Below are positions 1 through 64,000 of a stretch of DNA of 64,000 nucleotides, in pieces. The notes below the pieces were generated by a model that saw only the letters and a program-made list of their open reading frames with translations, made no database searches and was not told the DNA's origin. The stretch spans positions 1 to 64,000 of the forward strand of contig JAAWHK010000004.1 of assembly GCA_022795805.1 (NCBI GenBank), written 5' to 3'. Both the position numbers and the translations under genes were made by a program. The DNA is from Hungatella sp. GTDB lineage: Bacteria > Bacillota > Clostridia > Lachnospirales > Lachnospiraceae. Each line of letters begins with the position of its first letter. Within the stretch, counting starts at the first letter, position 1.

Positions 1-75
1 ATCGCCAGGCGCAGGTATGAGCAGTTCTGCCAGGAGATGGTGGCCTATGTGAGAAAAAACGGGGGGATCCTGTGA
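1..75 (+). CDS. C-terminal end of an upstream response regulator (LytTR-type likely), truncated by window start
   Basis: Open frame from base 1 (IARRRYEQFCQEMVAYVRKNGGIL*); stop overlaps the GTG start of the histidine kinase (GTGA). Confidence 0.5.
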   Translation: MARRRYEQFCQEMVAYVRKNGGIL

Positions 76-1457
76 GCGGGGAGGAAGGATTTCTGGACGG
101 AGGGCTGTGGTTGGCGTGCCATATTCTGTATGCGGGGGGCATTTCCAGGTTTTTGGGGACGCATCTTCAGGGAAGCAGGCGGCGGGAGGGGATCTTCGGT
201 CTGCTTATTTTGGGCGGGAGTCTGATTCTCAGGATGTGGGCGGCAGGAGGGAACGTCCCCTATATCACCCATGCGGCATGCAGTCATATTCTGCTGGGGA
301 TCCTTACGGCGGCGGTGTTTGGAGGGGAGATGGAGAAGCGGGTTTTGGCGGCTGTCCTTGGGATGGTTATGACGGAGCTTCTGTGGAATTTCGGGGACTC
401 CTTTTTCTCCTTCGGGGCCCTGGTGCTGATTGGCTGTGTAAAAGGCAAAGGGGAGGCCGCTGCGGTCATAGGACCGTGGATGGGAAGGGTCTGTACGGTT
501 ATGACTTATGGGGCCGGGATATGGGCTGTAGGCAGGCTGTCAAAGGCTCTCAAACCGGTATTCGAGGGCAAAAGGGGAAGCTTATATCTCTGGCTGTCAG
601 CGCCTCTTGGGTGCCTTCTCTTTGTGACTGACCTTGTGAATTGGGGTGCCAGCAACGGGATCCTGGTCCAGAACTGGATGAAGTTCGGGCTGTATGAGAA
701 CCAGCTTTTCAGTCACGGCGCCATGTGCGTATTTACCGGGCTGTCCATGGCTGCGGCGGGCTTTTTTGTCTTTGGGACGGACCGGATCGTAAGGGAGGAG
801 CAGGAGAGGGAGCAGTACCGGGCCCAGGCGGCCTATTATGAGATGATGGAGGAGCAGTACGGTTCCATGGAGCGGCTGCGGCATGACATGAAAAACCATA
901 TGCTGGCCCTGGAGAACCTGGTGCAAAACCGGCAGTGGCAGCAGGCTGTGGAGTATCTGAGGGAGATGTGGCAGATGGGAGCCGTGGGGGCAGGCGATGA
1001 GGCTACGGGAAGTCTGGTGATGGATGCCCTTCTGTACCATAAAAGGCAGCAGGCCCTTAAACGGGATATCCGCTGGCAGTGTGATGTGAGAGTGCCAAAG
1101 AATTGTCCGGTGAAGGAGGTGGACCTGTGCATCATCGCCGGGAATATCCTGGACAATGCCCTGGAGGCCTGCGCAAGGCTTAAGGTGCAGGACGGCCCCT
1201 TTATCCGTGTGTATATGGGGACGGTGAAAAGCTGTCTTTTTATGGAGGTGCAAAACTCCATGGAGATGGGGGAGGGAGGCGGCCCCAGGCAAGACAGCGG
1301 AAAGGTGGGCAGAAGGGGGAAGGGAGATTTTCGCAGACACGGACTGGGGCTTGGAAATATCAGGGCAGCGGCCGCAGGATACAACGGAGCGGTCCGCGTG
1401 GAGGCGGAGAACGGAATATTTACCATATCGGTTCTCCTGCCCATGTACCGTACATAA
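72..1457 (+). CDS. AgrC/VirS-like GHKL sensor histidine kinase
   Basis: Multi-TM N-terminus, RLRHDMKNHMLALENL H-box, N-box (NILDNALEAC) and GLGLGNI ATPase motif. Confidence 0.88.
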   Translation: MSGEEGFLDGGLWLACHILYAGGISRFLGTHLQGSRRREGIFGLLILGGSLILRMWAAGGNVPYITHAACSHILLGILTAAVFGGEMEKRVLAAVLGMVMTELLWNFGDSFFSFGALVLIGCVKGKGEAAAVIGPWMGRVCTVMTYGAGIWAVGRLSKALKPVFEGKRGSLYLWLSAPLGCLLFVTDLVNWGASNGILVQNWMKFGLYENQLFSHGAMCVFTGLSMAAAGFFVFGTDRIVREEQEREQYRAQAAYYEMMEEQYGSMERLRHDMKNHMLALENLVQNRQWQQAVEYLREMWQMGAVGAGDEATGSLVMDALLYHKRQQALKRDIRWQCDVRVPKNCPVKEVDLCIIAGNILDNALEACARLKVQDGPFIRVYMGTVKSCLFMEVQNSMEMGEGGGPRQDSGKVGRRGKGDFRRHGLGLGNIRAAAAGYNGAVRVEAENGIFTISVLLPMYRT

Positions 1458-1613
1458 CACGAAAGAGACCGTTTGTTCCATGGTTCTAAAACTTCCGGCA
1501 GAGAGGCCGAAATCATAAGTGTCGATATAAAACTGCGTGCGCGGTTTCCGGCCGGCGGCAGCACTTTATCGCCGCTGTCCGGGAGTCGTGCAGGGACAAA
1601 AGGAGGCTGGAAT

Positions 1614-2141
1614 ATGAACATAAAGACCATGGAAGGCCTGGCAGGGGCCGGAGCCAGTATAAGCCTGATATCCACACCCATGAGCGTGGCTAAGGAAGCA
1701 GAGCGCAAAGGGGATACGGACAAGATGCAGCGTGCCCTTGGATATGCGGCCGGGATGAAGGAACAGGCCGACCAGTACGGGGAGAAAGCCGGGGAGGGCA
1801 TGAAGGCGGACGCCGAAGAGATGAAGGAGCAGGAGAAAATGCTTCGGGAGGAGCTGACAGAGGCCAGGCGACGGGAGCGAAAAGAGCTGGAAAAGCGGCT
1901 TAAAGAGGAAGCCTCAGGCAGTGAGGCCGGGGTCAGTGAGAGTTCAGACCTGGATGATCTGCAGATCAGCCCGGAGGGAAAAAGCCAGACAGAGTCGGCG
2001 GGAGAAGGGCCTGTGGCCGGGGCCGGGGACACGGCGGCCGCAAAAGCCGGCATGGAGGATACGACCTACGACGGTTCGGGGGCGGGCCTGCACCCGGCCC
2101 CGGCCCCGGCCGTGGGCGAATATGTGGACGTGACCGTGTAG
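1614..2141 (+). CDS. hypothetical protein, Glu/Lys-rich coiled coil with Ala/Pro/Gly-rich tail
   Basis: ORF with good RBS (aggaggctggaatATG); no recognised family. Confidence 0.55.
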   Translation: MNIKTMEGLAGAGASISLISTPMSVAKEAERKGDTDKMQRALGYAAGMKEQADQYGEKAGEGMKADAEEMKEQEKMLREELTEARRRERKELEKRLKEEASGSEAGVSESSDLDDLQISPEGKSQTESAGEGPVAGAGDTAAAKAGMEDTTYDGSGAGLHPAPAPAVGEYVDVTV

Positions 2142-2192
2142 CAGGGCTGTATGTTTAGGCATCTCTGCGTGAATCCTGTGTGACGGGAAAGG

Positions 2193-2239
2193 GCAGAGCC
2201 GATGAACTGTGACATAAACGCAAAATTCATCGGCTCTGC
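2193..2239. terminator. perfect 14-bp inverted repeat at convergent gene boundary (probable bidirectional terminator)
   Basis: GCAGAGCCGATGAA ... TTCATCGGCTCTGC, 19-nt loop, no clear U-tract. Confidence 0.5.
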
Positions 2240-2242
2240 GGC

Positions 2243-2620
2243 TTAACGGTTATCTGCACATCCGGTGAGTCTGTCAACCGCAAGGGAGGCAGTGGGCTGA
2301 AAGTAAAAATCCTTTCCTCTATTGCTCTCATACATAAAATCCTTTAGCGGCTTACTGGTATAGTTTGAAAAATCGCCGTATACAGCAAACCTCACGCCAT
2401 AGTTGATGAATTTCTGTAATATTTCTCCTGCCAGACAAGTACTGAGGACAAAAAAATCGTTTACAATAGCTTCCTTGTTTACGGCAATATTTGTGCAGCC
2501 TGTTTCATACTTTACTGTCATAATCAGGTCCAATGCCGACTGGACATCCGTAATCAGCAGTTCGTCACTGCTGATAAGTGCAACCTCTGTATTATTTTTT
2601 CTTATAACTTCTGTTTTCAT
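2243..2620 (-). CDS. DUF4180 domain-containing protein
   Basis: Protein matches the remembered DUF4180 pattern (NDFFVLSTCLAGEILQKFINYGVRFAVYGDFSNYTSKPLKDFMYESNRG). Confidence 0.8.
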   Translation of the reverse strand: MKTEVIRKNNTEVALISSDELLITDVQSALDLIMTVKYETGCTNIAVNKEAIVNDFFVLSTCLAGEILQKFINYGVRFAVYGDFSNYTSKPLKDFMYESNRGKDFYFQPTASLAVDRLTGCADNR

Positions 2621-2632
2621 TTTGTACCTCCA

Positions 2633-3214
2633 TCAATTTTGAATTAAACTGTCAATCAGATGGTCAACCATAAAATCAAAAGTTCCCACATGATTGTGTG
2701 GAAGAATATCCTTATTTTTGATATTCATAATCAAAGAGTAGATAACGGACAAGGCCAAATCCTCATCAACTTTGAATTTTAAATAGGGCCGGCCTGTAAA
2801 AAGCTGCCGGCTCATGCGATTGGATTCCCGGATTTTCTCTGCCTGTTCCTCTGATAGCTTATTCATCAAGATTGTAAAGTCCGTACTGTCCGAATGGTAC
2901 AAAAAATTGTTTTTATCATATTCCCGGTAAATGAGCTTTAAGGCTTCGGCAACACCGCGCTTTTCTTTGTGCTTTTCGATTACCTTGAGCGCCGCAGTAC
3001 AGATTTGTTCCTGCACGGAACACAGCACCTCACAAAAGAGAGCCTCTTTCGATTCGCAGAAAAGATAGAACGCCCCTTTTGAGATTCCTGCCTGTTTGCA
3101 AAGGTCATCGACACTTGTTTTCTTATAGCCGTACTGGGTCCAACTCTGCTTACAGGCTTCCTGCAAACTTCTTTTGATGTTTTCTTTTTCCCGTTCTGTA
3201 AAACCTCTTGCCAT
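2633..3214 (-). CDS. TetR/AcrR family transcriptional regulator
   Basis: N-terminal HTH (YGYKKTSVDDLCKQAGISKGAFYLFCESKEALF). Confidence 0.9.
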   Translation of the reverse strand: MARGFTEREKENIKRSLQEACKQSWTQYGYKKTSVDDLCKQAGISKGAFYLFCESKEALFCEVLCSVQEQICTAALKVIEKHKEKRGVAEALKLIYREYDKNNFLYHSDSTDFTILMNKLSEEQAEKIRESNRMSRQLFTGRPYLKFKVDEDLALSVIYSLIMNIKNKDILPHNHVGTFDFMVDHLIDSLIQN

Positions 3215-3230
3215 ATGGTTTTCTCCTTGT

Positions 3231-3256
3231 ATGACTTAAAATACTAAAATAGTCAT
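3231..3256. promoter_or_regulatory. candidate TetR operator (ATGACT-n14-AGTCAT)
   Basis: Inverted repeat immediately upstream of the TetR start codon. Confidence 0.35.
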
Positions 3257-3557
3257 AGATATAATACACCATACACCGGTAAACGTCAAGAAATATTTTC
3301 AATATTGCGAAACAGTACAAGGGAGGAAGAGAGGAAAGAAGAAGAGAGAGTATACAGTGCCCAGAATGTGATAAAGTGGAAAGTCCGTCTATATGGACCC
3401 CCAGGTAAAGTTACACTATCGTGGGAATATGGTTACTTGCTAAAGCCAGAACCTTATGTTAGAATCGGTGTATGGAAGACGGCAAAATCCGGGCAGAATA
3501 CAGATTGTTGGTGAAAGAACCGGTTTTTGCAGTAAGGAAAAGTATATAGAGTGATGC

Positions 3558-3974
3558 ATGAAGATATCAAGGATTACAGAGCAGAATTTTAGGGGCATAA
3601 GGGAACTGAAATTGGAACTTGACGGAAAGAGTACCGTTATTTTCGGGGTCAACGGTGTGGGAAAGTCAAAGGCTTCCATTACAGGAGTATTTCGGTTTGA
3701 TTCCGGGGAGGAATTTGAATACTACCGCTCAATAAGCAGGCTGGATTTCAGTACTTTGTTTGAATGGTTTCGAATAAGGGAGGACCTGGAGAATCAGGAG
3801 AAGGTGCGCCAGGCTTTAGATCACGAAGACCGGGATTTAAAAGCTGTTCGGAAGGCTACGCTGGCCATCGCCAATCCGGTGCTGATAGATCCCCTGGAAG
3901 GCAGCGGGGGTGTTCTGATCGACGAGCTGGAACTCCACATGCATACCCAGTGGCAGAGAAACTGGCTGCCGTGA
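3558..3974 (+). pseudogene. internally deleted AAA ATPase (SMC/PtuA-like), 138 aa
   Basis: N-terminal ITEQNFRGIRELKLELDGKSTVIFGVNGVGKS (Walker A), ENQEKVRQ...DRDLKAVR and LIDELELHMHTQWQR (Walker B) all present but the protein is far shorter than the family. Confidence 0.6.
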
Positions 3975-4040
3975 TCGATCAGATAACCCGGGGCAGAAAT
4001 AACAGTACCACAAAGGCCAGAGCGCAGAGGGGCAAAAGAG

Positions 4041-4307
4041 ATGATTGATCATCTGGGGCTTAACAGCTATTATCTGGTCCGGAACCGGGAGACTGCCATT
4101 GAAGAGAGCGGCTTCTATGATGAGGAAGCGTACACGGAGGATGAGATTCTGGATGTGATCAATTATTTCAATAAAAAATACATTGTAACAGATGACGAGA
4201 CGGATTTTGACATATTTATAGGAAGTACCAATAAAAAGGTAAAGCGACCGGAAAACTTTGGAAGTAATAGAATAAAAGACGATTTCAGGCTGATGTTATC
4301 ACCGTGA
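4041..4307 (+). pseudogene. C-terminal remnant possibly of a TIGR02646/PtuB-like HNH partner or of the ATPase module
   Basis: IDHLGLNSYYLVRNRETAIEE...TEDEILDVINYFNKKY resembles the C-terminal part of such proteins; no N-terminal domain. Confidence 0.3.
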
Positions 4308-4708
4308 TACATCAGCTTTTTATTGTGATATTGATGCGAAATTTAATAAGTCGATTGTATATAAAACAACATTGATTTAATAGGAATAAAATAGACGGAT
4401 GCCATGTATGTATAGAGATAGAAAAATGAGCTTCCTTATTTTCGGCAACTATCGTATAATGAAAATGCATAATATTAGTTGTATATTTCAATAGTCTATT
4501 ATGTATTTTTTATTTTCCGCGGTAAAAATCGTTGTCTGCAGGGTTTTGGGGGACGCAAAGCTGTTTAAGTATAAACGGCGGGCTGATGCAGGGACGGCGG
4601 TAGCATCTGACACGAAGGACACTGAGAACGGACATGAAGAGGGGAATGACAGAAAGAAAAAACTTGGCTGGACAGGAATCAATTCCAGAACACAGGAGGG
4701 TATGACCA

Positions 4709-6889
4709 ATGAATATATTACTGGTCGGCGGAAGCAGTAAGATCATGGACGCCATGATCGACAAATTGAATAAGGGCAGCCACCGGGTCTACCTTTTGAC
4801 AGGGCGCAGGGAAAAGAAATTCACCTACAAGCGTGCTTTTGAGAGGTATGATTTTTTGTATGACGACGACAATGTCATGAATATCGCAGAGAGCGTAAAG
4901 CCGGAAGCGGTGCTGTTTATGGGCGCTTACGACACGAACTTTGACTGGAGTAAAGGGAGGCAGGAGGCGGTGCGGTTCACCTCATCGCTGATCAATCTGC
5001 TGTCGGTCTGCTCCGCGGCAGGCAAAAACGGCTGCCGCTTTCTCTATCTTTCCTCCCAGGAGGTGTACAGCGGCTCCTACGGCGGCTGTGTTTTAGAGGA
5101 TGAGCCCGCTGCACCGAAAGACTACAGGGCTATGGCCCTGGCCCAGGGGGAGAGTATCTGTGAAAACTACCGGAAGATGCAGGGGATCAATGCCATTACG
5201 CTGAGGATGGACCGGGTTTACGGTATTCCAAGGGAAGGGCAGGAGGAGGATAACCCCTGTTTCAGAATGTGCCTGGAGGCGCTGAGAACCGGCTCCATAT
5301 CGGCTGACAGCAAAAACGTGTTCTCCATGATCTATCTCAGCGACGCCGTGGAACAGATCTGCCGCATGCTGATTGAGCGGGAGTCAAAGGCATCCTGCTA
5401 CCACATTTCTTCCATGGAGGAGATAAGCGAGATGGAGCTGGCACAGATGGTGAAAGACGGGCTGGATGCGGGTGTGACCATCACGGACAATACAATGGGG
5501 GATGTCAGACGCCTGATTCTGGACGGAAAGCGGTATCGGGAAGAGTACGGCCAGAAGACGTTTGTCCATTACGGGGAGGGCGTGAAAAAAGTCGTTCAGT
5601 TTATGGCAAAGCACAGAGATTCCTACATCAGCGCCGGGGACGCGGCGGGGGGATGGGGGGCGCGGCTCATGCACGGCGCCAGGGTCCTGCTTCGGAGGAT
5701 GGTGCCATACATGGAGAATATCGTGTGTTTCATCCTGTTCTTTATTGCGGATAACCGGACGGCGGGCAGCCGGTATTTTGAGCGGCTGGATTTCTATCTT
5801 CTGTATGTGCTTTTGTTTGCCACGGTCCACGGCCAGCAGCAGGCCATCTTCTCAGGTCTTCTGGCTGTGGCGGGATACATATTCGGCCAGATGTACGGAC
5901 AGTCGGGATTCGAGGTCCTGCTTGATTTCAATACATATGTGTGGATGGCGCAGCTGTTTATCGTGGGAATGGTGGTCGGCTATATGAGGGACCATTTGTA
6001 TCAGATCAGGGACGAGAAGGATGAGGAGCTGCGGTACCTCAGTGAGAAGCTGGAGGGCATTGCGGACATCAACGACAGCAATGTGCGGATGAAGCACAGC
6101 TTCGAGGCCCAGCTGGTGAATCAGAAGGACAGTCTGGGCAAGATTCACGAGATTACGTCCAGCCTGGATAAGTACGAACCGGAGGAGGTCCTGTTCTATG
6201 CCGCCCAGGTGCTGGGCAGGCTGATGGACAGTCGGGATGTGGCGGTGTACACGGTGGCCAACCGGGACTACGCCAGGCTGTTTTCCTCCACATCCGCCCA
6301 GGCCAGAAAGCTGGGAAGCTCCATCAAATACACGGATATGACAAAGCTGTACGGGGAACTGAGGGAGCACAGGGTGTTTATCAACAGGGAGATGGACGAA
6401 GACCTGCCTCTGATGGCCTGCGGCGTGTACGCGGCGGAGGAGATGCAGCTGATCCTGATGATATGGGGGATTCCGTGGCAGCGGATGACGCTGGCGGAGG
6501 CCAACAGGCTGACTATCGTGGGAACCCTGATTCAGAACGCCACCGTGCGTGCCAGCCGCTATCTGGAGAGCCTGAAGAGCCAGCGCTATGTGGAAGGCAC
6601 CAACGTGCTGACGGAGGCGGCTTTCGGCCAGCTGGTGAAGGCGTTCTTTGAGGCCAGGGACAAGGGGCTGACCGAATGCACCCTTCTGGAGATACAGGGA
6701 GGAAACGGCAGTTACAAAGCCGTGGGCGCCATGCTGGAGAAGAATATCCGTCAGACGGATTATATAGGCCTGCTGGAGGGAACGCTGTGCGTGCTTCTGT
6801 CCAACACCGGCAGAGACAACGCAAAGGGTGTGGTGGAGCGATTCCGCAGTTCAGGCTTTGAGAGCCTGCCGAAGGAGGAGATGGTATGA
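4709..6889 (+). CDS. pelD: PelD-like c-di-GMP receptor fused to an N-terminal NAD-dependent epimerase/SDR-like domain (SDR-TM-GAF-degenerate GGDEF)
   Basis: N-term Rossmann-like (MNILLVGGSSKI...FLYLSSQEVYSG), central TMs, GAF-like region, C-term RQTD-x5-EGTLC corresponding to RxxD I-site plus degenerate GGDEF; followed by pelE/A/F/G-like genes. Confidence 0.75.
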   Translation: MNILLVGGSSKIMDAMIDKLNKGSHRVYLLTGRREKKFTYKRAFERYDFLYDDDNVMNIAESVKPEAVLFMGAYDTNFDWSKGRQEAVRFTSSLINLLSVCSAAGKNGCRFLYLSSQEVYSGSYGGCVLEDEPAAPKDYRAMALAQGESICENYRKMQGINAITLRMDRVYGIPREGQEEDNPCFRMCLEALRTGSISADSKNVFSMIYLSDAVEQICRMLIERESKASCYHISSMEEISEMELAQMVKDGLDAGVTITDNTMGDVRRLILDGKRYREEYGQKTFVHYGEGVKKVVQFMAKHRDSYISAGDAAGGWGARLMHGARVLLRRMVPYMENIVCFILFFIADNRTAGSRYFERLDFYLLYVLLFATVHGQQQAIFSGLLAVAGYIFGQMYGQSGFEVLLDFNTYVWMAQLFIVGMVVGYMRDHLYQIRDEKDEELRYLSEKLEGIADINDSNVRMKHSFEAQLVNQKDSLGKIHEITSSLDKYEPEEVLFYAAQVLGRLMDSRDVAVYTVANRDYARLFSSTSAQARKLGSSIKYTDMTKLYGELREHRVFINREMDEDLPLMACGVYAAEEMQLILMIWGIPWQRMTLAEANRLTIVGTLIQNATVRASRYLESLKSQRYVEGTNVLTEAAFGQLVKAFFEARDKGLTECTLLEIQGGNGSYKAVGAMLEKNIRQTDYIGLLEGTLCVLLSNTGRDNAKGVVERFRSSGFESLPKEEMV

Positions 6890-7845
6890 CACTGACGTAC
6901 GAGGAGGAGCTTTTCAGGAGCGTTCTGATCATCAACCTTGTGGCAGCGGTACTGTATCTTCTTATAGGAACCCTTGTGGTGGCTCCTGTGCGGGCGCGCA
7001 GGAGAGAGGGGGAGGAGGAGATACTCCGGGATAATCGGAGGGCCTACGTGCTCCGGTTTCTGGTGATGGTCCTGTGTCCTGTGGTTGGTCCCCTGTTTTT
7101 CTTCGTGTCCCATCTGCTGTACCTGACCGTGTTCCGGTTTCAGGTTGATTTGGATGATGTGGTCTTCGGCAAGGAGCGGGTGAGAACTCAGCAGAAAGCC
7201 GACGAGAACAGGGAGAGGAACGTGATCCCCGTGGAGGAGGCCATCGCGGTAAACGACAAGAAAAGTTTGCGCATGGCCATGATGAACATTATCAAGGGCG
7301 AGATGGAGGATTCACTGGCATCGATCGCCCTGGCGCTGGACGCGGAGGACTCCGAATCGGCCCACTATGCGGCCGCTGTCCTCAGCAGCAAGCTGAACGA
7401 ATTCCGCATGGATGTACAGAAATTATACGGATGTCTCAAGGAGGAGCCGGAGGATCAGACGGAGTGCGAGGAGCAGCTTCTCAATCAGATGAACAGCGTC
7501 TTGAGGCAGAACGTGTTCACGAAGATGGAACAGAACCGGTTTGTGAAGATGATGGACCAGGTGGCGGAGACATTTTACGCCAAGGACCCTTGGAAGATTA
7601 CCGACGAGCAGTATGAGAGCGTGTGTCTCAGGCTGATGGAGATAAACGATTTTGAAAATTCGGGCAAATGGTGCCAGAGGCTGAGGGAGCAGTACCCGGA
7701 CCGGCTGGCCGCTTATACCTGCAGGCTGAAGCTGTACTTTACCACCAGGGACCGGGAGGCCTTTTTCGGGGCGCTGGAGGAATTGAAGAGATCCGATGTG
7801 GTGATCAACAGCGAGACTCTGGATATGATACGAATTTTCAGCTGA
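6886..7845 (+). CDS. pelE: PelE-like membrane/TPR-like protein
   Basis: Two N-terminal TM segments then helical repeat region; ATGA overlap with pelD; synteny of Gram-positive pel operons. Confidence 0.6.
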   Translation: MTLTYEEELFRSVLIINLVAAVLYLLIGTLVVAPVRARRREGEEEILRDNRRAYVLRFLVMVLCPVVGPLFFFVSHLLYLTVFRFQVDLDDVVFGKERVRTQQKADENRERNVIPVEEAIAVNDKKSLRMAMMNIIKGEMEDSLASIALALDAEDSESAHYAAAVLSSKLNEFRMDVQKLYGCLKEEPEDQTECEEQLLNQMNSVLRQNVFTKMEQNRFVKMMDQVAETFYAKDPWKITDEQYESVCLRLMEINDFENSGKWCQRLREQYPDRLAAYTCRLKLYFTTRDREAFFGALEELKRSDVVINSETLDMIRIFS

Positions 7846-7852
7846 GGAGAGA

Positions 7853-9682
7853 ATGCAGATGGTATCACGTAGAAATTATCTGGCGATCACGGCGGTGATG
7901 CTGGTGGTGTTTTTTCTTTTCCAGTTTACCAATGTGGCGCTGGAGAGCTGGAATGATTATAAGAATAATTCATATGCCGTGGACAGAGAGAGTCTTCCCC
8001 CTGAAAGCGGGGCGTACACGGCAGGGACAGAGGGGAAAGCGGATCTGGAGGGAATACCCGGCGGCAGGATAGCGGTCTTTATAGGAAGTGAAGAGGATCC
8101 TGTGGGCCGGGTGGTAAACACATGGGCCGTCTACGGAAAAAAGAAGATAAAGACGTACGGCACCGTGGAGGAATACCAAAAGAACAAAAAGAGGGACGGG
8201 ACGGACGATGCACGGATGGTCGTCATAGATCCCGACGCCCTGGACTGGGAGCGAAAGGAGACCGTGGAAGGCATTAACGGCCTGGTCAGGCCCGGAGTGA
8301 GCATCGTGTTCACCGGCCTTCCGGACGTGTCGGTTATTGAGGGAAACCGGAGGCTTATGGACATTCTGGGCATCCGCGGCGTCAGGGAGAAGGAGACCTT
8401 TGTGACAGGGCTTCATCTGTACCAGGGATTTCTGCTGGGTGGGGAGATGGTGTACAGGGCGGCCGATGAGGAGGAGTACAGCCGGCGACAGGACATGGAG
8501 TTTACATTCCCCTGGTTCACCCTCAAAGAGGGTACAAAGGCCTACATGAGAGGCATTGGCGAAAACGACGAGGAGAAGGAAGAGGACGGGCCGGCGGTGA
8601 TCTGGAGAAACCGGCTGGGAGGAGCCTCCGTGTTCGCGGTTAACGGGGGATACATGGAGGACGCGGCGGGAATCGGGATTCTGTCCGCCATGTGCGCCCA
8701 GTCCGGGGATCACTTGATCTATCCTGTGGTCAATGCCCAGAACATGATCTTTACCGGTTACCCGGGGCTGGCCAGGGAAAACAGCAAAGAGATGATGGAG
8801 CGCTACGGCCACACGCTGCCTGAGATGCTCAGAAACAACGCCTGGCCGGCCATCGTTGCGGTCAGCAACCGCAGCCCCATGGGCCTTTCGTCCATGCTGT
8901 CCCCCCAGTACGATTACGAGGACAGCAATTATCCGGATCAGGCGGAATTTCTGTATCATATGAAGCGGCTCAACGAGCAGAACGGGGAAGTGGGGCTGTC
9001 GGGCGTAAGCGTATCCCCAACCCCCGTAAAGAAGAAGCTTCTGGAGGATGCCCGGCTGATGGAGGACACGATCCCTGAGTACCGGTTTGCCTCCTTCTAC
9101 GGAGGCGGTCTGGGAGACGATGAGATAAGCAAGGCTCTGGAGAGCGGGTTCCTGGACAAGGTGCGGACCGTGGTTACGGATTATGACGGCGGCAGCCAGG
9201 TTATCGGATACCAGTCAGAGCACGTCACCAGGCAGCAGATCGTCTCCGACGGCACCCGGCACACGTTTATGGAGGACTTCAGGGTCAGAAGCCTGGAGAC
9301 TGCCCTCGCTTACACCAGCACCGCGGCGGATATAAGCCGGGCGGCCTTCCCGGAAGGGGAGGAGGACACCTTTGAGAAAGTGATCTCCGACTTTGGCTGG
9401 AATATCCAGCATTACTGGGAGCCGTTTAAGGACTTTGCCGGGACTACGGTGTCAGACTGCGACGAGCGCATCCGCCGCTTCCTGGCCCTCGACTACCGGG
9501 AGATTGAGGAGAACGGCGCCATCCGGCTGGAGCTGGAGTGGACGCCGACGCCGGTGTGGTTTATCCTGCGAAGCGACGGCAGGGATGTGGACCGGGTAGA
9601 GGGCGGAAGGGTGAAAAAACTGGAGGACGGAGCGTGGCTTTTGGAAGCAGATGAGCTGATGGTGACGATCCGGATGAAATAG
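7853..9682 (+). CDS. DUF2194 domain protein, PelA deacetylase-domain-like
   Basis: N-terminal membrane anchor, long extracytoplasmic region; position between pelE and pelF. Confidence 0.6.
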   Translation: MQMVSRRNYLAITAVMLVVFFLFQFTNVALESWNDYKNNSYAVDRESLPPESGAYTAGTEGKADLEGIPGGRIAVFIGSEEDPVGRVVNTWAVYGKKKIKTYGTVEEYQKNKKRDGTDDARMVVIDPDALDWERKETVEGINGLVRPGVSIVFTGLPDVSVIEGNRRLMDILGIRGVREKETFVTGLHLYQGFLLGGEMVYRAADEEEYSRRQDMEFTFPWFTLKEGTKAYMRGIGENDEEKEEDGPAVIWRNRLGGASVFAVNGGYMEDAAGIGILSAMCAQSGDHLIYPVVNAQNMIFTGYPGLARENSKEMMERYGHTLPEMLRNNAWPAIVAVSNRSPMGLSSMLSPQYDYEDSNYPDQAEFLYHMKRLNEQNGEVGLSGVSVSPTPVKKKLLEDARLMEDTIPEYRFASFYGGGLGDDEISKALESGFLDKVRTVVTDYDGGSQVIGYQSEHVTRQQIVSDGTRHTFMEDFRVRSLETALAYTSTAADISRAAFPEGEEDTFEKVISDFGWNIQHYWEPFKDFAGTTVSDCDERIRRFLALDYREIEENGAIRLELEWTPTPVWFILRSDGRDVDRVEGGRVKKLEDGAWLLEADELMVTIRMK

Positions 9683-9717
9683 AAGAGGGTCAGCCGTCCA
9701 GTATAGGGAGATATGTC

Positions 9718-11190
9718 ATGAGAATATGTATAATAGCAGAAGGGTGCTATCCGTATGTGGTAGGCGGCGTGTCCAGCTGGACACACAGCCTGATAAAATC
9801 TTTTCCTGACCAGGAGTTTGTTATTCTGGCCATAGTGGCCGACCGCTCCCTGCGGGGAAAGTATGTGTACGATCTGCCGGACAATGTGACGGAGGTCCAT
9901 GAGCTGTACCTTAACGACGCGGACTGGGGCAGGAGAGGGCGGCGCAAAAAGCAGATGAGCCGAAAAGAGTACGAGGCGCTGCGCAGGCTGCTTCTGGGGC
10001 AGGAGACGGACTGGGACGTGCTGTTTGACTTCTTTCAGAAAAAGAAGATGTCCCTGGACGACATGCTCATGGGCGAGGATTTTCTGGACGCGGTGGCGGC
10101 GTACTATGATCTGGAATACAGCCAGCTGGTGTTCTCCGACTTTTTGTGGATGATGCGGTCCATCTATCTGACGCTGTTTACCACTTTAAAGATGAAAATT
10201 CCCAAGGCGGACGTGTACCACTGCGTGTGCACCGGCTATGCGGGAGTGCTGGGGAGCATGGCCAAGTATATCCACGGAGGAAAGCTTCTCATAACGGAAC
10301 ACGGGATCTACACCCGGGAGCGGGAGGAAGATCTCATCGTGGCAAAGTGGGTCCAGGGCGTGTATAAGACCATATGGATTGAACAGTTTCGGAAGATGTC
10401 CAATCTGGCCTACGAAAGGGCCGATCTGGTCACCAGCCTTTATAAGGAGGCCAGGGAGCTGCAAATAGAGGTGGGGTGTCCGCCTGAGAAGACGAGGGTC
10501 GTGCCCAACGGCATACGGGTGGAGGACTTTCAGAATATTCCCGGCAGGAGTCAGGAGGATGAGGGGAAGATCCATATCGGAGCCGTGCTTCGCGTGACCC
10601 CCATTAAGGATATTATGACCATGATACAGGCCTTCGGCTTTGCCAAGGAGAGAGAGCCGGCCTTAAAGCTGTGGATCATGGGTTCCTGGGAGGAGGATGA
10701 GGAGTATGCCAGGGGATGCTTTGAACTTGTTCGAACCATGGGCGTGAAGGATGTGGAGTTTACGGGGAAGATAAAGGCCGCGGATTACTACGGCAGAATG
10801 GATATGACCCTGCTCACCAGCATCAGCGAGGGGCAGCCCCTGACCATCCTGGAGAGCTTCGCAGCCAGAAAGCCGGTGATTGCCACGGATGTGGGCAACT
10901 GCCGGGGGCTGATCTGCGGCGAGGACGACGATCTGGGCCCGGCGGGCATCGTCACCCGGATCATGAATGTGCAGGAGATCGCCCAGGCCATGGTGCACCT
11001 GGCCCACAGCCAGCAGGAGCGGCAGCGGATGGGGGAAAACGGATACAGGCGCGTGGTTTCAGGCTATCAGTTCCGGTATATGCAGGATGCATACAGGGAA
11101 ATCTATAAAGAGTTTGCACAGAGCATGGGGATTGAGTGGACACAAAAGGATGCAGCGACGCAGGAAGGGGTGAGAGAATGGGAGGCGTAG
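9718..11190 (+). CDS. pelF: GT4 family glycosyltransferase PelF
   Basis: MRICIIAEGCYPYVVGGVSSWTHSLIKSFPDQEF... and EHGIYTREREEDL, characteristic of PelF. Confidence 0.92.
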   Translation: MRICIIAEGCYPYVVGGVSSWTHSLIKSFPDQEFVILAIVADRSLRGKYVYDLPDNVTEVHELYLNDADWGRRGRRKKQMSRKEYEALRRLLLGQETDWDVLFDFFQKKKMSLDDMLMGEDFLDAVAAYYDLEYSQLVFSDFLWMMRSIYLTLFTTLKMKIPKADVYHCVCTGYAGVLGSMAKYIHGGKLLITEHGIYTREREEDLIVAKWVQGVYKTIWIEQFRKMSNLAYERADLVTSLYKEARELQIEVGCPPEKTRVVPNGIRVEDFQNIPGRSQEDEGKIHIGAVLRVTPIKDIMTMIQAFGFAKEREPALKLWIMGSWEEDEEYARGCFELVRTMGVKDVEFTGKIKAADYYGRMDMTLLTSISEGQPLTILESFAARKPVIATDVGNCRGLICGEDDDLGPAGIVTRIMNVQEIAQAMVHLAHSQQERQRMGENGYRRVVSGYQFRYMQDAYREIYKEFAQSMGIEWTQKDAATQEGVREWEA

Positions 11191-12629
11191 GCGTCAAGTT
11201 AAACCGGATATTTGGAAAGCGGTCCATCGCGGCGGATCTGGTGGGATTTACTTACAGTATCATCATCACCATTGCGCCCATACTGCTGGTGATTGGGACG
11301 ATTCTGCTGATGGGATTCGTGCTGGGATTCAGTGAGACGGATTATCTTACCAGGGAACTGTTCTCCTGTACCATACTGTATACGTTTATTTTTGCGCTTC
11401 TGACGGTGTCCCCTTTCAATGCGGTGCTGTCCAAGTACATGCAGGATGCCATCTATGAGGAGCGGTTTCAGGATATTCTGCCCTGTTACTACCTGGGGCT
11501 TGCCATGAATATGGCGTTTAGCTGCCTTTTGGGTATCCCGTTCTGTCTCTGGGAACATTTCGTGGGAGGCGTGGAGGTCTTTTACGTGTTCTGCGGGTTC
11601 TGCACCTATATATCCATGGTTCTGGTATTCTACTCCATGGTTTACCTCTCTATCTGCAAGGATTATGAGAGGCTTTTCGTGTTTTTCTTCATCGGAATGG
11701 CCATAGCGTTTATCCTGTGCCTGATTCTGGGGTTCTGGATGGGATGGGAGATTACGGAGAATATGCTGCTGTCTTTGACCGTGGGATTCTTTCTCATAGG
11801 AACCATGGAGTTTGCGGCCGTGAAGCGGTACTTTAAGGAGAACAGCAACCGGTATCTGCCGGTGCTTCGATACTTCAAAAAGTGGTGGAAACTGGTGGTG
11901 GTGAACTTCTTCTACATCTGCGGTCTCTATGTCCACAATTTTGTGTTCTGGACCCACGAGACCAGGACAATCATAGTCAGGAGCTTTGTGTACAATCAAC
12001 CCTACGACATGGCCTCCTGTCTCGCCATGTTTACCAACCTGTCGGCGACCATCATCTTTATCACCAATATCGAGATGCATTTTCACGAGAAATACAGAAG
12101 CTACTCGGAGGCTGTGATCGGAGGGAAAAGGGCGGATATCGTCAATGCCAAGAAGCGCATGTTCAGGCAGCTGGCCGGAGAGCTGATGAACCTGGCCAGG
12201 ATTCAGTTTATTATCTCCGTGGTGATCTATCTGCTGTGTGTGGTGTTTCTGCCCAGGTTCGGATTCGGAGGCTCCGTTCTCAGGATCTATCCCTGTCTGG
12301 CCGCAGGGTATTTCATCCTGTTTCTCATGTACGCATCGGTTCTGTTTATGTATTACTTCAACGACCTGACCGGCGCGGTTATATCCATCCTCTGCTTTTT
12401 CACGGCCACCCTTGCGGGAAGTATATTGGCAAAGAATCTAAGCGAGATCTGGTACGGCATCGGCCTGGTGGGAGGCTCCTTCATGGGCTGGAGCGTGGCC
12501 TACGCGCGGCTTCGATGGATCGAAAAGCACCTGGATACCCACGTGTTCTGCAGCGGTCAGCTTTTAAAACGGGGAATCGGACGCAAACCCTCCGGGCTGG
12601 TGTATCAAAAGAACAAGGCAGGAAAATGA
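11178..12629 (+). CDS. pelG: exopolysaccharide Pel transporter PelG
   Basis: ~12 TM protein, GRGKSIAADLVGF-type N-terminus (FGKRSIAADLVGFTYSIIITIAPILLVIG) typical of PelG; overlaps pelF stop. Confidence 0.9.
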   Translation: MGGVGVKLNRIFGKRSIAADLVGFTYSIIITIAPILLVIGTILLMGFVLGFSETDYLTRELFSCTILYTFIFALLTVSPFNAVLSKYMQDAIYEERFQDILPCYYLGLAMNMAFSCLLGIPFCLWEHFVGGVEVFYVFCGFCTYISMVLVFYSMVYLSICKDYERLFVFFFIGMAIAFILCLILGFWMGWEITENMLLSLTVGFFLIGTMEFAAVKRYFKENSNRYLPVLRYFKKWWKLVVVNFFYICGLYVHNFVFWTHETRTIIVRSFVYNQPYDMASCLAMFTNLSATIIFITNIEMHFHEKYRSYSEAVIGGKRADIVNAKKRMFRQLAGELMNLARIQFIISVVIYLLCVVFLPRFGFGGSVLRIYPCLAAGYFILFLMYASVLFMYYFNDLTGAVISILCFFTATLAGSILAKNLSEIWYGIGLVGGSFMGWSVAYARLRWIEKHLDTHVFCSGQLLKRGIGRKPSGLVYQKNKAGK

Positions 12630-13828
12630 AAAAGCTCCTGTTTGTCATCAATACCATGGGGCAGGCCGGAGCGGAGACTGCCCTTCTGGAGGTGCTTAAA
12701 AAGCTGGAGGGATGCGGTCATGAAGTGTTTCTCTATGTGCTTATGGGCCAGGGGGAGATGATGGGGCAGCTGCCGTCAGAGGTCAGGCTTCTGAACCGGA
12801 ATTTCAGCACCATGTCCGTTTTGTCAGGGGCAGGCCGGAGGAGAATGGCCCGTACGGTGTGCCGGGCATTTTTCCGAAACGGAGGCTGCTGGAGGAAACT
12901 GTGCTGCCTGGCAAAGGTTTTCGCCTCTATGGCGAGAGGGGGAAGGATACGGATAAGCAAGCTTTTGTGGCGCATTGTTTCCGACGGGACCGTGCGTTTT
13001 GACACGACGTTCGACGGGGCCGTGGCCTGGCTGGAGGGAGGTTCCGCATACTACGTGGCGGAACATGTGAAGGCCGTTAAAAAGACGGCGTTCATCCACA
13101 TTGACTATGAGAACGCGGGGTATACAAGGGAGATGGACAGAGACTGCTGGAGAGAGTTTGACCAGATCTTTGCCGTATCCGGGGAGGTGAGGGAGCATTT
13201 CCTGGAGTTTTATCCCGCCTATAGATACAAAACAGGCATTCTGTACAATATGCTGGACGAGGAGAGGATCCGGAAAAGGGCCGGGGAGCCGGGAGGTTTC
13301 ACGGACGCCTATGACGGAATGCGGCTGGTGAGCGTAGGCCGGCTGTCCTGGCAGAAGGGCTACGACATTGCGGTGGAGGCCATGAAGCTTCTGAAAGATT
13401 CCGGGTACAGACTCAGGTGGTATGTCCTGGGGGAAGGGGATCAGAGGGGGCGTCTGGAGAAGAAGATACGGGCTCTGGGGCTTAAGGAGGATTTCATACT
13501 TCTGGGGGCGTTGGAAAACCCCTACCCCTACTATGTCCAGGGGGATATCTATGTACATACGGCCAGATTTGAGGGGCGGAGCATCGCCGTTCAGGAGGCC
13601 CGGATACTGGGATGCGCCATCGTGGCCACCGACTGCAGCGGCAACCGTGAGGAGATCACCCACGGAAAGGACGGAATCCTGTGCGGGCTGAGTGCCCGGG
13701 CGGTGGCGGACGCGGTGGCGGCCCTCATTGACGACGATGAGAGGCGAATGGCGCTGGGAAGAGAGGCAGGGAAAACGCGGCTGCCTGAGGGAAAAAGAAC
13801 GGAGGAACTGACGGATATTTTCCTTTGA
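12626..13828 (+). CDS. GT4 family glycosyltransferase
   Basis: MKKLLFVINTMGQAGAETALLEVLKKL..., VGRLSWQKGYDIAVEAMKLLK; ATGA overlap with pelG. Confidence 0.9.
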   Translation: MKKLLFVINTMGQAGAETALLEVLKKLEGCGHEVFLYVLMGQGEMMGQLPSEVRLLNRNFSTMSVLSGAGRRRMARTVCRAFFRNGGCWRKLCCLAKVFASMARGGRIRISKLLWRIVSDGTVRFDTTFDGAVAWLEGGSAYYVAEHVKAVKKTAFIHIDYENAGYTREMDRDCWREFDQIFAVSGEVREHFLEFYPAYRYKTGILYNMLDEERIRKRAGEPGGFTDAYDGMRLVSVGRLSWQKGYDIAVEAMKLLKDSGYRLRWYVLGEGDQRGRLEKKIRALGLKEDFILLGALENPYPYYVQGDIYVHTARFEGRSIAVQEARILGCAIVATDCSGNREEITHGKDGILCGLSARAVADAVAALIDDDERRMALGREAGKTRLPEGKRTEELTDIFL

Positions 13829-13856
13829 TATACGAAGAATGGCGGGAGGCGGGATT

Positions 13857-16157
13857 ATGGAGATGCTGTACTGGGCGGCTGAGTATGGGAAGGTGCTGGG
13901 GGGCTATGTGTTTCTGATGTTTGTCTGGCCCATGGTGGTCTTTGGCAGGCATCTGAAGAGGAAGACCGGCATGTATCGGTTCGGTTTCTGTGTGACGGCG
14001 CAGATCGTCCTGGTGAACACGGCCGTTCTGATACCGGGACTTTTTCATATTCTGAACCGGAAGCTGATCGTGTTTTTGTTTTACGGCGCTTTTGTGTGGG
14101 GGCTCTGCATGGAGGGGGAATGGTTTCGCTCCCTGGCCCGGAGCATTCGCAGAATAGAGTCTGTTTTTCGTTTTAACGGTTTTCGCCCGGGACGGTGGAT
14201 CAGGGGGCTTGTGTGGGATCTGTGGTGGCGGCATGGGAACGGGCTCTTGGTGTACCCGGCTTTCGGGGCGGTGGTTATGCTGGGCATGGCCTACTTTTCC
14301 TACGGGGCGTTTCAGGTTGGCTCCTACGGGGGCGGAGATCTGTACACCCATCACGCGTGGATATACGGGCTTATGGAGGGCCGGATCTTTGCCGACGGCA
14401 TCTACCCGGAGGCCATGCACTGCTTTGTCTACTGTCTCAACGCCCTGTTTGGCATCCGGGTGGACAGTATCCTTTTATTTTTGCAGAATATTCATATAAC
14501 CGTGTTTTTTGTCTCCGCTTACTTTCTGATGCGTCAGGTGTTTGCATGGCGCTACACGCCGATCTTCGTTCTGGCGCTGTTTGTGACCTTGGATGTGGTC
14601 AGTGCGGACGAGATCTACGGGATGTACCGCCTCCAGATGACCCTTCCCCTGGAGTTCGGGCTTCACACCCAGTTTCTGTGCGCCCTGTATCTTTTGCGCT
14701 ATCTGAAGGGGGAGGGAGGAGAAACGGTCAGGGGCAGACGGGTGAGGTACCGGCGCAGTGAGGATCTGTTTCTGCTGGCGTCTTCCGTGGCCGCCTCTGT
14801 GGCCGTCCACTACTATACGACCATTATGGCCGTGGTGATGTGCGCTTCCTTTGCCGCTTTTTCCCTGAAGCGGCTGTTTTCAAAGAGATATCTGGCGCCT
14901 GTTATGACGGCGGCAGTCTGCGGCTTTGCCGTGGCGGCGATGCCTATGGCCGGGGCTTTTGCGTCGGGGATACCCTTTAATTACTCCATCACATGGGCGC
15001 TGAACGCCATGGACGGCAGCGAGACCAGGGAGCTGGACGAAAAGCTGGAGGAGGAGAAGGCCGGGGAAGAGGGGAGTTCGGGGAATGAGGCCGCCGGGGA
15101 AGACGGGGGCTATCCCATAGAGAAAAGTGAGGCGGGAAACTGGCAGGAGAAAGTGACTGCGGTGTATGAAAAGGGATATAAGGCTCTCTACGGGCAACGG
15201 ACAGGCCTGGTGCTTCTTCTGACTGCGGTATCCGTGATGCTCTGCCTGTCGGGACGAAGGAATCCGGACCGGCTGCCGGGTACGGTCTGCAGAGGTTACC
15301 CTCCGGCCATCCTCCTGTCATTCTTCTACATCCTTCTGTACGCGGCGCCTTTTATGGGGCTGCCGGAGGTGATCTCCGACTCCCGTTTCTGTTCCACGGG
15401 CCATATGATGATCCTGGCAGTGATGATGATACCAATAGACGCCCTAATAGCGGCGGCTGTATCCGTGTGGGGGGAGAGATTTTTGTTCCACCTGCTGTCG
15501 TTTCTGGCGCCGGCTGGCATATACGCGGCCGTGATCCTGACAGGCAATTACCACGGGTATCTGTTCTATGAGATGACGCGGTGCAGGCAGGCGGTGGCAG
15601 TGACCAACCGGATCATAGAGGAATTTCCGGCGGGAAGCTTTGTGGTGGTCGCCCCCACGGACGAACTGTACCCGGTCAGCCCTTACGGATGGCATGAGGA
15701 GCTTCTCAGTTTTGTGAGAAACAGCGAAAACGGGGAGTATTTTCTTCCGACACAGCATATTTTTATTTATGTGGAGAAGAAACCGTTCCGCTACTCTCAG
15801 GCCCACTTTTTCACCGGGCCTTCCTGGCTGGCAGAGGAAAAATATCAGGATATCTACTGGGACAAGTACTCGAAAAAGTATCCGGAAAAGGGCAGCAGCC
15901 AGGCTCCGGAAGTCGACGCGTCTCAGATCTCCGTGGAGGCGGCCCAGACGGCCATGGAGGAGCTGGATAAGGGATGGCGGGCCTACACCCGTCTGGACAG
16001 GCGCACGGCACTGGAATCGAAAGCCTACGGCTGGTGCAGGAGATTTGCGGAAAGGTATCCCATGGCTCTGAAGGTGTATTATGAGGATGAGGACTTTGTG
16101 TGCTACTATTTGGAACAGGAGCCAGGGGAGGAACCGTATAACCTGGGCATGGAATAG
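13857..16157 (+). CDS. large polytopic membrane protein, putative GT-C-type glycosyltransferase
   Basis: Many TM segments; loop GGGDLYTHHAWIYGLMEGRIFADGIYPEAMH reminiscent of GT-C first loop; alternative start 13839. Confidence 0.55.
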   Translation: MEMLYWAAEYGKVLGGYVFLMFVWPMVVFGRHLKRKTGMYRFGFCVTAQIVLVNTAVLIPGLFHILNRKLIVFLFYGAFVWGLCMEGEWFRSLARSIRRIESVFRFNGFRPGRWIRGLVWDLWWRHGNGLLVYPAFGAVVMLGMAYFSYGAFQVGSYGGGDLYTHHAWIYGLMEGRIFADGIYPEAMHCFVYCLNALFGIRVDSILLFLQNIHITVFFVSAYFLMRQVFAWRYTPIFVLALFVTLDVVSADEIYGMYRLQMTLPLEFGLHTQFLCALYLLRYLKGEGGETVRGRRVRYRRSEDLFLLASSVAASVAVHYYTTIMAVVMCASFAAFSLKRLFSKRYLAPVMTAAVCGFAVAAMPMAGAFASGIPFNYSITWALNAMDGSETRELDEKLEEEKAGEEGSSGNEAAGEDGGYPIEKSEAGNWQEKVTAVYEKGYKALYGQRTGLVLLLTAVSVMLCLSGRRNPDRLPGTVCRGYPPAILLSFFYILLYAAPFMGLPEVISDSRFCSTGHMMILAVMMIPIDALIAAAVSVWGERFLFHLLSFLAPAGIYAAVILTGNYHGYLFYEMTRCRQAVAVTNRIIEEFPAGSFVVVAPTDELYPVSPYGWHEELLSFVRNSENGEYFLPTQHIFIYVEKKPFRYSQAHFFTGPSWLAEEKYQDIYWDKYSKKYPEKGSSQAPEVDASQISVEAAQTAMEELDKGWRAYTRLDRRTALESKAYGWCRRFAERYPMALKVYYEDEDFVCYYLEQEPGEEPYNLGME

Positions 16158-16158
16158 G

Positions 16159-17694
16159 ATGGTAAAGACAGGAAAAACAGGAGGCGGTGCAGCCGTGATG
16201 CTTGCTTGTGTGCTGATGCTTGCGGGGGGCGGCCGGTATGCACAAAAGAAGGACTTTCTGTCCGTGGAGGGTCTAAGAAGCACGGCAGAAAAAGCCGCGG
16301 CCCCCAAAGGGTTGGAGGGGACCGTCGAAACCGTTGTCTTTGCGGAGTCAAACCGCAGGCTGGAGAATCCAAACCGGGGGTTCTATCAGCTTTACGAATT
16401 CCTCATCACGGATGAAGGGATGGATTACCGGGAGTTTATCGAAGAGTGGTACCCAAAGATTACGGATATCAGCCTGATGTTCATTCAGGTGAATCTGCAG
16501 TCCTATGTAAACGGTGAGATCACGGAGGAGGGGCTGAAACAGATCGGAGAACTTTTTGACGTGCTGGCCACCTACAAAAAACAGCTGATCGTCCGGTTCG
16601 TGTACGACCGGGAGGGAAAGATCGAGGAGCACGAGCCGGAGAGCCTGGATGTGATCGTGAGGCATATGGAGCAGCTGGAGAGCATTCTGGAGGAGCATGC
16701 AGGCCAGATCTTCATTGTCCAGGGAGTATTTACGGGCAACTGGGGGGAGATGAACGGGAGCCGGTACGACACAAAGGAGGACTGGAGAGTGCTGGCGGAA
16801 AAACTGGCCCGGGTGACGGATGATTCCATCTACCTGGGGGTCCGCACTCCGGCCCAGTGGCGTACGCTTATCCCCATGGAACAGACTGCGGCGGGAGTTC
16901 TGTCCTGCATCGGGGACGGTTTTGGAAGAAAGTCCAATGCGTCCCTCACGCCTCTCTGGGGGCGTCTGGGACTGTTCAACGACGGAATGCTGGGAAGCGA
17001 AAGCGACTACGGAACATACGGTGAGGAGAGCGCCGCAAAGGCCGGCTGGACGGAGCCCTGGATGCGGGAGGAGGAACTGGCCTTTCAGAACTGCCTGTGC
17101 AGGCTGGTGCCAAACGGCGGGGAGGTTATTGTGGACAATCCATGTAACGACCTGGCCAACGCGGTGAGGGACATGGAGCTTATGCATGTGACCTATCTCA
17201 ACAAGTGGCATGACCCGGCGGTTCTGGAAAAATGGAGAGAGACCGCCGTGGAGGAGGAGGGCTGCTTTGACGGACTGGACGGATACACGTATATGGAGCG
17301 GCGTCTGGGATACCGGTTCTTCATTGAATCCGTTCAATTAAAGTACAGGCGAAAGGGTTCCTGCCTGTCGGTGGCCATCAGAATAAAGAATGCGGGGTTT
17401 GCCCCCATATACAGGGAGCCGGAGATGAGACTGGTGCTTCGCGGTGAGGGCGGCGGAACAAAAGTCGTGTCTGTTCCCCTGGAGGGCAGTCTGCAAAGCC
17501 TCGCCGGGGGAACGGAATCGGACAGGGCGGTGACGCTTAGAAAGGACATTGTGCTGGAGGATTTTTCCGCAGGAACATACCGGATATACTTCGATATGAC
17601 GGACTCCGGTACCCGGACCCGCATCCGATTGGGCAATGAACAGAATGAGGAGAAGTACGGCTACTGCCTGGGAACGGTTGAACTGCGGCAGTGA
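16159..17694 (+). CDS. DUF4832 (DUF4874) domain-containing exported protein
   Basis: Signal-like N-terminus then NRRLENPNRGFYQLYEF..., GVFTGNWGEMNGSRY, typical of DUF4832 proteins. Confidence 0.8.
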   Translation: MVKTGKTGGGAAVMLACVLMLAGGGRYAQKKDFLSVEGLRSTAEKAAAPKGLEGTVETVVFAESNRRLENPNRGFYQLYEFLITDEGMDYREFIEEWYPKITDISLMFIQVNLQSYVNGEITEEGLKQIGELFDVLATYKKQLIVRFVYDREGKIEEHEPESLDVIVRHMEQLESILEEHAGQIFIVQGVFTGNWGEMNGSRYDTKEDWRVLAEKLARVTDDSIYLGVRTPAQWRTLIPMEQTAAGVLSCIGDGFGRKSNASLTPLWGRLGLFNDGMLGSESDYGTYGEESAAKAGWTEPWMREEELAFQNCLCRLVPNGGEVIVDNPCNDLANAVRDMELMHVTYLNKWHDPAVLEKWRETAVEEEGCFDGLDGYTYMERRLGYRFFIESVQLKYRRKGSCLSVAIRIKNAGFAPIYREPEMRLVLRGEGGGTKVVSVPLEGSLQSLAGGTESDRAVTLRKDIVLEDFSAGTYRIYFDMTDSGTRTRIRLGNEQNEEKYGYCLGTVELRQ

Positions 17695-17700
17695 GCGGGA

Positions 17701-18819
17701 ATGACGGATATGGACCGGGGAGAGTGGGGAAGGTTGGACGAGAGGAAAGAAAGCATTGTTTTTTTCATAGGAGACATGAGCCATTCCGGAGGTACGGAGA
17801 GGGTTCTGTCGGTCATAGCCAACGGGCTGTCGGACAGGGGGTATCCCGTGACCGTGGTCAGTCTTTGGGGGGACGGCAGGACGTTTTTCCCGATGGGAAG
17901 ACAGGTGAAGGTCAGGTGGATAAAGAGAGAGTGCCCGAAGGCAGGCATACCGGGACGGCTTAAGTTTCTCTGTTCCGTCTTGAGGAAGGCGGACGCCCGC
18001 ATTCTGGTGGACGTGGATATGATCCTGGGGTGCTACTCCCTGTTTATGAAATGGCGGATACCCGGATTGTACTGGATCTCGTGGGAGCATTTTTACTATG
18101 ATTTCCCCTTTGAAAGGTACAGGCTTGTGCGAAAGGCGGTGAGGAGGCTGGCGGGAAGATACGCGGACCGTCTGGTGGTCCTGACCCGGGCGGACCGGCA
18201 GGTTTACGCTGGGAGGATGGCCTTAAAAAACAGGATCGTCTGCATCCACGACCCGGCTCCCTTTGATACAGGGTATGAAAAAGAGGAGGAGACTCCCATG
18301 ATCTTTGGAGCCGGGCGGCTCACAAAGGTGAAGGGGTTCGACATGCTGCTGAAAAGCTGGAAGCTGCTGGAGGAGAAATATCCCCGGTGGACCATGGTGA
18401 TCGCGGGATGCGGGGAGGAGAGGGAGGCTCTGGAAAAGCAGGCCGGGGACCTGGGGCTAAAACGGCTGACATTTGCGGGCAATGTGCCGGATATTGAGGC
18501 GTATTACCAAAAAGCAGCGTTTTTTGTTCTTCCCTCCAGGAACGAGGGGTTCGGCATGGCGCTGCTGGAGGCCATGTGCTTTGGCCTTCCGGCGGTGTGT
18601 TACGCCTGCAGGATGGGGCCAAAGGAGATCGTGGAGGATCAGAAAACCGGATTTTTGGTGGAACCGGGGGATATATCCGCCTTTGCCGGGAAGATGGAAG
18701 TTCTTATGAGGGATATGGAGCTGCGCAGGCAGATGGGGCAGGCGGCTGCCAGGTCAGCCGGGCGGTTTGAGAGGGAGAAGATTCTGGATAAGTGGGAATC
18801 TTTGATAAGTGGGAGATGA
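17701..18819 (+). CDS. GT4 family glycosyltransferase
   Basis: IFFIGDMSHSGGTERVLSVIANGLS...; FGAGRLTKVKGFDMLLKSW; PSRNEGFGMALLEAMCFGLP. Confidence 0.92.
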   Translation: MTDMDRGEWGRLDERKESIVFFIGDMSHSGGTERVLSVIANGLSDRGYPVTVVSLWGDGRTFFPMGRQVKVRWIKRECPKAGIPGRLKFLCSVLRKADARILVDVDMILGCYSLFMKWRIPGLYWISWEHFYYDFPFERYRLVRKAVRRLAGRYADRLVVLTRADRQVYAGRMALKNRIVCIHDPAPFDTGYEKEEETPMIFGAGRLTKVKGFDMLLKSWKLLEEKYPRWTMVIAGCGEEREALEKQAGDLGLKRLTFAGNVPDIEAYYQKAAFFVLPSRNEGFGMALLEAMCFGLPAVCYACRMGPKEIVEDQKTGFLVEPGDISAFAGKMEVLMRDMELRRQMGQAAARSAGRFEREKILDKWESLISGR

Positions 18820-19844
18820 ATAAGAGGGAGATGAAAGTGTCGGTGATTATCCCTGTGTACAACAGACAGGCCTTTATCAGGCAGTGTGTGGGTTCGGTGG
18901 TTGAGCAGACGTGGAGAGATCTGGAGATCATCCTTGTGGACGACGGTTCCGGGGACGAAAGCCTGGCCATATGCAGGCAGATGGAGGCTGAGGACGACCG
19001 GATCCGGGTGGTGTCCCAGGACAGCCGGGGCGTGTCGTCCGCGCGGAACCGCGGGCTTTCCATGGCCCGGGGGGAGTACGTGTTTTTTCTGGACAGCGAC
19101 GATACGGTCTGCCCCCTGCTTTTGGAAACATTTGTCCGGCAGGCGGGGGAATGGGGGGCAGGGGTGCTGTTTTGCTCCTACACCAGGAGAGATCCGAAGG
19201 AGGACGGCGCCGGATGGGAGGACATCCAAAACGGCAGAACGATCCGGGAGCCATGGATCGAGAGTACCAAAAAGGAGAGCGAAGAGTGGTTTCACAAGAA
19301 GCATCACAGGGAACTGTCCGGTATCGGCGGGAAGATGATAGACCGCAGGCTTATAGGAGACTTGCAGTTTGACCGGGAGATTTCCGGCGGGGAGGATACG
19401 GTTTTTATGTACAATCTGATCCGCCGGGGCGTGAGGCTGGCCTGCCTTGACCGGCAGTGGTATTACTACCGGGAGCACGAGGGGAGCCTGTCCCATCTGA
19501 ACCGGATCGAAAAGAGCAGGCAGAGTTTTAAGGCTTATGAGTTTATAAGAGATGAGGAGTACCGAAGGGGCAGCCGGTGGGCCGGAGAGTGGGAGTACCG
19601 GTTTGTCTGGGACATCCTGACCAGATATCTGCTCATGTGTGAGCAGAAGGACAGGGACGGGAGCAGGGATTTGAGAGAGAGGATGCTAAAGGAGATGAGG
19701 CATCCATTATATAGAGCGTTTTCAGCCGGGAGAAAGGCGGTTTTCGGGGGATTGTTTTTTGGCTGTTCCCATATCCCTCCGGTGAGATGGCTGTGGATGA
19801 GAAAGAGGCGGGAGCCGGATCGTAAGATTTGCGGAAAAGCGTGA
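18816..19844 (+). CDS. GT2 family glycosyltransferase
   Basis: VSVIIPVYNRQAFIRQCVGSVVEQTWRDLEIILVDDGSGDES...FFLDSDDTV. Confidence 0.93.
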   Translation: MNKREMKVSVIIPVYNRQAFIRQCVGSVVEQTWRDLEIILVDDGSGDESLAICRQMEAEDDRIRVVSQDSRGVSSARNRGLSMARGEYVFFLDSDDTVCPLLLETFVRQAGEWGAGVLFCSYTRRDPKEDGAGWEDIQNGRTIREPWIESTKKESEEWFHKKHHRELSGIGGKMIDRRLIGDLQFDREISGGEDTVFMYNLIRRGVRLACLDRQWYYYREHEGSLSHLNRIEKSRQSFKAYEFIRDEEYRRGSRWAGEWEYRFVWDILTRYLLMCEQKDRDGSRDLRERMLKEMRHPLYRAFSAGRKAVFGGLFFGCSHIPPVRWLWMRKRREPDRKICGKA

Positions 19845-19877
19845 GGGCGAACATAGCGGTGAGAGGGGAGGAAGATT

Positions 19878-21125
19878 GTGACGGATCGGATATCGGTTAT
19901 TGTTCCGGTGTACAATGGGGCACGGTATATCCGGGATTGTGTTGGTTCGGTTCTGGAACAGACGTACACGGATTTTGAGCTGCTGGTCGTGGACGACGGT
20001 TCGACGGACGACAGCAGGCGGATCTGTGAGAAGCTCGGTGAAGAGGACGACCGGATACGGGTGGTGAGCGGGCCCCATAAAGGGGTGTCGGCTGCGCGGA
20101 ACAGAGGGATAGAGGAGGCAGAGGGGAAGTATCTGTTTTTTCTGGACAGCGACGATATGATTCACCCGCGGCTTTTGGAGGAGCTGCAAAGGCTGATGGA
20201 GAAAGACAAAACGGGCATCGCCGGGGAAGGGTACCTTGAGATTAAAGACGGGGATTTTGACAGGCCCGGGGGGAGAGAGAAAAAAGGCAGACGGCCGGAG
20301 GCGATGTATCTTGACAGCAGTCAGGCGGCCGATTACGATACCTTCGGCAGTTCCGGGACGAAATTTTATGCAATCGGAGGCAAGATGCTCCGCCGTGAGG
20401 CCATGCACGGCGTCAGATTCCGTGAGGAGCTGACCCATGGCGAGGATACGCTGTTTATGTATCAGCTGATTTCCTGCGGGTTGGACGCCTCCATTCTGAA
20501 GGCCGACTGGTATTATTACAGGACTCACGAGGGAAAGACTACCAGTGTGTACACGGTTGCGGCCTGCAGGTGCAGACATGGGGTTAACCGATACATACGG
20601 GATCACGAACTTCAGCGGGGAAGAAGAGAGAATGCCGTTCGGTGGGAGAACGCCACGGCGGCTTCCGTCATGAAATGGTATACAGTGGCCGAAGACGCCG
20701 GGGACAGGCAGCTGAAACGGTATGCGAGAATGCTGGGGGCCAGGGAAAGAAGAACGGAGCTGTTTTCCTGCCTGCGTCCGGAGAGAAAAGCAGAATTTTA
20801 TCTGGCGCTTTACTGCCCTCCGGCTTTTCGGATCGCATCCCCTCTGCCGTATAAATGGCTGGGGACAGAGGACAGATGGGAATGGGTGCGGCAGCGGGGA
20901 AAGGTGAAGTGCCGGATATGGAAATTCTGTACCAAATGGAAATGGAAGATAAAGGGAAGGATAACCTGGCTTAAATGGCTGGCCAGGGAGGAGTGGGCGA
21001 AGTCGTGGAAGATACGAACCAAGGTTAAGTGGAGATTTATACGGCTGAAAAGCCTGGTCAGGGAAGCGTGGGCAGGGAGTTGGTTTGAGGAGAGACATGG
21101 AAGGAGGCGGACATGGAGGAGCTGA
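19878..21125 (+). CDS. GT2 family glycosyltransferase with Trp/Lys-rich C-terminal tail
   Basis: ISVIVPVYNGARYIRDCVGSVLEQTYTDFELLVVDDGSTDDS; FFLDSDDMIHP. Confidence 0.92.
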   Translation: MTDRISVIVPVYNGARYIRDCVGSVLEQTYTDFELLVVDDGSTDDSRRICEKLGEEDDRIRVVSGPHKGVSAARNRGIEEAEGKYLFFLDSDDMIHPRLLEELQRLMEKDKTGIAGEGYLEIKDGDFDRPGGREKKGRRPEAMYLDSSQAADYDTFGSSGTKFYAIGGKMLRREAMHGVRFREELTHGEDTLFMYQLISCGLDASILKADWYYYRTHEGKTTSVYTVAACRCRHGVNRYIRDHELQRGRRENAVRWENATAASVMKWYTVAEDAGDRQLKRYARMLGARERRTELFSCLRPERKAEFYLALYCPPAFRIASPLPYKWLGTEDRWEWVRQRGKVKCRIWKFCTKWKWKIKGRITWLKWLAREEWAKSWKIRTKVKWRFIRLKSLVREAWAGSWFEERHGRRRTWRS

Positions 21126-22207
21126 TATCGATAATCGTTCCGGTTTATAACTCAGAATCCTATATCGGCGGATGCATAGAGTCGGTTCTGAATCAGACAT
21201 ACCCGTATTTTGAGGTGATTCTGGCGGATGACGGCTCAAAGGACAAAAGCAGGGACTTGTGCGAATCGTTTTGCCGGAAGGATGAGCGGGTGCGGCTTCT
21301 GAATCTGGAACACAGAGGCGTTTCTGCGGCGCGGAACAGGGCCATGGAGGCGGCCCGGGGGGAGTACCTGTTTTTTCTGGACAGCGACGATGTCATCCAC
21401 CCTCAGCTTTTGGAGGCGCTTTTGGGACTGTTGAGGCGGGATCATGCCGCCATAGCCACGGAGACCCGCTTCTATGCGGGGGGCGGAGCGTTTCGAAAGC
21501 CCACGGAGTGGAGGCAGGAGGAGGACTGCACAGGCGAAAGCATGTATCTGGATTGCGATGCGGCCATTGATTACCGGAATTTCGGCAGTCCGGAGACCAC
21601 GCTGTACGTCATAGGGGGAAAGCTGATCAGCCGAAATGCGCTGGGGCAGGTGCGTTTCAACGAAAAGCTGACCCACGGGGAGGACACGCTGTTTCTTTAT
21701 GAGCTGATCGCCGCAGGCGGGGATGTGTCGGTGTTAAAGAGGGACTGGTACTATTACCGGATCCACGAAGGAGGGATTACCAGTGTATTTTCGGTGCCCA
21801 CATGCAAAAGCCGGCATAGGGTCAACCGGTATATCCGCAACCGGGAGATAAAAAGCGGGAGGCGGGAGAATGCCCTGCGCTGGGAGGGCGTAATCCTGAA
21901 CGCTCTGATGAAATGGTATGAGATCGGGCGCAGAGAGAGGGACACAGGGTTAGCGGCCTACGCAAAAAGGCTGGGGAATGCGGAGGTGAGATCCGGGCTG
22001 TTTTCCGATATGGCGGTAAAAAAGAGAGTCAATTTCTATATAACCATGTACGGCTTTCGGCTCCATCAGATAATCTCAGCAGGCTACAGGGCAGCTCCCT
22101 TTGCACGACGCATATGGTCTAAAGTGTGGACGGCCGTGCCGTTTATCTATCAGGCAGCGTTTATCTGTCAGGTGTTTTTGTCAGGAAAGAAGAGGAGCGG
22201 GGAGTAG
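21113..22207 (+). CDS. GT2 family glycosyltransferase (paralog of the preceding gene)
   Basis: ISIIVPVYNSESYIGGCIESVLNQTYPYFEVILADDGSKDKS; FFLDSDDVIHPQLLEALL. Confidence 0.93.
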   Translation: MEELISIIVPVYNSESYIGGCIESVLNQTYPYFEVILADDGSKDKSRDLCESFCRKDERVRLLNLEHRGVSAARNRAMEAARGEYLFFLDSDDVIHPQLLEALLGLLRRDHAAIATETRFYAGGGAFRKPTEWRQEEDCTGESMYLDCDAAIDYRNFGSPETTLYVIGGKLISRNALGQVRFNEKLTHGEDTLFLYELIAAGGDVSVLKRDWYYYRIHEGGITSVFSVPTCKSRHRVNRYIRNREIKSGRRENALRWEGVILNALMKWYEIGRRERDTGLAAYAKRLGNAEVRSGLFSDMAVKKRVNFYITMYGFRLHQIISAGYRAAPFARRIWSKVWTAVPFIYQAAFICQVFLSGKKRSGE

Positions 22208-23341
22208 ATGGAAACAGTAGGGAGAAAGAAAGCGGATGTGGGAATCATAACCTTTCACTGCGCAGATAATTACGGGGCCATGCTTCAGGCCTACGGCCTG
22301 AAACGCTATCTTGAGACCAGCGGCGTACCGGCGGATATCGTGCCCTATGAGCCGCCGTTTATGACCGGGAGGCACTGGTGGATTCCCTACATACCCATCG
22401 GAGGCCCAAAGAAATGTATCAGGTGGGGCGTCACCAGGTGGAGGGCCCACAAGCGCATGGGAACGGATTTTTTCAGGCTCAGGGCCAATATGAGGCGGTT
22501 TCGGAGAACGTATCTGGTCAGGCGGGGACAGGGACGCATTCTTTTTGCGTGGCAGATGAAGCGGCTTACGTACCGCTGCTACATCGTGGGAAGCGACCAG
22601 ATCTGGAATCCGGCCATAACCTGCGGCCTGCGGCCGGTGTATTTCGGGGCGTTCGAAAACCGAAGAAAAGAGAAGGTGGCGGCCTACGCGGCCAGTCTGG
22701 GGGGGAAAGCTCTGGAGGAGAGGTATGACGCGGAGTTTTCCGCTCTGCTGGCCCATGTGGACGTCATATCACTCAGGGAGGCTGCGGCTGTCCCCTATAT
22801 AGGGAAATTCCGCAGGGAGCCGATACAGGCGGTGCTGGACCCGGTTTTTCTGCCCGGGAAAGACGAGTGGGAGAAGATCGAGAAGCCGCCCCGAAGAGAG
22901 GGGTACATCCTTCTGTACGCCACGGAGCTGGACAGGGACATGATCGGGTATGCAAGGGAACTGTCGGAGAACACGGGGCTTAAGGTGGTGGAGCTGAGAA
23001 CCAACACCGGGGAGACGGACAAAAGCTTCCTGGTGGACTACACGGCCGGGCCGGCGGAGTTTTTGGGCTACATCCACAGGGCCGATTATGTGGTGACCAA
23101 TTCGTTCCACATGGCTGCGTTCAGCATTATTTATGAGAAGCGATTTCTGGCGTTTCTCCACAGCAGTTTCGGCGCCAGGATTCACAATATCCTTCAGATT
23201 CACGGGCTGGAAAGCCGGCTGTGTGAGAACGGCCGCAGGGCGGATATGAACGGGACCATTGACTGGGAGGACGTAAAGCGGAGGCGGGAAAGCTGCGCGG
23301 AGGAATCGAAGAGGTTTTTGACGGATCATATCCGTGTATGA
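22208..23341 (+). CDS. polysaccharide pyruvyl transferase family protein
   Basis: VGIITFHCADNYGAMLQAYGLKRYLE; YIVGSDQIWNPAIT; YVVTNSFHMAAFSIIY. Confidence 0.92.
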   Translation: METVGRKKADVGIITFHCADNYGAMLQAYGLKRYLETSGVPADIVPYEPPFMTGRHWWIPYIPIGGPKKCIRWGVTRWRAHKRMGTDFFRLRANMRRFRRTYLVRRGQGRILFAWQMKRLTYRCYIVGSDQIWNPAITCGLRPVYFGAFENRRKEKVAAYAASLGGKALEERYDAEFSALLAHVDVISLREAAAVPYIGKFRREPIQAVLDPVFLPGKDEWEKIEKPPRREGYILLYATELDRDMIGYARELSENTGLKVVELRTNTGETDKSFLVDYTAGPAEFLGYIHRADYVVTNSFHMAAFSIIYEKRFLAFLHSSFGARIHNILQIHGLESRLCENGRRADMNGTIDWEDVKRRRESCAEESKRFLTDHIRV

Positions 23342-23378
23342 CGGCCGTAAAGGGCAGTCACGGACAGGAGGAGAGAAC

Positions 23379-24482
23379 ATGAAGCTGTATGAAAACAAGG
23401 AGCAGTGCTGCGGGTGCGGCGCCTGTGAAGCTGTCTGCCAGGCGGGGGCTGTCTCCATGGTGCGGGACAGGGAAGGGTTTGCCTATCCCCGCACGGAGAT
23501 GTCCCTGTGTGTAAACTGCGGCCGCTGCCGGCAGGTATGTCCATTAAAACACAGGAGCCGGGGGGCGGGCGGGCATAAGTATTACGGTGCCCGCGCCCTG
23601 GATGAGTCCGTCAGGCATTCCAGCTCGTCGGGAGGCGTTTTTACGGTATTTGCACGACATATGTTCAGCCGGGGCGGAGCGGTCTTCGGGGCGGCCTACG
23701 ACGAGAACATGAGAGTGGTGCATTGCATGGCGGAGGATGAAACTCAGCTGGAGCGCATAAGGAGGACAAAGTATGTCCAGAGCGACATGGGAGGGATCTA
23801 CGGCCGGATCGAAAGCCTGTTGAAGGAGGGCAGACGTGTGCTGTTTAGCGGAACACCCTGCCAGGCCCATGGGCTGAGGCTTTTTCTGGAGAAACCGTGG
23901 GAGAATCTGGTGACCCTGGATCTGGTGTGTTACGGCGTACCCTCCCCCGGAATCTGGCAGGACTACGTGGCGTATCTGGAACACCGGCACGGCGGGAAGA
24001 TGAGGGAGTTTTCCTTCAGGGACAAACGTGGCGGGGACCACGGGCGGACGCGCTCCTATGTCATAGACGGCGAGGAGTATGCGGGCCCCCACGGAAAGGA
24101 CGGGTACTGCCTGATGTATTTCCGCAACTACATCCTGCGCCCTTCCTGCCATGAGTGTCCCTACTGCAGTGTGGACCGGGGCAGCGACATCACCATCGGA
24201 GATTTCTGGGGAATAGAGAAGGTGAAACCGGAGATGGACGACGGCATGGGAACATCCCTTGTGATCCTCCACACAAAGAAGGGGGAGAGGCTGTGGAATC
24301 AGGTGAGGGATCAGCTGACGGAATTTCAGTGCAAAAAAGAAGATGTCCTGCAGCCACGGCTTCTGACGCCTACGGACAGGGCAAAAGGAAGGCGATGGTT
24401 CATGCTCATGTACAGATTTCTGCCCTTTGACTTCATCGTGAAGGCGGTGGACGACATAAGATCCAGGAGGATATTGGGATGA
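23379..24482 (+). CDS. coenzyme F420 hydrogenase/dehydrogenase beta-subunit family Fe-S protein
   Basis: Two 4Fe-4S motifs (CCGCGACEAVCQ, CVNCGRCRQVCP); SSGGVFTVFARHM; VLFSGTPCQAHGLRLFL; C..CP..DIT(I)GDFWG. Confidence 0.92.
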   Translation: MKLYENKEQCCGCGACEAVCQAGAVSMVRDREGFAYPRTEMSLCVNCGRCRQVCPLKHRSRGAGGHKYYGARALDESVRHSSSSGGVFTVFARHMFSRGGAVFGAAYDENMRVVHCMAEDETQLERIRRTKYVQSDMGGIYGRIESLLKEGRRVLFSGTPCQAHGLRLFLEKPWENLVTLDLVCYGVPSPGIWQDYVAYLEHRHGGKMREFSFRDKRGGDHGRTRSYVIDGEEYAGPHGKDGYCLMYFRNYILRPSCHECPYCSVDRGSDITIGDFWGIEKVKPEMDDGMGTSLVILHTKKGERLWNQVRDQLTEFQCKKEDVLQPRLLTPTDRAKGRRWFMLMYRFLPFDFIVKAVDDIRSRRILG

Positions 24483-26272
24483 GCGGGGATGAAGAGAGGG
24501 GAAAGCAGGCAATCCGGGGAAACGATGATCCAAGCAGTATGGAAGAATGGAAAGCGTACAAACAACAGAAACGAAGCCGCCTGAAAAACACGGATTTCAG
24601 CATCATATCCTTAAACTGCTGCGGGACCATTATCTACCGCGACATGGAGATGCCGTACCTGTCCCCGACAAACAACTTAAGCATGAGCGTGTCCGACTAC
24701 ATGAAACTGGCCGAGAACCTTAGGTGGTATATGGCGCAGGAACTGACGGAAGTGGAGGCGGACGCCCCCTACCCTGTGGGCATGCTGGGGGATATAAAGA
24801 TATACTTTGTCCACTACAAGACGTTTGAGGACGCAAAGGAGAAGTGGGAGAGGCGGAGAGAGAGGATCAACTGGGACAATCTGTTTTTTATGACCATGGA
24901 GAAGGCGGGGAATACCCGCGAACTTATGGAGCGCTTCGAACAGCTGCCCTGCAGAAATAAGGTTATTTTTACCAACAGGGAGTATCCGGAGTTTTCCGCT
25001 GCCTTTTATATAAAAGGGTTTGAGGGGCAGGACGGGCTGGGGGATATTACCGCTTTCCGGAGCAGATCGCCTATAAGAAGGTATGAGGACGATTTTGACT
25101 ACGTGGCGTTTCTGAACGGGGAGGGGAATTGCAAGGAACCCTGGTCCGGATTCGTAAAGGACAGGGTTACGGTCATAACCCCGGTGTACAACGGTGAGTC
25201 GCACCTGGCTTTCATGCTGGATTCCGTCCTGGGGCAGACGTATCCTCACATAGAGATGACCCTGATCGACGACGGTTCCACGGACAGGACGGTGGAGGTG
25301 GCGGAAAGCTACCGGGATAAGTTCAGGGCCAAAGGGTACGGCTACCGCATTATACGGGGATTTCACAAAAATGCCTCCGCAGCCGTCAATGGGGGCCTTC
25401 CCTATGTGACCGGGGAGTTTCTGATCTGGCCGGACAGCGACGACATTCTGGAGCCAGAGTCCGTGGAAAAGAGAGCCGCCTTTCTGAAGGCGCATCCAAC
25501 ATACGGCGCGGTGCGCTCCCAGTCCTACTATTTTGACCGGGACAAGGGCATGCTGGATAAGTCGGACGAAAAGATCGGGGATCCGGACCGGGAAGAACTG
25601 TTCTGGGATATTCTGGAGTTTAAGACGTACGTGTGCTGCGGATGTTACATGGTAAGGTCCGAGGAGTTTTTTAAGATTTATCCGGAGCGCCGCATACCGG
25701 AGTACCCGGTGGGACAGAATTTCCAGATGCTTCTGCCCTTTATGTACCGCCACAGATGCTTCACGATCCGGGAGCCTCTGTACGGGGTCTGCGTCCGGGA
25801 AGGAAGTCACTCCAGGACGCCCCTTGGCCGTGAGGAGGAGGAGCAGAAATACCGGGATTATGAGAGTCTGGTGGACGAGATTGCGGGCATCTGCGGGATC
25901 CGGGACAAGGCGTCCAAAAGGCGTATCCTGTGCTGGAAGGTGAAGAGGCGGTACGAGATCGCGTGGAAGTACGGGGAGAGGAAACAGATGGCAAAGGCGC
26001 TGTTCCATCTGTGTCTGTGCGGGAGAAGCGGGCTGAAACTCTTCGGGGAGCGGGTCAGGATCCTGTGGAAGCACAACCGGATCGCGGGGGTGAAGACGTG
26101 GCTCTACTGGAGATTCAGGATCGGTACGGCGAAAGTCCTGGGGGTATGTATAAGGGGTTGGAAAAAGACTGCAGGCTGGTGTGTGCGAAAGGGCGGCTGG
26201 GTATACTGGAGGGTCAGGATCTGGAGGGCAAACCGGCGCAGAAAGGGGAAGAAGGAGTCTGAGGACAACTGA
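24479..26272 (+). CDS. DUF1919-GT2 fusion glycosyltransferase
   Basis: N-term ~200 aa DUF1919 (NNLSMSVSDYMKLAENLRWYM...APYPVGMLGDIKIYFVHYKTFEDAKEKWERRRERINWDNLFF), then VTVITPVYNGESHLAFMLDSVLGQTYPHIEMTLIDDGSTDRT. Confidence 0.88.
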   Translation: MSGDEERGKQAIRGNDDPSSMEEWKAYKQQKRSRLKNTDFSIISLNCCGTIIYRDMEMPYLSPTNNLSMSVSDYMKLAENLRWYMAQELTEVEADAPYPVGMLGDIKIYFVHYKTFEDAKEKWERRRERINWDNLFFMTMEKAGNTRELMERFEQLPCRNKVIFTNREYPEFSAAFYIKGFEGQDGLGDITAFRSRSPIRRYEDDFDYVAFLNGEGNCKEPWSGFVKDRVTVITPVYNGESHLAFMLDSVLGQTYPHIEMTLIDDGSTDRTVEVAESYRDKFRAKGYGYRIIRGFHKNASAAVNGGLPYVTGEFLIWPDSDDILEPESVEKRAAFLKAHPTYGAVRSQSYYFDRDKGMLDKSDEKIGDPDREELFWDILEFKTYVCCGCYMVRSEEFFKIYPERRIPEYPVGQNFQMLLPFMYRHRCFTIREPLYGVCVREGSHSRTPLGREEEEQKYRDYESLVDEIAGICGIRDKASKRRILCWKVKRRYEIAWKYGERKQMAKALFHLCLCGRSGLKLFGERVRILWKHNRIAGVKTWLYWRFRIGTAKVLGVCIRGWKKTAGWCVRKGGWVYWRVRIWRANRRRKGKKESEDN

Positions 26273-26333
26273 CATCCTGAGATCGGACGGCAATGAGAAG
26301 CCAGAGCGAGTTTCGAAAAAGAGAGGTGTGGAC

Positions 26334-27113
26334 ATGCGCTTTTGGAGAAATTTGAAAAAGTATCACGAGTATGCGCTGTATGAAGCCAGAGCCAGGCTGA
26401 AATCGGAGGTGACCTCCTCCTATCTCAACTGGATCTGGTGGATTCTGGAGCCGTTCCTCACAATGCTTATCTATATTTTTGTGTTTGGCCATATTCTGAA
26501 AGTATCGGAACCTAACTACGCCGTCTTTCTGTTTATGGGAATCCTCATGTGGAATTTTTTCGGCGGGGTGGTGCGGTCCAGCGTTCTGCTGGTGAAGATC
26601 AACCAGGACATCATATCGAAAGTGTATGTGCCCAAATACATGCTGCTCATCAGCAACATGTATCAGTATGTCTGCAAATTCGGATTCGGCATGCTGGTGG
26701 AGCTTGTCATGCTCCTTATATTCCGTGTACGGTTCGGGTGGCATATGCTGTATGCCATTCCGTTTTTCATAGGGTACTCCATGCTGGCATTCGGCGTCTC
26801 CAGCATACTGATACACTTTGGAGTCTATGTCTACGACCTTACCTACGTGGTGGGGATCATACTGAATTTTGTCATGTATCTCAGCGGGATTTTTTACTCC
26901 ATCGAGGGAAGGCTTCCCGGCAATTTCGGGAAGATGGCGTCCAAATTTAATCCGGTGGCGTTTTTTATCTCGTCCATGAGGGATATCATGATATACGGAA
27001 AAGCGCCGTCCCTTGTGTGGCTCTTTCTGTGGTGCGTTGTGTCCGTGCTTTTGGCATCCATCGGAATCATGCTGATTCATAAAAACGAGAACAATTACGC
27101 GAAGGTGATCTGA
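26334..27113 (+). CDS. polysaccharide ABC transporter permease (Wzm/TagG-like)
   Basis: YLNWIWWILEPFLTMLIYIFVFGHIL..., ABC-2 TM pattern; adjacent ATPase. Confidence 0.9.
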   Translation: MRFWRNLKKYHEYALYEARARLKSEVTSSYLNWIWWILEPFLTMLIYIFVFGHILKVSEPNYAVFLFMGILMWNFFGGVVRSSVLLVKINQDIISKVYVPKYMLLISNMYQYVCKFGFGMLVELVMLLIFRVRFGWHMLYAIPFFIGYSMLAFGVSSILIHFGVYVYDLTYVVGIILNFVMYLSGIFYSIEGRLPGNFGKMASKFNPVAFFISSMRDIMIYGKAPSLVWLFLWCVVSVLLASIGIMLIHKNENNYAKVI

Positions 27114-27114
27114 T

Positions 27115-27837
27115 ATGGTATCCATAAAAGTCGAAGACCTGGTAATCGAGTATAAGCCTTTAAGCGGAATTACCATACAAAAAAATTTTTTTCAGAAGCA
27201 TGAGAAACGGTACATGTACCGGGCCATAGACCATCTGTCTTTTGAAGTGAAGAAGGGGGAGATATTCGGCCTCATAGGGCGCAACGGAAGCGGAAAGTCC
27301 ACGCTTTTGAAGGCCATAGGGGGGATGATATCCCCGGATTCGGGCAGTATCAGTCTGGGAAAACAGTCCGCAGCTCTTCTGGCAATCGGCGTGGGATTTA
27401 AGCGGGATATGACGGGGCGGGAGAATATCTATATCGCGGGACTGCTGCTGGGATTTACCCAGAAGCAGATCAGGAAGAAAGAACAGGAGATCATAGAGTT
27501 CGCCGAGCTGGGGAACTTCATCGACATGCCCGTGAGAACCTACTCCAGCGGTATGCACTCCAGGCTGGGCTTTGCCATCACGGCCATGCTGGAGACGGAC
27601 ATCCTGCTCATCGACGAGGTGCTCAGTGTGGGGGACGAGCGATTCCAGAGAAAAAGTTTTGACAAGATGAAGGAACTGATCGGCGGCAGGGAAAAGACTG
27701 TGGTAATCTGTTCCCACAACCGGCCGGTTCTGGAGGAAGTCTGTGACAGGGTTCTGTGGATGGACCACGGAAAGGCGGTTTTGTGCGGGGAGGCCAGGAC
27801 CGTTTTGGAGGCGTACCAGAAGTATATGGAGGAGTAG
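27115..27837 (+). CDS. polysaccharide ABC transporter ATP-binding protein (Wzt/TagH-like)
   Basis: Walker A GRNGSGKST, signature YSSGMHSRLGFA, Walker B DILLIDEVLSVGD. Confidence 0.93.
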   Translation: MVSIKVEDLVIEYKPLSGITIQKNFFQKHEKRYMYRAIDHLSFEVKKGEIFGLIGRNGSGKSTLLKAIGGMISPDSGSISLGKQSAALLAIGVGFKRDMTGRENIYIAGLLLGFTQKQIRKKEQEIIEFAELGNFIDMPVRTYSSGMHSRLGFAITAMLETDILLIDEVLSVGDERFQRKSFDKMKELIGGREKTVVICSHNRPVLEEVCDRVLWMDHGKAVLCGEARTVLEAYQKYMEE

Positions 27838-27856
27838 CGGCGGAAGGAAATAAAGG

Positions 27857-28471
27857 ATGATGGGATTCGGGAAGAAAAAAGTCATGCTTACATTCGACGA
27901 CGGGTTTAAATACGCCGGGGAGATCCTGGAGGTACTTAAAAAGCACCGGGTAAAAGCCACCTTTTTTGTCTGCGGCCAGTGGATGGAAGGGCACGGCGAA
28001 GAGTACCGGGATATTTTCAGGGAAAAACATGAGATCGGAAACCACGGCTACAGCCATGTGCGCATGGAGGAGCTGTCGGATGAGGAGGCATTGGATGAGA
28101 TAGACAGGGTGCAGCGGCTGTCCAGAGAGCTTGTGGGAGTGGGGGCCAGGTGGTTTCGGTTTCCTTACGGCAGGAAGGATAAGCGGCTGTGCAGGCTGGT
28201 TCGCAGGCGGAGAATGCGGACCGTCGGCTGGACCATTGATACGAAAGACTGGGAAGGGATCAGCGGGGAGCGCATCGCCGGGACGGTTATGGAGAATGTG
28301 ACCAACGGGGCCGTGATTCTTATGCATACCCTGGGCGAGCATACGGCGGAGGCGCTGGATATGATGATTCCGGAGCTGAAAAAGAGGGGGTATAAGATGA
28401 TAACCATGTCCCAGCTGGCCCGCGACCCGGTTTTGTATGTTCGTCTGCGGAGGCAGAAAGTAATCGTTTAG
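27857..28471 (+). CDS. NodB-type polysaccharide deacetylase (CE4)
   Basis: MLTFDDGFKYAGEIL, EIGNHGYSH, RFPYGRK, TIDTKDWEG, AVILMHT. Confidence 0.92.
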   Translation: MMGFGKKKVMLTFDDGFKYAGEILEVLKKHRVKATFFVCGQWMEGHGEEYRDIFREKHEIGNHGYSHVRMEELSDEEALDEIDRVQRLSRELVGVGARWFRFPYGRKDKRLCRLVRRRRMRTVGWTIDTKDWEGISGERIAGTVMENVTNGAVILMHTLGEHTAEALDMMIPELKKRGYKMITMSQLARDPVLYVRLRRQKVIV

Positions 28472-28494
28472 GGGCGGTTTTGAAGGCCGGGAGG

Positions 28495-29139
28495 ATGAAG
28501 ATGGGTGAGACGGGACGCGGGCTTCCATGGTATATGGGCTGTGTATACAGGATTCGGGAATACGAGTGGGAGCGATATAAGAGGAGAAAATCGGCCAGGC
28601 TAAAACGCAGAGACTGTACCATTATCTCCTCCAGCTGCAACGGCACGGTTATGTACCACGATCTGGGGATTCCCTACAGGTCGCCCACCATCAATCTCTG
28701 CATTGACGCGGAGGACTTTATAAAGATGGCGGAGAATCTGGAGTGGTATATGGCCGGGCTGCTCCTTGAGGCTGAGGAGGAGGCGCCCTACCCGGTGGGG
28801 ATGCTTTATGATGTCAGGATACAGTTTATACACTACCGGACGTTTCAGGAGGCAAGGGCCAAGTGGGAGGAGCGGAAGAGGCGGATCAACTGGGATAATC
28901 TCTTCATCGTAGGGGTCTCCAGTGACGGGGACCGGGAGGTGATTGAGAGATTCGAGAAGCTTCCCTATGAGAATAAAGTCATCTTCAGTCCCGTAGAATA
29001 CCCGGAGTTTCAGTCTGTTTTCTGCATAAAGGAATTCAGGAGAAACTGGGGCGTTATGACGGAGTTTAAAAACCGGATATTGAAACGGCGCTATCTGGAC
29101 AATTTTGACTATGTGACGTTTCTGAACAGGGGAAAGTGA
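28495..29139 (+). CDS. DUF1919 domain-containing protein
   Basis: Closely parallels the N-terminal half of the 24479-26272 product (INLCIDAEDFIKMAENLEWYM...APYPVGMLYDVRIQFIHYRTFQEARAKWEERKRRINWDNLF). Confidence 0.85.
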   Translation: MKMGETGRGLPWYMGCVYRIREYEWERYKRRKSARLKRRDCTIISSSCNGTVMYHDLGIPYRSPTINLCIDAEDFIKMAENLEWYMAGLLLEAEEEAPYPVGMLYDVRIQFIHYRTFQEARAKWEERKRRINWDNLFIVGVSSDGDREVIERFEKLPYENKVIFSPVEYPEFQSVFCIKEFRRNWGVMTEFKNRILKRRYLDNFDYVTFLNRGK

Positions 29140-29228
29140 GGGGCTATGGATAAAAAGGAGAAAATCATGACCATGTTCCTGATGCCGGCTGTTCTGGCAG
29201 GCGGCGCTTCCGTGTATTGAGGCGGGCC

Positions 29229-30314
29229 ATGATATCGGTGATTATACCGGTGTACAATATTCAGGGGTATCTGGAAAGGTGCATCCGGTCGGTTCTGGAT
29301 TCCTCATACGGAGATTTTGAGGTGATCCTGGTGGACGACGGATCCCTGGACGACAGTCCAAAGATCTGCAGAGCCTGGTGTGCAAGGGACAGCCGCGTCC
29401 GCTTTGTGAGCCAGAGACACAGAGGTGTGTCCGCGGCCAGGAACCGGGGGATCAAAATCAGCCGGGGACAGTGGATCGTGTTTGTGGACGGGGACGACCT
29501 TATCAGTCCTGATTTTCTGGAAACCGTGGCACAGCAGGAGTATGGCCGCTGCGACCTTCTGCTGTTTGATCTGGAGCGGAAAGGTACATGGAGGGCGGGG
29601 GCGGAGAGAAACGAAAAACAGAGAGGCAGGAAACCGGGAGGAAGAAACAGAAAAGCCCAAGAGGGGAGGGTGTACGGCTTCGGGAAAGCCCACAGGCTGC
29701 GCCTTGTCGAGACGCTTTTGGACATGGGACAGCCGGTTCGCGGCGGGAGCACCAGCCTGGCATCTCCCTGCGCAAAGGCCTACAAAAAAGCGGTCATAGA
29801 CCGATACGGTCTCAGGTTCGCAGAGGATATCGCCATAGGGGAGGACCGTCTCTTCAACATCCAATTTCTGCTGAGGACGGAATCCGGGGCCTATATCCGA
29901 CGGACTGTCTACCATATAACCCTGCGCCCTGACTCTGCCATGCGGGGATACTATGGGGGATACCTGGAGAATGATCTGAGATACCAGAGACGGCTGCGGC
30001 GTATTCTGACAGACCATGGCATCCTCCCCGGGGCTGAGAGGGCCTACTATAACAGTGTTCTCTCCAATATGGCGGACGTTTTAGTGAGGGGGATCTTCAA
30101 CCCCCGCAGCGAAGCGGGATTCGGGGAAAAACGGGGGATGTGCGAAAGGATGCAAAGGGATGGGATCTACCGGGAGGCCATGAGGCATAACGGGAAGGCG
30201 GGGGTGATGCCCAGAAGGCTGCTGCTTTTTTTTCTGCGGCGGGGATGGTATGGGCTGGCCGGGACCGTGAGCCGGGTAAGCTATAAGGTGTTGGAACGAA
30301 CAGAGAGGCTTTAG
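29229..30314 (+). CDS. GT2 family glycosyltransferase
   Basis: ISVIIPVYNIQGYLERCIRSVLDSSYGDFEVILVDDGSLDDS; FVDGDDLIS. Confidence 0.92.
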   Translation: MISVIIPVYNIQGYLERCIRSVLDSSYGDFEVILVDDGSLDDSPKICRAWCARDSRVRFVSQRHRGVSAARNRGIKISRGQWIVFVDGDDLISPDFLETVAQQEYGRCDLLLFDLERKGTWRAGAERNEKQRGRKPGGRNRKAQEGRVYGFGKAHRLRLVETLLDMGQPVRGGSTSLASPCAKAYKKAVIDRYGLRFAEDIAIGEDRLFNIQFLLRTESGAYIRRTVYHITLRPDSAMRGYYGGYLENDLRYQRRLRRILTDHGILPGAERAYYNSVLSNMADVLVRGIFNPRSEAGFGEKRGMCERMQRDGIYREAMRHNGKAGVMPRRLLLFFLRRGWYGLAGTVSRVSYKVLERTERL

Positions 30315-30321
30315 GAGCATA

Positions 30322-30396
30322 TACTTTTATCGGAAACCCTGTGGAAGCATCTTGCGGAAATTGATGAAGAATGCAATGAGATGATGAACAGCATCA
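30322..30396 (+). pseudogene. possible TnpV-like transposon protein fragment
   Basis: Frame reads LLSETLWKHLAEIDEECNEMMNSII, resembling the TnpV LLTSGKLxxYLADIDxxAxxMF segment; short and out of context. Confidence 0.25.
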
Positions 30397-30603
30397 TCTG
30401 TGCCTCTTGCTATGAAGTGGTTAAGGGGGGAACAAAATTCTCCCATTGCATTAAAAATGCCAAGTGTCCCGGATGGACCCGGTCGATTTCTCTTTACAAT
30501 TTTTGCGGCTGTGCTATACTGGACAAGACGGCAGTCCTGTGATCTGCCATTGAGCGAATCAGCCGGTACACGGCAATACAGAGAAAGAAACGGAACATTT
30601 GAG

Positions 30604-31956
30604 ATGAAAAGTTATGAGATGGACATGTGCACAGGTTCCCTGTGGAAGAAGATTATGGTGTTCAGCGTGCCGCTGATGTTTTCCAATATTCTGCAGGTGG
30701 TTTTCAACATATCGGACGTGGCGGTTGTGGGGAAGTTTGCGGGCCCCATAGCCCTGGGGGCGGTAGGCTCCACCAGTATTCTGGTGACGCTTTCCACAGG
30801 CCTTCTTTTGGGGCTGGCCAGCGGCGTCAGCGCCCTGACTGCGCTGTATATCGGGGCCAAAGACGACGTGAGCGTGAAGAGCACCGTCCATACGGCGGCC
30901 ATTTTGATGGCTGTGTCAGGGGTGGTTATCATGGTTTTGGGAATCGGGTTTGCCTCCGGGATACTGACGGTGATGCATACCAAGGACGAGCTCATAAGGG
31001 ATGCGGTCCTCTATCTGCGGATCTACCTGCTGGGAACCCCGGCGCTGGCCATGTTTAACCTGGGCAATGCGATCCTGAGCGCGGCCGGGGATACCAGAAG
31101 GCCTCTGTACTATCTGACCTTTGCAGGGGTGGTCAATGTAATCCTGAACCTGTTTTTTGTCATTGCGTGCCATATGGGTGTGGCGGGCGTGGCAGTGGCC
31201 AGCATCATCTCCCAGTATATATCGGCGTTTCTCGTTATCCGGCTTTTGGTGAGGAGTGGGGAGGCGTTTGCCCTGCGGCCGGGCTGCCTGAAAACAGACA
31301 GGGACAAGCTAAAAAGGATCCTGCAGATCGGGATTCCGTCGGCCATCCAGTATGCGCTGTTCGCGGTGGCCAACCTGTTTGTCCAGGCCAGCGTCAACTC
31401 CTTTGACCATGTGATGGTGGAGGGCAATTCGGCCGCCGCCAACTCAGACCCTCTGGTGTACGATATGATGGCGGCCTTTTACACGGCCTGCACCAGTTTT
31501 ATCGCCCAGAATCTGGGGGCGAAAAGACGGGACCGGATCCTGAAAAGTTTTTATATCTGCACGCTCTATTCCTTTATGCTGGGACTTTTTCTGGGGGTGG
31601 GGCTGTATGTGCTGCGGTACCCGTTTTTATCTCTGTTTACCAATGAAAGCGCCGTTGTCAGTGCAGGGATTAAGCGCATCTCCGTCATGGCCCTGTCCTA
31701 CTGTGTCAGCGCCTTCATGGACTGTACCATCGCGGCCTCCAGAGGACTCGGGAAGACCATTGTTCCCATGCTGATTGTGACGGCAGGGTCAACGGTGTTC
31801 CGGCTTTTGTGGATATGGATCGTGTTTGCCCATTTCAGAACCATAGAATCCCTGTATCTTCTGTATGTCTGTTCGTGGACCATCACCGCGGCGGCGGAGA
31901 TTGTCTACTTTGCGAAGATATTTAGGTCTCGGGATCTGTCAAGGCAGCTGGCATGA
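30604..31956 (+). CDS. MATE family efflux transporter
   Basis: LWKKIMVFSVPLMFSNILQVVFNISDVAVVGKF..., 12-TM MATE pattern. Confidence 0.93.
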   Translation: MKSYEMDMCTGSLWKKIMVFSVPLMFSNILQVVFNISDVAVVGKFAGPIALGAVGSTSILVTLSTGLLLGLASGVSALTALYIGAKDDVSVKSTVHTAAILMAVSGVVIMVLGIGFASGILTVMHTKDELIRDAVLYLRIYLLGTPALAMFNLGNAILSAAGDTRRPLYYLTFAGVVNVILNLFFVIACHMGVAGVAVASIISQYISAFLVIRLLVRSGEAFALRPGCLKTDRDKLKRILQIGIPSAIQYALFAVANLFVQASVNSFDHVMVEGNSAAANSDPLVYDMMAAFYTACTSFIAQNLGAKRRDRILKSFYICTLYSFMLGLFLGVGLYVLRYPFLSLFTNESAVVSAGIKRISVMALSYCVSAFMDCTIAASRGLGKTIVPMLIVTAGSTVFRLLWIWIVFAHFRTIESLYLLYVCSWTITAAAEIVYFAKIFRSRDLSRQLA

Positions 31957-31998
31957 CAGCTCCCTTCACAGGTGAAAAGACAGGTACTCCCGGCCTCC

Positions 31999-32403
31999 CT
32001 ACAGCAGGGAGTCCACCTTTTCGCACACTAAGCGGATGTATTCTCCCAGGCCGGCCTCCCGGCAGCCCACGATGTAGTGGCTGCACCGGTTTACCGGAAT
32101 CAGAATCTTGTAGGCCTTGCTGGAACCGATGGCCTGGGCGATGGCCGGGGTTATCTCACCTAAAAGGGCGTCGGCAAAGACGATGCCGATGGGACCGATG
32201 ATGATGTCGGAGTCCCGGGCATTGACAATACAGGGATTTTCCCCGGTGGCCCCGTAGTCCGCCCCCGCCTTTACCATGGCGGCAGTTGCGGTGGAGTTGG
32301 TGCCCACGGCGTACAGCACAAGTTCCGGATGATTTTTTTTCAGCTGTTCAATGACAGTGCGGCCCATCTTGCCGCCCTGTCCGTCTATGACGGTGATTTT
32401 CAT
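31999..32403 (-). CDS. DUF3842 family protein
   Basis: MKITVIDGQGGKMGRTVIEQLKK...VGTNSTATAAMVKAGADYGATGENPCIVNARDSDIIIGPIGIV. Confidence 0.88.
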   Translation of the reverse strand: MKITVIDGQGGKMGRTVIEQLKKNHPELVLYAVGTNSTATAAMVKAGADYGATGENPCIVNARDSDIIIGPIGIVFADALLGEITPAIAQAIGSSKAYKILIPVNRCSHYIVGCREAGLGEYIRLVCEKVDSLL

Positions 32404-32656
32404 GTATAAGCTCCCCTTTTCCTGCAGATGTACTCCCGGAGTACAAGTAGTTTAAATCGTATCTCGCTGCTGCCGGACAAAATGCCCGCCTGCGCCTTTT
32501 TCCTATTATACCGTTAAGGGGAAGGCTTTTCAACCGGCAGATGGTTTTTGGTGATGACTTTCTCCGTCACTGTGTGGTATAGTGGTCTTATGGCGGGAAG
32601 CGGCCCGGGTTCTTGATCGGTCCGGGAAATTTGACGCTTCCGAAAAGAGGTGCGGA

Positions 32657-34375
32657 ATGAGATACAGGGAAGGTATATGGGGGATTGGTTTGGCGGTGAT
32701 TTTGGCGGTGGTTCTTATGACGGCCGGCGGATGTAAACCGGCCGGCCGGTTCGGAGGCGGGGAATATACGGCTGCGGCGGTGGAGGATGGGGCGTACGGG
32801 GACACGGGGGGAACGGCAGAGGAATATATGGAGGATGAGGGGGAGCTTAAAAGGCCTGTGCGGGGGAAGATTAAGAGGGAGGAGTGGGAAAAACCGGATC
32901 CGGTGGAAGAGGTCAGGGCCGTCCCCGGGGCAATCACATTTCGAGAGCCGGCCATTGAGGCGGCGGCCAGAGAATTTCTGGGGAAACCGGAGGGGGACAT
33001 CGCTCCGTGGGAAGTGCTTTCCGTTACGGAGCTGGATTTAAACCAGGATATCGACAGCGTTGAGGATCTCAGGTGGTTTTTGAATCTTGAGAGCTTCTCC
33101 GCGATGTTCGGTGATCTGAAAAGCCTGAGGGGAATTGAGGGACTGGGGAAGCTGCAGGTTCTGGAGGTGAGAAAGAACAAGATTACCAGCCTTGAACCGG
33201 TGAGAAACTTAAAGAATCTTAAGGAGCTTGACTGCGCCATGAACGCGATCCGGGACTACGGGCCCCTGTCAGGGCTGGTGAATCTGGAGAGGCTGTGCAT
33301 CGGGGACAATGACATGTTCTATACGGATCTGTCCCCATTAAAAGACCTGAAAAACCTGAAATCTTTCTACGGGCCATATTGCGGGATCCGGGATATCTCC
33401 GTTTTCGCCGGTATGGAAGAGCTGGAGTACCTGCAGCTGTCCCGCAATGTAATCAGGGACGTAAGTCCCCTGGCAGGTCTTAAAAAACTGCGGTACCTGG
33501 AACTGTGGAGCAACTATGTTGCGGATATTGAGCCCCTGAAGAATCTGCGCATGCTGTCCCATGTGAATCTTCGGGAAAATAAGATTTCGGAGGAGGAGCT
33601 GGAGGATTTCTATGAGCCGAAGGAGGAGGACTATTTTGTCACCACGGTCAGGGGAAGGCTGAAGGAGGAGATGCCGGAGTTTGCCTTTGACATTGACGCG
33701 GCACTCTGCCGGGAGACATCCGATTACTGGATCCGGTCTGTTACGGTCCGGGAAAATAATCGGAAACTGCAGGTTATCTCCATACCGGAGCTGACATGCT
33801 TCGGCCAGACGGCGGTGCCCTGTCAGGAAAACATGGGGGTCGACATGGCGCTTAGTCTGGAGGATGTGAACTTTGACGGGTACAAAGACATCCGGCTGTG
33901 GGACACCCTCAACGGAAATTACAGGCAGGAGTGGGTCTATCTGGTGTGGAATCCCGAAACCGGGCAGTTTGAACACGATCCAAGGCTCAGCGAAATCTCC
34001 ATGGCAGGTTTTGACCAGGAAGAGAAGTGTATCTACGGGATGACACGGGCTTGGGCCGCAGGACACAGCTATTATACCTATCGGTATATAGACGGCGAGA
34101 TCGTTCTCACGGTCATGGAGACGGAGGAGCTTGTAATGATAGACGAGGAGAATACAGGCAGGTGCCTTGCCATGGCAGGCGTGGAAGAAGACGGCGCCTA
34201 TGCGGAAGTCTTGCACAGGACGCTTATGGAGAGGAATCCTGAAACCGGGAGGCTGGAAAATGTGAAAGACGAATATGAGTTTATCCTCGAGTATTCAGAG
34301 GAAAACAGGAATGAGACTTTTACCGTGGAAGCAGACTCGCGGGTGGGGAAATTTCTGGAGGAGCTGGAGAAGTAG
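32657..34375 (+). CDS. leucine-rich-repeat lipoprotein
   Basis: Signal/lipobox-like VVLMTAGGC and tandem LRRs (LEVRKNKITSLEPVRNLKNLKELDCAMNAIRDYGPLSGLVNL...). Confidence 0.85.
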   Translation: MRYREGIWGIGLAVILAVVLMTAGGCKPAGRFGGGEYTAAAVEDGAYGDTGGTAEEYMEDEGELKRPVRGKIKREEWEKPDPVEEVRAVPGAITFREPAIEAAAREFLGKPEGDIAPWEVLSVTELDLNQDIDSVEDLRWFLNLESFSAMFGDLKSLRGIEGLGKLQVLEVRKNKITSLEPVRNLKNLKELDCAMNAIRDYGPLSGLVNLERLCIGDNDMFYTDLSPLKDLKNLKSFYGPYCGIRDISVFAGMEELEYLQLSRNVIRDVSPLAGLKKLRYLELWSNYVADIEPLKNLRMLSHVNLRENKISEEELEDFYEPKEEDYFVTTVRGRLKEEMPEFAFDIDAALCRETSDYWIRSVTVRENNRKLQVISIPELTCFGQTAVPCQENMGVDMALSLEDVNFDGYKDIRLWDTLNGNYRQEWVYLVWNPETGQFEHDPRLSEISMAGFDQEEKCIYGMTRAWAAGHSYYTYRYIDGEIVLTVMETEELVMIDEENTGRCLAMAGVEEDGAYAEVLHRTLMERNPETGRLENVKDEYEFILEYSEENRNETFTVEADSRVGKFLEELEK

Positions 34376-34488
34376 GGCGGAAGAAAAAAGGTTTTATTTT
34401 GTGTCCGTATGTGATAAAATTATGGAAGCGCCGGCATATCAGGCTGGCGGCAGAGAACAAAAATACTGTGAGACAGGAGGCGGATCCC

Positions 34489-34548
34489 ATGAAAAGAGGA
34501 AACTGCATGTACATGTGCATTGCAAAAGCTCCGTGCAGGGTCTTTTAG
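34489..34548 (+). CDS. putative 19-aa regulatory leader peptide MKRGNCMYMCIAKAPCRVF
   Basis: Strong SD AGGAGG 8 nt upstream of ATG; followed by nested inverted repeats before the MFS gene. Confidence 0.5.
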   Translation: MKRGNCMYMCIAKAPCRVF

Positions 34549-34638
34549 AGCAGGATTGCACGGAGAGGAGCATTTGAAGACTGCTCTGGGACTTTGCACA
34601 CCCGGGTAAATCAAATTTATCTGAAAAGGAGCAAAGTC
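34529..34638 (+). promoter_or_regulatory. candidate attenuator: three inverted repeats between leader ORF and MFS start
   Basis: CTCCGTGCA/TGCACGGAG (34529-37/34557-65), AGAGCAG/CTGCTCT (34547-53/34581-87), GACTTTGC/GCAAAGTC (34590-97/34631-38, abutting SD and ATG 34640). Confidence 0.5.
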
Positions 34639-34639
34639 T

Positions 34640-35938
34640 ATGAATAACATGAAAGAATTTATAACAGCTGTAAAAGAGATGAGGACCTACCTGATCCTTT
34701 GGCTTACCCAGTCGTTTTCCGGTCTGGGCAGCGCCATGACCAGCTACGCGCTGGTGATCTGGTCCTACAACGAACATGGCTCAGCGCTGATGACCGCCCT
34801 TTTGATGGTCAGTTCCTACGCGCCCTACGTGGTGTTCAGCATTTTTGCCGGGGCTCTCAGCGACAGGTGGGACAAGAAAGCCACCATGCTGTCATGCGAC
34901 TTTGCAGCGGCAGCTACCACGGTGATCATGCTGGTTCTGCTTAAAGGGGGCAGGCTCCGGATATGGCATCTCTACCTTTTAAACATGATCAACGGGCTGA
35001 TGAACACGGTGCAGCAGCCGGCGTCGGAAGTGGCGGTCACCAGGGTGCTGCCCAAGAAGTACTACCAGCGGGTGGGAGGGCTTAAATACTTTGCAGCCTC
35101 CTTAAACTCCATCATGACGCCGATCATCGCCACTGCGGTTCTGGGACTGGCGGGTATGGAAGCCGTCGCGGCTTTTGATCTGTTTACCTTTGGCGTCGCC
35201 TTTGTGACCCTGGCCTTCTGCATAAAGATTCCCCGGAAGGAGAGGGACGGGGCTGGGAAGGAGAAACTGCTTGCCGCGGCTGGAAAGGGAATCGCTTACC
35301 TGAGACGGGAGAGAGGGATCTTTCAACTGATCCTCTTTCTGGCAGCCATCAACCTGGTGGCCTCTGTCTACGAAGCCGCCTTTCCCGCCATGATGCTTTC
35401 GCGGGAAGGGGGAGGAGAAAAGGTTCTGGGCCTGGTCAATGCGGTTATCGGCCTCACCACCTTCGCAGGAAGCATTCTGGCATCCTTCATGAAGGCGCCA
35501 AAAAGCCGGGTGAAGGTTATCTGCAGATGCCTGCTGTTTTCCATGAGCACGGAGAATTTCCTGCTGGCATTAGGAAGGACGCCTTTTGTGTGGTGCCTGG
35601 GAGGCTTTCTGGGGTGGATCGCCATTCCTCTTATGAGCACGAACCTGGACGCTATTATGCGGCTTCGTGTGCCGGAGGATATGCAGGGGAGGGTGTACTC
35701 CGTGAGAAATTCCCTGCAGTTTTTTACCATTCCCGTGGGGTATTTCCTGGGAGGCTTCCTGGTGGACGTGGTCTTTGAGCCGATTATGGCCGGGCAGGAA
35801 GCGGGGAGTATTCTGGTCGGGATGTTTGGAAGCGGGAAAGGGTCCGGAGCGGCGTTTCTCTTCTTTGTCATCGCCTTCGCGGGAATCGGCGTGTGCCTCC
35901 ATTTCAGGAGAAACAGGGATATATGGGAGCTGGAGTAG
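34640..35938 (+). CDS. MFS transporter (MFS_3/macrolide-efflux-like)
   Basis: LILWLTQSFSGLGSAMTSYALVIWSY...LSDRWDKKATMLSCD...12 TM. Confidence 0.88.
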   Translation: MNNMKEFITAVKEMRTYLILWLTQSFSGLGSAMTSYALVIWSYNEHGSALMTALLMVSSYAPYVVFSIFAGALSDRWDKKATMLSCDFAAAATTVIMLVLLKGGRLRIWHLYLLNMINGLMNTVQQPASEVAVTRVLPKKYYQRVGGLKYFAASLNSIMTPIIATAVLGLAGMEAVAAFDLFTFGVAFVTLAFCIKIPRKERDGAGKEKLLAAAGKGIAYLRRERGIFQLILFLAAINLVASVYEAAFPAMMLSREGGGEKVLGLVNAVIGLTTFAGSILASFMKAPKSRVKVICRCLLFSMSTENFLLALGRTPFVWCLGGFLGWIAIPLMSTNLDAIMRLRVPEDMQGRVYSVRNSLQFFTIPVGYFLGGFLVDVVFEPIMAGQEAGSILVGMFGSGKGSGAAFLFFVIAFAGIGVCLHFRRNRDIWELE

Positions 35939-36034
35939 GAGGAATCAAATATATACATTGTGTTGGCCATTGTGATCATAGCCGGGGACTCGCAACGCTG
36001 CTGCTGTTGCAGCTGTAATATATAAAACCTGTGG

Positions 36035-36073
36035 CATGAAAAGACCTGTCAGATGCTGGCAGGTCTTTTCATG
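36035..36073. terminator. strong hairpin CATGAAAAGACCTGTC-n7-GGCAGGTCTTTTCATG
   Basis: 16-bp stem (one G-U) with 7-nt loop downstream of MFS gene, U-rich in right arm. Confidence 0.65.
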
Positions 36074-36074
36074 C

Positions 36075-36123
36075 TTGACAATATCGAATATCGATATTAT
36101 AATATAACTATCGATATTCGATA
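36075..36123 (+). promoter_or_regulatory. sigma-A promoter embedded in a 15-bp palindromic operator (likely PadR autoregulation)
   Basis: TTGACA 36075-36080, 17-bp spacer, TATAAT 36098-36103; TATCGAATATCGATA 36082-36096 / TATCGATATTCGATA 36109-36123. Confidence 0.75.
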
Positions 36124-36144
36124 CAAATGAAGGGAGGAGATTCT

Positions 36145-36492
36145 ATGGCCCGGGAACAGTTTCAGAGTCTCAGCGAGCAGATGTACTATATCTTGCTGGC
36201 TCTGTGGGACGTGCAGTGCGGGGCGGATATTTCCAGGCGGGTGGATCAGCTGTCGCAGGGGCGCATCCGGATCGGTCCCGGCACGCTGTATACGCTGCTG
36301 GGGCGTTTTCAGGAGCAGGAGATGATTCGGGAGACGCAGAGCGCCGGCAGAAAGCGGTACTATGTGATCACGGAGAAGGGAAAACGGATGATGTACACGG
36401 AGTACGTCAGACTTCAGACGCTGATCCAGGACGGAGCGCCTTATCTGGGTGCGGAGAAGGCAAAAGAGACGGGGATAAAAGGAGGTCTGTGA
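36145..36492 (+). CDS. PadR family transcriptional regulator
   Basis: EQMYYILLALWDVQCGADISRRVDQLSQGRIRIGPGTLYTLLGRFQEQEMI; RBS gggagga. Confidence 0.9.
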   Translation: MAREQFQSLSEQMYYILLALWDVQCGADISRRVDQLSQGRIRIGPGTLYTLLGRFQEQEMIRETQSAGRKRYYVITEKGKRMMYTEYVRLQTLIQDGAPYLGAEKAKETGIKGGL

Positions 36493-36493
36493 G

Positions 36494-37372
36494 ATGGGAA
36501 GAGGGAGAAAGTATGCGGCCGCGTTTTTTCAGGTCTACGAGAACGATTCTTTGAGGGATTACCTGGAGGATATGGCTCTTAAGGGATGGCGGCTGGAGCG
36601 TGTGGGAAACGTATTTTTTCGTTTTGAGCCGTGTGCACCCCACAGGATACGCTACTGTGTGGAGGTCATGGAGAAGCCCAGCGTCTACGCGTCCAATCAG
36701 TCCGAAAAGCTGAAAGCGTACCGGGAATTCTGCCGTGACGCGGGGTGGGACTATGCCGGGTCCACGGGATATCTCCACATATTTTACACGGAGGAGGATG
36801 AGGCGGTGGTGGTGGAGACCGACCCTGAGGAGCGGTATGAGCGGATCTGTCAGGCCTGCCAGGGGAATGGCCGGCTGACGTACGCGATTTTCGGGCTGGT
36901 CATCCTCTCCAATCTGTTCAGCTGTTACATGAAAAAAAGTTTCATGAATATCAACGGCTGGATCGTTCTGCTTATGATCGGATTCATGGCCGTGAGCCAG
37001 GGAGAGTTTCTGCGGTGGAAAGCCAGAACCGGCAGGTCTATGAGGGAGGACGGCGTTCTTTTCTGCTCCCCGTGGCAAACGGTGAAAAGGAAGAACTATG
37101 GCTTGATCCTGTCAGTCCTTGTCATGAGCGCGGCCCCTCTGATCTATACCCTGGGTCAGTATTCGTCGAAGGCCGTGGTGTTTGTTATGGTGGGGTTCTG
37201 GATGATTTACATTCTGATTCTGGCGTTTGTCTTCTCAAAGCTGCTGTACTGGCTGAAGGCGAAGCGGGCCTACAGCGCCAGAACCAACATGTTTCTCTAC
37301 TGGGGAATAAGCCTGGTGATCTGTATCGGGGCCTGCGCCGGTTTTCTGGCCGTAATTTTCCGGATTCTGTGA
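36494..37372 (+). CDS. DUF2812 domain-containing membrane protein
   Basis: DYLEDMALKGWRLERVGNVFFRFEPCAPHRIRYCVEV; typical PadR partner. Confidence 0.88.
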   Translation: MGRGRKYAAAFFQVYENDSLRDYLEDMALKGWRLERVGNVFFRFEPCAPHRIRYCVEVMEKPSVYASNQSEKLKAYREFCRDAGWDYAGSTGYLHIFYTEEDEAVVVETDPEERYERICQACQGNGRLTYAIFGLVILSNLFSCYMKKSFMNINGWIVLLMIGFMAVSQGEFLRWKARTGRSMREDGVLFCSPWQTVKRKNYGLILSVLVMSAAPLIYTLGQYSSKAVVFVMVGFWMIYILILAFVFSKLLYWLKAKRAYSARTNMFLYWGISLVICIGACAGFLAVIFRIL

Positions 37373-37444
37373 GACGAAGCGGGTGGGGAGGGAAAATTTT
37401 TGACTTGACAAAATCCTGTCCAATGATATAATCACACATAAGGA

Positions 37445-37694
37445 AATACCAATAAGCCAATGCGTTGACGGGGACAGTAGGTTGTCAGGAAGCGTTCAGA
37501 GAGGGATGGAAAGGTGTGAGCATCCCACGTGACCGGCAAAGGAAGACCACCCCTGAGCGGTCCTTAATCGGACACGGTGATTCCGTTATCATCTCAAAAG
37601 CGGTCAGAGCGGCAGTTATGCTCTGACAAGAAGGGTGGAACCGCGATGTGATCGTCCCTTCCTGCAGGAAACTTGCCTGCAGGAAGGGATTTTT
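37445..37694 (+). promoter_or_regulatory. T-box riboswitch (tRNA-Thr), antitermination leader of thrS
   Basis: GACAGTAGG Stem I start, specifier ACC within GGAAGACCACCCCTGAGC (37546-37548), T-box AAGGGTGGAACCGCG 37631-37645, terminator TCCCTTCCTGCAGG/CCTGCAGGAAGGGA + TTTTTG. Confidence 0.93.
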
Positions 37695-37790
37695 GTTTTG
37701 CCGGAACATGCGTCCTGTGAAGTACGGCGCGCTGCGGGGAATCCACCGGATAATGAGGAACCGAAACAATAAGAGAAGGAGAGATTTGTC

Positions 37791-39719
37791 ATGAAAGTAA
37801 CACTGAAAGACGGAAGTTTTAAAGAGTATGAGCAGCCCATGTCCGTAATCGACATCGCCGCGTCCATCAGTGCCGGCCTGGCCAGGATGGCCTGCGCGGG
37901 GGAGGTAGACGGCGAGAGCGTGGATCTGAGGTATGTGGTGGACAGGGACTGCCAGTTAAACATTCTCACGGCCAGGGATGAGAAGGGGCTGGCGGCTCTG
38001 CGCCACACGGCCAGCCACGTGATGGCACAGGCAGTAAAGAGACTGTATCCCGATGCAAAGCTGGCCATCGGGCCGTCCATCGCCGACGGATTCTACTATG
38101 ATATCGACTTTGCCAACCCCATTGCGGCGGAGGATCTGGAGAAGATCGAGGGGGAGATGAAGAAGATCGTCAAGGAAGGGCTGTGCTTGGAGCGGTTTAC
38201 CCTGCCCAGGGAGGAAGCCCTGGCCCTGATGAGGGAGAAGGAGGAGCCCTACAAGGTGGAGCTTATCGAAGACCTGCCGGAAGGGGAGGAGATCAGCTTC
38301 TACAGGCAGGGAGAATTTACGGACCTGTGCGCCGGGCCTCACCTGATGAACACCAAAGATGTGGGGAAGGCCTACAAGCTGATGAGCATCGCGGGCGCTT
38401 ACTGGAGGGGCAATGAGCACAACAAGATGCTGACCCGCATCTACGCAACGGCATTCGGTAAGAAGGAGGAACTGGAGGCCTACATTACCATGATGGAGGA
38501 GGCCAAAAAGAGGGATCACAGGAAACTGGGGAAGGAACTGGGACTTTTCATGATGCACGACGCAGGTCCGGGATTCCCCTTCTTCCTGCCAAAGGGCATG
38601 GTGCTCAAGAACACGCTGATGGAGTACTGGCGTGAGATTCACAAGAAGGCCGGCTATGTGGAGATCTCCACGCCCGTCATGCTGAACCGGAGCCTGTGGG
38701 AGACTTCCGGCCACTGGGATCACTACAAGAACAACATGTACACCACCGTCATTGACGAGCAGGATTTCGCCATCAAGCCCATGAACTGCCCCGGCGGCGT
38801 GTTGGTGTACGCTTCGGAGCCCCGCTCCTACCGTGACCTTCCTCTCAGGATGGGGGAGATCGGCCTGGTACACCGCCATGAGAAGTCGGGCCAGCTTCAC
38901 GGCCTTATGCGGGTGCGGTGCTTCAGCCAGGACGATGCCCACATTTTCATGACCCCGGAGCAGATCAAGGAGGAGATCAAGGGGGTTGCAACGCTGATCA
39001 ACCAGGTTTACACCCTGTTTGGGTTTAAGTACCATGTGGAGCTGTCCACCAGGCCGGAGGACAGCATGGGAAGCGACGAAGACTGGGAGATGGCTACGGA
39101 GGGCCTTCGCAGCGCCCTGGATGAGCTGGGACTGGACTATGTGGTCAACGAGGGGGACGGCGCGTTCTACGGGCCGAAGATCGACTTCCACCTGGTGGAT
39201 GCCATCGGGAGAACGTGGCAGTGCGGAACCATCCAGCTGGACTTCCAGCTGCCCCAGCGGTTTGAGCTGGAGTACCAGGGTGCGGATGGGGAGAAGCACC
39301 GCCCCATCATGATCCACCGGGTGGCCTTCGGCTCCATCGAGCGGTTCATCGGCATCCTCATCGAGCACTTTGCGGGGGCGTTCCCCACATGGCTGGCTCC
39401 GGTGCAGGTGAAGGTTCTGCCTATCTCCGACAAGTTCGGGGAGTACGCAGAGTCCGTGAGAAAGCAGCTGGATGACGCGGGGATTCGGGTTGAACTGGAT
39501 ACCCGGTCCGAGAAGATCGGCTACAAGATCCGTGAGGCTCAGATGCAGAAGATACCCTACATGCTCATTGTAGGGCAGAAGGAGCAGGAGGAAGGCCTGG
39601 TGGCCGTGAGAAGCAGGTTCGCGGGGGACGAAGGCCAGAAGAGTCTGGGCGAATTTGTGGAGGCCGTCCGGGAGGAGATCCGGACAAAGGCGGTTAGAGA
39701 GGCGAAGGCCCAGCCGTAA
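37791..39719 (+). CDS. thrS: threonyl-tRNA synthetase
   Basis: TGS domain, RHTASHVMAQAVKRLYP, full-length ThrRS motifs (MNCPGG, GDGAFYGPKIDF); T-box upstream. Confidence 0.98.
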   Translation: MKVTLKDGSFKEYEQPMSVIDIAASISAGLARMACAGEVDGESVDLRYVVDRDCQLNILTARDEKGLAALRHTASHVMAQAVKRLYPDAKLAIGPSIADGFYYDIDFANPIAAEDLEKIEGEMKKIVKEGLCLERFTLPREEALALMREKEEPYKVELIEDLPEGEEISFYRQGEFTDLCAGPHLMNTKDVGKAYKLMSIAGAYWRGNEHNKMLTRIYATAFGKKEELEAYITMMEEAKKRDHRKLGKELGLFMMHDAGPGFPFFLPKGMVLKNTLMEYWREIHKKAGYVEISTPVMLNRSLWETSGHWDHYKNNMYTTVIDEQDFAIKPMNCPGGVLVYASEPRSYRDLPLRMGEIGLVHRHEKSGQLHGLMRVRCFSQDDAHIFMTPEQIKEEIKGVATLINQVYTLFGFKYHVELSTRPEDSMGSDEDWEMATEGLRSALDELGLDYVVNEGDGAFYGPKIDFHLVDAIGRTWQCGTIQLDFQLPQRFELEYQGADGEKHRPIMIHRVAFGSIERFIGILIEHFAGAFPTWLAPVQVKVLPISDKFGEYAESVRKQLDDAGIRVELDTRSEKIGYKIREAQMQKIPYMLIVGQKEQEEGLVAVRSRFAGDEGQKSLGEFVEAVREEIRTKAVREAKAQP

Positions 39720-39794
39720 AAGGCAGTGGGAAAGGAGAAGCAGCGGACGTAAAAAGGCAGTGGGAGATGTGAAGGCATAAGCGCAAAAAAAGGA

Positions 39795-39832
39795 GCCGGG
39801 GGTATGGCATACACGATACCCCCGGCTTTTTT
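39795..39832. terminator. bidirectional terminator between thrS and GH1 gene
   Basis: AAAAAAGGAGCCGGGGGTAT...ATACCCCCGGCTTTTTT. Confidence 0.85.
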
Positions 39833-39848
39833 GCGTCTCTATGAATTC

Positions 39849-41339
<1,491 letters not shown>

Positions 41340-41497
41340 TTATTTATGTAAAATTTTACCATGGACACAGGAGGTTGTCAATTGACGGCAGCGTATCTTT
41401 GCCTGATTTTCAGGTGAAGAATTCATTTCTTGCAGATGTTATATGAATGTGCTAGACTAAGCGTAACGACAAATTCGTATAAGGAAGGCGGAGATTT

Positions 41498-41872
41498 ATG
41501 GATATATACAAATTTTGGAAAGATGTTTTGGAGCAGAATGCAGATGCTGTCAGAGATTATTTTGACGAGAACGCTTATATAAACTGGCATTGCACCAATG
41601 AGCATTTTAACGTAAATGAATTTATTACTGCAAATTGCGAATATCCCGGTGACTGGGACGGTGAAGTGGAGAGAATTGAAGAAATAAATGATTTATTTAT
41701 TACAGTAACCCATGTGTATTCCAAAGATAAAACTCTGTCATTTCATGTTACTTCGTTCATTAAGGTTGTTAATGACAAAATTGCAGCAGTTGATGAATAT
41801 TGGGCAGATGACGGTATTGCGCCTAAATGGAGATTGGACAAACATATCGGAAAGGCTATTGCCGTGTCCTAA
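41498..41872 (+). CDS. NTF2/SnoaL-like family protein
   Basis: Short alpha+beta protein YFDENAYINWHCTNEHFNVNEFITANCEYPGDWDGEVERIE. Confidence 0.7.
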   Translation: MDIYKFWKDVLEQNADAVRDYFDENAYINWHCTNEHFNVNEFITANCEYPGDWDGEVERIEEINDLFITVTHVYSKDKTLSFHVTSFIKVVNDKIAAVDEYWADDGIAPKWRLDKHIGKAIAVS

Positions 41873-41904
41873 GACAGAAGCAAACAGCAGAAGGAGGCGG
41901 GGAT

Positions 41905-42741
41905 ATGAAGGTTGTATTGAGCAGAAAGGGCATGGACAGCGCTGCCGGAGGAATGGCAAGTCCCATACTCCCGGACGGCATGCTGCTATCTCTCCCCATA
42001 CCCGACAAGGCAGGAGGACAATCATACGGCGGCTTATCCTATAAAGGACAGAGCTACCATGCAATCATTCACCAGTTAAATTCTTCTTTTGATTTTTCCA
42101 AAAAGGGGATTTGTCATTTTGACCCCGATATCTATGAGAACATCACAGGCAGACCCAAGGGGTGGAAACCGGCATTTGGCCAGAGCGGAATTTCGGCCGG
42201 ACACTTAGACCGATTAGGTGTGGGAATCGGTGATATTTTTCTGTTCTACGGAATGTTCCAAAAAACAGAACGACGAGGCAGTTGCGGACTCTCCTATGTG
42301 AGAGGCTTTCCTGCCAGACATATTATATATGGCTATATGGAAGTGGGGGGAATACTCCGTGGGAAACAGGACATAGAACAATACTTCTGGCATCCTCACA
42401 GCGTGAACGCCGCGCGCCCCCATAACCGCCTGTATGTGCCCAAAAGATACGGGACATTTCGCTATTGCGAATCACTGGTACTGACTAAGAAAGAGCAGCA
42501 CAGCCGGAGGCTGTGGCGCCTGCCCTCATTCTTTGCGGATGACGGTATTTCGGTCTCATGGCAGGGGAAAAACCGGCCTGTTCTAAACGGAGCGTATGCG
42601 GAATTAAATTCCTCCCGCAGAGGACAGGAATTTGTGGTTGCTGCCTCCACCGCAAAACTGGAGCAAACGCTGCGGGAATGGGCGGAGAGCCTGATAGAAG
42701 AAGGCATGCCGAAGACAGACGGAGCCGCCCCGTTGACGTGA
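41905..42741 (+). CDS. Nmad3 (nucleotide modification associated domain 3)-like protein
   Basis: MKVVLSRKGMDSAAGGMASPILPDGMLLSLPIP..., HFDPDIYENITGRPKGWKPAFGQSG. Confidence 0.65.
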   Translation: MKVVLSRKGMDSAAGGMASPILPDGMLLSLPIPDKAGGQSYGGLSYKGQSYHAIIHQLNSSFDFSKKGICHFDPDIYENITGRPKGWKPAFGQSGISAGHLDRLGVGIGDIFLFYGMFQKTERRGSCGLSYVRGFPARHIIYGYMEVGGILRGKQDIEQYFWHPHSVNAARPHNRLYVPKRYGTFRYCESLVLTKKEQHSRRLWRLPSFFADDGISVSWQGKNRPVLNGAYAELNSSRRGQEFVVAASTAKLEQTLREWAESLIEEGMPKTDGAAPLT

Positions 42742-42783
42742 CGGCTCCCGAATCTTACAGATATTTTGTGACGGGAAAGGGTG

Positions 42784-43881
42784 TCAGACATTAAACCGGA
42801 ACAAAATCACGTCTCCGTCCCGGACCACATAATCCTTCCCCTCCAGGCGGATAAGCCCCTTGTCCCTGGCGGCGGAGTAGGCGCCGCAGTCCAAAAGATC
42901 CTGATAGTTCACCACCTCGGCGCGGATAAAGCCTCTCTCAAAGTCAGAGTGGATCTTGCCGGCAGCCTGGGGCGCCTTTGTGCCCACCTTGATGGTCCAG
43001 GCCCTGGTCTCGTCCTCTCCGGAGGTGAGGAAGCTTAAGAGTCCCAGAAGGCTGTAGCTGGCTGCGATCAGCTTCTCAAGGCCCGATTCTTTGAGCCCCA
43101 GCTCCTCCAGGAACATGGCTTTCTCGTCGTCGTCCAGCTCGGCGATCTCCTGCTCGATCTGGGCGCAGATAACAAAGACCTGGGAACCGCTGCCGGCGGC
43201 AAACTGCCGGACAGACTGGACGTGGGAGTTGGAGGTCCCGTCGTCGGCCAGATCTTCCTCCCCTACATTGGCGGCAAAGATCACCGGCTTCCAGGTGAGA
43301 AGGTTTAAGGAGGAGACAAAGCTTTCCGTGTCCTCGTCGCCGCACCGGAAGGTCCGGGCCGGTTTTCCGTCCTCCAGATGGGCTTTCAGGGCTTTCAGAA
43401 TCTCCACCTCCCTGGCAAGGGACTTGTCGTTGAAGGCGCTTTTTGAGGTCTTGGCGATGCGGCGCTCCAGAATCTCCAGATCAGAGAAAATAAGTTCCAG
43501 GTCAATAGTCTCAATGTCACGCAGAGGGTCCACGGTGCCGTCCACATGGATTACGTTGGAATCCTCAAAACATCGGACCACATGGACGATGGCATCCACC
43601 TCCCTGATGTTGGAGAGAAACTGGTTGCCCAGGCCCTCGCCCTTGGAGGCGCCCTTTACCAGGCCTGCGATGTCCACAAACTCGATTACGGCGGGGGTGA
43701 CTTTCTTTGAGTGGTAGAAATTTCCCAGAAGCTTAAGCCGGTGGTCCGGAACCGGCACCACGCCGATGTTGGGGTCAATGGTGCAGAACGGATAGTTGGC
43801 GGATTCCGCGCCGGCCTTTGTCAGGGAGTTGAACAGCGTGCTTTTGCCCACATTGGGCAAACCGACAATACCTAATTTCAT
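42784..43881 (-). CDS. ychF: redox-regulated ATPase YchF (Obg family)
   Basis: MKLGIVGLPNVGKSTLFNSLTKAGAESANYPFCTIDPNIGVV; TGS-like C-terminus. Confidence 0.97.
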   Translation of the reverse strand: MKLGIVGLPNVGKSTLFNSLTKAGAESANYPFCTIDPNIGVVPVPDHRLKLLGNFYHSKKVTPAVIEFVDIAGLVKGASKGEGLGNQFLSNIREVDAIVHVVRCFEDSNVIHVDGTVDPLRDIETIDLELIFSDLEILERRIAKTSKSAFNDKSLAREVEILKALKAHLEDGKPARTFRCGDEDTESFVSSLNLLTWKPVIFAANVGEEDLADDGTSNSHVQSVRQFAAGSGSQVFVICAQIEQEIAELDDDEKAMFLEELGLKESGLEKLIAASYSLLGLLSFLTSGEDETRAWTIKVGTKAPQAAGKIHSDFERGFIRAEVVNYQDLLDCGAYSAARDKGLIRLEGKDYVVRDGDVILFRFNV

Positions 43882-44348
43882 ATGATTACCTTCCTTATTT
43901 TAAATACTATAACAGAATAGCATGAGGACTGCGGGAGTACAAAGTACGAGCAATCCGATATCAGAGGGGAAAAAGACCTTTTGCCCCCAACATCATAGCA
44001 TATATGGGCGAGAATGAAAAGAGGGAAAAGATTTTGGGGGCAAAATGACGTATTATATCACATTATAACGAAAAATAATACCAAATAGGGCGAAAAGTCG
44101 AATTTTGACGAAATATGTCGGTCGAAATAAATTGCATTTTGTCCCAAATAAGGGTAAAATGAAGAAAACCTGATATAGTTTCCGGCGTCCGAATTGCGCA
44201 ATAGGATGAAGGAAGAAGGTAAAGTCCCGAATGGTTACGGTTCGGGCAGAAAGTTTTAAAAAGCGATGCTGGCAGCTTGGCGCAGGAGAGGCCTTTGGAA
44301 GCAGGCAGATGCCAAATAAAGTTACAGACACAAGAGAGGAGAAACAGC

Positions 44349-44504
44349 ATGGGATATTCAAAAGAGGAGTTAATCGAGAGGATTGAGGCAGCCAGAGTTG
44401 TTCTGAACAGAAGCATTGACGAGAGACGTGCTTATGAGGAGATCTACGAGAAGAGCGTAGCGCTGGACAGTCTCATCGAGCAGTACATTGACGCAGGTTA
44501 TTAG
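44349..44504 (+). CDS. Spo0E family aspartyl-phosphate phosphatase-like small protein
   Basis: 51 aa two-helix protein ending SVALDSLIEQYIDAGY (Spo0E-like SxxLDxLI). Confidence 0.7.
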   Translation: MGYSKEELIERIEAARVVLNRSIDERRAYEEIYEKSVALDSLIEQYIDAGY

Positions 44505-44525
44505 ACACTAAGAAAACTTAAGAAA

Positions 44526-44563
44526 GGAACAGCTGTTTGGGAGACCGGCAGCTGTTCCTTTTT
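44526..44563 (+). terminator. rho-independent terminator
   Basis: GGAACAGCTG...CAGCTGTTCC followed by TTTTTT. Confidence 0.85.
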
Positions 44564-44627
44564 TGTTGCCTGAAAATTCAAATTGTCCTTGCTATTTCCT
44601 CCGGTTTGTAATAAAATTAAGGTACAA

Positions 44628-44672
44628 GTGGTGAAAAGTGGTATAAAGTGGTGTAAAGTGGTTGAAAAGTGG
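44628..44672 (+). promoter_or_regulatory. MraZ-binding repeats upstream of mraZ (5 x GTGG, ~10-bp period)
   Basis: GTGG at 44628, 44638, 44648, 44658, 44669. Confidence 0.85.
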
Positions 44673-44700
44673 CGGATGTAGAAACAGCAGGTGATTGCTT

Positions 44701-45126
44701 ATGTTCATGGGTGAGTACAATCATACAGTGGATGCTAAGGGACGTCTTATCGTTCCCTCAAAGTTTCGGGAGCAGCTAGGAGATGAATTCGTGGTTACGA
44801 AGGGTCTGGACGGCTGTCTTTTCGTGTATGAAAACACCGAGTGGAAGATCCTGGAAGAGAAGCTGAAAAGTCTGCCCCTGACCAACGCCAACGCCCGAAA
44901 AATCACCCGCTTTTTCCTGGCAGGAGCCACTCTGTGCGAGGTGGACAAACAGGGAAGAATCCTGCTCCCCGCCGTGCTGCGGGAGTTCGCGAAGATTGAG
45001 AAGGATGCCGTGATGGTGGGAGTGGGGAACCGAATCGAAATCTGGAGCAAAGAATCCTGGACATCTGCCAACGTGTATGATGATATGGATGAGATTGCGG
45101 AAAGTATGGAAGGACTTGGAATATGA
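44701..45126 (+). CDS. mraZ: transcriptional regulator/division protein MraZ
   Basis: [27 protein letters not shown]...[17 protein letters not shown]. Confidence 0.97.
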
Positions 45127-46067
45127 CGTTTGAGCACAAGTCGGTGTTGCTGACGGAGACAGTGGACGGTCTGAATGTAAGAACCGGAGGCGTCTATGTA
45201 GACGGGACTCTGGGGGGAGGAGGCCACGCGTCCCTGGTGTGTGAGAGACTGGGGGAGGGCGGAAGGCTTATCGGAATCGATCAGGATGAGGACGCTGTTA
45301 AGGCGGCTTCCGTACGTCTGGAGAAATACAAAGATAAAGTTACCATAGTAAAAGATAATTACAGAAATATAGAGAGTGTGCTTCATGAGCTTAACATCCC
45401 GGCGGTGGACGGGATCTGCCTGGACCTGGGGGTGTCTTCCTATCAGCTTGATACCCCTGACAGGGGATTTACCTACCGGGATGAGGACGCGCCCCTGGAT
45501 ATGAGGATGGACAGGCAGGGGCCGGTGACGGCGGCGGACATTGTCAATGATTACGGCGAAACAGAGCTTTACCGAATCATCAGGGATTACGGGGAGGAGA
45601 AATTTGCGAAACATATAGCCAGGCATATTGTGAGGGAACGACAGAGGGGCCCTGTGACCACCACGGGACAGCTGACAAATATCATCAGGGCGGCCATTCC
45701 CGCCAGGGCGCGGGCCGGAGGGGGACACCCATCCAAGAGGACGTTCCAGGCTCTCCGGATCGAGGTGAACCGGGAGCTGGAGGTTCTGGAGGAGTCCATT
45801 GACACGATGATCGGCCTGTTAAAGCCAGGCGGAAGGCTGTGCGTCATTACCTTCCACTCCCTGGAGGACAGGATCGTAAAAAACCGGTTTAAGACCAACG
45901 AAAACCCCTGCACCTGTCCGCCGGATTTTCCGGTGTGTGTCTGCGGAAAGAAGAGCAGGGGGCGGGTTGTGACGCGAAAGCCCATTGTGCCCGATACGAA
46001 AGAGGTTGAGGAGAATAAGAGATCGAAGAGCTCCAAGCTGAGAGTATTTGAGAGAGGAGAGGAGTGA
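45123..46067 (+). CDS. rsmH: 16S rRNA (cytosine(1402)-N(4))-methyltransferase
   Basis: [34 protein letters not shown]; dcw synteny. Confidence 0.97.
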
Positions 46068-46071
46068 GCGT

Positions 46072-46593
46072 ATGGCATCACGAAACGGATATTCCCGCCG
46101 GGGACGTAAAGAAACGGGAGCGATACATAGAAATCAGGCGTACATCCACGGAAGCGCCGTGCGAAAGGTGCAGGAGGCGGCGCCTGTCCGCAGAAAGGAG
46201 CAGGAGAAGGAGAGGCCGAAGGAACACAGGAAGGTCAGCAGCAGGGTAAGGAGAAACCAGCAGAAGGCGCTGCGGATCGATCTTCCGTACCTGGTTCTTC
46301 TCATGGCGGCATCCTGCTGTACACTGTTCATCTGCATCAATTACCTTCAGGTTCAGACCACCACCACCAGGCGTATGGACCGCATAGAGAAGCTGGAGAA
46401 AGACCTGGACTCACTCAGGGCAGAGAACGACACCCTGCAGACCAGGATCAACACGTCGGTGGACCTGGATTATGTGTATAAGGTGGCTACGGAACAGCTG
46501 GGCATGGTCTACGCAGGAAAGAACCAGGTCCGCATGTATCATCAGACAGAAAGCGAGTTTGTAAGACAGTATGAAGACATCCCGACCTACTAA
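46072..46593 (+). CDS. FtsL-like cell division protein
   Basis: Basic N-terminus, single TM, coiled coil, ATEQLGMVYA; position after rsmH. Confidence 0.75.
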   Translation: MASRNGYSRRGRKETGAIHRNQAYIHGSAVRKVQEAAPVRRKEQEKERPKEHRKVSSRVRRNQQKALRIDLPYLVLLMAASCCTLFICINYLQVQTTTTRRMDRIEKLEKDLDSLRAENDTLQTRINTSVDLDYVYKVATEQLGMVYAGKNQVRMYHQTESEFVRQYEDIPTY

Positions 46594-48832
46594 GAAGAGA
46601 CCGGAGCGGGAAGGAAAGCCTTCCCGCTCCCGGGTTCCTGTATTTACGGTACATATGCAGCAAAAGCTGGCGTTCACGGTTTCCGTGATCTTGCTGGCTT
46701 TGTTTGCATTGGTTATGGTGCTTTACAGCATCGTCAGGGAGAACAATGAGGAGTACACCAGGGTGGTGCTGTCCCAGCGGTCTACCTACGACAGCCGCAC
46801 CATTCCCTTTCGGAGGGGGGACATTGTGGACAGGAACGGCACATACCTGGCCACCAGCGACAAGGTCTACAATCTGATCCTGGACCCGGACCAGATGTAC
46901 AGCCGGGAAGAATATTTTCTCAACCCCACGGTGGATGCCCTGGTGCAGGTCTTTGGGTATGACAGAACCGAACTTCTGGAGACGCTTCTGGACCACAAGG
47001 AATCCAAGTATCTTCGGTACGAGCGGAGGCTGACGTACGACAAGAAAGATGAATTCGAGGCCCTGCAGAAGTCTGTCAATGAGGCCAACGCGGAGGCGGG
47101 GGACGGCAGGAGGATAAAGGGCGTCTGGTTTGAGGACGAGTACAAAAGGGTATATCCTTACAATTCCCTGGCCTGCAGTGTCATCGGTTTTACCTCCGGT
47201 GACGGAAGCCAGGGCAACGGAGGCATTGAGCAGTATTACGACGAGACTCTCATAGGAGTCAACGGACGGGAGTACGGTTACCTGAATGACGACTCCAATA
47301 TGGAGACCGTCATTAAGCCGGCAAGAAACGGCAACACGGTGATGTCAACCATTGACATCTACATCCAGCAGCTGGTGGAGAGAAGGATCGAGCAGTGGCA
47401 GGCGGATCCGGGAAGCAAGCGCATAGGGATTCTGGTGATGGACCCCAACAACGGCGAGATCCTGGCCATGGCCGACGATTCCCGGTATGATCTGAACAAC
47501 CCCAGGGACTTGAGCGAAAGCTACACCCAGGAGGAGGTCGACGCCATGACGGACCAGGAGAAGGTGGACGCTCTGAGCCGGATGTGGAGAAATTTCTGCG
47601 TCAGCGATACGTATGAGCCGGGTTCTCCGGCCAAGGTACTGACGGTGGCGGCGGGCCTGGAGGAGAATGTCTTCCAGACCACCACCTACTTTAACTGCGA
47701 CGGCCTGGAATACATAGAACCCTACAGGATCAAGTGTACGGCCTATTCAAAAGAAGGACACGGCGACCTGGCGCTGGATGAAACCATCATCGTGTCCTGC
47801 AATGACGCCATAATGCACATGGCGTTTATGGAAGGAAAGACTGTTTTCAAGAAGTACCAGGATCTGTTTAACATCGGTTTTAAGACGGGAATCGATCTGC
47901 CCGGGGAGGCGGACGCGTCGTCACTGGTATATAAAGTGGATAACATGGATCCGGCCAGCCTTGCCACCAACGGTTTCGGCCAGAATTTTAACTGCACCAT
48001 GGTGCAGATGGCGGCTGCGTTCGCCTCGGTGATCAACGGCGGCTCCTACTACGAACCCCATGTGGTGAAGCAGATCCTCAACGAAAACGGCGCGGTGATC
48101 CAGAAGAATGACGGTGTCCTGGTGCGGGAGACGGTGTCCGACTCTACCAGCCGGTTTATGCGGGAGGCGCTGAGGCGCACCGTGGCTGAGGGTACCGGAA
48201 AGGCGGCCCAGGTGGAAGGCTATGATGTGGGAGGAAAGACGGGAACCGCGGAGAAAGTGGGGCGCAACAAGGAGGACTATGTGGTGTCCTTCTGCGGTTT
48301 TGCCCCGACGGACAACCCAAAGGTACTGGTGTACGTGGTTATCGACGAGCCCAATGTAGACAGGCAGGACAGCAGTTCCTACGCCAGCAAAGTGTTCGCC
48401 CAGGTTATGGGGGATATCCTTCCGTATATAAATGTATTTCCGGACACAGGAGATGAGGAGGATATCCTCACGCCGGAGGAGATCGAGGAGAATGAGGGCG
48501 TGCAGATTGAGGAAGAGACGGAGGAAAGCCGCGTGTATGAGACCGACGAGAACGCTCCGCCCGTGGAGACGGCGGAGGACGGTTCCGTGGTGGACGAAGA
48601 TATGCCCTATCTTCCGGCGGGAGAGGAGAGCCTGCCGGAAACCCTGCCGGCGGCAGCGGAGCCTGCGGGAACGGAAGGCGGTACGCCCGGCGGCGGAGTG
48701 TCCGGTGAGAGCGGCAGTGCGGCCGGAGAAAGCAGCGGGCCGCCCGGAGAAAGCGGCAGTGCGGCCGGTGAAGGCGGGGGTACTGCCGAAGAGAGTACGA
48801 CTGGCGCGTCCGGCGGCACGCATCTGCCGTAA
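46571..48832 (+). CDS. class B penicillin-binding protein (PBP2/FtsI-like)
   Basis: SPAK, SCN and KTGT active-site motifs; low-complexity Gly/Ser/Ala/Glu tail. Confidence 0.93.
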   Translation: MKTSRPTKKRPEREGKPSRSRVPVFTVHMQQKLAFTVSVILLALFALVMVLYSIVRENNEEYTRVVLSQRSTYDSRTIPFRRGDIVDRNGTYLATSDKVYNLILDPDQMYSREEYFLNPTVDALVQVFGYDRTELLETLLDHKESKYLRYERRLTYDKKDEFEALQKSVNEANAEAGDGRRIKGVWFEDEYKRVYPYNSLACSVIGFTSGDGSQGNGGIEQYYDETLIGVNGREYGYLNDDSNMETVIKPARNGNTVMSTIDIYIQQLVERRIEQWQADPGSKRIGILVMDPNNGEILAMADDSRYDLNNPRDLSESYTQEEVDAMTDQEKVDALSRMWRNFCVSDTYEPGSPAKVLTVAAGLEENVFQTTTYFNCDGLEYIEPYRIKCTAYSKEGHGDLALDETIIVSCNDAIMHMAFMEGKTVFKKYQDLFNIGFKTGIDLPGEADASSLVYKVDNMDPASLATNGFGQNFNCTMVQMAAAFASVINGGSYYEPHVVKQILNENGAVIQKNDGVLVRETVSDSTSRFMREALRRTVAEGTGKAAQVEGYDVGGKTGTAEKVGRNKEDYVVSFCGFAPTDNPKVLVYVVIDEPNVDRQDSSSYASKVFAQVMGDILPYINVFPDTGDEEDILTPEEIEENEGVQIEEETEESRVYETDENAPPVETAEDGSVVDEDMPYLPAGEESLPETLPAAAEPAGTEGGTPGGGVSGESGSAAGESSGPPGESGSAAGEGGGTAEESTTGASGGTHLP

Positions 48833-48900
48833 GCCGTGCAGTTTCCTGCATATTTTGGAGACGGCCTCATATATTATACCAATATTGCTGGGATTGGACG

Positions 48901-50637
48901 ATGCATATGGTTCAGACCAAGTCCCGTCACAGAGGAAAGATGACGGCTGTGTGGCTGATTGCTTCCCTGCTCATGGTATGCCTTATGGGCCGGCTGGTAT
49001 ATCTTATGATCTTCTGCTCGGAGCATTACAGCCGGATGGCGGAGGATCTGCACCAGAGGGAAAGGACCATCAAGGCAGCCAGAGGGCGCATCCTGGACCG
49101 CAACGGTACGGTGATTGCCACCAACCGCACGGTGTGTACCATATCCGTGATTCACAACCAGATCACGGACAAAGATGAGGTGACAAACGTTCTGTCCAAC
49201 GCCCTGGGCCTGCCCCGGGACGATGTGCGAAAGAAGGTGGAAAAATACAGTGCCAGAGAGATTGTGGCGGTCAATGTGGATAAGGAGCTGGGGGATACCA
49301 TAAGAAATTACCGTCTGGACGGCGTGAAGGTAGACGAGGACTATAAACGGTATTATCCCTACAACAGCCTGGCCTCCAAAGTCCTGGGATTTACAGGCGG
49401 AGACAACCAGGGGATCATCGGTCTGGAGGTGGTGTACGAGGAGTGGCTGAAAGGTACCAACGGTCTGATCCTGACCCAGGCGGACGCGGCGGGGGTGGAG
49501 ATCGAAAACGCGTTCGAGGATCGGGTGGAGCCGGTGGCGGGTGCGGATCTCACCATAAGCCTGGATGTAAACATCCAGACCTATGCCCAGCAGGCTGCGG
49601 GCAAGGTCATGGAGGAAAAGGGGGCCAAAAGGGTTTCGGTGATTGTCATGGACCCGAGAAACGGGGAGATCTACGCCATGGTCAATGTTCCGGAGTTTGA
49701 TCTCAACGATCCTTTTGCCCTGAATACGGAGCCTGAGGCGGGGGCGGCGGTTTCCAGACAGGATCTTCTGAATCAGATGTGGAGGAATCCCAGCATCAAC
49801 GACACTTATGAGCCGGGGTCCACCTTCAAGATCATAACCGCAGCCGCAGGTCTGGAGGCGGGGGCGGTAAATCTGGAGGACCGGTTTTCCTGTCCCGGTT
49901 TTCGGGTGGTGGAGGACCGGAAGATCCGGTGCCACAAGGTGGGAGGCCACGGGGCGGAGACATTTCTTCAGGGGGCCATGAATTCCTGCAATCCGGTGTT
50001 CATTGACGTGGGGCAGAGGCTGGGGGTGGATCAGTACTACCACTACTTTACTCAGTTCGGTCTCTTGGGAAAGACAGGCATCGACCTTCCCGGCGAGGCA
50101 TCCACCATCATGCACAGGAAGGAGAATATGGGGCTGGTGGAGCTGGCCACCGTATCCTTCGGTCAGTCGTTCCAGATTACGCCGCTGCAGCTTATCACCA
50201 CGGCGGCGTCTATCGTAAACGGGGGAAACCGGGTGACGCCCCATTTCGGCATTCGGGCGGTCAGCTCTGACGGCACCAGCGTGAGGAAGTTTTCCTATCC
50301 GATCAGGGAGGGCGTGGTGTCGGAGGAGACCAGTGAAAAGATGAGGTATATTCTGGAACAGGTGGTATCGGAGGGAAGCGGAAAAAAGGCGGCCCTTCCC
50401 GGATACTCCATAGGCGGAAAGACGGCCACGTCGGAGAAGCTCCCCAGAAGCCTGAAAAAGTACATATCCAGCTTTGTGGGATTTGCCCCGGCAGACGATC
50501 CCCAGGTCATTGCGCTGGTGACCATCGACGAGCCGGTGGGGATTTATTACGGAGGAACCATAGCGGCCCCGGTGATCGCGGATCTGTTTAAGAATATTCT
50601 GCCGTATCTGGGAATTGAGGCCGAAAAAGCGCAATAA
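48901..50637 (+). CDS. class B penicillin-binding protein (SpoVD/FtsI-like)
   Basis: YEPGSTFK, NSCN, GGKTATSEK; paralog of preceding gene. Confidence 0.93.
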   Translation: MHMVQTKSRHRGKMTAVWLIASLLMVCLMGRLVYLMIFCSEHYSRMAEDLHQRERTIKAARGRILDRNGTVIATNRTVCTISVIHNQITDKDEVTNVLSNALGLPRDDVRKKVEKYSAREIVAVNVDKELGDTIRNYRLDGVKVDEDYKRYYPYNSLASKVLGFTGGDNQGIIGLEVVYEEWLKGTNGLILTQADAAGVEIENAFEDRVEPVAGADLTISLDVNIQTYAQQAAGKVMEEKGAKRVSVIVMDPRNGEIYAMVNVPEFDLNDPFALNTEPEAGAAVSRQDLLNQMWRNPSINDTYEPGSTFKIITAAAGLEAGAVNLEDRFSCPGFRVVEDRKIRCHKVGGHGAETFLQGAMNSCNPVFIDVGQRLGVDQYYHYFTQFGLLGKTGIDLPGEASTIMHRKENMGLVELATVSFGQSFQITPLQLITTAASIVNGGNRVTPHFGIRAVSSDGTSVRKFSYPIREGVVSEETSEKMRYILEQVVSEGSGKKAALPGYSIGGKTATSEKLPRSLKKYISSFVGFAPADDPQVIALVTIDEPVGIYYGGTIAAPVIADLFKNILPYLGIEAEKAQ

Positions 50638-50778
50638 CATGCATGGAAGAAATTGCTTTGCGGTTTGGAATCTTTGGTTGATTATTCCCGTAAAAAGACG
50701 TATACTATGGAAGGACAATTTTTTGACGGCAGCGGCAGGAGATGCCCTGTGGGTATACATAAGAATTTGAGGTGCGAT

Positions 50779-51747
50779 ATGATTAACGAAACCATACTTG
50801 CGATTATTATCGCTTTTGCGATCAGCGCCGTTTTGTGCCCGATCGTGATTCCTTTTCTCCATAAATTAAAATTCGGACAGCAGGTTCGGGACGACGGCCC
50901 CCAGACCCATCTGAAGAAGGCGGGAACCCCCACCATGGGCGGCCTGATCATACTGGGAAGCATCATCATCACATCCATGTTTTACCTGTGGGATTACCCG
51001 AAGATGATTCCCGTGCTGTTTGTTACCGTAGGATTCGGTATCATCGGCTTTCTGGACGACTACATTAAGATCGTGATGAAGCGATCGGAAGGGTTGAACC
51101 CGAAGCAGAAGATCCTGGGGCAGATTGCCATTACGGGTATTTTCACCTACTATCTGGTGAATTCCGGGGAGGTGGGGACGACGGCTCTGATCCCCTTCAC
51201 CGGCGGATTTGAGAACGGATACTATCTGAATCTGGGGATTTTATATGTGCCTTTCGTGTTTGTGGTCATGCTGGGAACGGATAACGGAGTCAACTTTACC
51301 GACGGTCTGGACGGCCTGTGCACCAGCGTCACGATACTGGTGGCTACCTTCCTGACCATCATCTCCCTGGGAGAGAAGAGCGGAATCAGCCCCATAACCG
51401 GGGCTGTGGTGGGAAGTCTTCTGGGATTTCTCCTTTTTAACGTGTATCCGGCCAAAGTGTTTATGGGGGATACAGGGTCTCTGGCGCTGGGAGGCTTTGT
51501 GGCGGCCAGCGCCTGCATGATGCAGATTCCGCTTTTTATTCCCATTATCGGGCTCATCTATCTGGTGGAAGTGCTGTCGGTTATGATTCAGGTGACTTAT
51601 TTTAAGAAGACAGGGGGAAAAAGGGTCTTTAAGATGGCTCCCATCCATCACCATTTTGAACTGTGCGGATGGTCGGAGACCCGGGTGGTGGCGGTGTTCT
51701 CCATCATCACAGCCATTCTTTGTTTAATAGCGTACTTAGGATTGTAG
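50779..51747 (+). CDS. mraY: phospho-N-acetylmuramoyl-pentapeptide-transferase
   Basis: KAGTPTMGGL, GFLDDYIK, DNGVNFTDGLDGL, KVFMGDTGSLALGG. Confidence 0.97.
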   Translation: MINETILAIIIAFAISAVLCPIVIPFLHKLKFGQQVRDDGPQTHLKKAGTPTMGGLIILGSIIITSMFYLWDYPKMIPVLFVTVGFGIIGFLDDYIKIVMKRSEGLNPKQKILGQIAITGIFTYYLVNSGEVGTTALIPFTGGFENGYYLNLGILYVPFVFVVMLGTDNGVNFTDGLDGLCTSVTILVATFLTIISLGEKSGISPITGAVVGSLLGFLLFNVYPAKVFMGDTGSLALGGFVAASACMMQIPLFIPIIGLIYLVEVLSVMIQVTYFKKTGGKRVFKMAPIHHHFELCGWSETRVVAVFSIITAILCLIAYLGL

Positions 51748-51760
51748 GAGGAAAGAGAAT

Positions 51761-53125
51761 ATGAGCCGGAGTCAGAAAGTACTGGTGGCGGGAACCGGGA
51801 TCAGCGGCATCTCGTCCGCAAAGCTTCTGCTGGAAAAGGGCGGTGAGGTGATTCTTTATGACGGCAATGCCGATCTGGATCAGGAGAAACTGAGAAGTGA
51901 GTTTGAGGAGGATGCGAAGCTTACGATCCTTTTGGGAGAGTTGGACCGGAGAGATCTGACAGGGGTGGAGCTGTGTATCATCAGTCCGGGAATTTCTCTG
52001 GAGGCCCCGTTTGTGGAAGTTCTGGATCAGGCCAGAATTCCCATCTGGGGGGAGATACAGCTGGCTTACCAGTGTGCCAGAGGGCGTCTGGCGGCGATTA
52101 CGGGAACCAACGGGAAGACGACCACCACGGCTTTGGTGGGGGAGATCATGAAGTCCAAGTACGAGGATGTGTATGTGGTGGGCAATATCGGTATCCCCTA
52201 CACCCAGGTGGCTCTGGAGACAAAGGACGACAGCGTGACGGTTGCGGAAATTTCCAGTTTTCAGCTGGAAACCATCATGGATTTCAGGCCGGATGTCAGT
52301 GCCATCCTCAACATAACCCCTGACCATTTAAACCGCCACCACACCATGGAGAATTATATCGCCGTCAAGGAGAGCATTACGATGAACCAGACGGAGAGCG
52401 ATATATGTGTCTTAAATTACGATGATCCGGTTCTGCGGGCTTTCGGCTCCCCGGAAAATGAGCGGCGCAGGTGCAGGGTTATCTTTTTCAGCAGCCGTAC
52501 GCCCCTGGCGGAGGGGTACTACCTGGACGGGGACATGATCTGCTTCGCCCACAACGGCCGCATCAGCGAGATTGTGGATGTGAGGGAATTAAATCTTCTG
52601 GGCCGGCATAATTATGAGAATGTGATGGCCGCCGTGGCCATCGGGTCCGCCATGGGGGTTTCCATTGACCGGATCCGCAGGGCGGTGAAAGCCTTCAGGG
52701 CTGTGGAGCACCGCATCGAGTTCGTGCTGGAGCGGTCAGGGGTCAGGTACTACAACGACTCCAAGGGGACGAACCCGGATGCGGCCATCCAGGCCGTAAG
52801 AGCCATGCCGGGTCCCACCCTGCTGATTGCCGGAGGATACGATAAGGAAGCGCAGTACGATGAGTGGGTGGAGGAGTTTGACGGCAAAGTCAAATACCTG
52901 GTTCTCATCGGCCAGACCAGGGATAAGATTGCGGAATGTGCCAAGGAACACGGGTTTACGGACATCATGTATGCGGAGGACATGTCCGAGGCCGTGAGGG
53001 TATGTGCCTCCTATGCCAACATGGGAGACAATGTCCTGTTGTCCCCGGCCTGTGCCAGCTGGGGGATGTTCAGGAATTATGAGGAGCGGGGCAGGATATT
53101 CAAGGAATGTGTCCGAAATCTGTAA
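51761..53125 (+). CDS. murD: UDP-N-acetylmuramoyl-L-alanine--D-glutamate ligase
   Basis: GTGISGISSAKLL, AITGTNGKTTTTALVGEI, NITPDHLNRH, YYNDSKGTNPDAAI. Confidence 0.97.
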   Translation: MSRSQKVLVAGTGISGISSAKLLLEKGGEVILYDGNADLDQEKLRSEFEEDAKLTILLGELDRRDLTGVELCIISPGISLEAPFVEVLDQARIPIWGEIQLAYQCARGRLAAITGTNGKTTTTALVGEIMKSKYEDVYVVGNIGIPYTQVALETKDDSVTVAEISSFQLETIMDFRPDVSAILNITPDHLNRHHTMENYIAVKESITMNQTESDICVLNYDDPVLRAFGSPENERRRCRVIFFSSRTPLAEGYYLDGDMICFAHNGRISEIVDVRELNLLGRHNYENVMAAVAIGSAMGVSIDRIRRAVKAFRAVEHRIEFVLERSGVRYYNDSKGTNPDAAIQAVRAMPGPTLLIAGGYDKEAQYDEWVEEFDGKVKYLVLIGQTRDKIAECAKEHGFTDIMYAEDMSEAVRVCASYANMGDNVLLSPACASWGMFRNYEERGRIFKECVRNL

Positions 53126-53220
53126 AGGCGGACCGGCGGATTTGCAGACATGTCCAAAGGGCAGAAGACCGCGCCGGGAAAGCCCCGCTATAGGCATGAA
53201 TCCGGAAGGAGGAGGCTGTT

Positions 53221-54363
53221 TTGCCGAAAAAGAAGAAAAAGAAAGTAAGGCGGTTCTATGACTACAGCCTTCTGTTCACCATCGTATTCCTGACGATTTT
53301 CGGTTTGGTGATGATATACAGCAGCAGCTCCTATATGGCGCAGATCAACTACAAGGGCAATGCGGGCTATTTCATGACACGGCAGGCGATGATAGCCCTG
53401 GGCGGTTTCTTTGTTATGATTATTATCTCCAGAATGGATTACCACTGGTATGCCGGGCTGGCTTCCCTGGCGATTATGGTGTCATGGGGGCTTATGATCG
53501 CCGTGACTCTGTTCGGCAGGGAGGTAAACGGCAAGAAACGGTGGATTGAACTGGGGCCTGCCAGCTTTCAGCCCACGGAGCTGGTGAAGATCACAGTGAT
53601 CGTGGCGCTGGCCGTTCTCATAACCCGCCTGGGCAAAAACATAGACAGAATGGCCGGCGTGGTGAGAGTCGGCCTCATCGCAGGTCCCCTGGCGGCTATC
53701 GTGGCTGCCAACAACCTTAGTTCCGGTATTATCATCGTGGGAATTGCCTTTGTGATGATGTTTGTGGCCAGCCAAAAGAAAATGCCTTACTTCCTGTGTG
53801 TGCTGGCCGCCGCGGTGGTGCTTATCTTTGCGGGGCCTATCGGCCATGTCCTGACGGCGCTTAAGATCCTGAAGCCCTACCAGCTGTCCCGCATCAATGT
53901 GTGGCTGGACCCGGAGGCGTATCCCACCACAGGTGGTTACCAGGTGCTTCAGGGGCTCTATGCCATCGGCTCCGGCGGTCTGTTCGGAAAGGGACTGGGG
54001 GAGAGCATTCAGAAGCTGGGGTTTGTGCCGGAGTCCCAGAATGACATGATTTTTGCTATAATCTGCGAGGAGCTGGGGCTTTTCGGGGCGATGATGGTAA
54101 TCTTTTTGTTTGTGTTTATGATCTACCGGTTTATGCTGATTGCCAGCAACGCGCCGGATCTTTTCGGGGCGCTTCTGGTGGTGGGCGTCATGGCGCACAT
54201 CGCCATTCAGGTAATTCTCAACATAGCGGTGGTTACCAACACCATCCCCAATACGGGAATCACGCTGCCTTTTATCAGCTACGGCGGAACGTCGGTCTTG
54301 TTTCTGATGATCGAGATGGGGATGGTGCTCAGCGTTTCCAATCAGATCAGGCTGGAAAAGTGA
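53221..54363 (+). CDS. ftsW: SEDS family protein FtsW
   Basis: TTG start with RBS ggaggagg; GREVNGKKRWIELGPASFQPTELVKI; PNTGITLPFISYGGTSV. Confidence 0.93.
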   Translation: MPKKKKKKVRRFYDYSLLFTIVFLTIFGLVMIYSSSSYMAQINYKGNAGYFMTRQAMIALGGFFVMIIISRMDYHWYAGLASLAIMVSWGLMIAVTLFGREVNGKKRWIELGPASFQPTELVKITVIVALAVLITRLGKNIDRMAGVVRVGLIAGPLAAIVAANNLSSGIIIVGIAFVMMFVASQKKMPYFLCVLAAAVVLIFAGPIGHVLTALKILKPYQLSRINVWLDPEAYPTTGGYQVLQGLYAIGSGGLFGKGLGESIQKLGFVPESQNDMIFAIICEELGLFGAMMVIFLFVFMIYRFMLIASNAPDLFGALLVVGVMAHIAIQVILNIAVVTNTIPNTGITLPFISYGGTSVLFLMIEMGMVLSVSNQIRLEK

Positions 54364-54431
54364 CAGGAGAGGGCAACAGACAGGCCGCATTTACATAGGA
54401 TAGTATAAAGGAAGCCGCAGGAGGGAACAGG

Positions 54432-55682
54432 TTGTCTGTAATTGTAGTCCAGGGTTACTATCCGCTAAAAGGTGAAGTTGAGATTCAGGGTTCCAAAAAC
54501 GCGGTTCTGCCCATGATGGCGGCTGCAATTCTCCATAAAGGCACCACCGTATTGAAACATGTCCCCATGATACAGGACGTTTTCTGTATGATGGGGATAT
54601 TGGAGTCTATGGGGTGCGTATGCCGCTTTTGTGACCATACCCTGACTGTGGATGCCGGTGAGCTGACCTGCACCGGCGTGTCTAAGGAGCGGGGGAGAGC
54701 CATGCGGTCCTCCATCATCGTCTTGGGGGCGCTTCTGGGACGGTGCGGGGAGGCGGATGTCTACTATCCTGGCGGCTGTTCCATCGGCAGCAGACCCATT
54801 GACCTGCACCTGGCTGCCCTGAGACAGATGGGGGCAGTGATACGGGAGGAGGGGGAAGCCCTGCGGGCCTGCACCCGGGGGCTTAAAGGAACGGATATCA
54901 CCCTGTCCTATCCCAGTGTGGGGGCCACGGAGAATGTGATCCTGGCGGCGGTGAGGGCCAGCGGAATTACGGTTTTGAGGGGAGCGGCCAGGGAGCCGGA
55001 GATCGATGCCCTGTGCCGGATGCTCTCTTCCATGGGGGTGCGTATCGGCGGAATCGGCACGTCCGTCCTGAAAATTCAGGGGACCAAAGACCTGGCGGAC
55101 GCAGAGTACCAGGTTCCCGGCGACAGGATCGTGGCAGGCACTTACCTTTCGGCGGTGATAGCGGCCGGCGGGGAGGCCCTCCTGAGAAATGCCTCTCCCG
55201 GACAGCTTGCCTGTGTGCTGAATATCATGAGGGAGATGGGGGCGCGTATTGCCGTGTCCGGCGACGCCGTCCGCATATCCATGGACGGCAGGCCCAGGGC
55301 GGTATCCATAGAGACCAGCCCGTACCCCGGGTTCCCCACGGACTTACAGTCCATGGCTCTGGTGCTTCTGAGCGTGGGCCGGGGAAAAGGGTATTTGAAA
55401 GAAACGGTATTTGAGGGAAGATTTGCCACCGCAAAAGAATTGCATAAAATGGGTGCAGAGATTATAATAGAAGGAACCGAGGCATGTGTCACAGGAAAAG
55501 GCTTCCTTAAAGGCGCCGGCGTCCGGGCCTGCGATCTGCGGGGCGGAGCCGCTCTGGCGGTGGCCGGGCTGGCCGCCGAGGGAGAGACCAGGATCACGGA
55601 CTGCGGTCATATCGTTCGGGGATATGAGGATATCTGCGGAGATCTTCAGCACTTAGGAGGCATCATACGGAGAGAATTATGA
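54432..55682 (+). CDS. murA: UDP-N-acetylglucosamine 1-carboxyvinyltransferase
   Basis: GEVEIQGSKNAVLPMMAAAIL, YPGGCSIGSRPIDLHL; TTG start. Confidence 0.95.
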   Translation: MSVIVVQGYYPLKGEVEIQGSKNAVLPMMAAAILHKGTTVLKHVPMIQDVFCMMGILESMGCVCRFCDHTLTVDAGELTCTGVSKERGRAMRSSIIVLGALLGRCGEADVYYPGGCSIGSRPIDLHLAALRQMGAVIREEGEALRACTRGLKGTDITLSYPSVGATENVILAAVRASGITVLRGAAREPEIDALCRMLSSMGVRIGGIGTSVLKIQGTKDLADAEYQVPGDRIVAGTYLSAVIAAGGEALLRNASPGQLACVLNIMREMGARIAVSGDAVRISMDGRPRAVSIETSPYPGFPTDLQSMALVLLSVGRGKGYLKETVFEGRFATAKELHKMGAEIIIEGTEACVTGKGFLKGAGVRACDLRGGAALAVAGLAAEGETRITDCGHIVRGYEDICGDLQHLGGIIRREL

Positions 55683-56407
55683 GAAAATTCAGAATAAAAA
55701 AACCTGGGGCAGCCTTTCTGGGAATAGCAGCCATAGGGCTGGCCCTGAGTATCACAGCCATGTCGCTGAATATACGGCAGGTGACGGTGAGCGGCAACAA
55801 CCGCTACACTCAGGAGCAGCTGACGGACATTATTTTCAGGACCAAGGCAGACAGAAACTGGCTGTACTGCTATGGGAAAGACAGATTCGGAGAACACTTA
55901 CAGATTCCCTTTGTGGAGGATTACCGTCTGGTGTTCCACAGCCCCTTTGAGGTGGAAGTGATTGTCCACGAGAAAAGTGTGGTGGGGTATGTAAACTATA
56001 TGTCCAGCTGCATGTACTTTGATAAAGACGGAATTATCGTGGAAAGCACCAATGAGAAGGTGGAGGGTATTCCCTGCATCGCAGGCCTGGAGTTCGGGCA
56101 GATCGTGCTTCACAAGCCCCTGCCGGTGACGGATCAGGCCATCTTCGGCCAGATCCTTATACTGACCCAGGTTCTGTCCACCTACAATCTGGGTGTGAAC
56201 AAAATACAGTACGACAGAAAGGGGGATGCCACACTGTACATGGAGGATTTGGAAGTCGTTCTGGGCGACGGTTCCAATATTGACGGGAAAGTACTGCGGC
56301 TGTCCAACATGTTGCCGGAACTGGAGGGCCTTAAGGGGACGCTGTATCTGGATACCTATGACCCGTCCAATAATCAGATGGCATATACCTTCAAAAAGAA
56401 CTCCTAA
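55679..56407 (+). CDS. FtsQ/DivIB-type POTRA cell division protein
   Basis: Single TM then IRQVTVSGNNRYTQEQLTDIIF POTRA; between murA and ftsZ. Confidence 0.85.
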   Translation: MRKFRIKKPGAAFLGIAAIGLALSITAMSLNIRQVTVSGNNRYTQEQLTDIIFRTKADRNWLYCYGKDRFGEHLQIPFVEDYRLVFHSPFEVEVIVHEKSVVGYVNYMSSCMYFDKDGIIVESTNEKVEGIPCIAGLEFGQIVLHKPLPVTDQAIFGQILILTQVLSTYNLGVNKIQYDRKGDATLYMEDLEVVLGDGSNIDGKVLRLSNMLPELEGLKGTLYLDTYDPSNNQMAYTFKKNS

Positions 56408-56563
56408 ACTCCTAAAAAGTTGAAAAAAACAGTTGCTATTTTGGGGGAAATAAAATATAGTATTAGATAGGTTAGAAGGTAGGCCTGATTTTTTCACAGA
56501 GAGAGACATCAGGGATTTACATAGGGAAGAAGAGATTACCGATAGGTTGAAGGAGGAAATATC

Positions 56564-57871
56564 TTGTTAGAGATTAAGATAAATGAGGCGGAGAATACAG
56601 CCAGGATCATAGTAGTCGGTGTAGGCGGTGCCGGAAACAACGCGGTGAACCGCATGATTGACGAGAATATCGCAGGAGTGGAGTTTATCGGGGTCAACAC
56701 GGACAAGCAGGCCCTGGGATTCTGCAAGGCTCCCACGGCCATGCAGATCGGGGAGAAGCTGACCAAGGGGCTGGGGGCAGGTGCCAGGCCTGATATCGGC
56801 GAGAAGGCTGCGGAGGAGAGTTCTGAGGAGCTGTCACAGGCCCTTAAGGGGGCGGATATGGTGTTCGTCACCTGCGGTATGGGCGGCGGCACAGGCACGG
56901 GGGCAGCCCCGGTGGTGGCCAAGATCGCCAAGGATATGGGTATCCTTACGGTGGGTGTGGTGACCAAGCCGTTTAAGTTTGAAGCCAGAACCCGTATGAC
57001 CAACGCCCTTCAGGGCATTGAGCGCCTCAAGGAGAGCGTGGACACCCTGATCGTCATCCCCAACGACAAGCTTTTGGAGATCGTGGACCGCAGGACCACT
57101 ATGCCTGACGCGCTGAAGAAGGCCGACGAGGTGCTTCAGCAGGCTGTGCAGGGCATCACGGATCTGATCAATGTGCCGGGCCTCATTAATCTGGACTTTG
57201 CGGACGTTCAGACCGTTATGATCGACAAGGGAATCGCTCACATCGGCATCGGCAGGGCCAAGGGAGACGAGAAGGCCCTGGAGGCGGTGAAGCAGGCTGT
57301 ATCCAGCCCTCTTCTGGAGACCACCATCGAGGGAGCTTCCCACGTGATTATCAATATTTCCGGAGATATCAGCCTCATCGAAGCCAACGAGGCGGCGAGC
57401 TTTGTTCAGGATATGGCCGGTGAGGAGGCCAATATTATCTTCGGCGCCATGTATGACGAGAGCGCCCAGGACGAGGCCGTGATCACCGTCATCGCCACCG
57501 GTCTGGACGGACATGTATCCTCCGCGGGAACGGGCGTATCCGGCGCCATGTCAGGCTTCGGATACAACCGGCAGAAGGCCCAGACAGAGGCTGCGGCCAC
57601 GGCCGCGGCGCCGGCCATGAACATGAACCAGGGGTACGGCCAGGGCCGTCCGGTGCCGGTTCAGGGACAGCCCCCTCTGCGTACGGTGCCGGGAGGGAAT
57701 CAGAGGCAGATCCCGCCGGTACAGGGCGGCGGAGCCGTGGGCGCGGGAGGCCAGCAGCAGCCGGGGCAGGCGCCGGTGCCGCCTCAGCCGGGTACACCCT
57801 ATCGTCCCAATGTAAATGTGAAAGATATCAATATCCCGGATTTTCTGCGGAACAACAACGGCCGGAGGTAG
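56564..57871 (+). CDS. ftsZ: cell division protein FtsZ
   Basis: [34 protein letters not shown]-terminal [18 protein letters not shown] start. Confidence 0.98.
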
Positions 57872-57933
57872 GGCCAAAGCCCCGGGGATCCCAAGCTGCA
57901 GATAAGGATGTGCAGATAGAAATAAAAGAGATA

Positions 57934-57990
57934 AAAAGGATACTGCAGGGCAGGCGGAGTCTCATCCGTCTGGTCTGTTGTATCCTTTTG
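57934..57990. terminator. hairpin downstream of ftsZ
   Basis: AAAAGGATAC ... GTATCCTTTT with inner GGCGGA/TCCGTC pairing. Confidence 0.55.
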
Positions 57991-58063
57991 TTGTTTTAAA
58001 GATGTTTTCCTGTCATTTTCTGACGTATTTTCCCGATAAATTTTCGCTGTGCCATACCCGATT

Positions 58064-58096
58064 TTGACAAAATCCCCACGCATAATTTTCTATAAT
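58064..58096 (+). promoter_or_regulatory. candidate spoIIG-type promoter (TTGACA-21 bp-TATAAT)
   Basis: TTGACA 58064-58069, TATAAT 58091-58096; over-long spacer as in B. subtilis spoIIG. Confidence 0.45.
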
Positions 58097-58157
58097 GGGT
58101 CTGTGAGGGCCGCCGCAGTGAAGCGGCGGTCTCCGGGCAGGAGGTGAGAGCAGGTGC

Positions 58158-58970
58158 GTGGGTCTTGACCTGTACATAGACGTTATTTTTTTTGTGAATT
58201 TTATTATGGATCTGCTTTTGCTCATCCTCCTGAGAAGGATTCTGAAGAAAGTGATTTTAAGAAGACGCCTTCTTCTCGGGGCGGTTTTTGGGGGACTTTT
58301 CGGATGCCTGGAGATTTTCCTGTGGAAGATCCCGGGATATATGTTTGTGTTTATCTCCCTTGGGGAGGCCTTTGTTATGGTGCGGGCGGTGTTTGGCCGG
58401 CAGGAGATTCGGGAGCTTGTCAAGGGTACGGGAATCCTGTTTGGCCTGGCCGTGGCGGCCGGCGGCGCCATGGAGTTTATGCTGCGCTGCACTGCGGCGG
58501 AGAAACTCTTTGCGCTGCCTCTGCTTTTCTGGGTATTTATGGCGGCAGGGGTTTTCTTTCTGGTACAGGGGATGTGGCAGTTCGCGGATGAGGTGGGCAG
58601 GGAGAGGAGAAACCGGTTCACTCTGACCCTTACGGACGCGGGGGTGTCTGAGTGTGTGACGGGATATCTGGACACGGGCAACCGGCTGCAAATGCCTGAA
58701 ACCGCGGAGGGCGTGCATATTGTGGCGGAACGGGTGTTTAAGCGGTTTGCGGATTCAAAGGGAGAGCGGGCGATGATTCCGTACCGCACCATCGGCAACC
58801 CGTGGGGCGTTATGGAGGGAGTCAGGATTGAGAGGATGGAGATCGCGGGAAAGAGGGGAAAAATCAGGATAGATGCCCCCTGGATAGCAAAGGCGCCTTT
58901 CGGGCTGTCCCAAAAGGAGGGCTATGAGGTGCTGCTGTACGGGGAGACAGCCATCAGGGAGGACAAATAA
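58158..58970 (+). CDS. spoIIGA: sigma-E processing peptidase SpoIIGA
   Basis: [38 protein letters not shown] protease motif (DTGN); precedes sigE. Confidence 0.95.
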
Positions 58971-58983
58971 GGAGGAATTACAA

Positions 58984-59724
58984 ATGGTTATAAAAGTATC
59001 CATACCAAATCGTTTTCAGTTTAAAACAGTGCCAAGCTTCCGGACCATGCTGTTTAAGCGGGAGGGGGAGATACATTATATCGGCGGTGCGGACATCCTG
59101 CCGGCGCCTCTGGACAATGAGGAGGAGGCGCGTCTTATCGAAAAGCTGGGAACCGATGAGGAGGGGGAAGCCAAGTCAGCGCTTATCGAGCACAATCTCC
59201 GGCTGGTGGTGTATATAGCAAAGAAATTTGACAATACCAGCGTAGGGGTGGAGGATCTGATCTCCATCGGCACCATCGGGCTTATAAAAGCCATTAACAC
59301 CTTTAACCCGGGGAAGAATATTAAGCTTGCCACCTATGCTTCCAGATGCATTGAGAACGAGATTCTCATGTACTTAAGACGAAACAACAAGACCAAGATG
59401 GAGGTGTCCATAGACGAGCCCCTGAATGTGGACTGGGACGGCAATGAGCTGCTTTTGTCGGATATTCTGGGCACGGAGGAGGATGTGATCTACCGGGAGC
59501 TGGAATATGAGACGGAGAAGGACCTTCTGAACCTGGCCATCAGCCGGCTGAACCCCAGGGAGAGGAAGATCGTGGAACTTCGGTACGGTCTTACCAACGA
59601 GGACGGGGAGGAGATGACCCAGAAGGAGGTGGCGGATCTTCTGGGGATCTCCCAGTCATACATCTCCCGGCTGGAAAAGAAGATCATGAAGAGGCTGAAA
59701 AAAGAGATCGTCAGGTTTGAGTAG
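58984..59724 (+). CDS. sigE: RNA polymerase sporulation sigma factor sigma-E
   Basis: [16 protein letters not shown]..., [54 protein letters not shown]. Confidence 0.96.
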
Positions 59725-59857
59725 GCTGTCGCTTCTGTCGATTTATTCTCCTTTTTGTTGAAATATTGACAGATATATGGTATGATAAATTTATTAAAAT
59801 CTGGAAATTGATACGGCATTAGAGGATTAATTACACAAACGAAGAAGGAGGTACGGC

Positions 59858-61459
59858 ATGAAGTTAATGTTCATCGGCGCGGATCACGAGGTGACCGGAA
59901 GCTGTCATTACATTGAGTGCGGCGACACGAAACTGGTAGTGGACTATGGGATGGAGCAGGGGGTCAACCGCTATGAGAACGCCGAGCTGCCTGTAGACTG
60001 CGGGGATCTGGACTATGTGCTCCTGACCCACGCCCACATCGATCATGCGGGCTGCATTCCTCTTCTGTACGCCAGAGGATTCCGCGGACAGATTGTCACG
60101 ACCCATGCCACCGGGGATCTGTGTCAGATCATGCTGAGAGATTCCGCCCACATTCAGGAGATGGAGGCGGAGTGGAAGAACCGGAAGGCCAGGCGTGCCG
60201 GCCAGCCGGAGGTGGTTCCTCTGTATACCATGGAGGACGCCCAGGGGGCCTTGAGTCATCTTACTACCTTTGACTACGGAGAGATCATAAAGCTGAACGA
60301 CGACATTACCGTCCGGTTTACGGATGCAGGGCATCTTCTGGGTTCCGCGTCCATCGAGGTGTGGTGCCATGAGGGGGATGTGGAGAAAAAGATCGTGTTC
60401 TCCGGCGATATCGGCAACACCAACAAGCCTCTCACCAAGGACCCGGATTACATAGAGGAGGCGGACTACGTGGTCATGGAGTGTACCTACGGCAATCGGG
60501 AGCACGATGCCGTTATGGGGCATATCGACGATCTGGCCCGCATTATCCAGACGACCCTGGACCGGGGCGGCAACGTGGTGATTCCGGCCTTCGCCGTAGG
60601 ACGTACCCAGGAGCTTCTGTATTTTATCAGGAAAATCAAGGAGGAGCACATGATATTCGGCCACGAGGGATTTGAGGTCTATGTGGACAGCCCTCTGGCG
60701 GTGGAGGCAACCAATGTGTTCAAGAAGAACCTTCTCCAGTGCTTTGACGACGAGACCAGGGAGCTGGTGAAGCAGGGCATCAATCCGCTGGAATTCCCCG
60801 GGCTGAAACTGTCCGTCACCAGCGAGGATTCCAAGGCCATCAATTTTACCCCCAACGCCAAGGTTATCATCTCCGCTTCGGGAATGTGCGACGCGGGCCG
60901 GATCCGACACCATCTGAAGCACAATTTGTGGTATCCGGAGAGCACCATCGTGTTTGCAGGGTATCAGGCTGAGACGACTTTGGGCCGCAGCCTTATCGAC
61001 GGGGCCAAGACGGTGAAGCTCTTCGGCGAGACCATTGATGTCAGGGCCCGCATCGAGATGATCCAGGGGCTAAGCAGCCATGCGGATGTTAACGGCCTGT
61101 TAAAGTGGATCAGATCCTACAAGAAAAAACCGGACATGGTGTTTGCGGTTCACGGCGACGACGCGGTGTGCGATGTGTTTGCGGAGCGCCTGACGAAGGA
61201 AATGGGGCTGACGGCTGCGGCGCCCTTCAGCGGCTCCGTGTTTGATCTGGCAACGGGGCAGTGGATCACCCGGACGGAGGGCGTCCCTGTGGCCAAGGTT
61301 ACCGCAGCCAGAAAACGTGCCGACTCCGTATTTGCCCGCCTTGTGGCTGCCGGAGAGCGGCTTGCCCGGGTTATCCTCCACAACGAGGGCGGTACAAACA
61401 AGGATTTGGCCAGATTTGCCGACCAGATCAATCTGCTGTGTGATAAGTGGGACAGATAG
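59858..61459 (+). CDS. MBL-fold/beta-CASP/RMMBL RNA-processing-type exonuclease-like protein
   Basis: LLTHAHIDHAGCIPLL, GHLLGSASIEVW, SGDIGNTNKPL, VIISASGMCDAGRIRHHLKHNL, GLSSHADVNGLLKW. Confidence 0.93.
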   Translation: MKLMFIGADHEVTGSCHYIECGDTKLVVDYGMEQGVNRYENAELPVDCGDLDYVLLTHAHIDHAGCIPLLYARGFRGQIVTTHATGDLCQIMLRDSAHIQEMEAEWKNRKARRAGQPEVVPLYTMEDAQGALSHLTTFDYGEIIKLNDDITVRFTDAGHLLGSASIEVWCHEGDVEKKIVFSGDIGNTNKPLTKDPDYIEEADYVVMECTYGNREHDAVMGHIDDLARIIQTTLDRGGNVVIPAFAVGRTQELLYFIRKIKEEHMIFGHEGFEVYVDSPLAVEATNVFKKNLLQCFDDETRELVKQGINPLEFPGLKLSVTSEDSKAINFTPNAKVIISASGMCDAGRIRHHLKHNLWYPESTIVFAGYQAETTLGRSLIDGAKTVKLFGETIDVRARIEMIQGLSSHADVNGLLKWIRSYKKKPDMVFAVHGDDAVCDVFAERLTKEMGLTAAAPFSGSVFDLATGQWITRTEGVPVAKVTAARKRADSVFARLVAAGERLARVILHNEGGTNKDLARFADQINLLCDKWDR

Positions 61460-61512
61460 GACAGGAAAGGCGCGCCGTCTGTCCGTGGGAAGCCGGGATA
61501 TATATACCAGAG

Positions 61513-61546
61513 AGCTGCAGCCGTTTTATGGGCTGCAGCTGTTTTT
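61513..61546 (+). terminator. rho-independent terminator
   Basis: AGCTGCAGCC-gttttat-GGGCTGCAGCT followed by GTTTTT. Confidence 0.85.
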
Positions 61547-61654
61547 AATTTTTAATTAAATCTTACAATATATTACTAATTCTGCATGTCTATTCCATTT
61601 GCGAGAGGATTGTGATATGTTTAGTCTATCACAAAAAATAAAGGAATGATCCCA

Positions 61655-62536
61655 ATGAAGAATAAAGGAGTCATGATTTCACTGGCAGTCATTGTGCTCA
61701 TTGGAATGGTAATCACAACAGGCACTCACAGATTCATAGAGAAGAACAGTTTCCCTACCTCAGCCGCAGCCGGGGATTTGGCAGCGGCAGGCACCGCTCC
61801 GGAGGCAGAGAAGGCCGCCCGTAAGGAAGCAGCGGCTCAGGATCAGGCTGCTGCGGCAGCAGAGGCCGCGGATGAGCAGCCCGTGGCGTATGCAGGCGAT
61901 TTTGCCGGAGAGGATGAGAGCGGGGCTTTTCGGACTTCCGGCGGCACGGAGGGAAGCGGAGGAGGCACGGACGACTTTTGGTCCTCTGAGAGTATCGTCT
62001 TTTCGGAGGACGCCGATTCGGGGGATGCCGGGATGAGGGCCGGAGGGTCCGGCGGCGTTACGGATCAAAGCACCAAAACAGATATTTTATCTCCGCTGGA
62101 GCCCGGAGAGACGCAGGCGGTGATGCCGGCGGAGGCCAAGCTGACAGCGGAGGCGGCCTCCGGAGAATCCCTGTCTTACTATGTGAAGCGGCTTCAGGAT
62201 CTGGACAGTCAGATTCAGAAGACCAGGGAGATCCAGGGCAGCGCCAATGGGGGCAATTCTGCCAAATCGGCGGCTTCCAGCGAATTAAAGCTGTGGGACA
62301 GTGAGCTGAACACCATCTACAATGCCATCCTGGACAGGCTGGAACAGGAACAGTCCGAGGCCCTGGTGAAAGAAGAGCGTGCCTGGCTGAAAGAGCGGGA
62401 CAGCCTCGCCATGGAGGCGGCCCAGAAGACGGCGGGAGGATCCGGAGAGAGCATCGAGTACACAGTGTCCCTCATGGAATCCACCAGACAGCGGGCCTAT
62501 GAGCTGGCAGAGCAGTACGCATGGCTTTTGGAGTAG
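61655..62536 (+). CDS. lysozyme inhibitor LprI (DUF1311)-like domain protein with Ala/Gly/Glu-rich linker
   Basis: N-terminal TM; C-term LKLWDSELNTIYNAILDRLEQEQSEALVKEERAWLKERDSLAMEAAQ. Confidence 0.75.
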   Translation: MKNKGVMISLAVIVLIGMVITTGTHRFIEKNSFPTSAAAGDLAAAGTAPEAEKAARKEAAAQDQAAAAAEAADEQPVAYAGDFAGEDESGAFRTSGGTEGSGGGTDDFWSSESIVFSEDADSGDAGMRAGGSGGVTDQSTKTDILSPLEPGETQAVMPAEAKLTAEAASGESLSYYVKRLQDLDSQIQKTREIQGSANGGNSAKSAASSELKLWDSELNTIYNAILDRLEQEQSEALVKEERAWLKERDSLAMEAAQKTAGGSGESIEYTVSLMESTRQRAYELAEQYAWLLE

Positions 62537-62671
62537 CAGCAGTATGGTTATGAGGCCGGCGCGGACGGGGCCGTATCTTAAAAATCCCGGGAAATGGCTT
62601 GATAAATTCCGGGCCTTGTGATAGGATAAAAGCGGTTCGGAAAGAGGATATCATGTAAGGAGGAAGAGTTT

Positions 62672-62809
62672 ATGGGAGTCATAATTGGAAGTGTTGTTAA
62701 AAATCTGATAGAGGTAGCTGTGTTTGTGGTGATCGCAGGGGCGGGCATTATGCTGGGCAAAAATATGGCCGTGAAGAAATCAGCCAACAGCAAAGACACT
62801 ACGAAATAG
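62672..62809 (+). CDS. 45-aa single-TM small protein
   Basis: [45 protein letters not shown] with RBS aggaggaag. Confidence 0.65.
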
Positions 62810-62825
62810 ACGCGGAGGAACGGAC

Positions 62826-64000
62826 GTGGAGAAATACGGTGTTAACGAATTGAGAAAGATGTTTTTGGAATTCTTCGAGAGCAAAGACCATCTGGCCATG
62901 AAAAGCTTTTCCCTGGTTCCTCACAATGACAACAGCCTGCTGCTGATCAACTCCGGAATGGCGCCCTTAAAGCCATACTTTACGGGGCAGGAGATTCCGC
63001 CCAGGAGACGGGTCACCACCTGTCAGAAGTGCATTCGCACGGGAGACATCGAGAATATCGGAAAGACTGCCCGCCATGGCACATTTTTTGAGATGCTGGG
63101 CAATTTTTCTTTTGGGGATTATTTTAAGACAGAGGCCATTCACTGGTCCTGGGAATTTTTGACGGAGGTAATAGGGCTGTCTGCAGACAGGCTGTATCCG
63201 TCGGTGTATCTGGAGGACGACGAGGCCTTTGAGATATGGAATAAGGAGATAGGGATTCCCAGCGAGAGGATCTTCCGCTTCGGCAAGGAGGATAATTTCT
63301 GGGAGCACGGCGCAGGTCCCTGCGGCCCCTGCTCGGAGATCTACTATGACAGAGGCGAGAAGTACGGATGTAAAAAGCCCGGGTGTACCGTGGGATGCGA
63401 GTGTGACCGCTACATCGAGGTGTGGAACAACGTGTTCACTCAGTTTGAGAATGACGGCCACGGCAACTACACGGAGCTGGTTCAGAAGAACATTGATACC
63501 GGCATGGGGCTGGAGCGCCTGGCGGTTGTGGTTCAGGACGCGGATTCTCTGTTCACCGTGGACACCAACAAGGCTCTGCTGGATCAGGTGTGCGCACTGG
63601 CGGGCACCCGCTACCAGGCAGACGAGAAGAAGGATGTGTCCCTTCGGATCATTGCGGATCATGTGAAGTCCTGCACATTTATGATCTCGGACGGCATCAT
63701 GCCTTCCAATGAAGGCAGGGGATACGTGCTCAGACGGCTTCTGCGCAGGGCGGCCCGCCACGGAAGGATTCTGGGGATCGACGGGAAGTTTTTGGCAGGC
63801 TTAAGCGAGACGGTGATTGCCCTGTCAAAGGACGGCTATCCGGAGCTTGAGGAGAAGAAGGCCATGATCTTAAAGGTCCTCAGCGAGGAGGAGGACAAGT
63901 TTAACAAGACCATCAACCAGGGTCTGGCCATCTTAAGCGATCTGGAGCAGTCCATGAGCCGAGACGGCGTGACGGTTCTGTCCGGTGAGGACGCGTTTAA
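62826..64000 (+). CDS. alaS: alanyl-tRNA synthetase (5' part, runs off window)
   Basis: GTG start; [54 protein letters not shown]..., GNFSFGDYF. Confidence 0.97.

Follow-up and report, generated by a model that had tools for sequence, protein, structure and literature searches.

We report a conserved RNA element in front of an MFS drug exporter gene of the window (the whole 64,000-nt stretch of DNA that was analysed), which is very probably a translational attenuator of that exporter. The exporter (34640-35938, + strand) is of the DHA3/TIGR00900 type and is Mef-related, falling well below every Mef cut-off. The attenuator reading is based on conservation, base pairing, compensatory change, a computed position-specific opening and genomic company; from these we infer ribosome stalling itself, the identity of the drug and the substrate of the exporter.

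The proposed mechanism involves a short leader ORF and RNA arms a to e. In the untranslated RNA, the exporter ribosome-binding site (RBS) would be hidden, either by b:d pairing together with arm a on the Shine–Dalgarno (SD) sequence, or by a:c and d:e. A ribosome reaching the leader stop would cover both a and b, so that d would pair with e and the RBS would stay hidden. A ribosome held with about codon 5 (Ile) in its P site would instead cover a and leave b free to capture d, exposing the exporter RBS. What holds the ribosome would be an antibiotic acting on it, most probably one directed at the peptidyl-transferase centre (a phenicol or another Cfr-spectrum drug), and the exporter would remove the drug that induced it.

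Leader ORF, RNA arms and their conservation

A leader ORF of 19 codons, MKRGNCMYMCIAKAPCRVF, runs on the + strand from an ATG at 34489 to a TAG at 34546-34548 (34489-34548), and its SD, AGGAGG (34475-34480, + strand), lies 8 nt before the ATG. Both were read directly and agree with the first-pass annotation; a short ORF with its own SD thus stands upstream of the gene that it would control, and the leader is kept in relatives. A second in-frame ATG (34507), preceded by AGAGGA, would encode MYMCIAKAPCRVF, which has the usual leader length, and is possibly the true start; that the leader in the window is longer than the usual form counts against our preferred explanation. Just 5' of the element lies a gene for a leucine-rich-repeat protein with an XAC2610-type C-terminal domain (32582-34375), and just 3' of the exporter lie genes for a PadR-family regulator and then a DUF2812 protein (36127-37372). 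An ordinary T-box leader (37456-37662; 100 bits, Rfam) is found further on, upstream of a threonyl-tRNA synthetase-like gene (37791-39719).

The arms all lie on the + strand. Arm a, GCTCCGTGCA (34528-34537), has arm c, TGCACGGAG (34557-34565), as its partner, or, through its GCTCC, the exporter SD (GGAGC). Arm b, TGCAGGGTCTTTTAGAGCAG (34534-34553), includes the leader stop and would pair in the ON state with arm d, CTGCTCTGGGACTTTGCAC (34581-34599), whose OFF partner would be arm e, GCAAAGTC (34631-34638); arm e overlaps the final base of the exporter SD AAGGAG (34626-34631), the two together spanning 34626-34638. The first-pass annotation had described three inverted repeats in this region. 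The first, CTCCGTGCA (34529-34537) with TGCACGGAG, is real, as is the third, GACTTTGC (34590-34597) with GCAAAGTC, placed between the MFS SD and the ATG at 34640. The second, AGAGCAG (34547-34553) with CTGCTCT (34581-34587), is present but is only the upper part of the longer b:d helix: GCAGGGTCT (34535-34543, within the leader), which had been overlooked, also pairs with the 34590 arm, so that this repeat forms the top half of a longer, alternative helix, and b:d pairing extends over nearly all of arm b.

The fold of 34520-34655 is unusually stable (z = -4.0; 0/200 shuffles equally stable), and the GGAGC of the exporter SD is predicted to pair, when no ribosome is present, with the 5' GCTCC of arm a. 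Pairing in helices a:c and d:e reaches 97.9% in an alignment of 20 homologs, in which both members of five pairs have changed (0/500 shuffles), and none of the slid registers of these helices exceeds 43%. The alternative b:d helix is 99.5% paired in a 20-sequence alignment, with three pairs changed on both sides, and compensatory changes are seen in every helix. Since the pairs of arm d are conserved with both b and e, this arm is constrained by two partners; arms b, d and e have changed jointly at two loci (L038 and L065). When partners were swapped among 66 elements, 0/2000 permutations matched the native energy for each helix, a test from which relatedness was not removed. The computed pairings are mutually exclusive, and one of them hides the RBS.

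The usual leader has 12 codons, M-x-L-C-I-A-x-A-P-C-[KR]-V-stop, and arm a starts at codon 8 in 43 of 61 leaders, so that codons 3-6 fall outside the RNA arms. Codon 3 is Leu in 46/59 leaders, and because all six Leu codons are used there, selection acts on the peptide itself. Codon 4 is Cys or Ala in 45 leaders (36 and 9, respectively), codon 5 is AUU in 47/59, codon 6 is Ala, Val, Asp or Gly, and codon 7 is unconstrained. On this comparative evidence residues 3-6 are under amino-acid-level selection, which is seen at codons 3, 4 and 6, and codon 5 is perhaps selected also as a codon. The A-P-C motif, which is replaced by A-L-C in Monoglobus and others with arm c changed to match, is by that token dictated by the RNA and not by the peptide.

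Many Clostridia genera share the element, which is conserved in front of orthologs of the MFS exporter (47-84% identity). Within the genus, exporter orthologs occur in 23 of 26 genomes, and they are also present in Hungatella MAGs and Parablautia intestinalis; a leader ending in A-P-C-[KR]-V precedes nearly all orthologs, together with the same arms. Among the 22 genus homologs with upstream sequence, 19 have the full element, one has a shortened form (L012) and two are without it (L011 and L015). In the shortened form (2725-2799, - strand) the exporter start comes almost directly after the leader and arms a and b, and arms d and e are absent; this is either a fault of assembly or a natural deletion, and the latter should lead to constitutive expression of the exporter. 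Absence of the leader and repeats from relatives, which the first-pass annotation had named as evidence against its own proposal, is not what we find: conservation is strong at both the peptide and the base-pair level.

A covariance model search, biased towards the model's own source sequences, matched 32 of the 200 genomes searched in the family and 42 of 391 in the class at E<=0.01, the weakest of these matches being doubtful, and 6/250 genomes across the phylum at E<=1e-4, the window's own included. High-scoring matches directly precede members of this exporter family, whose identity to the exporter of the window is mostly 47-71% and falls to 42% in L053. Low-scoring matches at L067, L070, L071, L073, L098-L100 and L137 resemble chance hits or terminators and were left out. 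A paralogous exporter (36% identical) is preceded by an element of the same topology with a very different arm a, CUCUGUACA (L025, 2770-2896, - strand). Near-identical DNA on plasmids was found in a Monoglobus record only, likewise before an MFS gene; a degenerate leader pattern gave no match in viral contigs, and a looser arm pattern gave two further MFS loci in contigs called viral. No Rfam model reaches its gathering score in 34440-34700 (best 21.5 bits, cut-off 36.8), and no paper naming the leader was found in the literature searched, from which subscription journals were mostly absent. The element is probably novel.

Computed opening of the exporter ribosome-binding site

To mimic a ribosome, 5' sequence was removed stepwise from 52 elements and the free energy needed to unpair the SD-to-AUG stretch was computed at each step. 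This opening energy replaced the mean unpaired probability of the SD, a measure not sharp enough here, as arm e lies over the spacer and not over the SD. The median opening energy is 8.5 kcal/mol with the arms free, 3.1 kcal/mol at a+5 to a+7 and 10.7 kcal/mol at a+15, and the minimum falls at a+4 to a+8 in 51/52 elements. Measured against both flanking states, the dip is positive in 52/52 elements and exceeds 2 kcal/mol in 48/52, as compared to only 1.6% of 1040 dinucleotide shuffles; in the window it is 2.9 kcal/mol, a value attained by 0/300 shuffles. Nested-truncation folding, which the first-pass annotation had proposed, therefore yields the predicted switch: the model predicts an RNA that is closed when the leader is not translated, closed again on full translation, and open only with the leading edge of a ribosome 5-7 nt into arm a.

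About 15 nt separate the first P-site base from the leading edge of the ribosome. Combined with the opening minimum at a+5 to a+7, this distance places the predicted stall with codon 5 in the P site, which in the window would be Ile AUU (34519-34521), followed by Ala GCA (34522-34524) in the A site (34519-34524, + strand).

Associated genes and candidate inducers

The element also precedes genes other than the exporter. At three loci (L091, L092 and L094) these encode CatA-like acetyltransferases, of which the two scanned score 210-212 bits against a CatA cut-off of 270 bits. Two of the three leaders begin MKRGLD, as does the leader MKRGLDEAF at a clostridial CatA locus (L120). That CatA gene and another (L104, leader MARSRKIAF) have simple cat-type attenuators, with one hairpin over the SD; the sharing of MKRGLD between the element and the one-hairpin L120 suggests that a stalling motif has been joined to two RNA architectures. 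The 382 Clostridia genomes hold two Cfr genes, both over the 550-bit cut-off and both with the element directly upstream, behind longer leaders in another reading frame (...RLHAK...CME*). Plasmid-borne clinical cfr(A), (B), (C) and (D) were considered as carriers, and the element is absent from all of them. A similar RNA precedes CD3324-family (87 aa) genes at L068, L072, L074, L136 and L138; the leaders of the first three are longer and end ...LHA[KE]P...CME*. One further element (L065, 1501-1620, - strand) stands before an alpha/beta-hydrolase esterase, a candidate antibiotic-inactivating resistance enzyme.

The opening dip occurs at the same place in the CatA-like, Cfr and esterase elements and in two CD3324 elements (L068 and L136); it is weak in two others (L072 and L074) and shifted in L134, which counts against our preferred explanation. 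Matches of the Cfr and CD3324 elements are weak (22-32 bits), so their likeness to the exporter element may stem from convergence as well as from a shared ancestor. Tentatively, at somewhat below even odds, we suggest one transferable RNA "stall-position decoder", in which the RBS opens only if a ribosome comes to rest at a fixed position, give or take about one codon, and which would have been re-used across Clostridia with differing leaders and frames for the control of export, CatA-like enzymes, Cfr, a possible drug-inactivating esterase and CD3324-type regulators.

As to the inducer, the CatA-like and Cfr genes behind the element point to phenicol-like peptidyl-transferase-centre drugs, and this gene company would favour them over macrolides or tetracyclines; we put the chance that a phenicol or another Cfr-spectrum drug induces the element at about even. 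Chloramphenicol acts best with a penultimate Ala and less well with Ser or Thr, and either a final Asp or a Lys at -3 helps it (PMC11832420). A ribosome with codon 5 in its P site would have Cys (36 leaders) or Ala (9) as the penultimate residue and often Lys or Arg as residue 2, at -3, a resemblance that is suggestive only; the predicted -1 residue is usually Cys and not the favoured Ala, Ser or Thr, and in three leaders the predicted A-site residue is Gly, both of which weigh against our preferred explanation. So does the exporter, which is closer to macrolide exporters than to known phenicol exporters: its best named relatives are Mef(A), Mef(En2) and Mef(C), all far below cut-off. This Mef kinship points to a rather unlikely alternative, in which the same switch would answer to a macrolide or lincosamide and the exporter would be a Mef-like macrolide pump. 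The ErmAL1 leader contains I-A-V-V, and the I-A-x-A core of our leaders lies at the same codon numbers. However, for the RBS to open the ribosome must stall near codon 5, ahead of where it stops in ErmA/ErmC-type leaders, the CatA-like enzymes act on phenicols, and the known mef leader, MTASMRLR with a terminator (PMC4335068), is unlike that of the window.

Nor need a drug be involved at all, as the folding model would have the RBS open whenever a ribosome is held near codon 5, and the leader might sense slow translation generally, through amino-acid shortage or any elongation block. We consider this improbable: the leader has no repeated run of a single amino-acid codon, with Leu, Cys/Ala, Ile and Ala each kept at single positions, and the genes downstream of the element are mainly of drug-resistance types. 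Least credible of all, at only a very slim chance, is transcriptional attenuation as in mef/mel or tet(M), although it is known for a related exporter type (PMC4335068). A search of the + strand from 34300 to 34760, between leader and gene included, found no intrinsic terminator, and the final hairpin covers the RBS and is without a U-run; control is therefore probably translational, not transcriptional. The tet(M)-type leaders that we inspected, moreover, look wholly different from the element. The translational attenuation logic set out in the first-pass annotation thus finds support in conservation, in the truncation switch and in the lack of a + strand terminator.

Relation to known attenuators

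If our translational-attenuator reading is correct, gut commensals carry a widespread and apparently undescribed family of inducible resistance switches, marked by a conserved stalling peptide and by a stall codon that can be predicted, and a single type of sensor would connect an uncharacterised family of exporters with the CatA-like enzymes and with Cfr genes on chromosomes. The covariance model may also find utility in locating further inducible resistance genes, such as that of the L065 esterase.

Attenuators of the cat/cmlA/fexA type use essentially one hairpin, whereas the element has four arms (a:c and d:e against b:d), another leader motif and a DHA3-type exporter; the gene in the window encodes a DHA3 MFS protein and not Cat, CmlA or FexA. 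Stalling on cat-type leaders is said to leave codon 6 in the A site, the same position as predicted here. In these systems, a short leader ORF precedes a phenicol resistance gene or exporter and a stalled ribosome unmasks the RBS (PMC5418344); the element is alike in its leader ORF and, by computation, in that unmasking. With ermC, where a masked arm 1 allows another pairing to release the RBS (PMC5418344), it has the alternative-pairing logic in common, but no Erm gene lies downstream, the ON helix would join leader arm b to d instead of arms 2 and 3, the peptide is different and the predicted stall is earlier.

Mef(E)/mel likewise has a short leader before a DHA3-type MFS exporter, but its leader MTASMRLR acts by transcription termination (PMC4335068), and the element has neither this leader nor a Rho-independent terminator. 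Leader ORFs also precede tet(M) resistance genes in Clostridia. Among ten ribosomal-protection (tet(M)-type) loci that we inspected, none has arms a-e and two have a recognisable leader ORF, reading MLCMPMVMHKNPSD...; the window element, for its part, lacks the tet(M)-type arrangement, in which a ribosomal protection gene follows a leader and a terminator hairpin. By analogy, the element works like the cat/cmlA/fexA and ermC attenuators, and unlike those of mef and tet(M).
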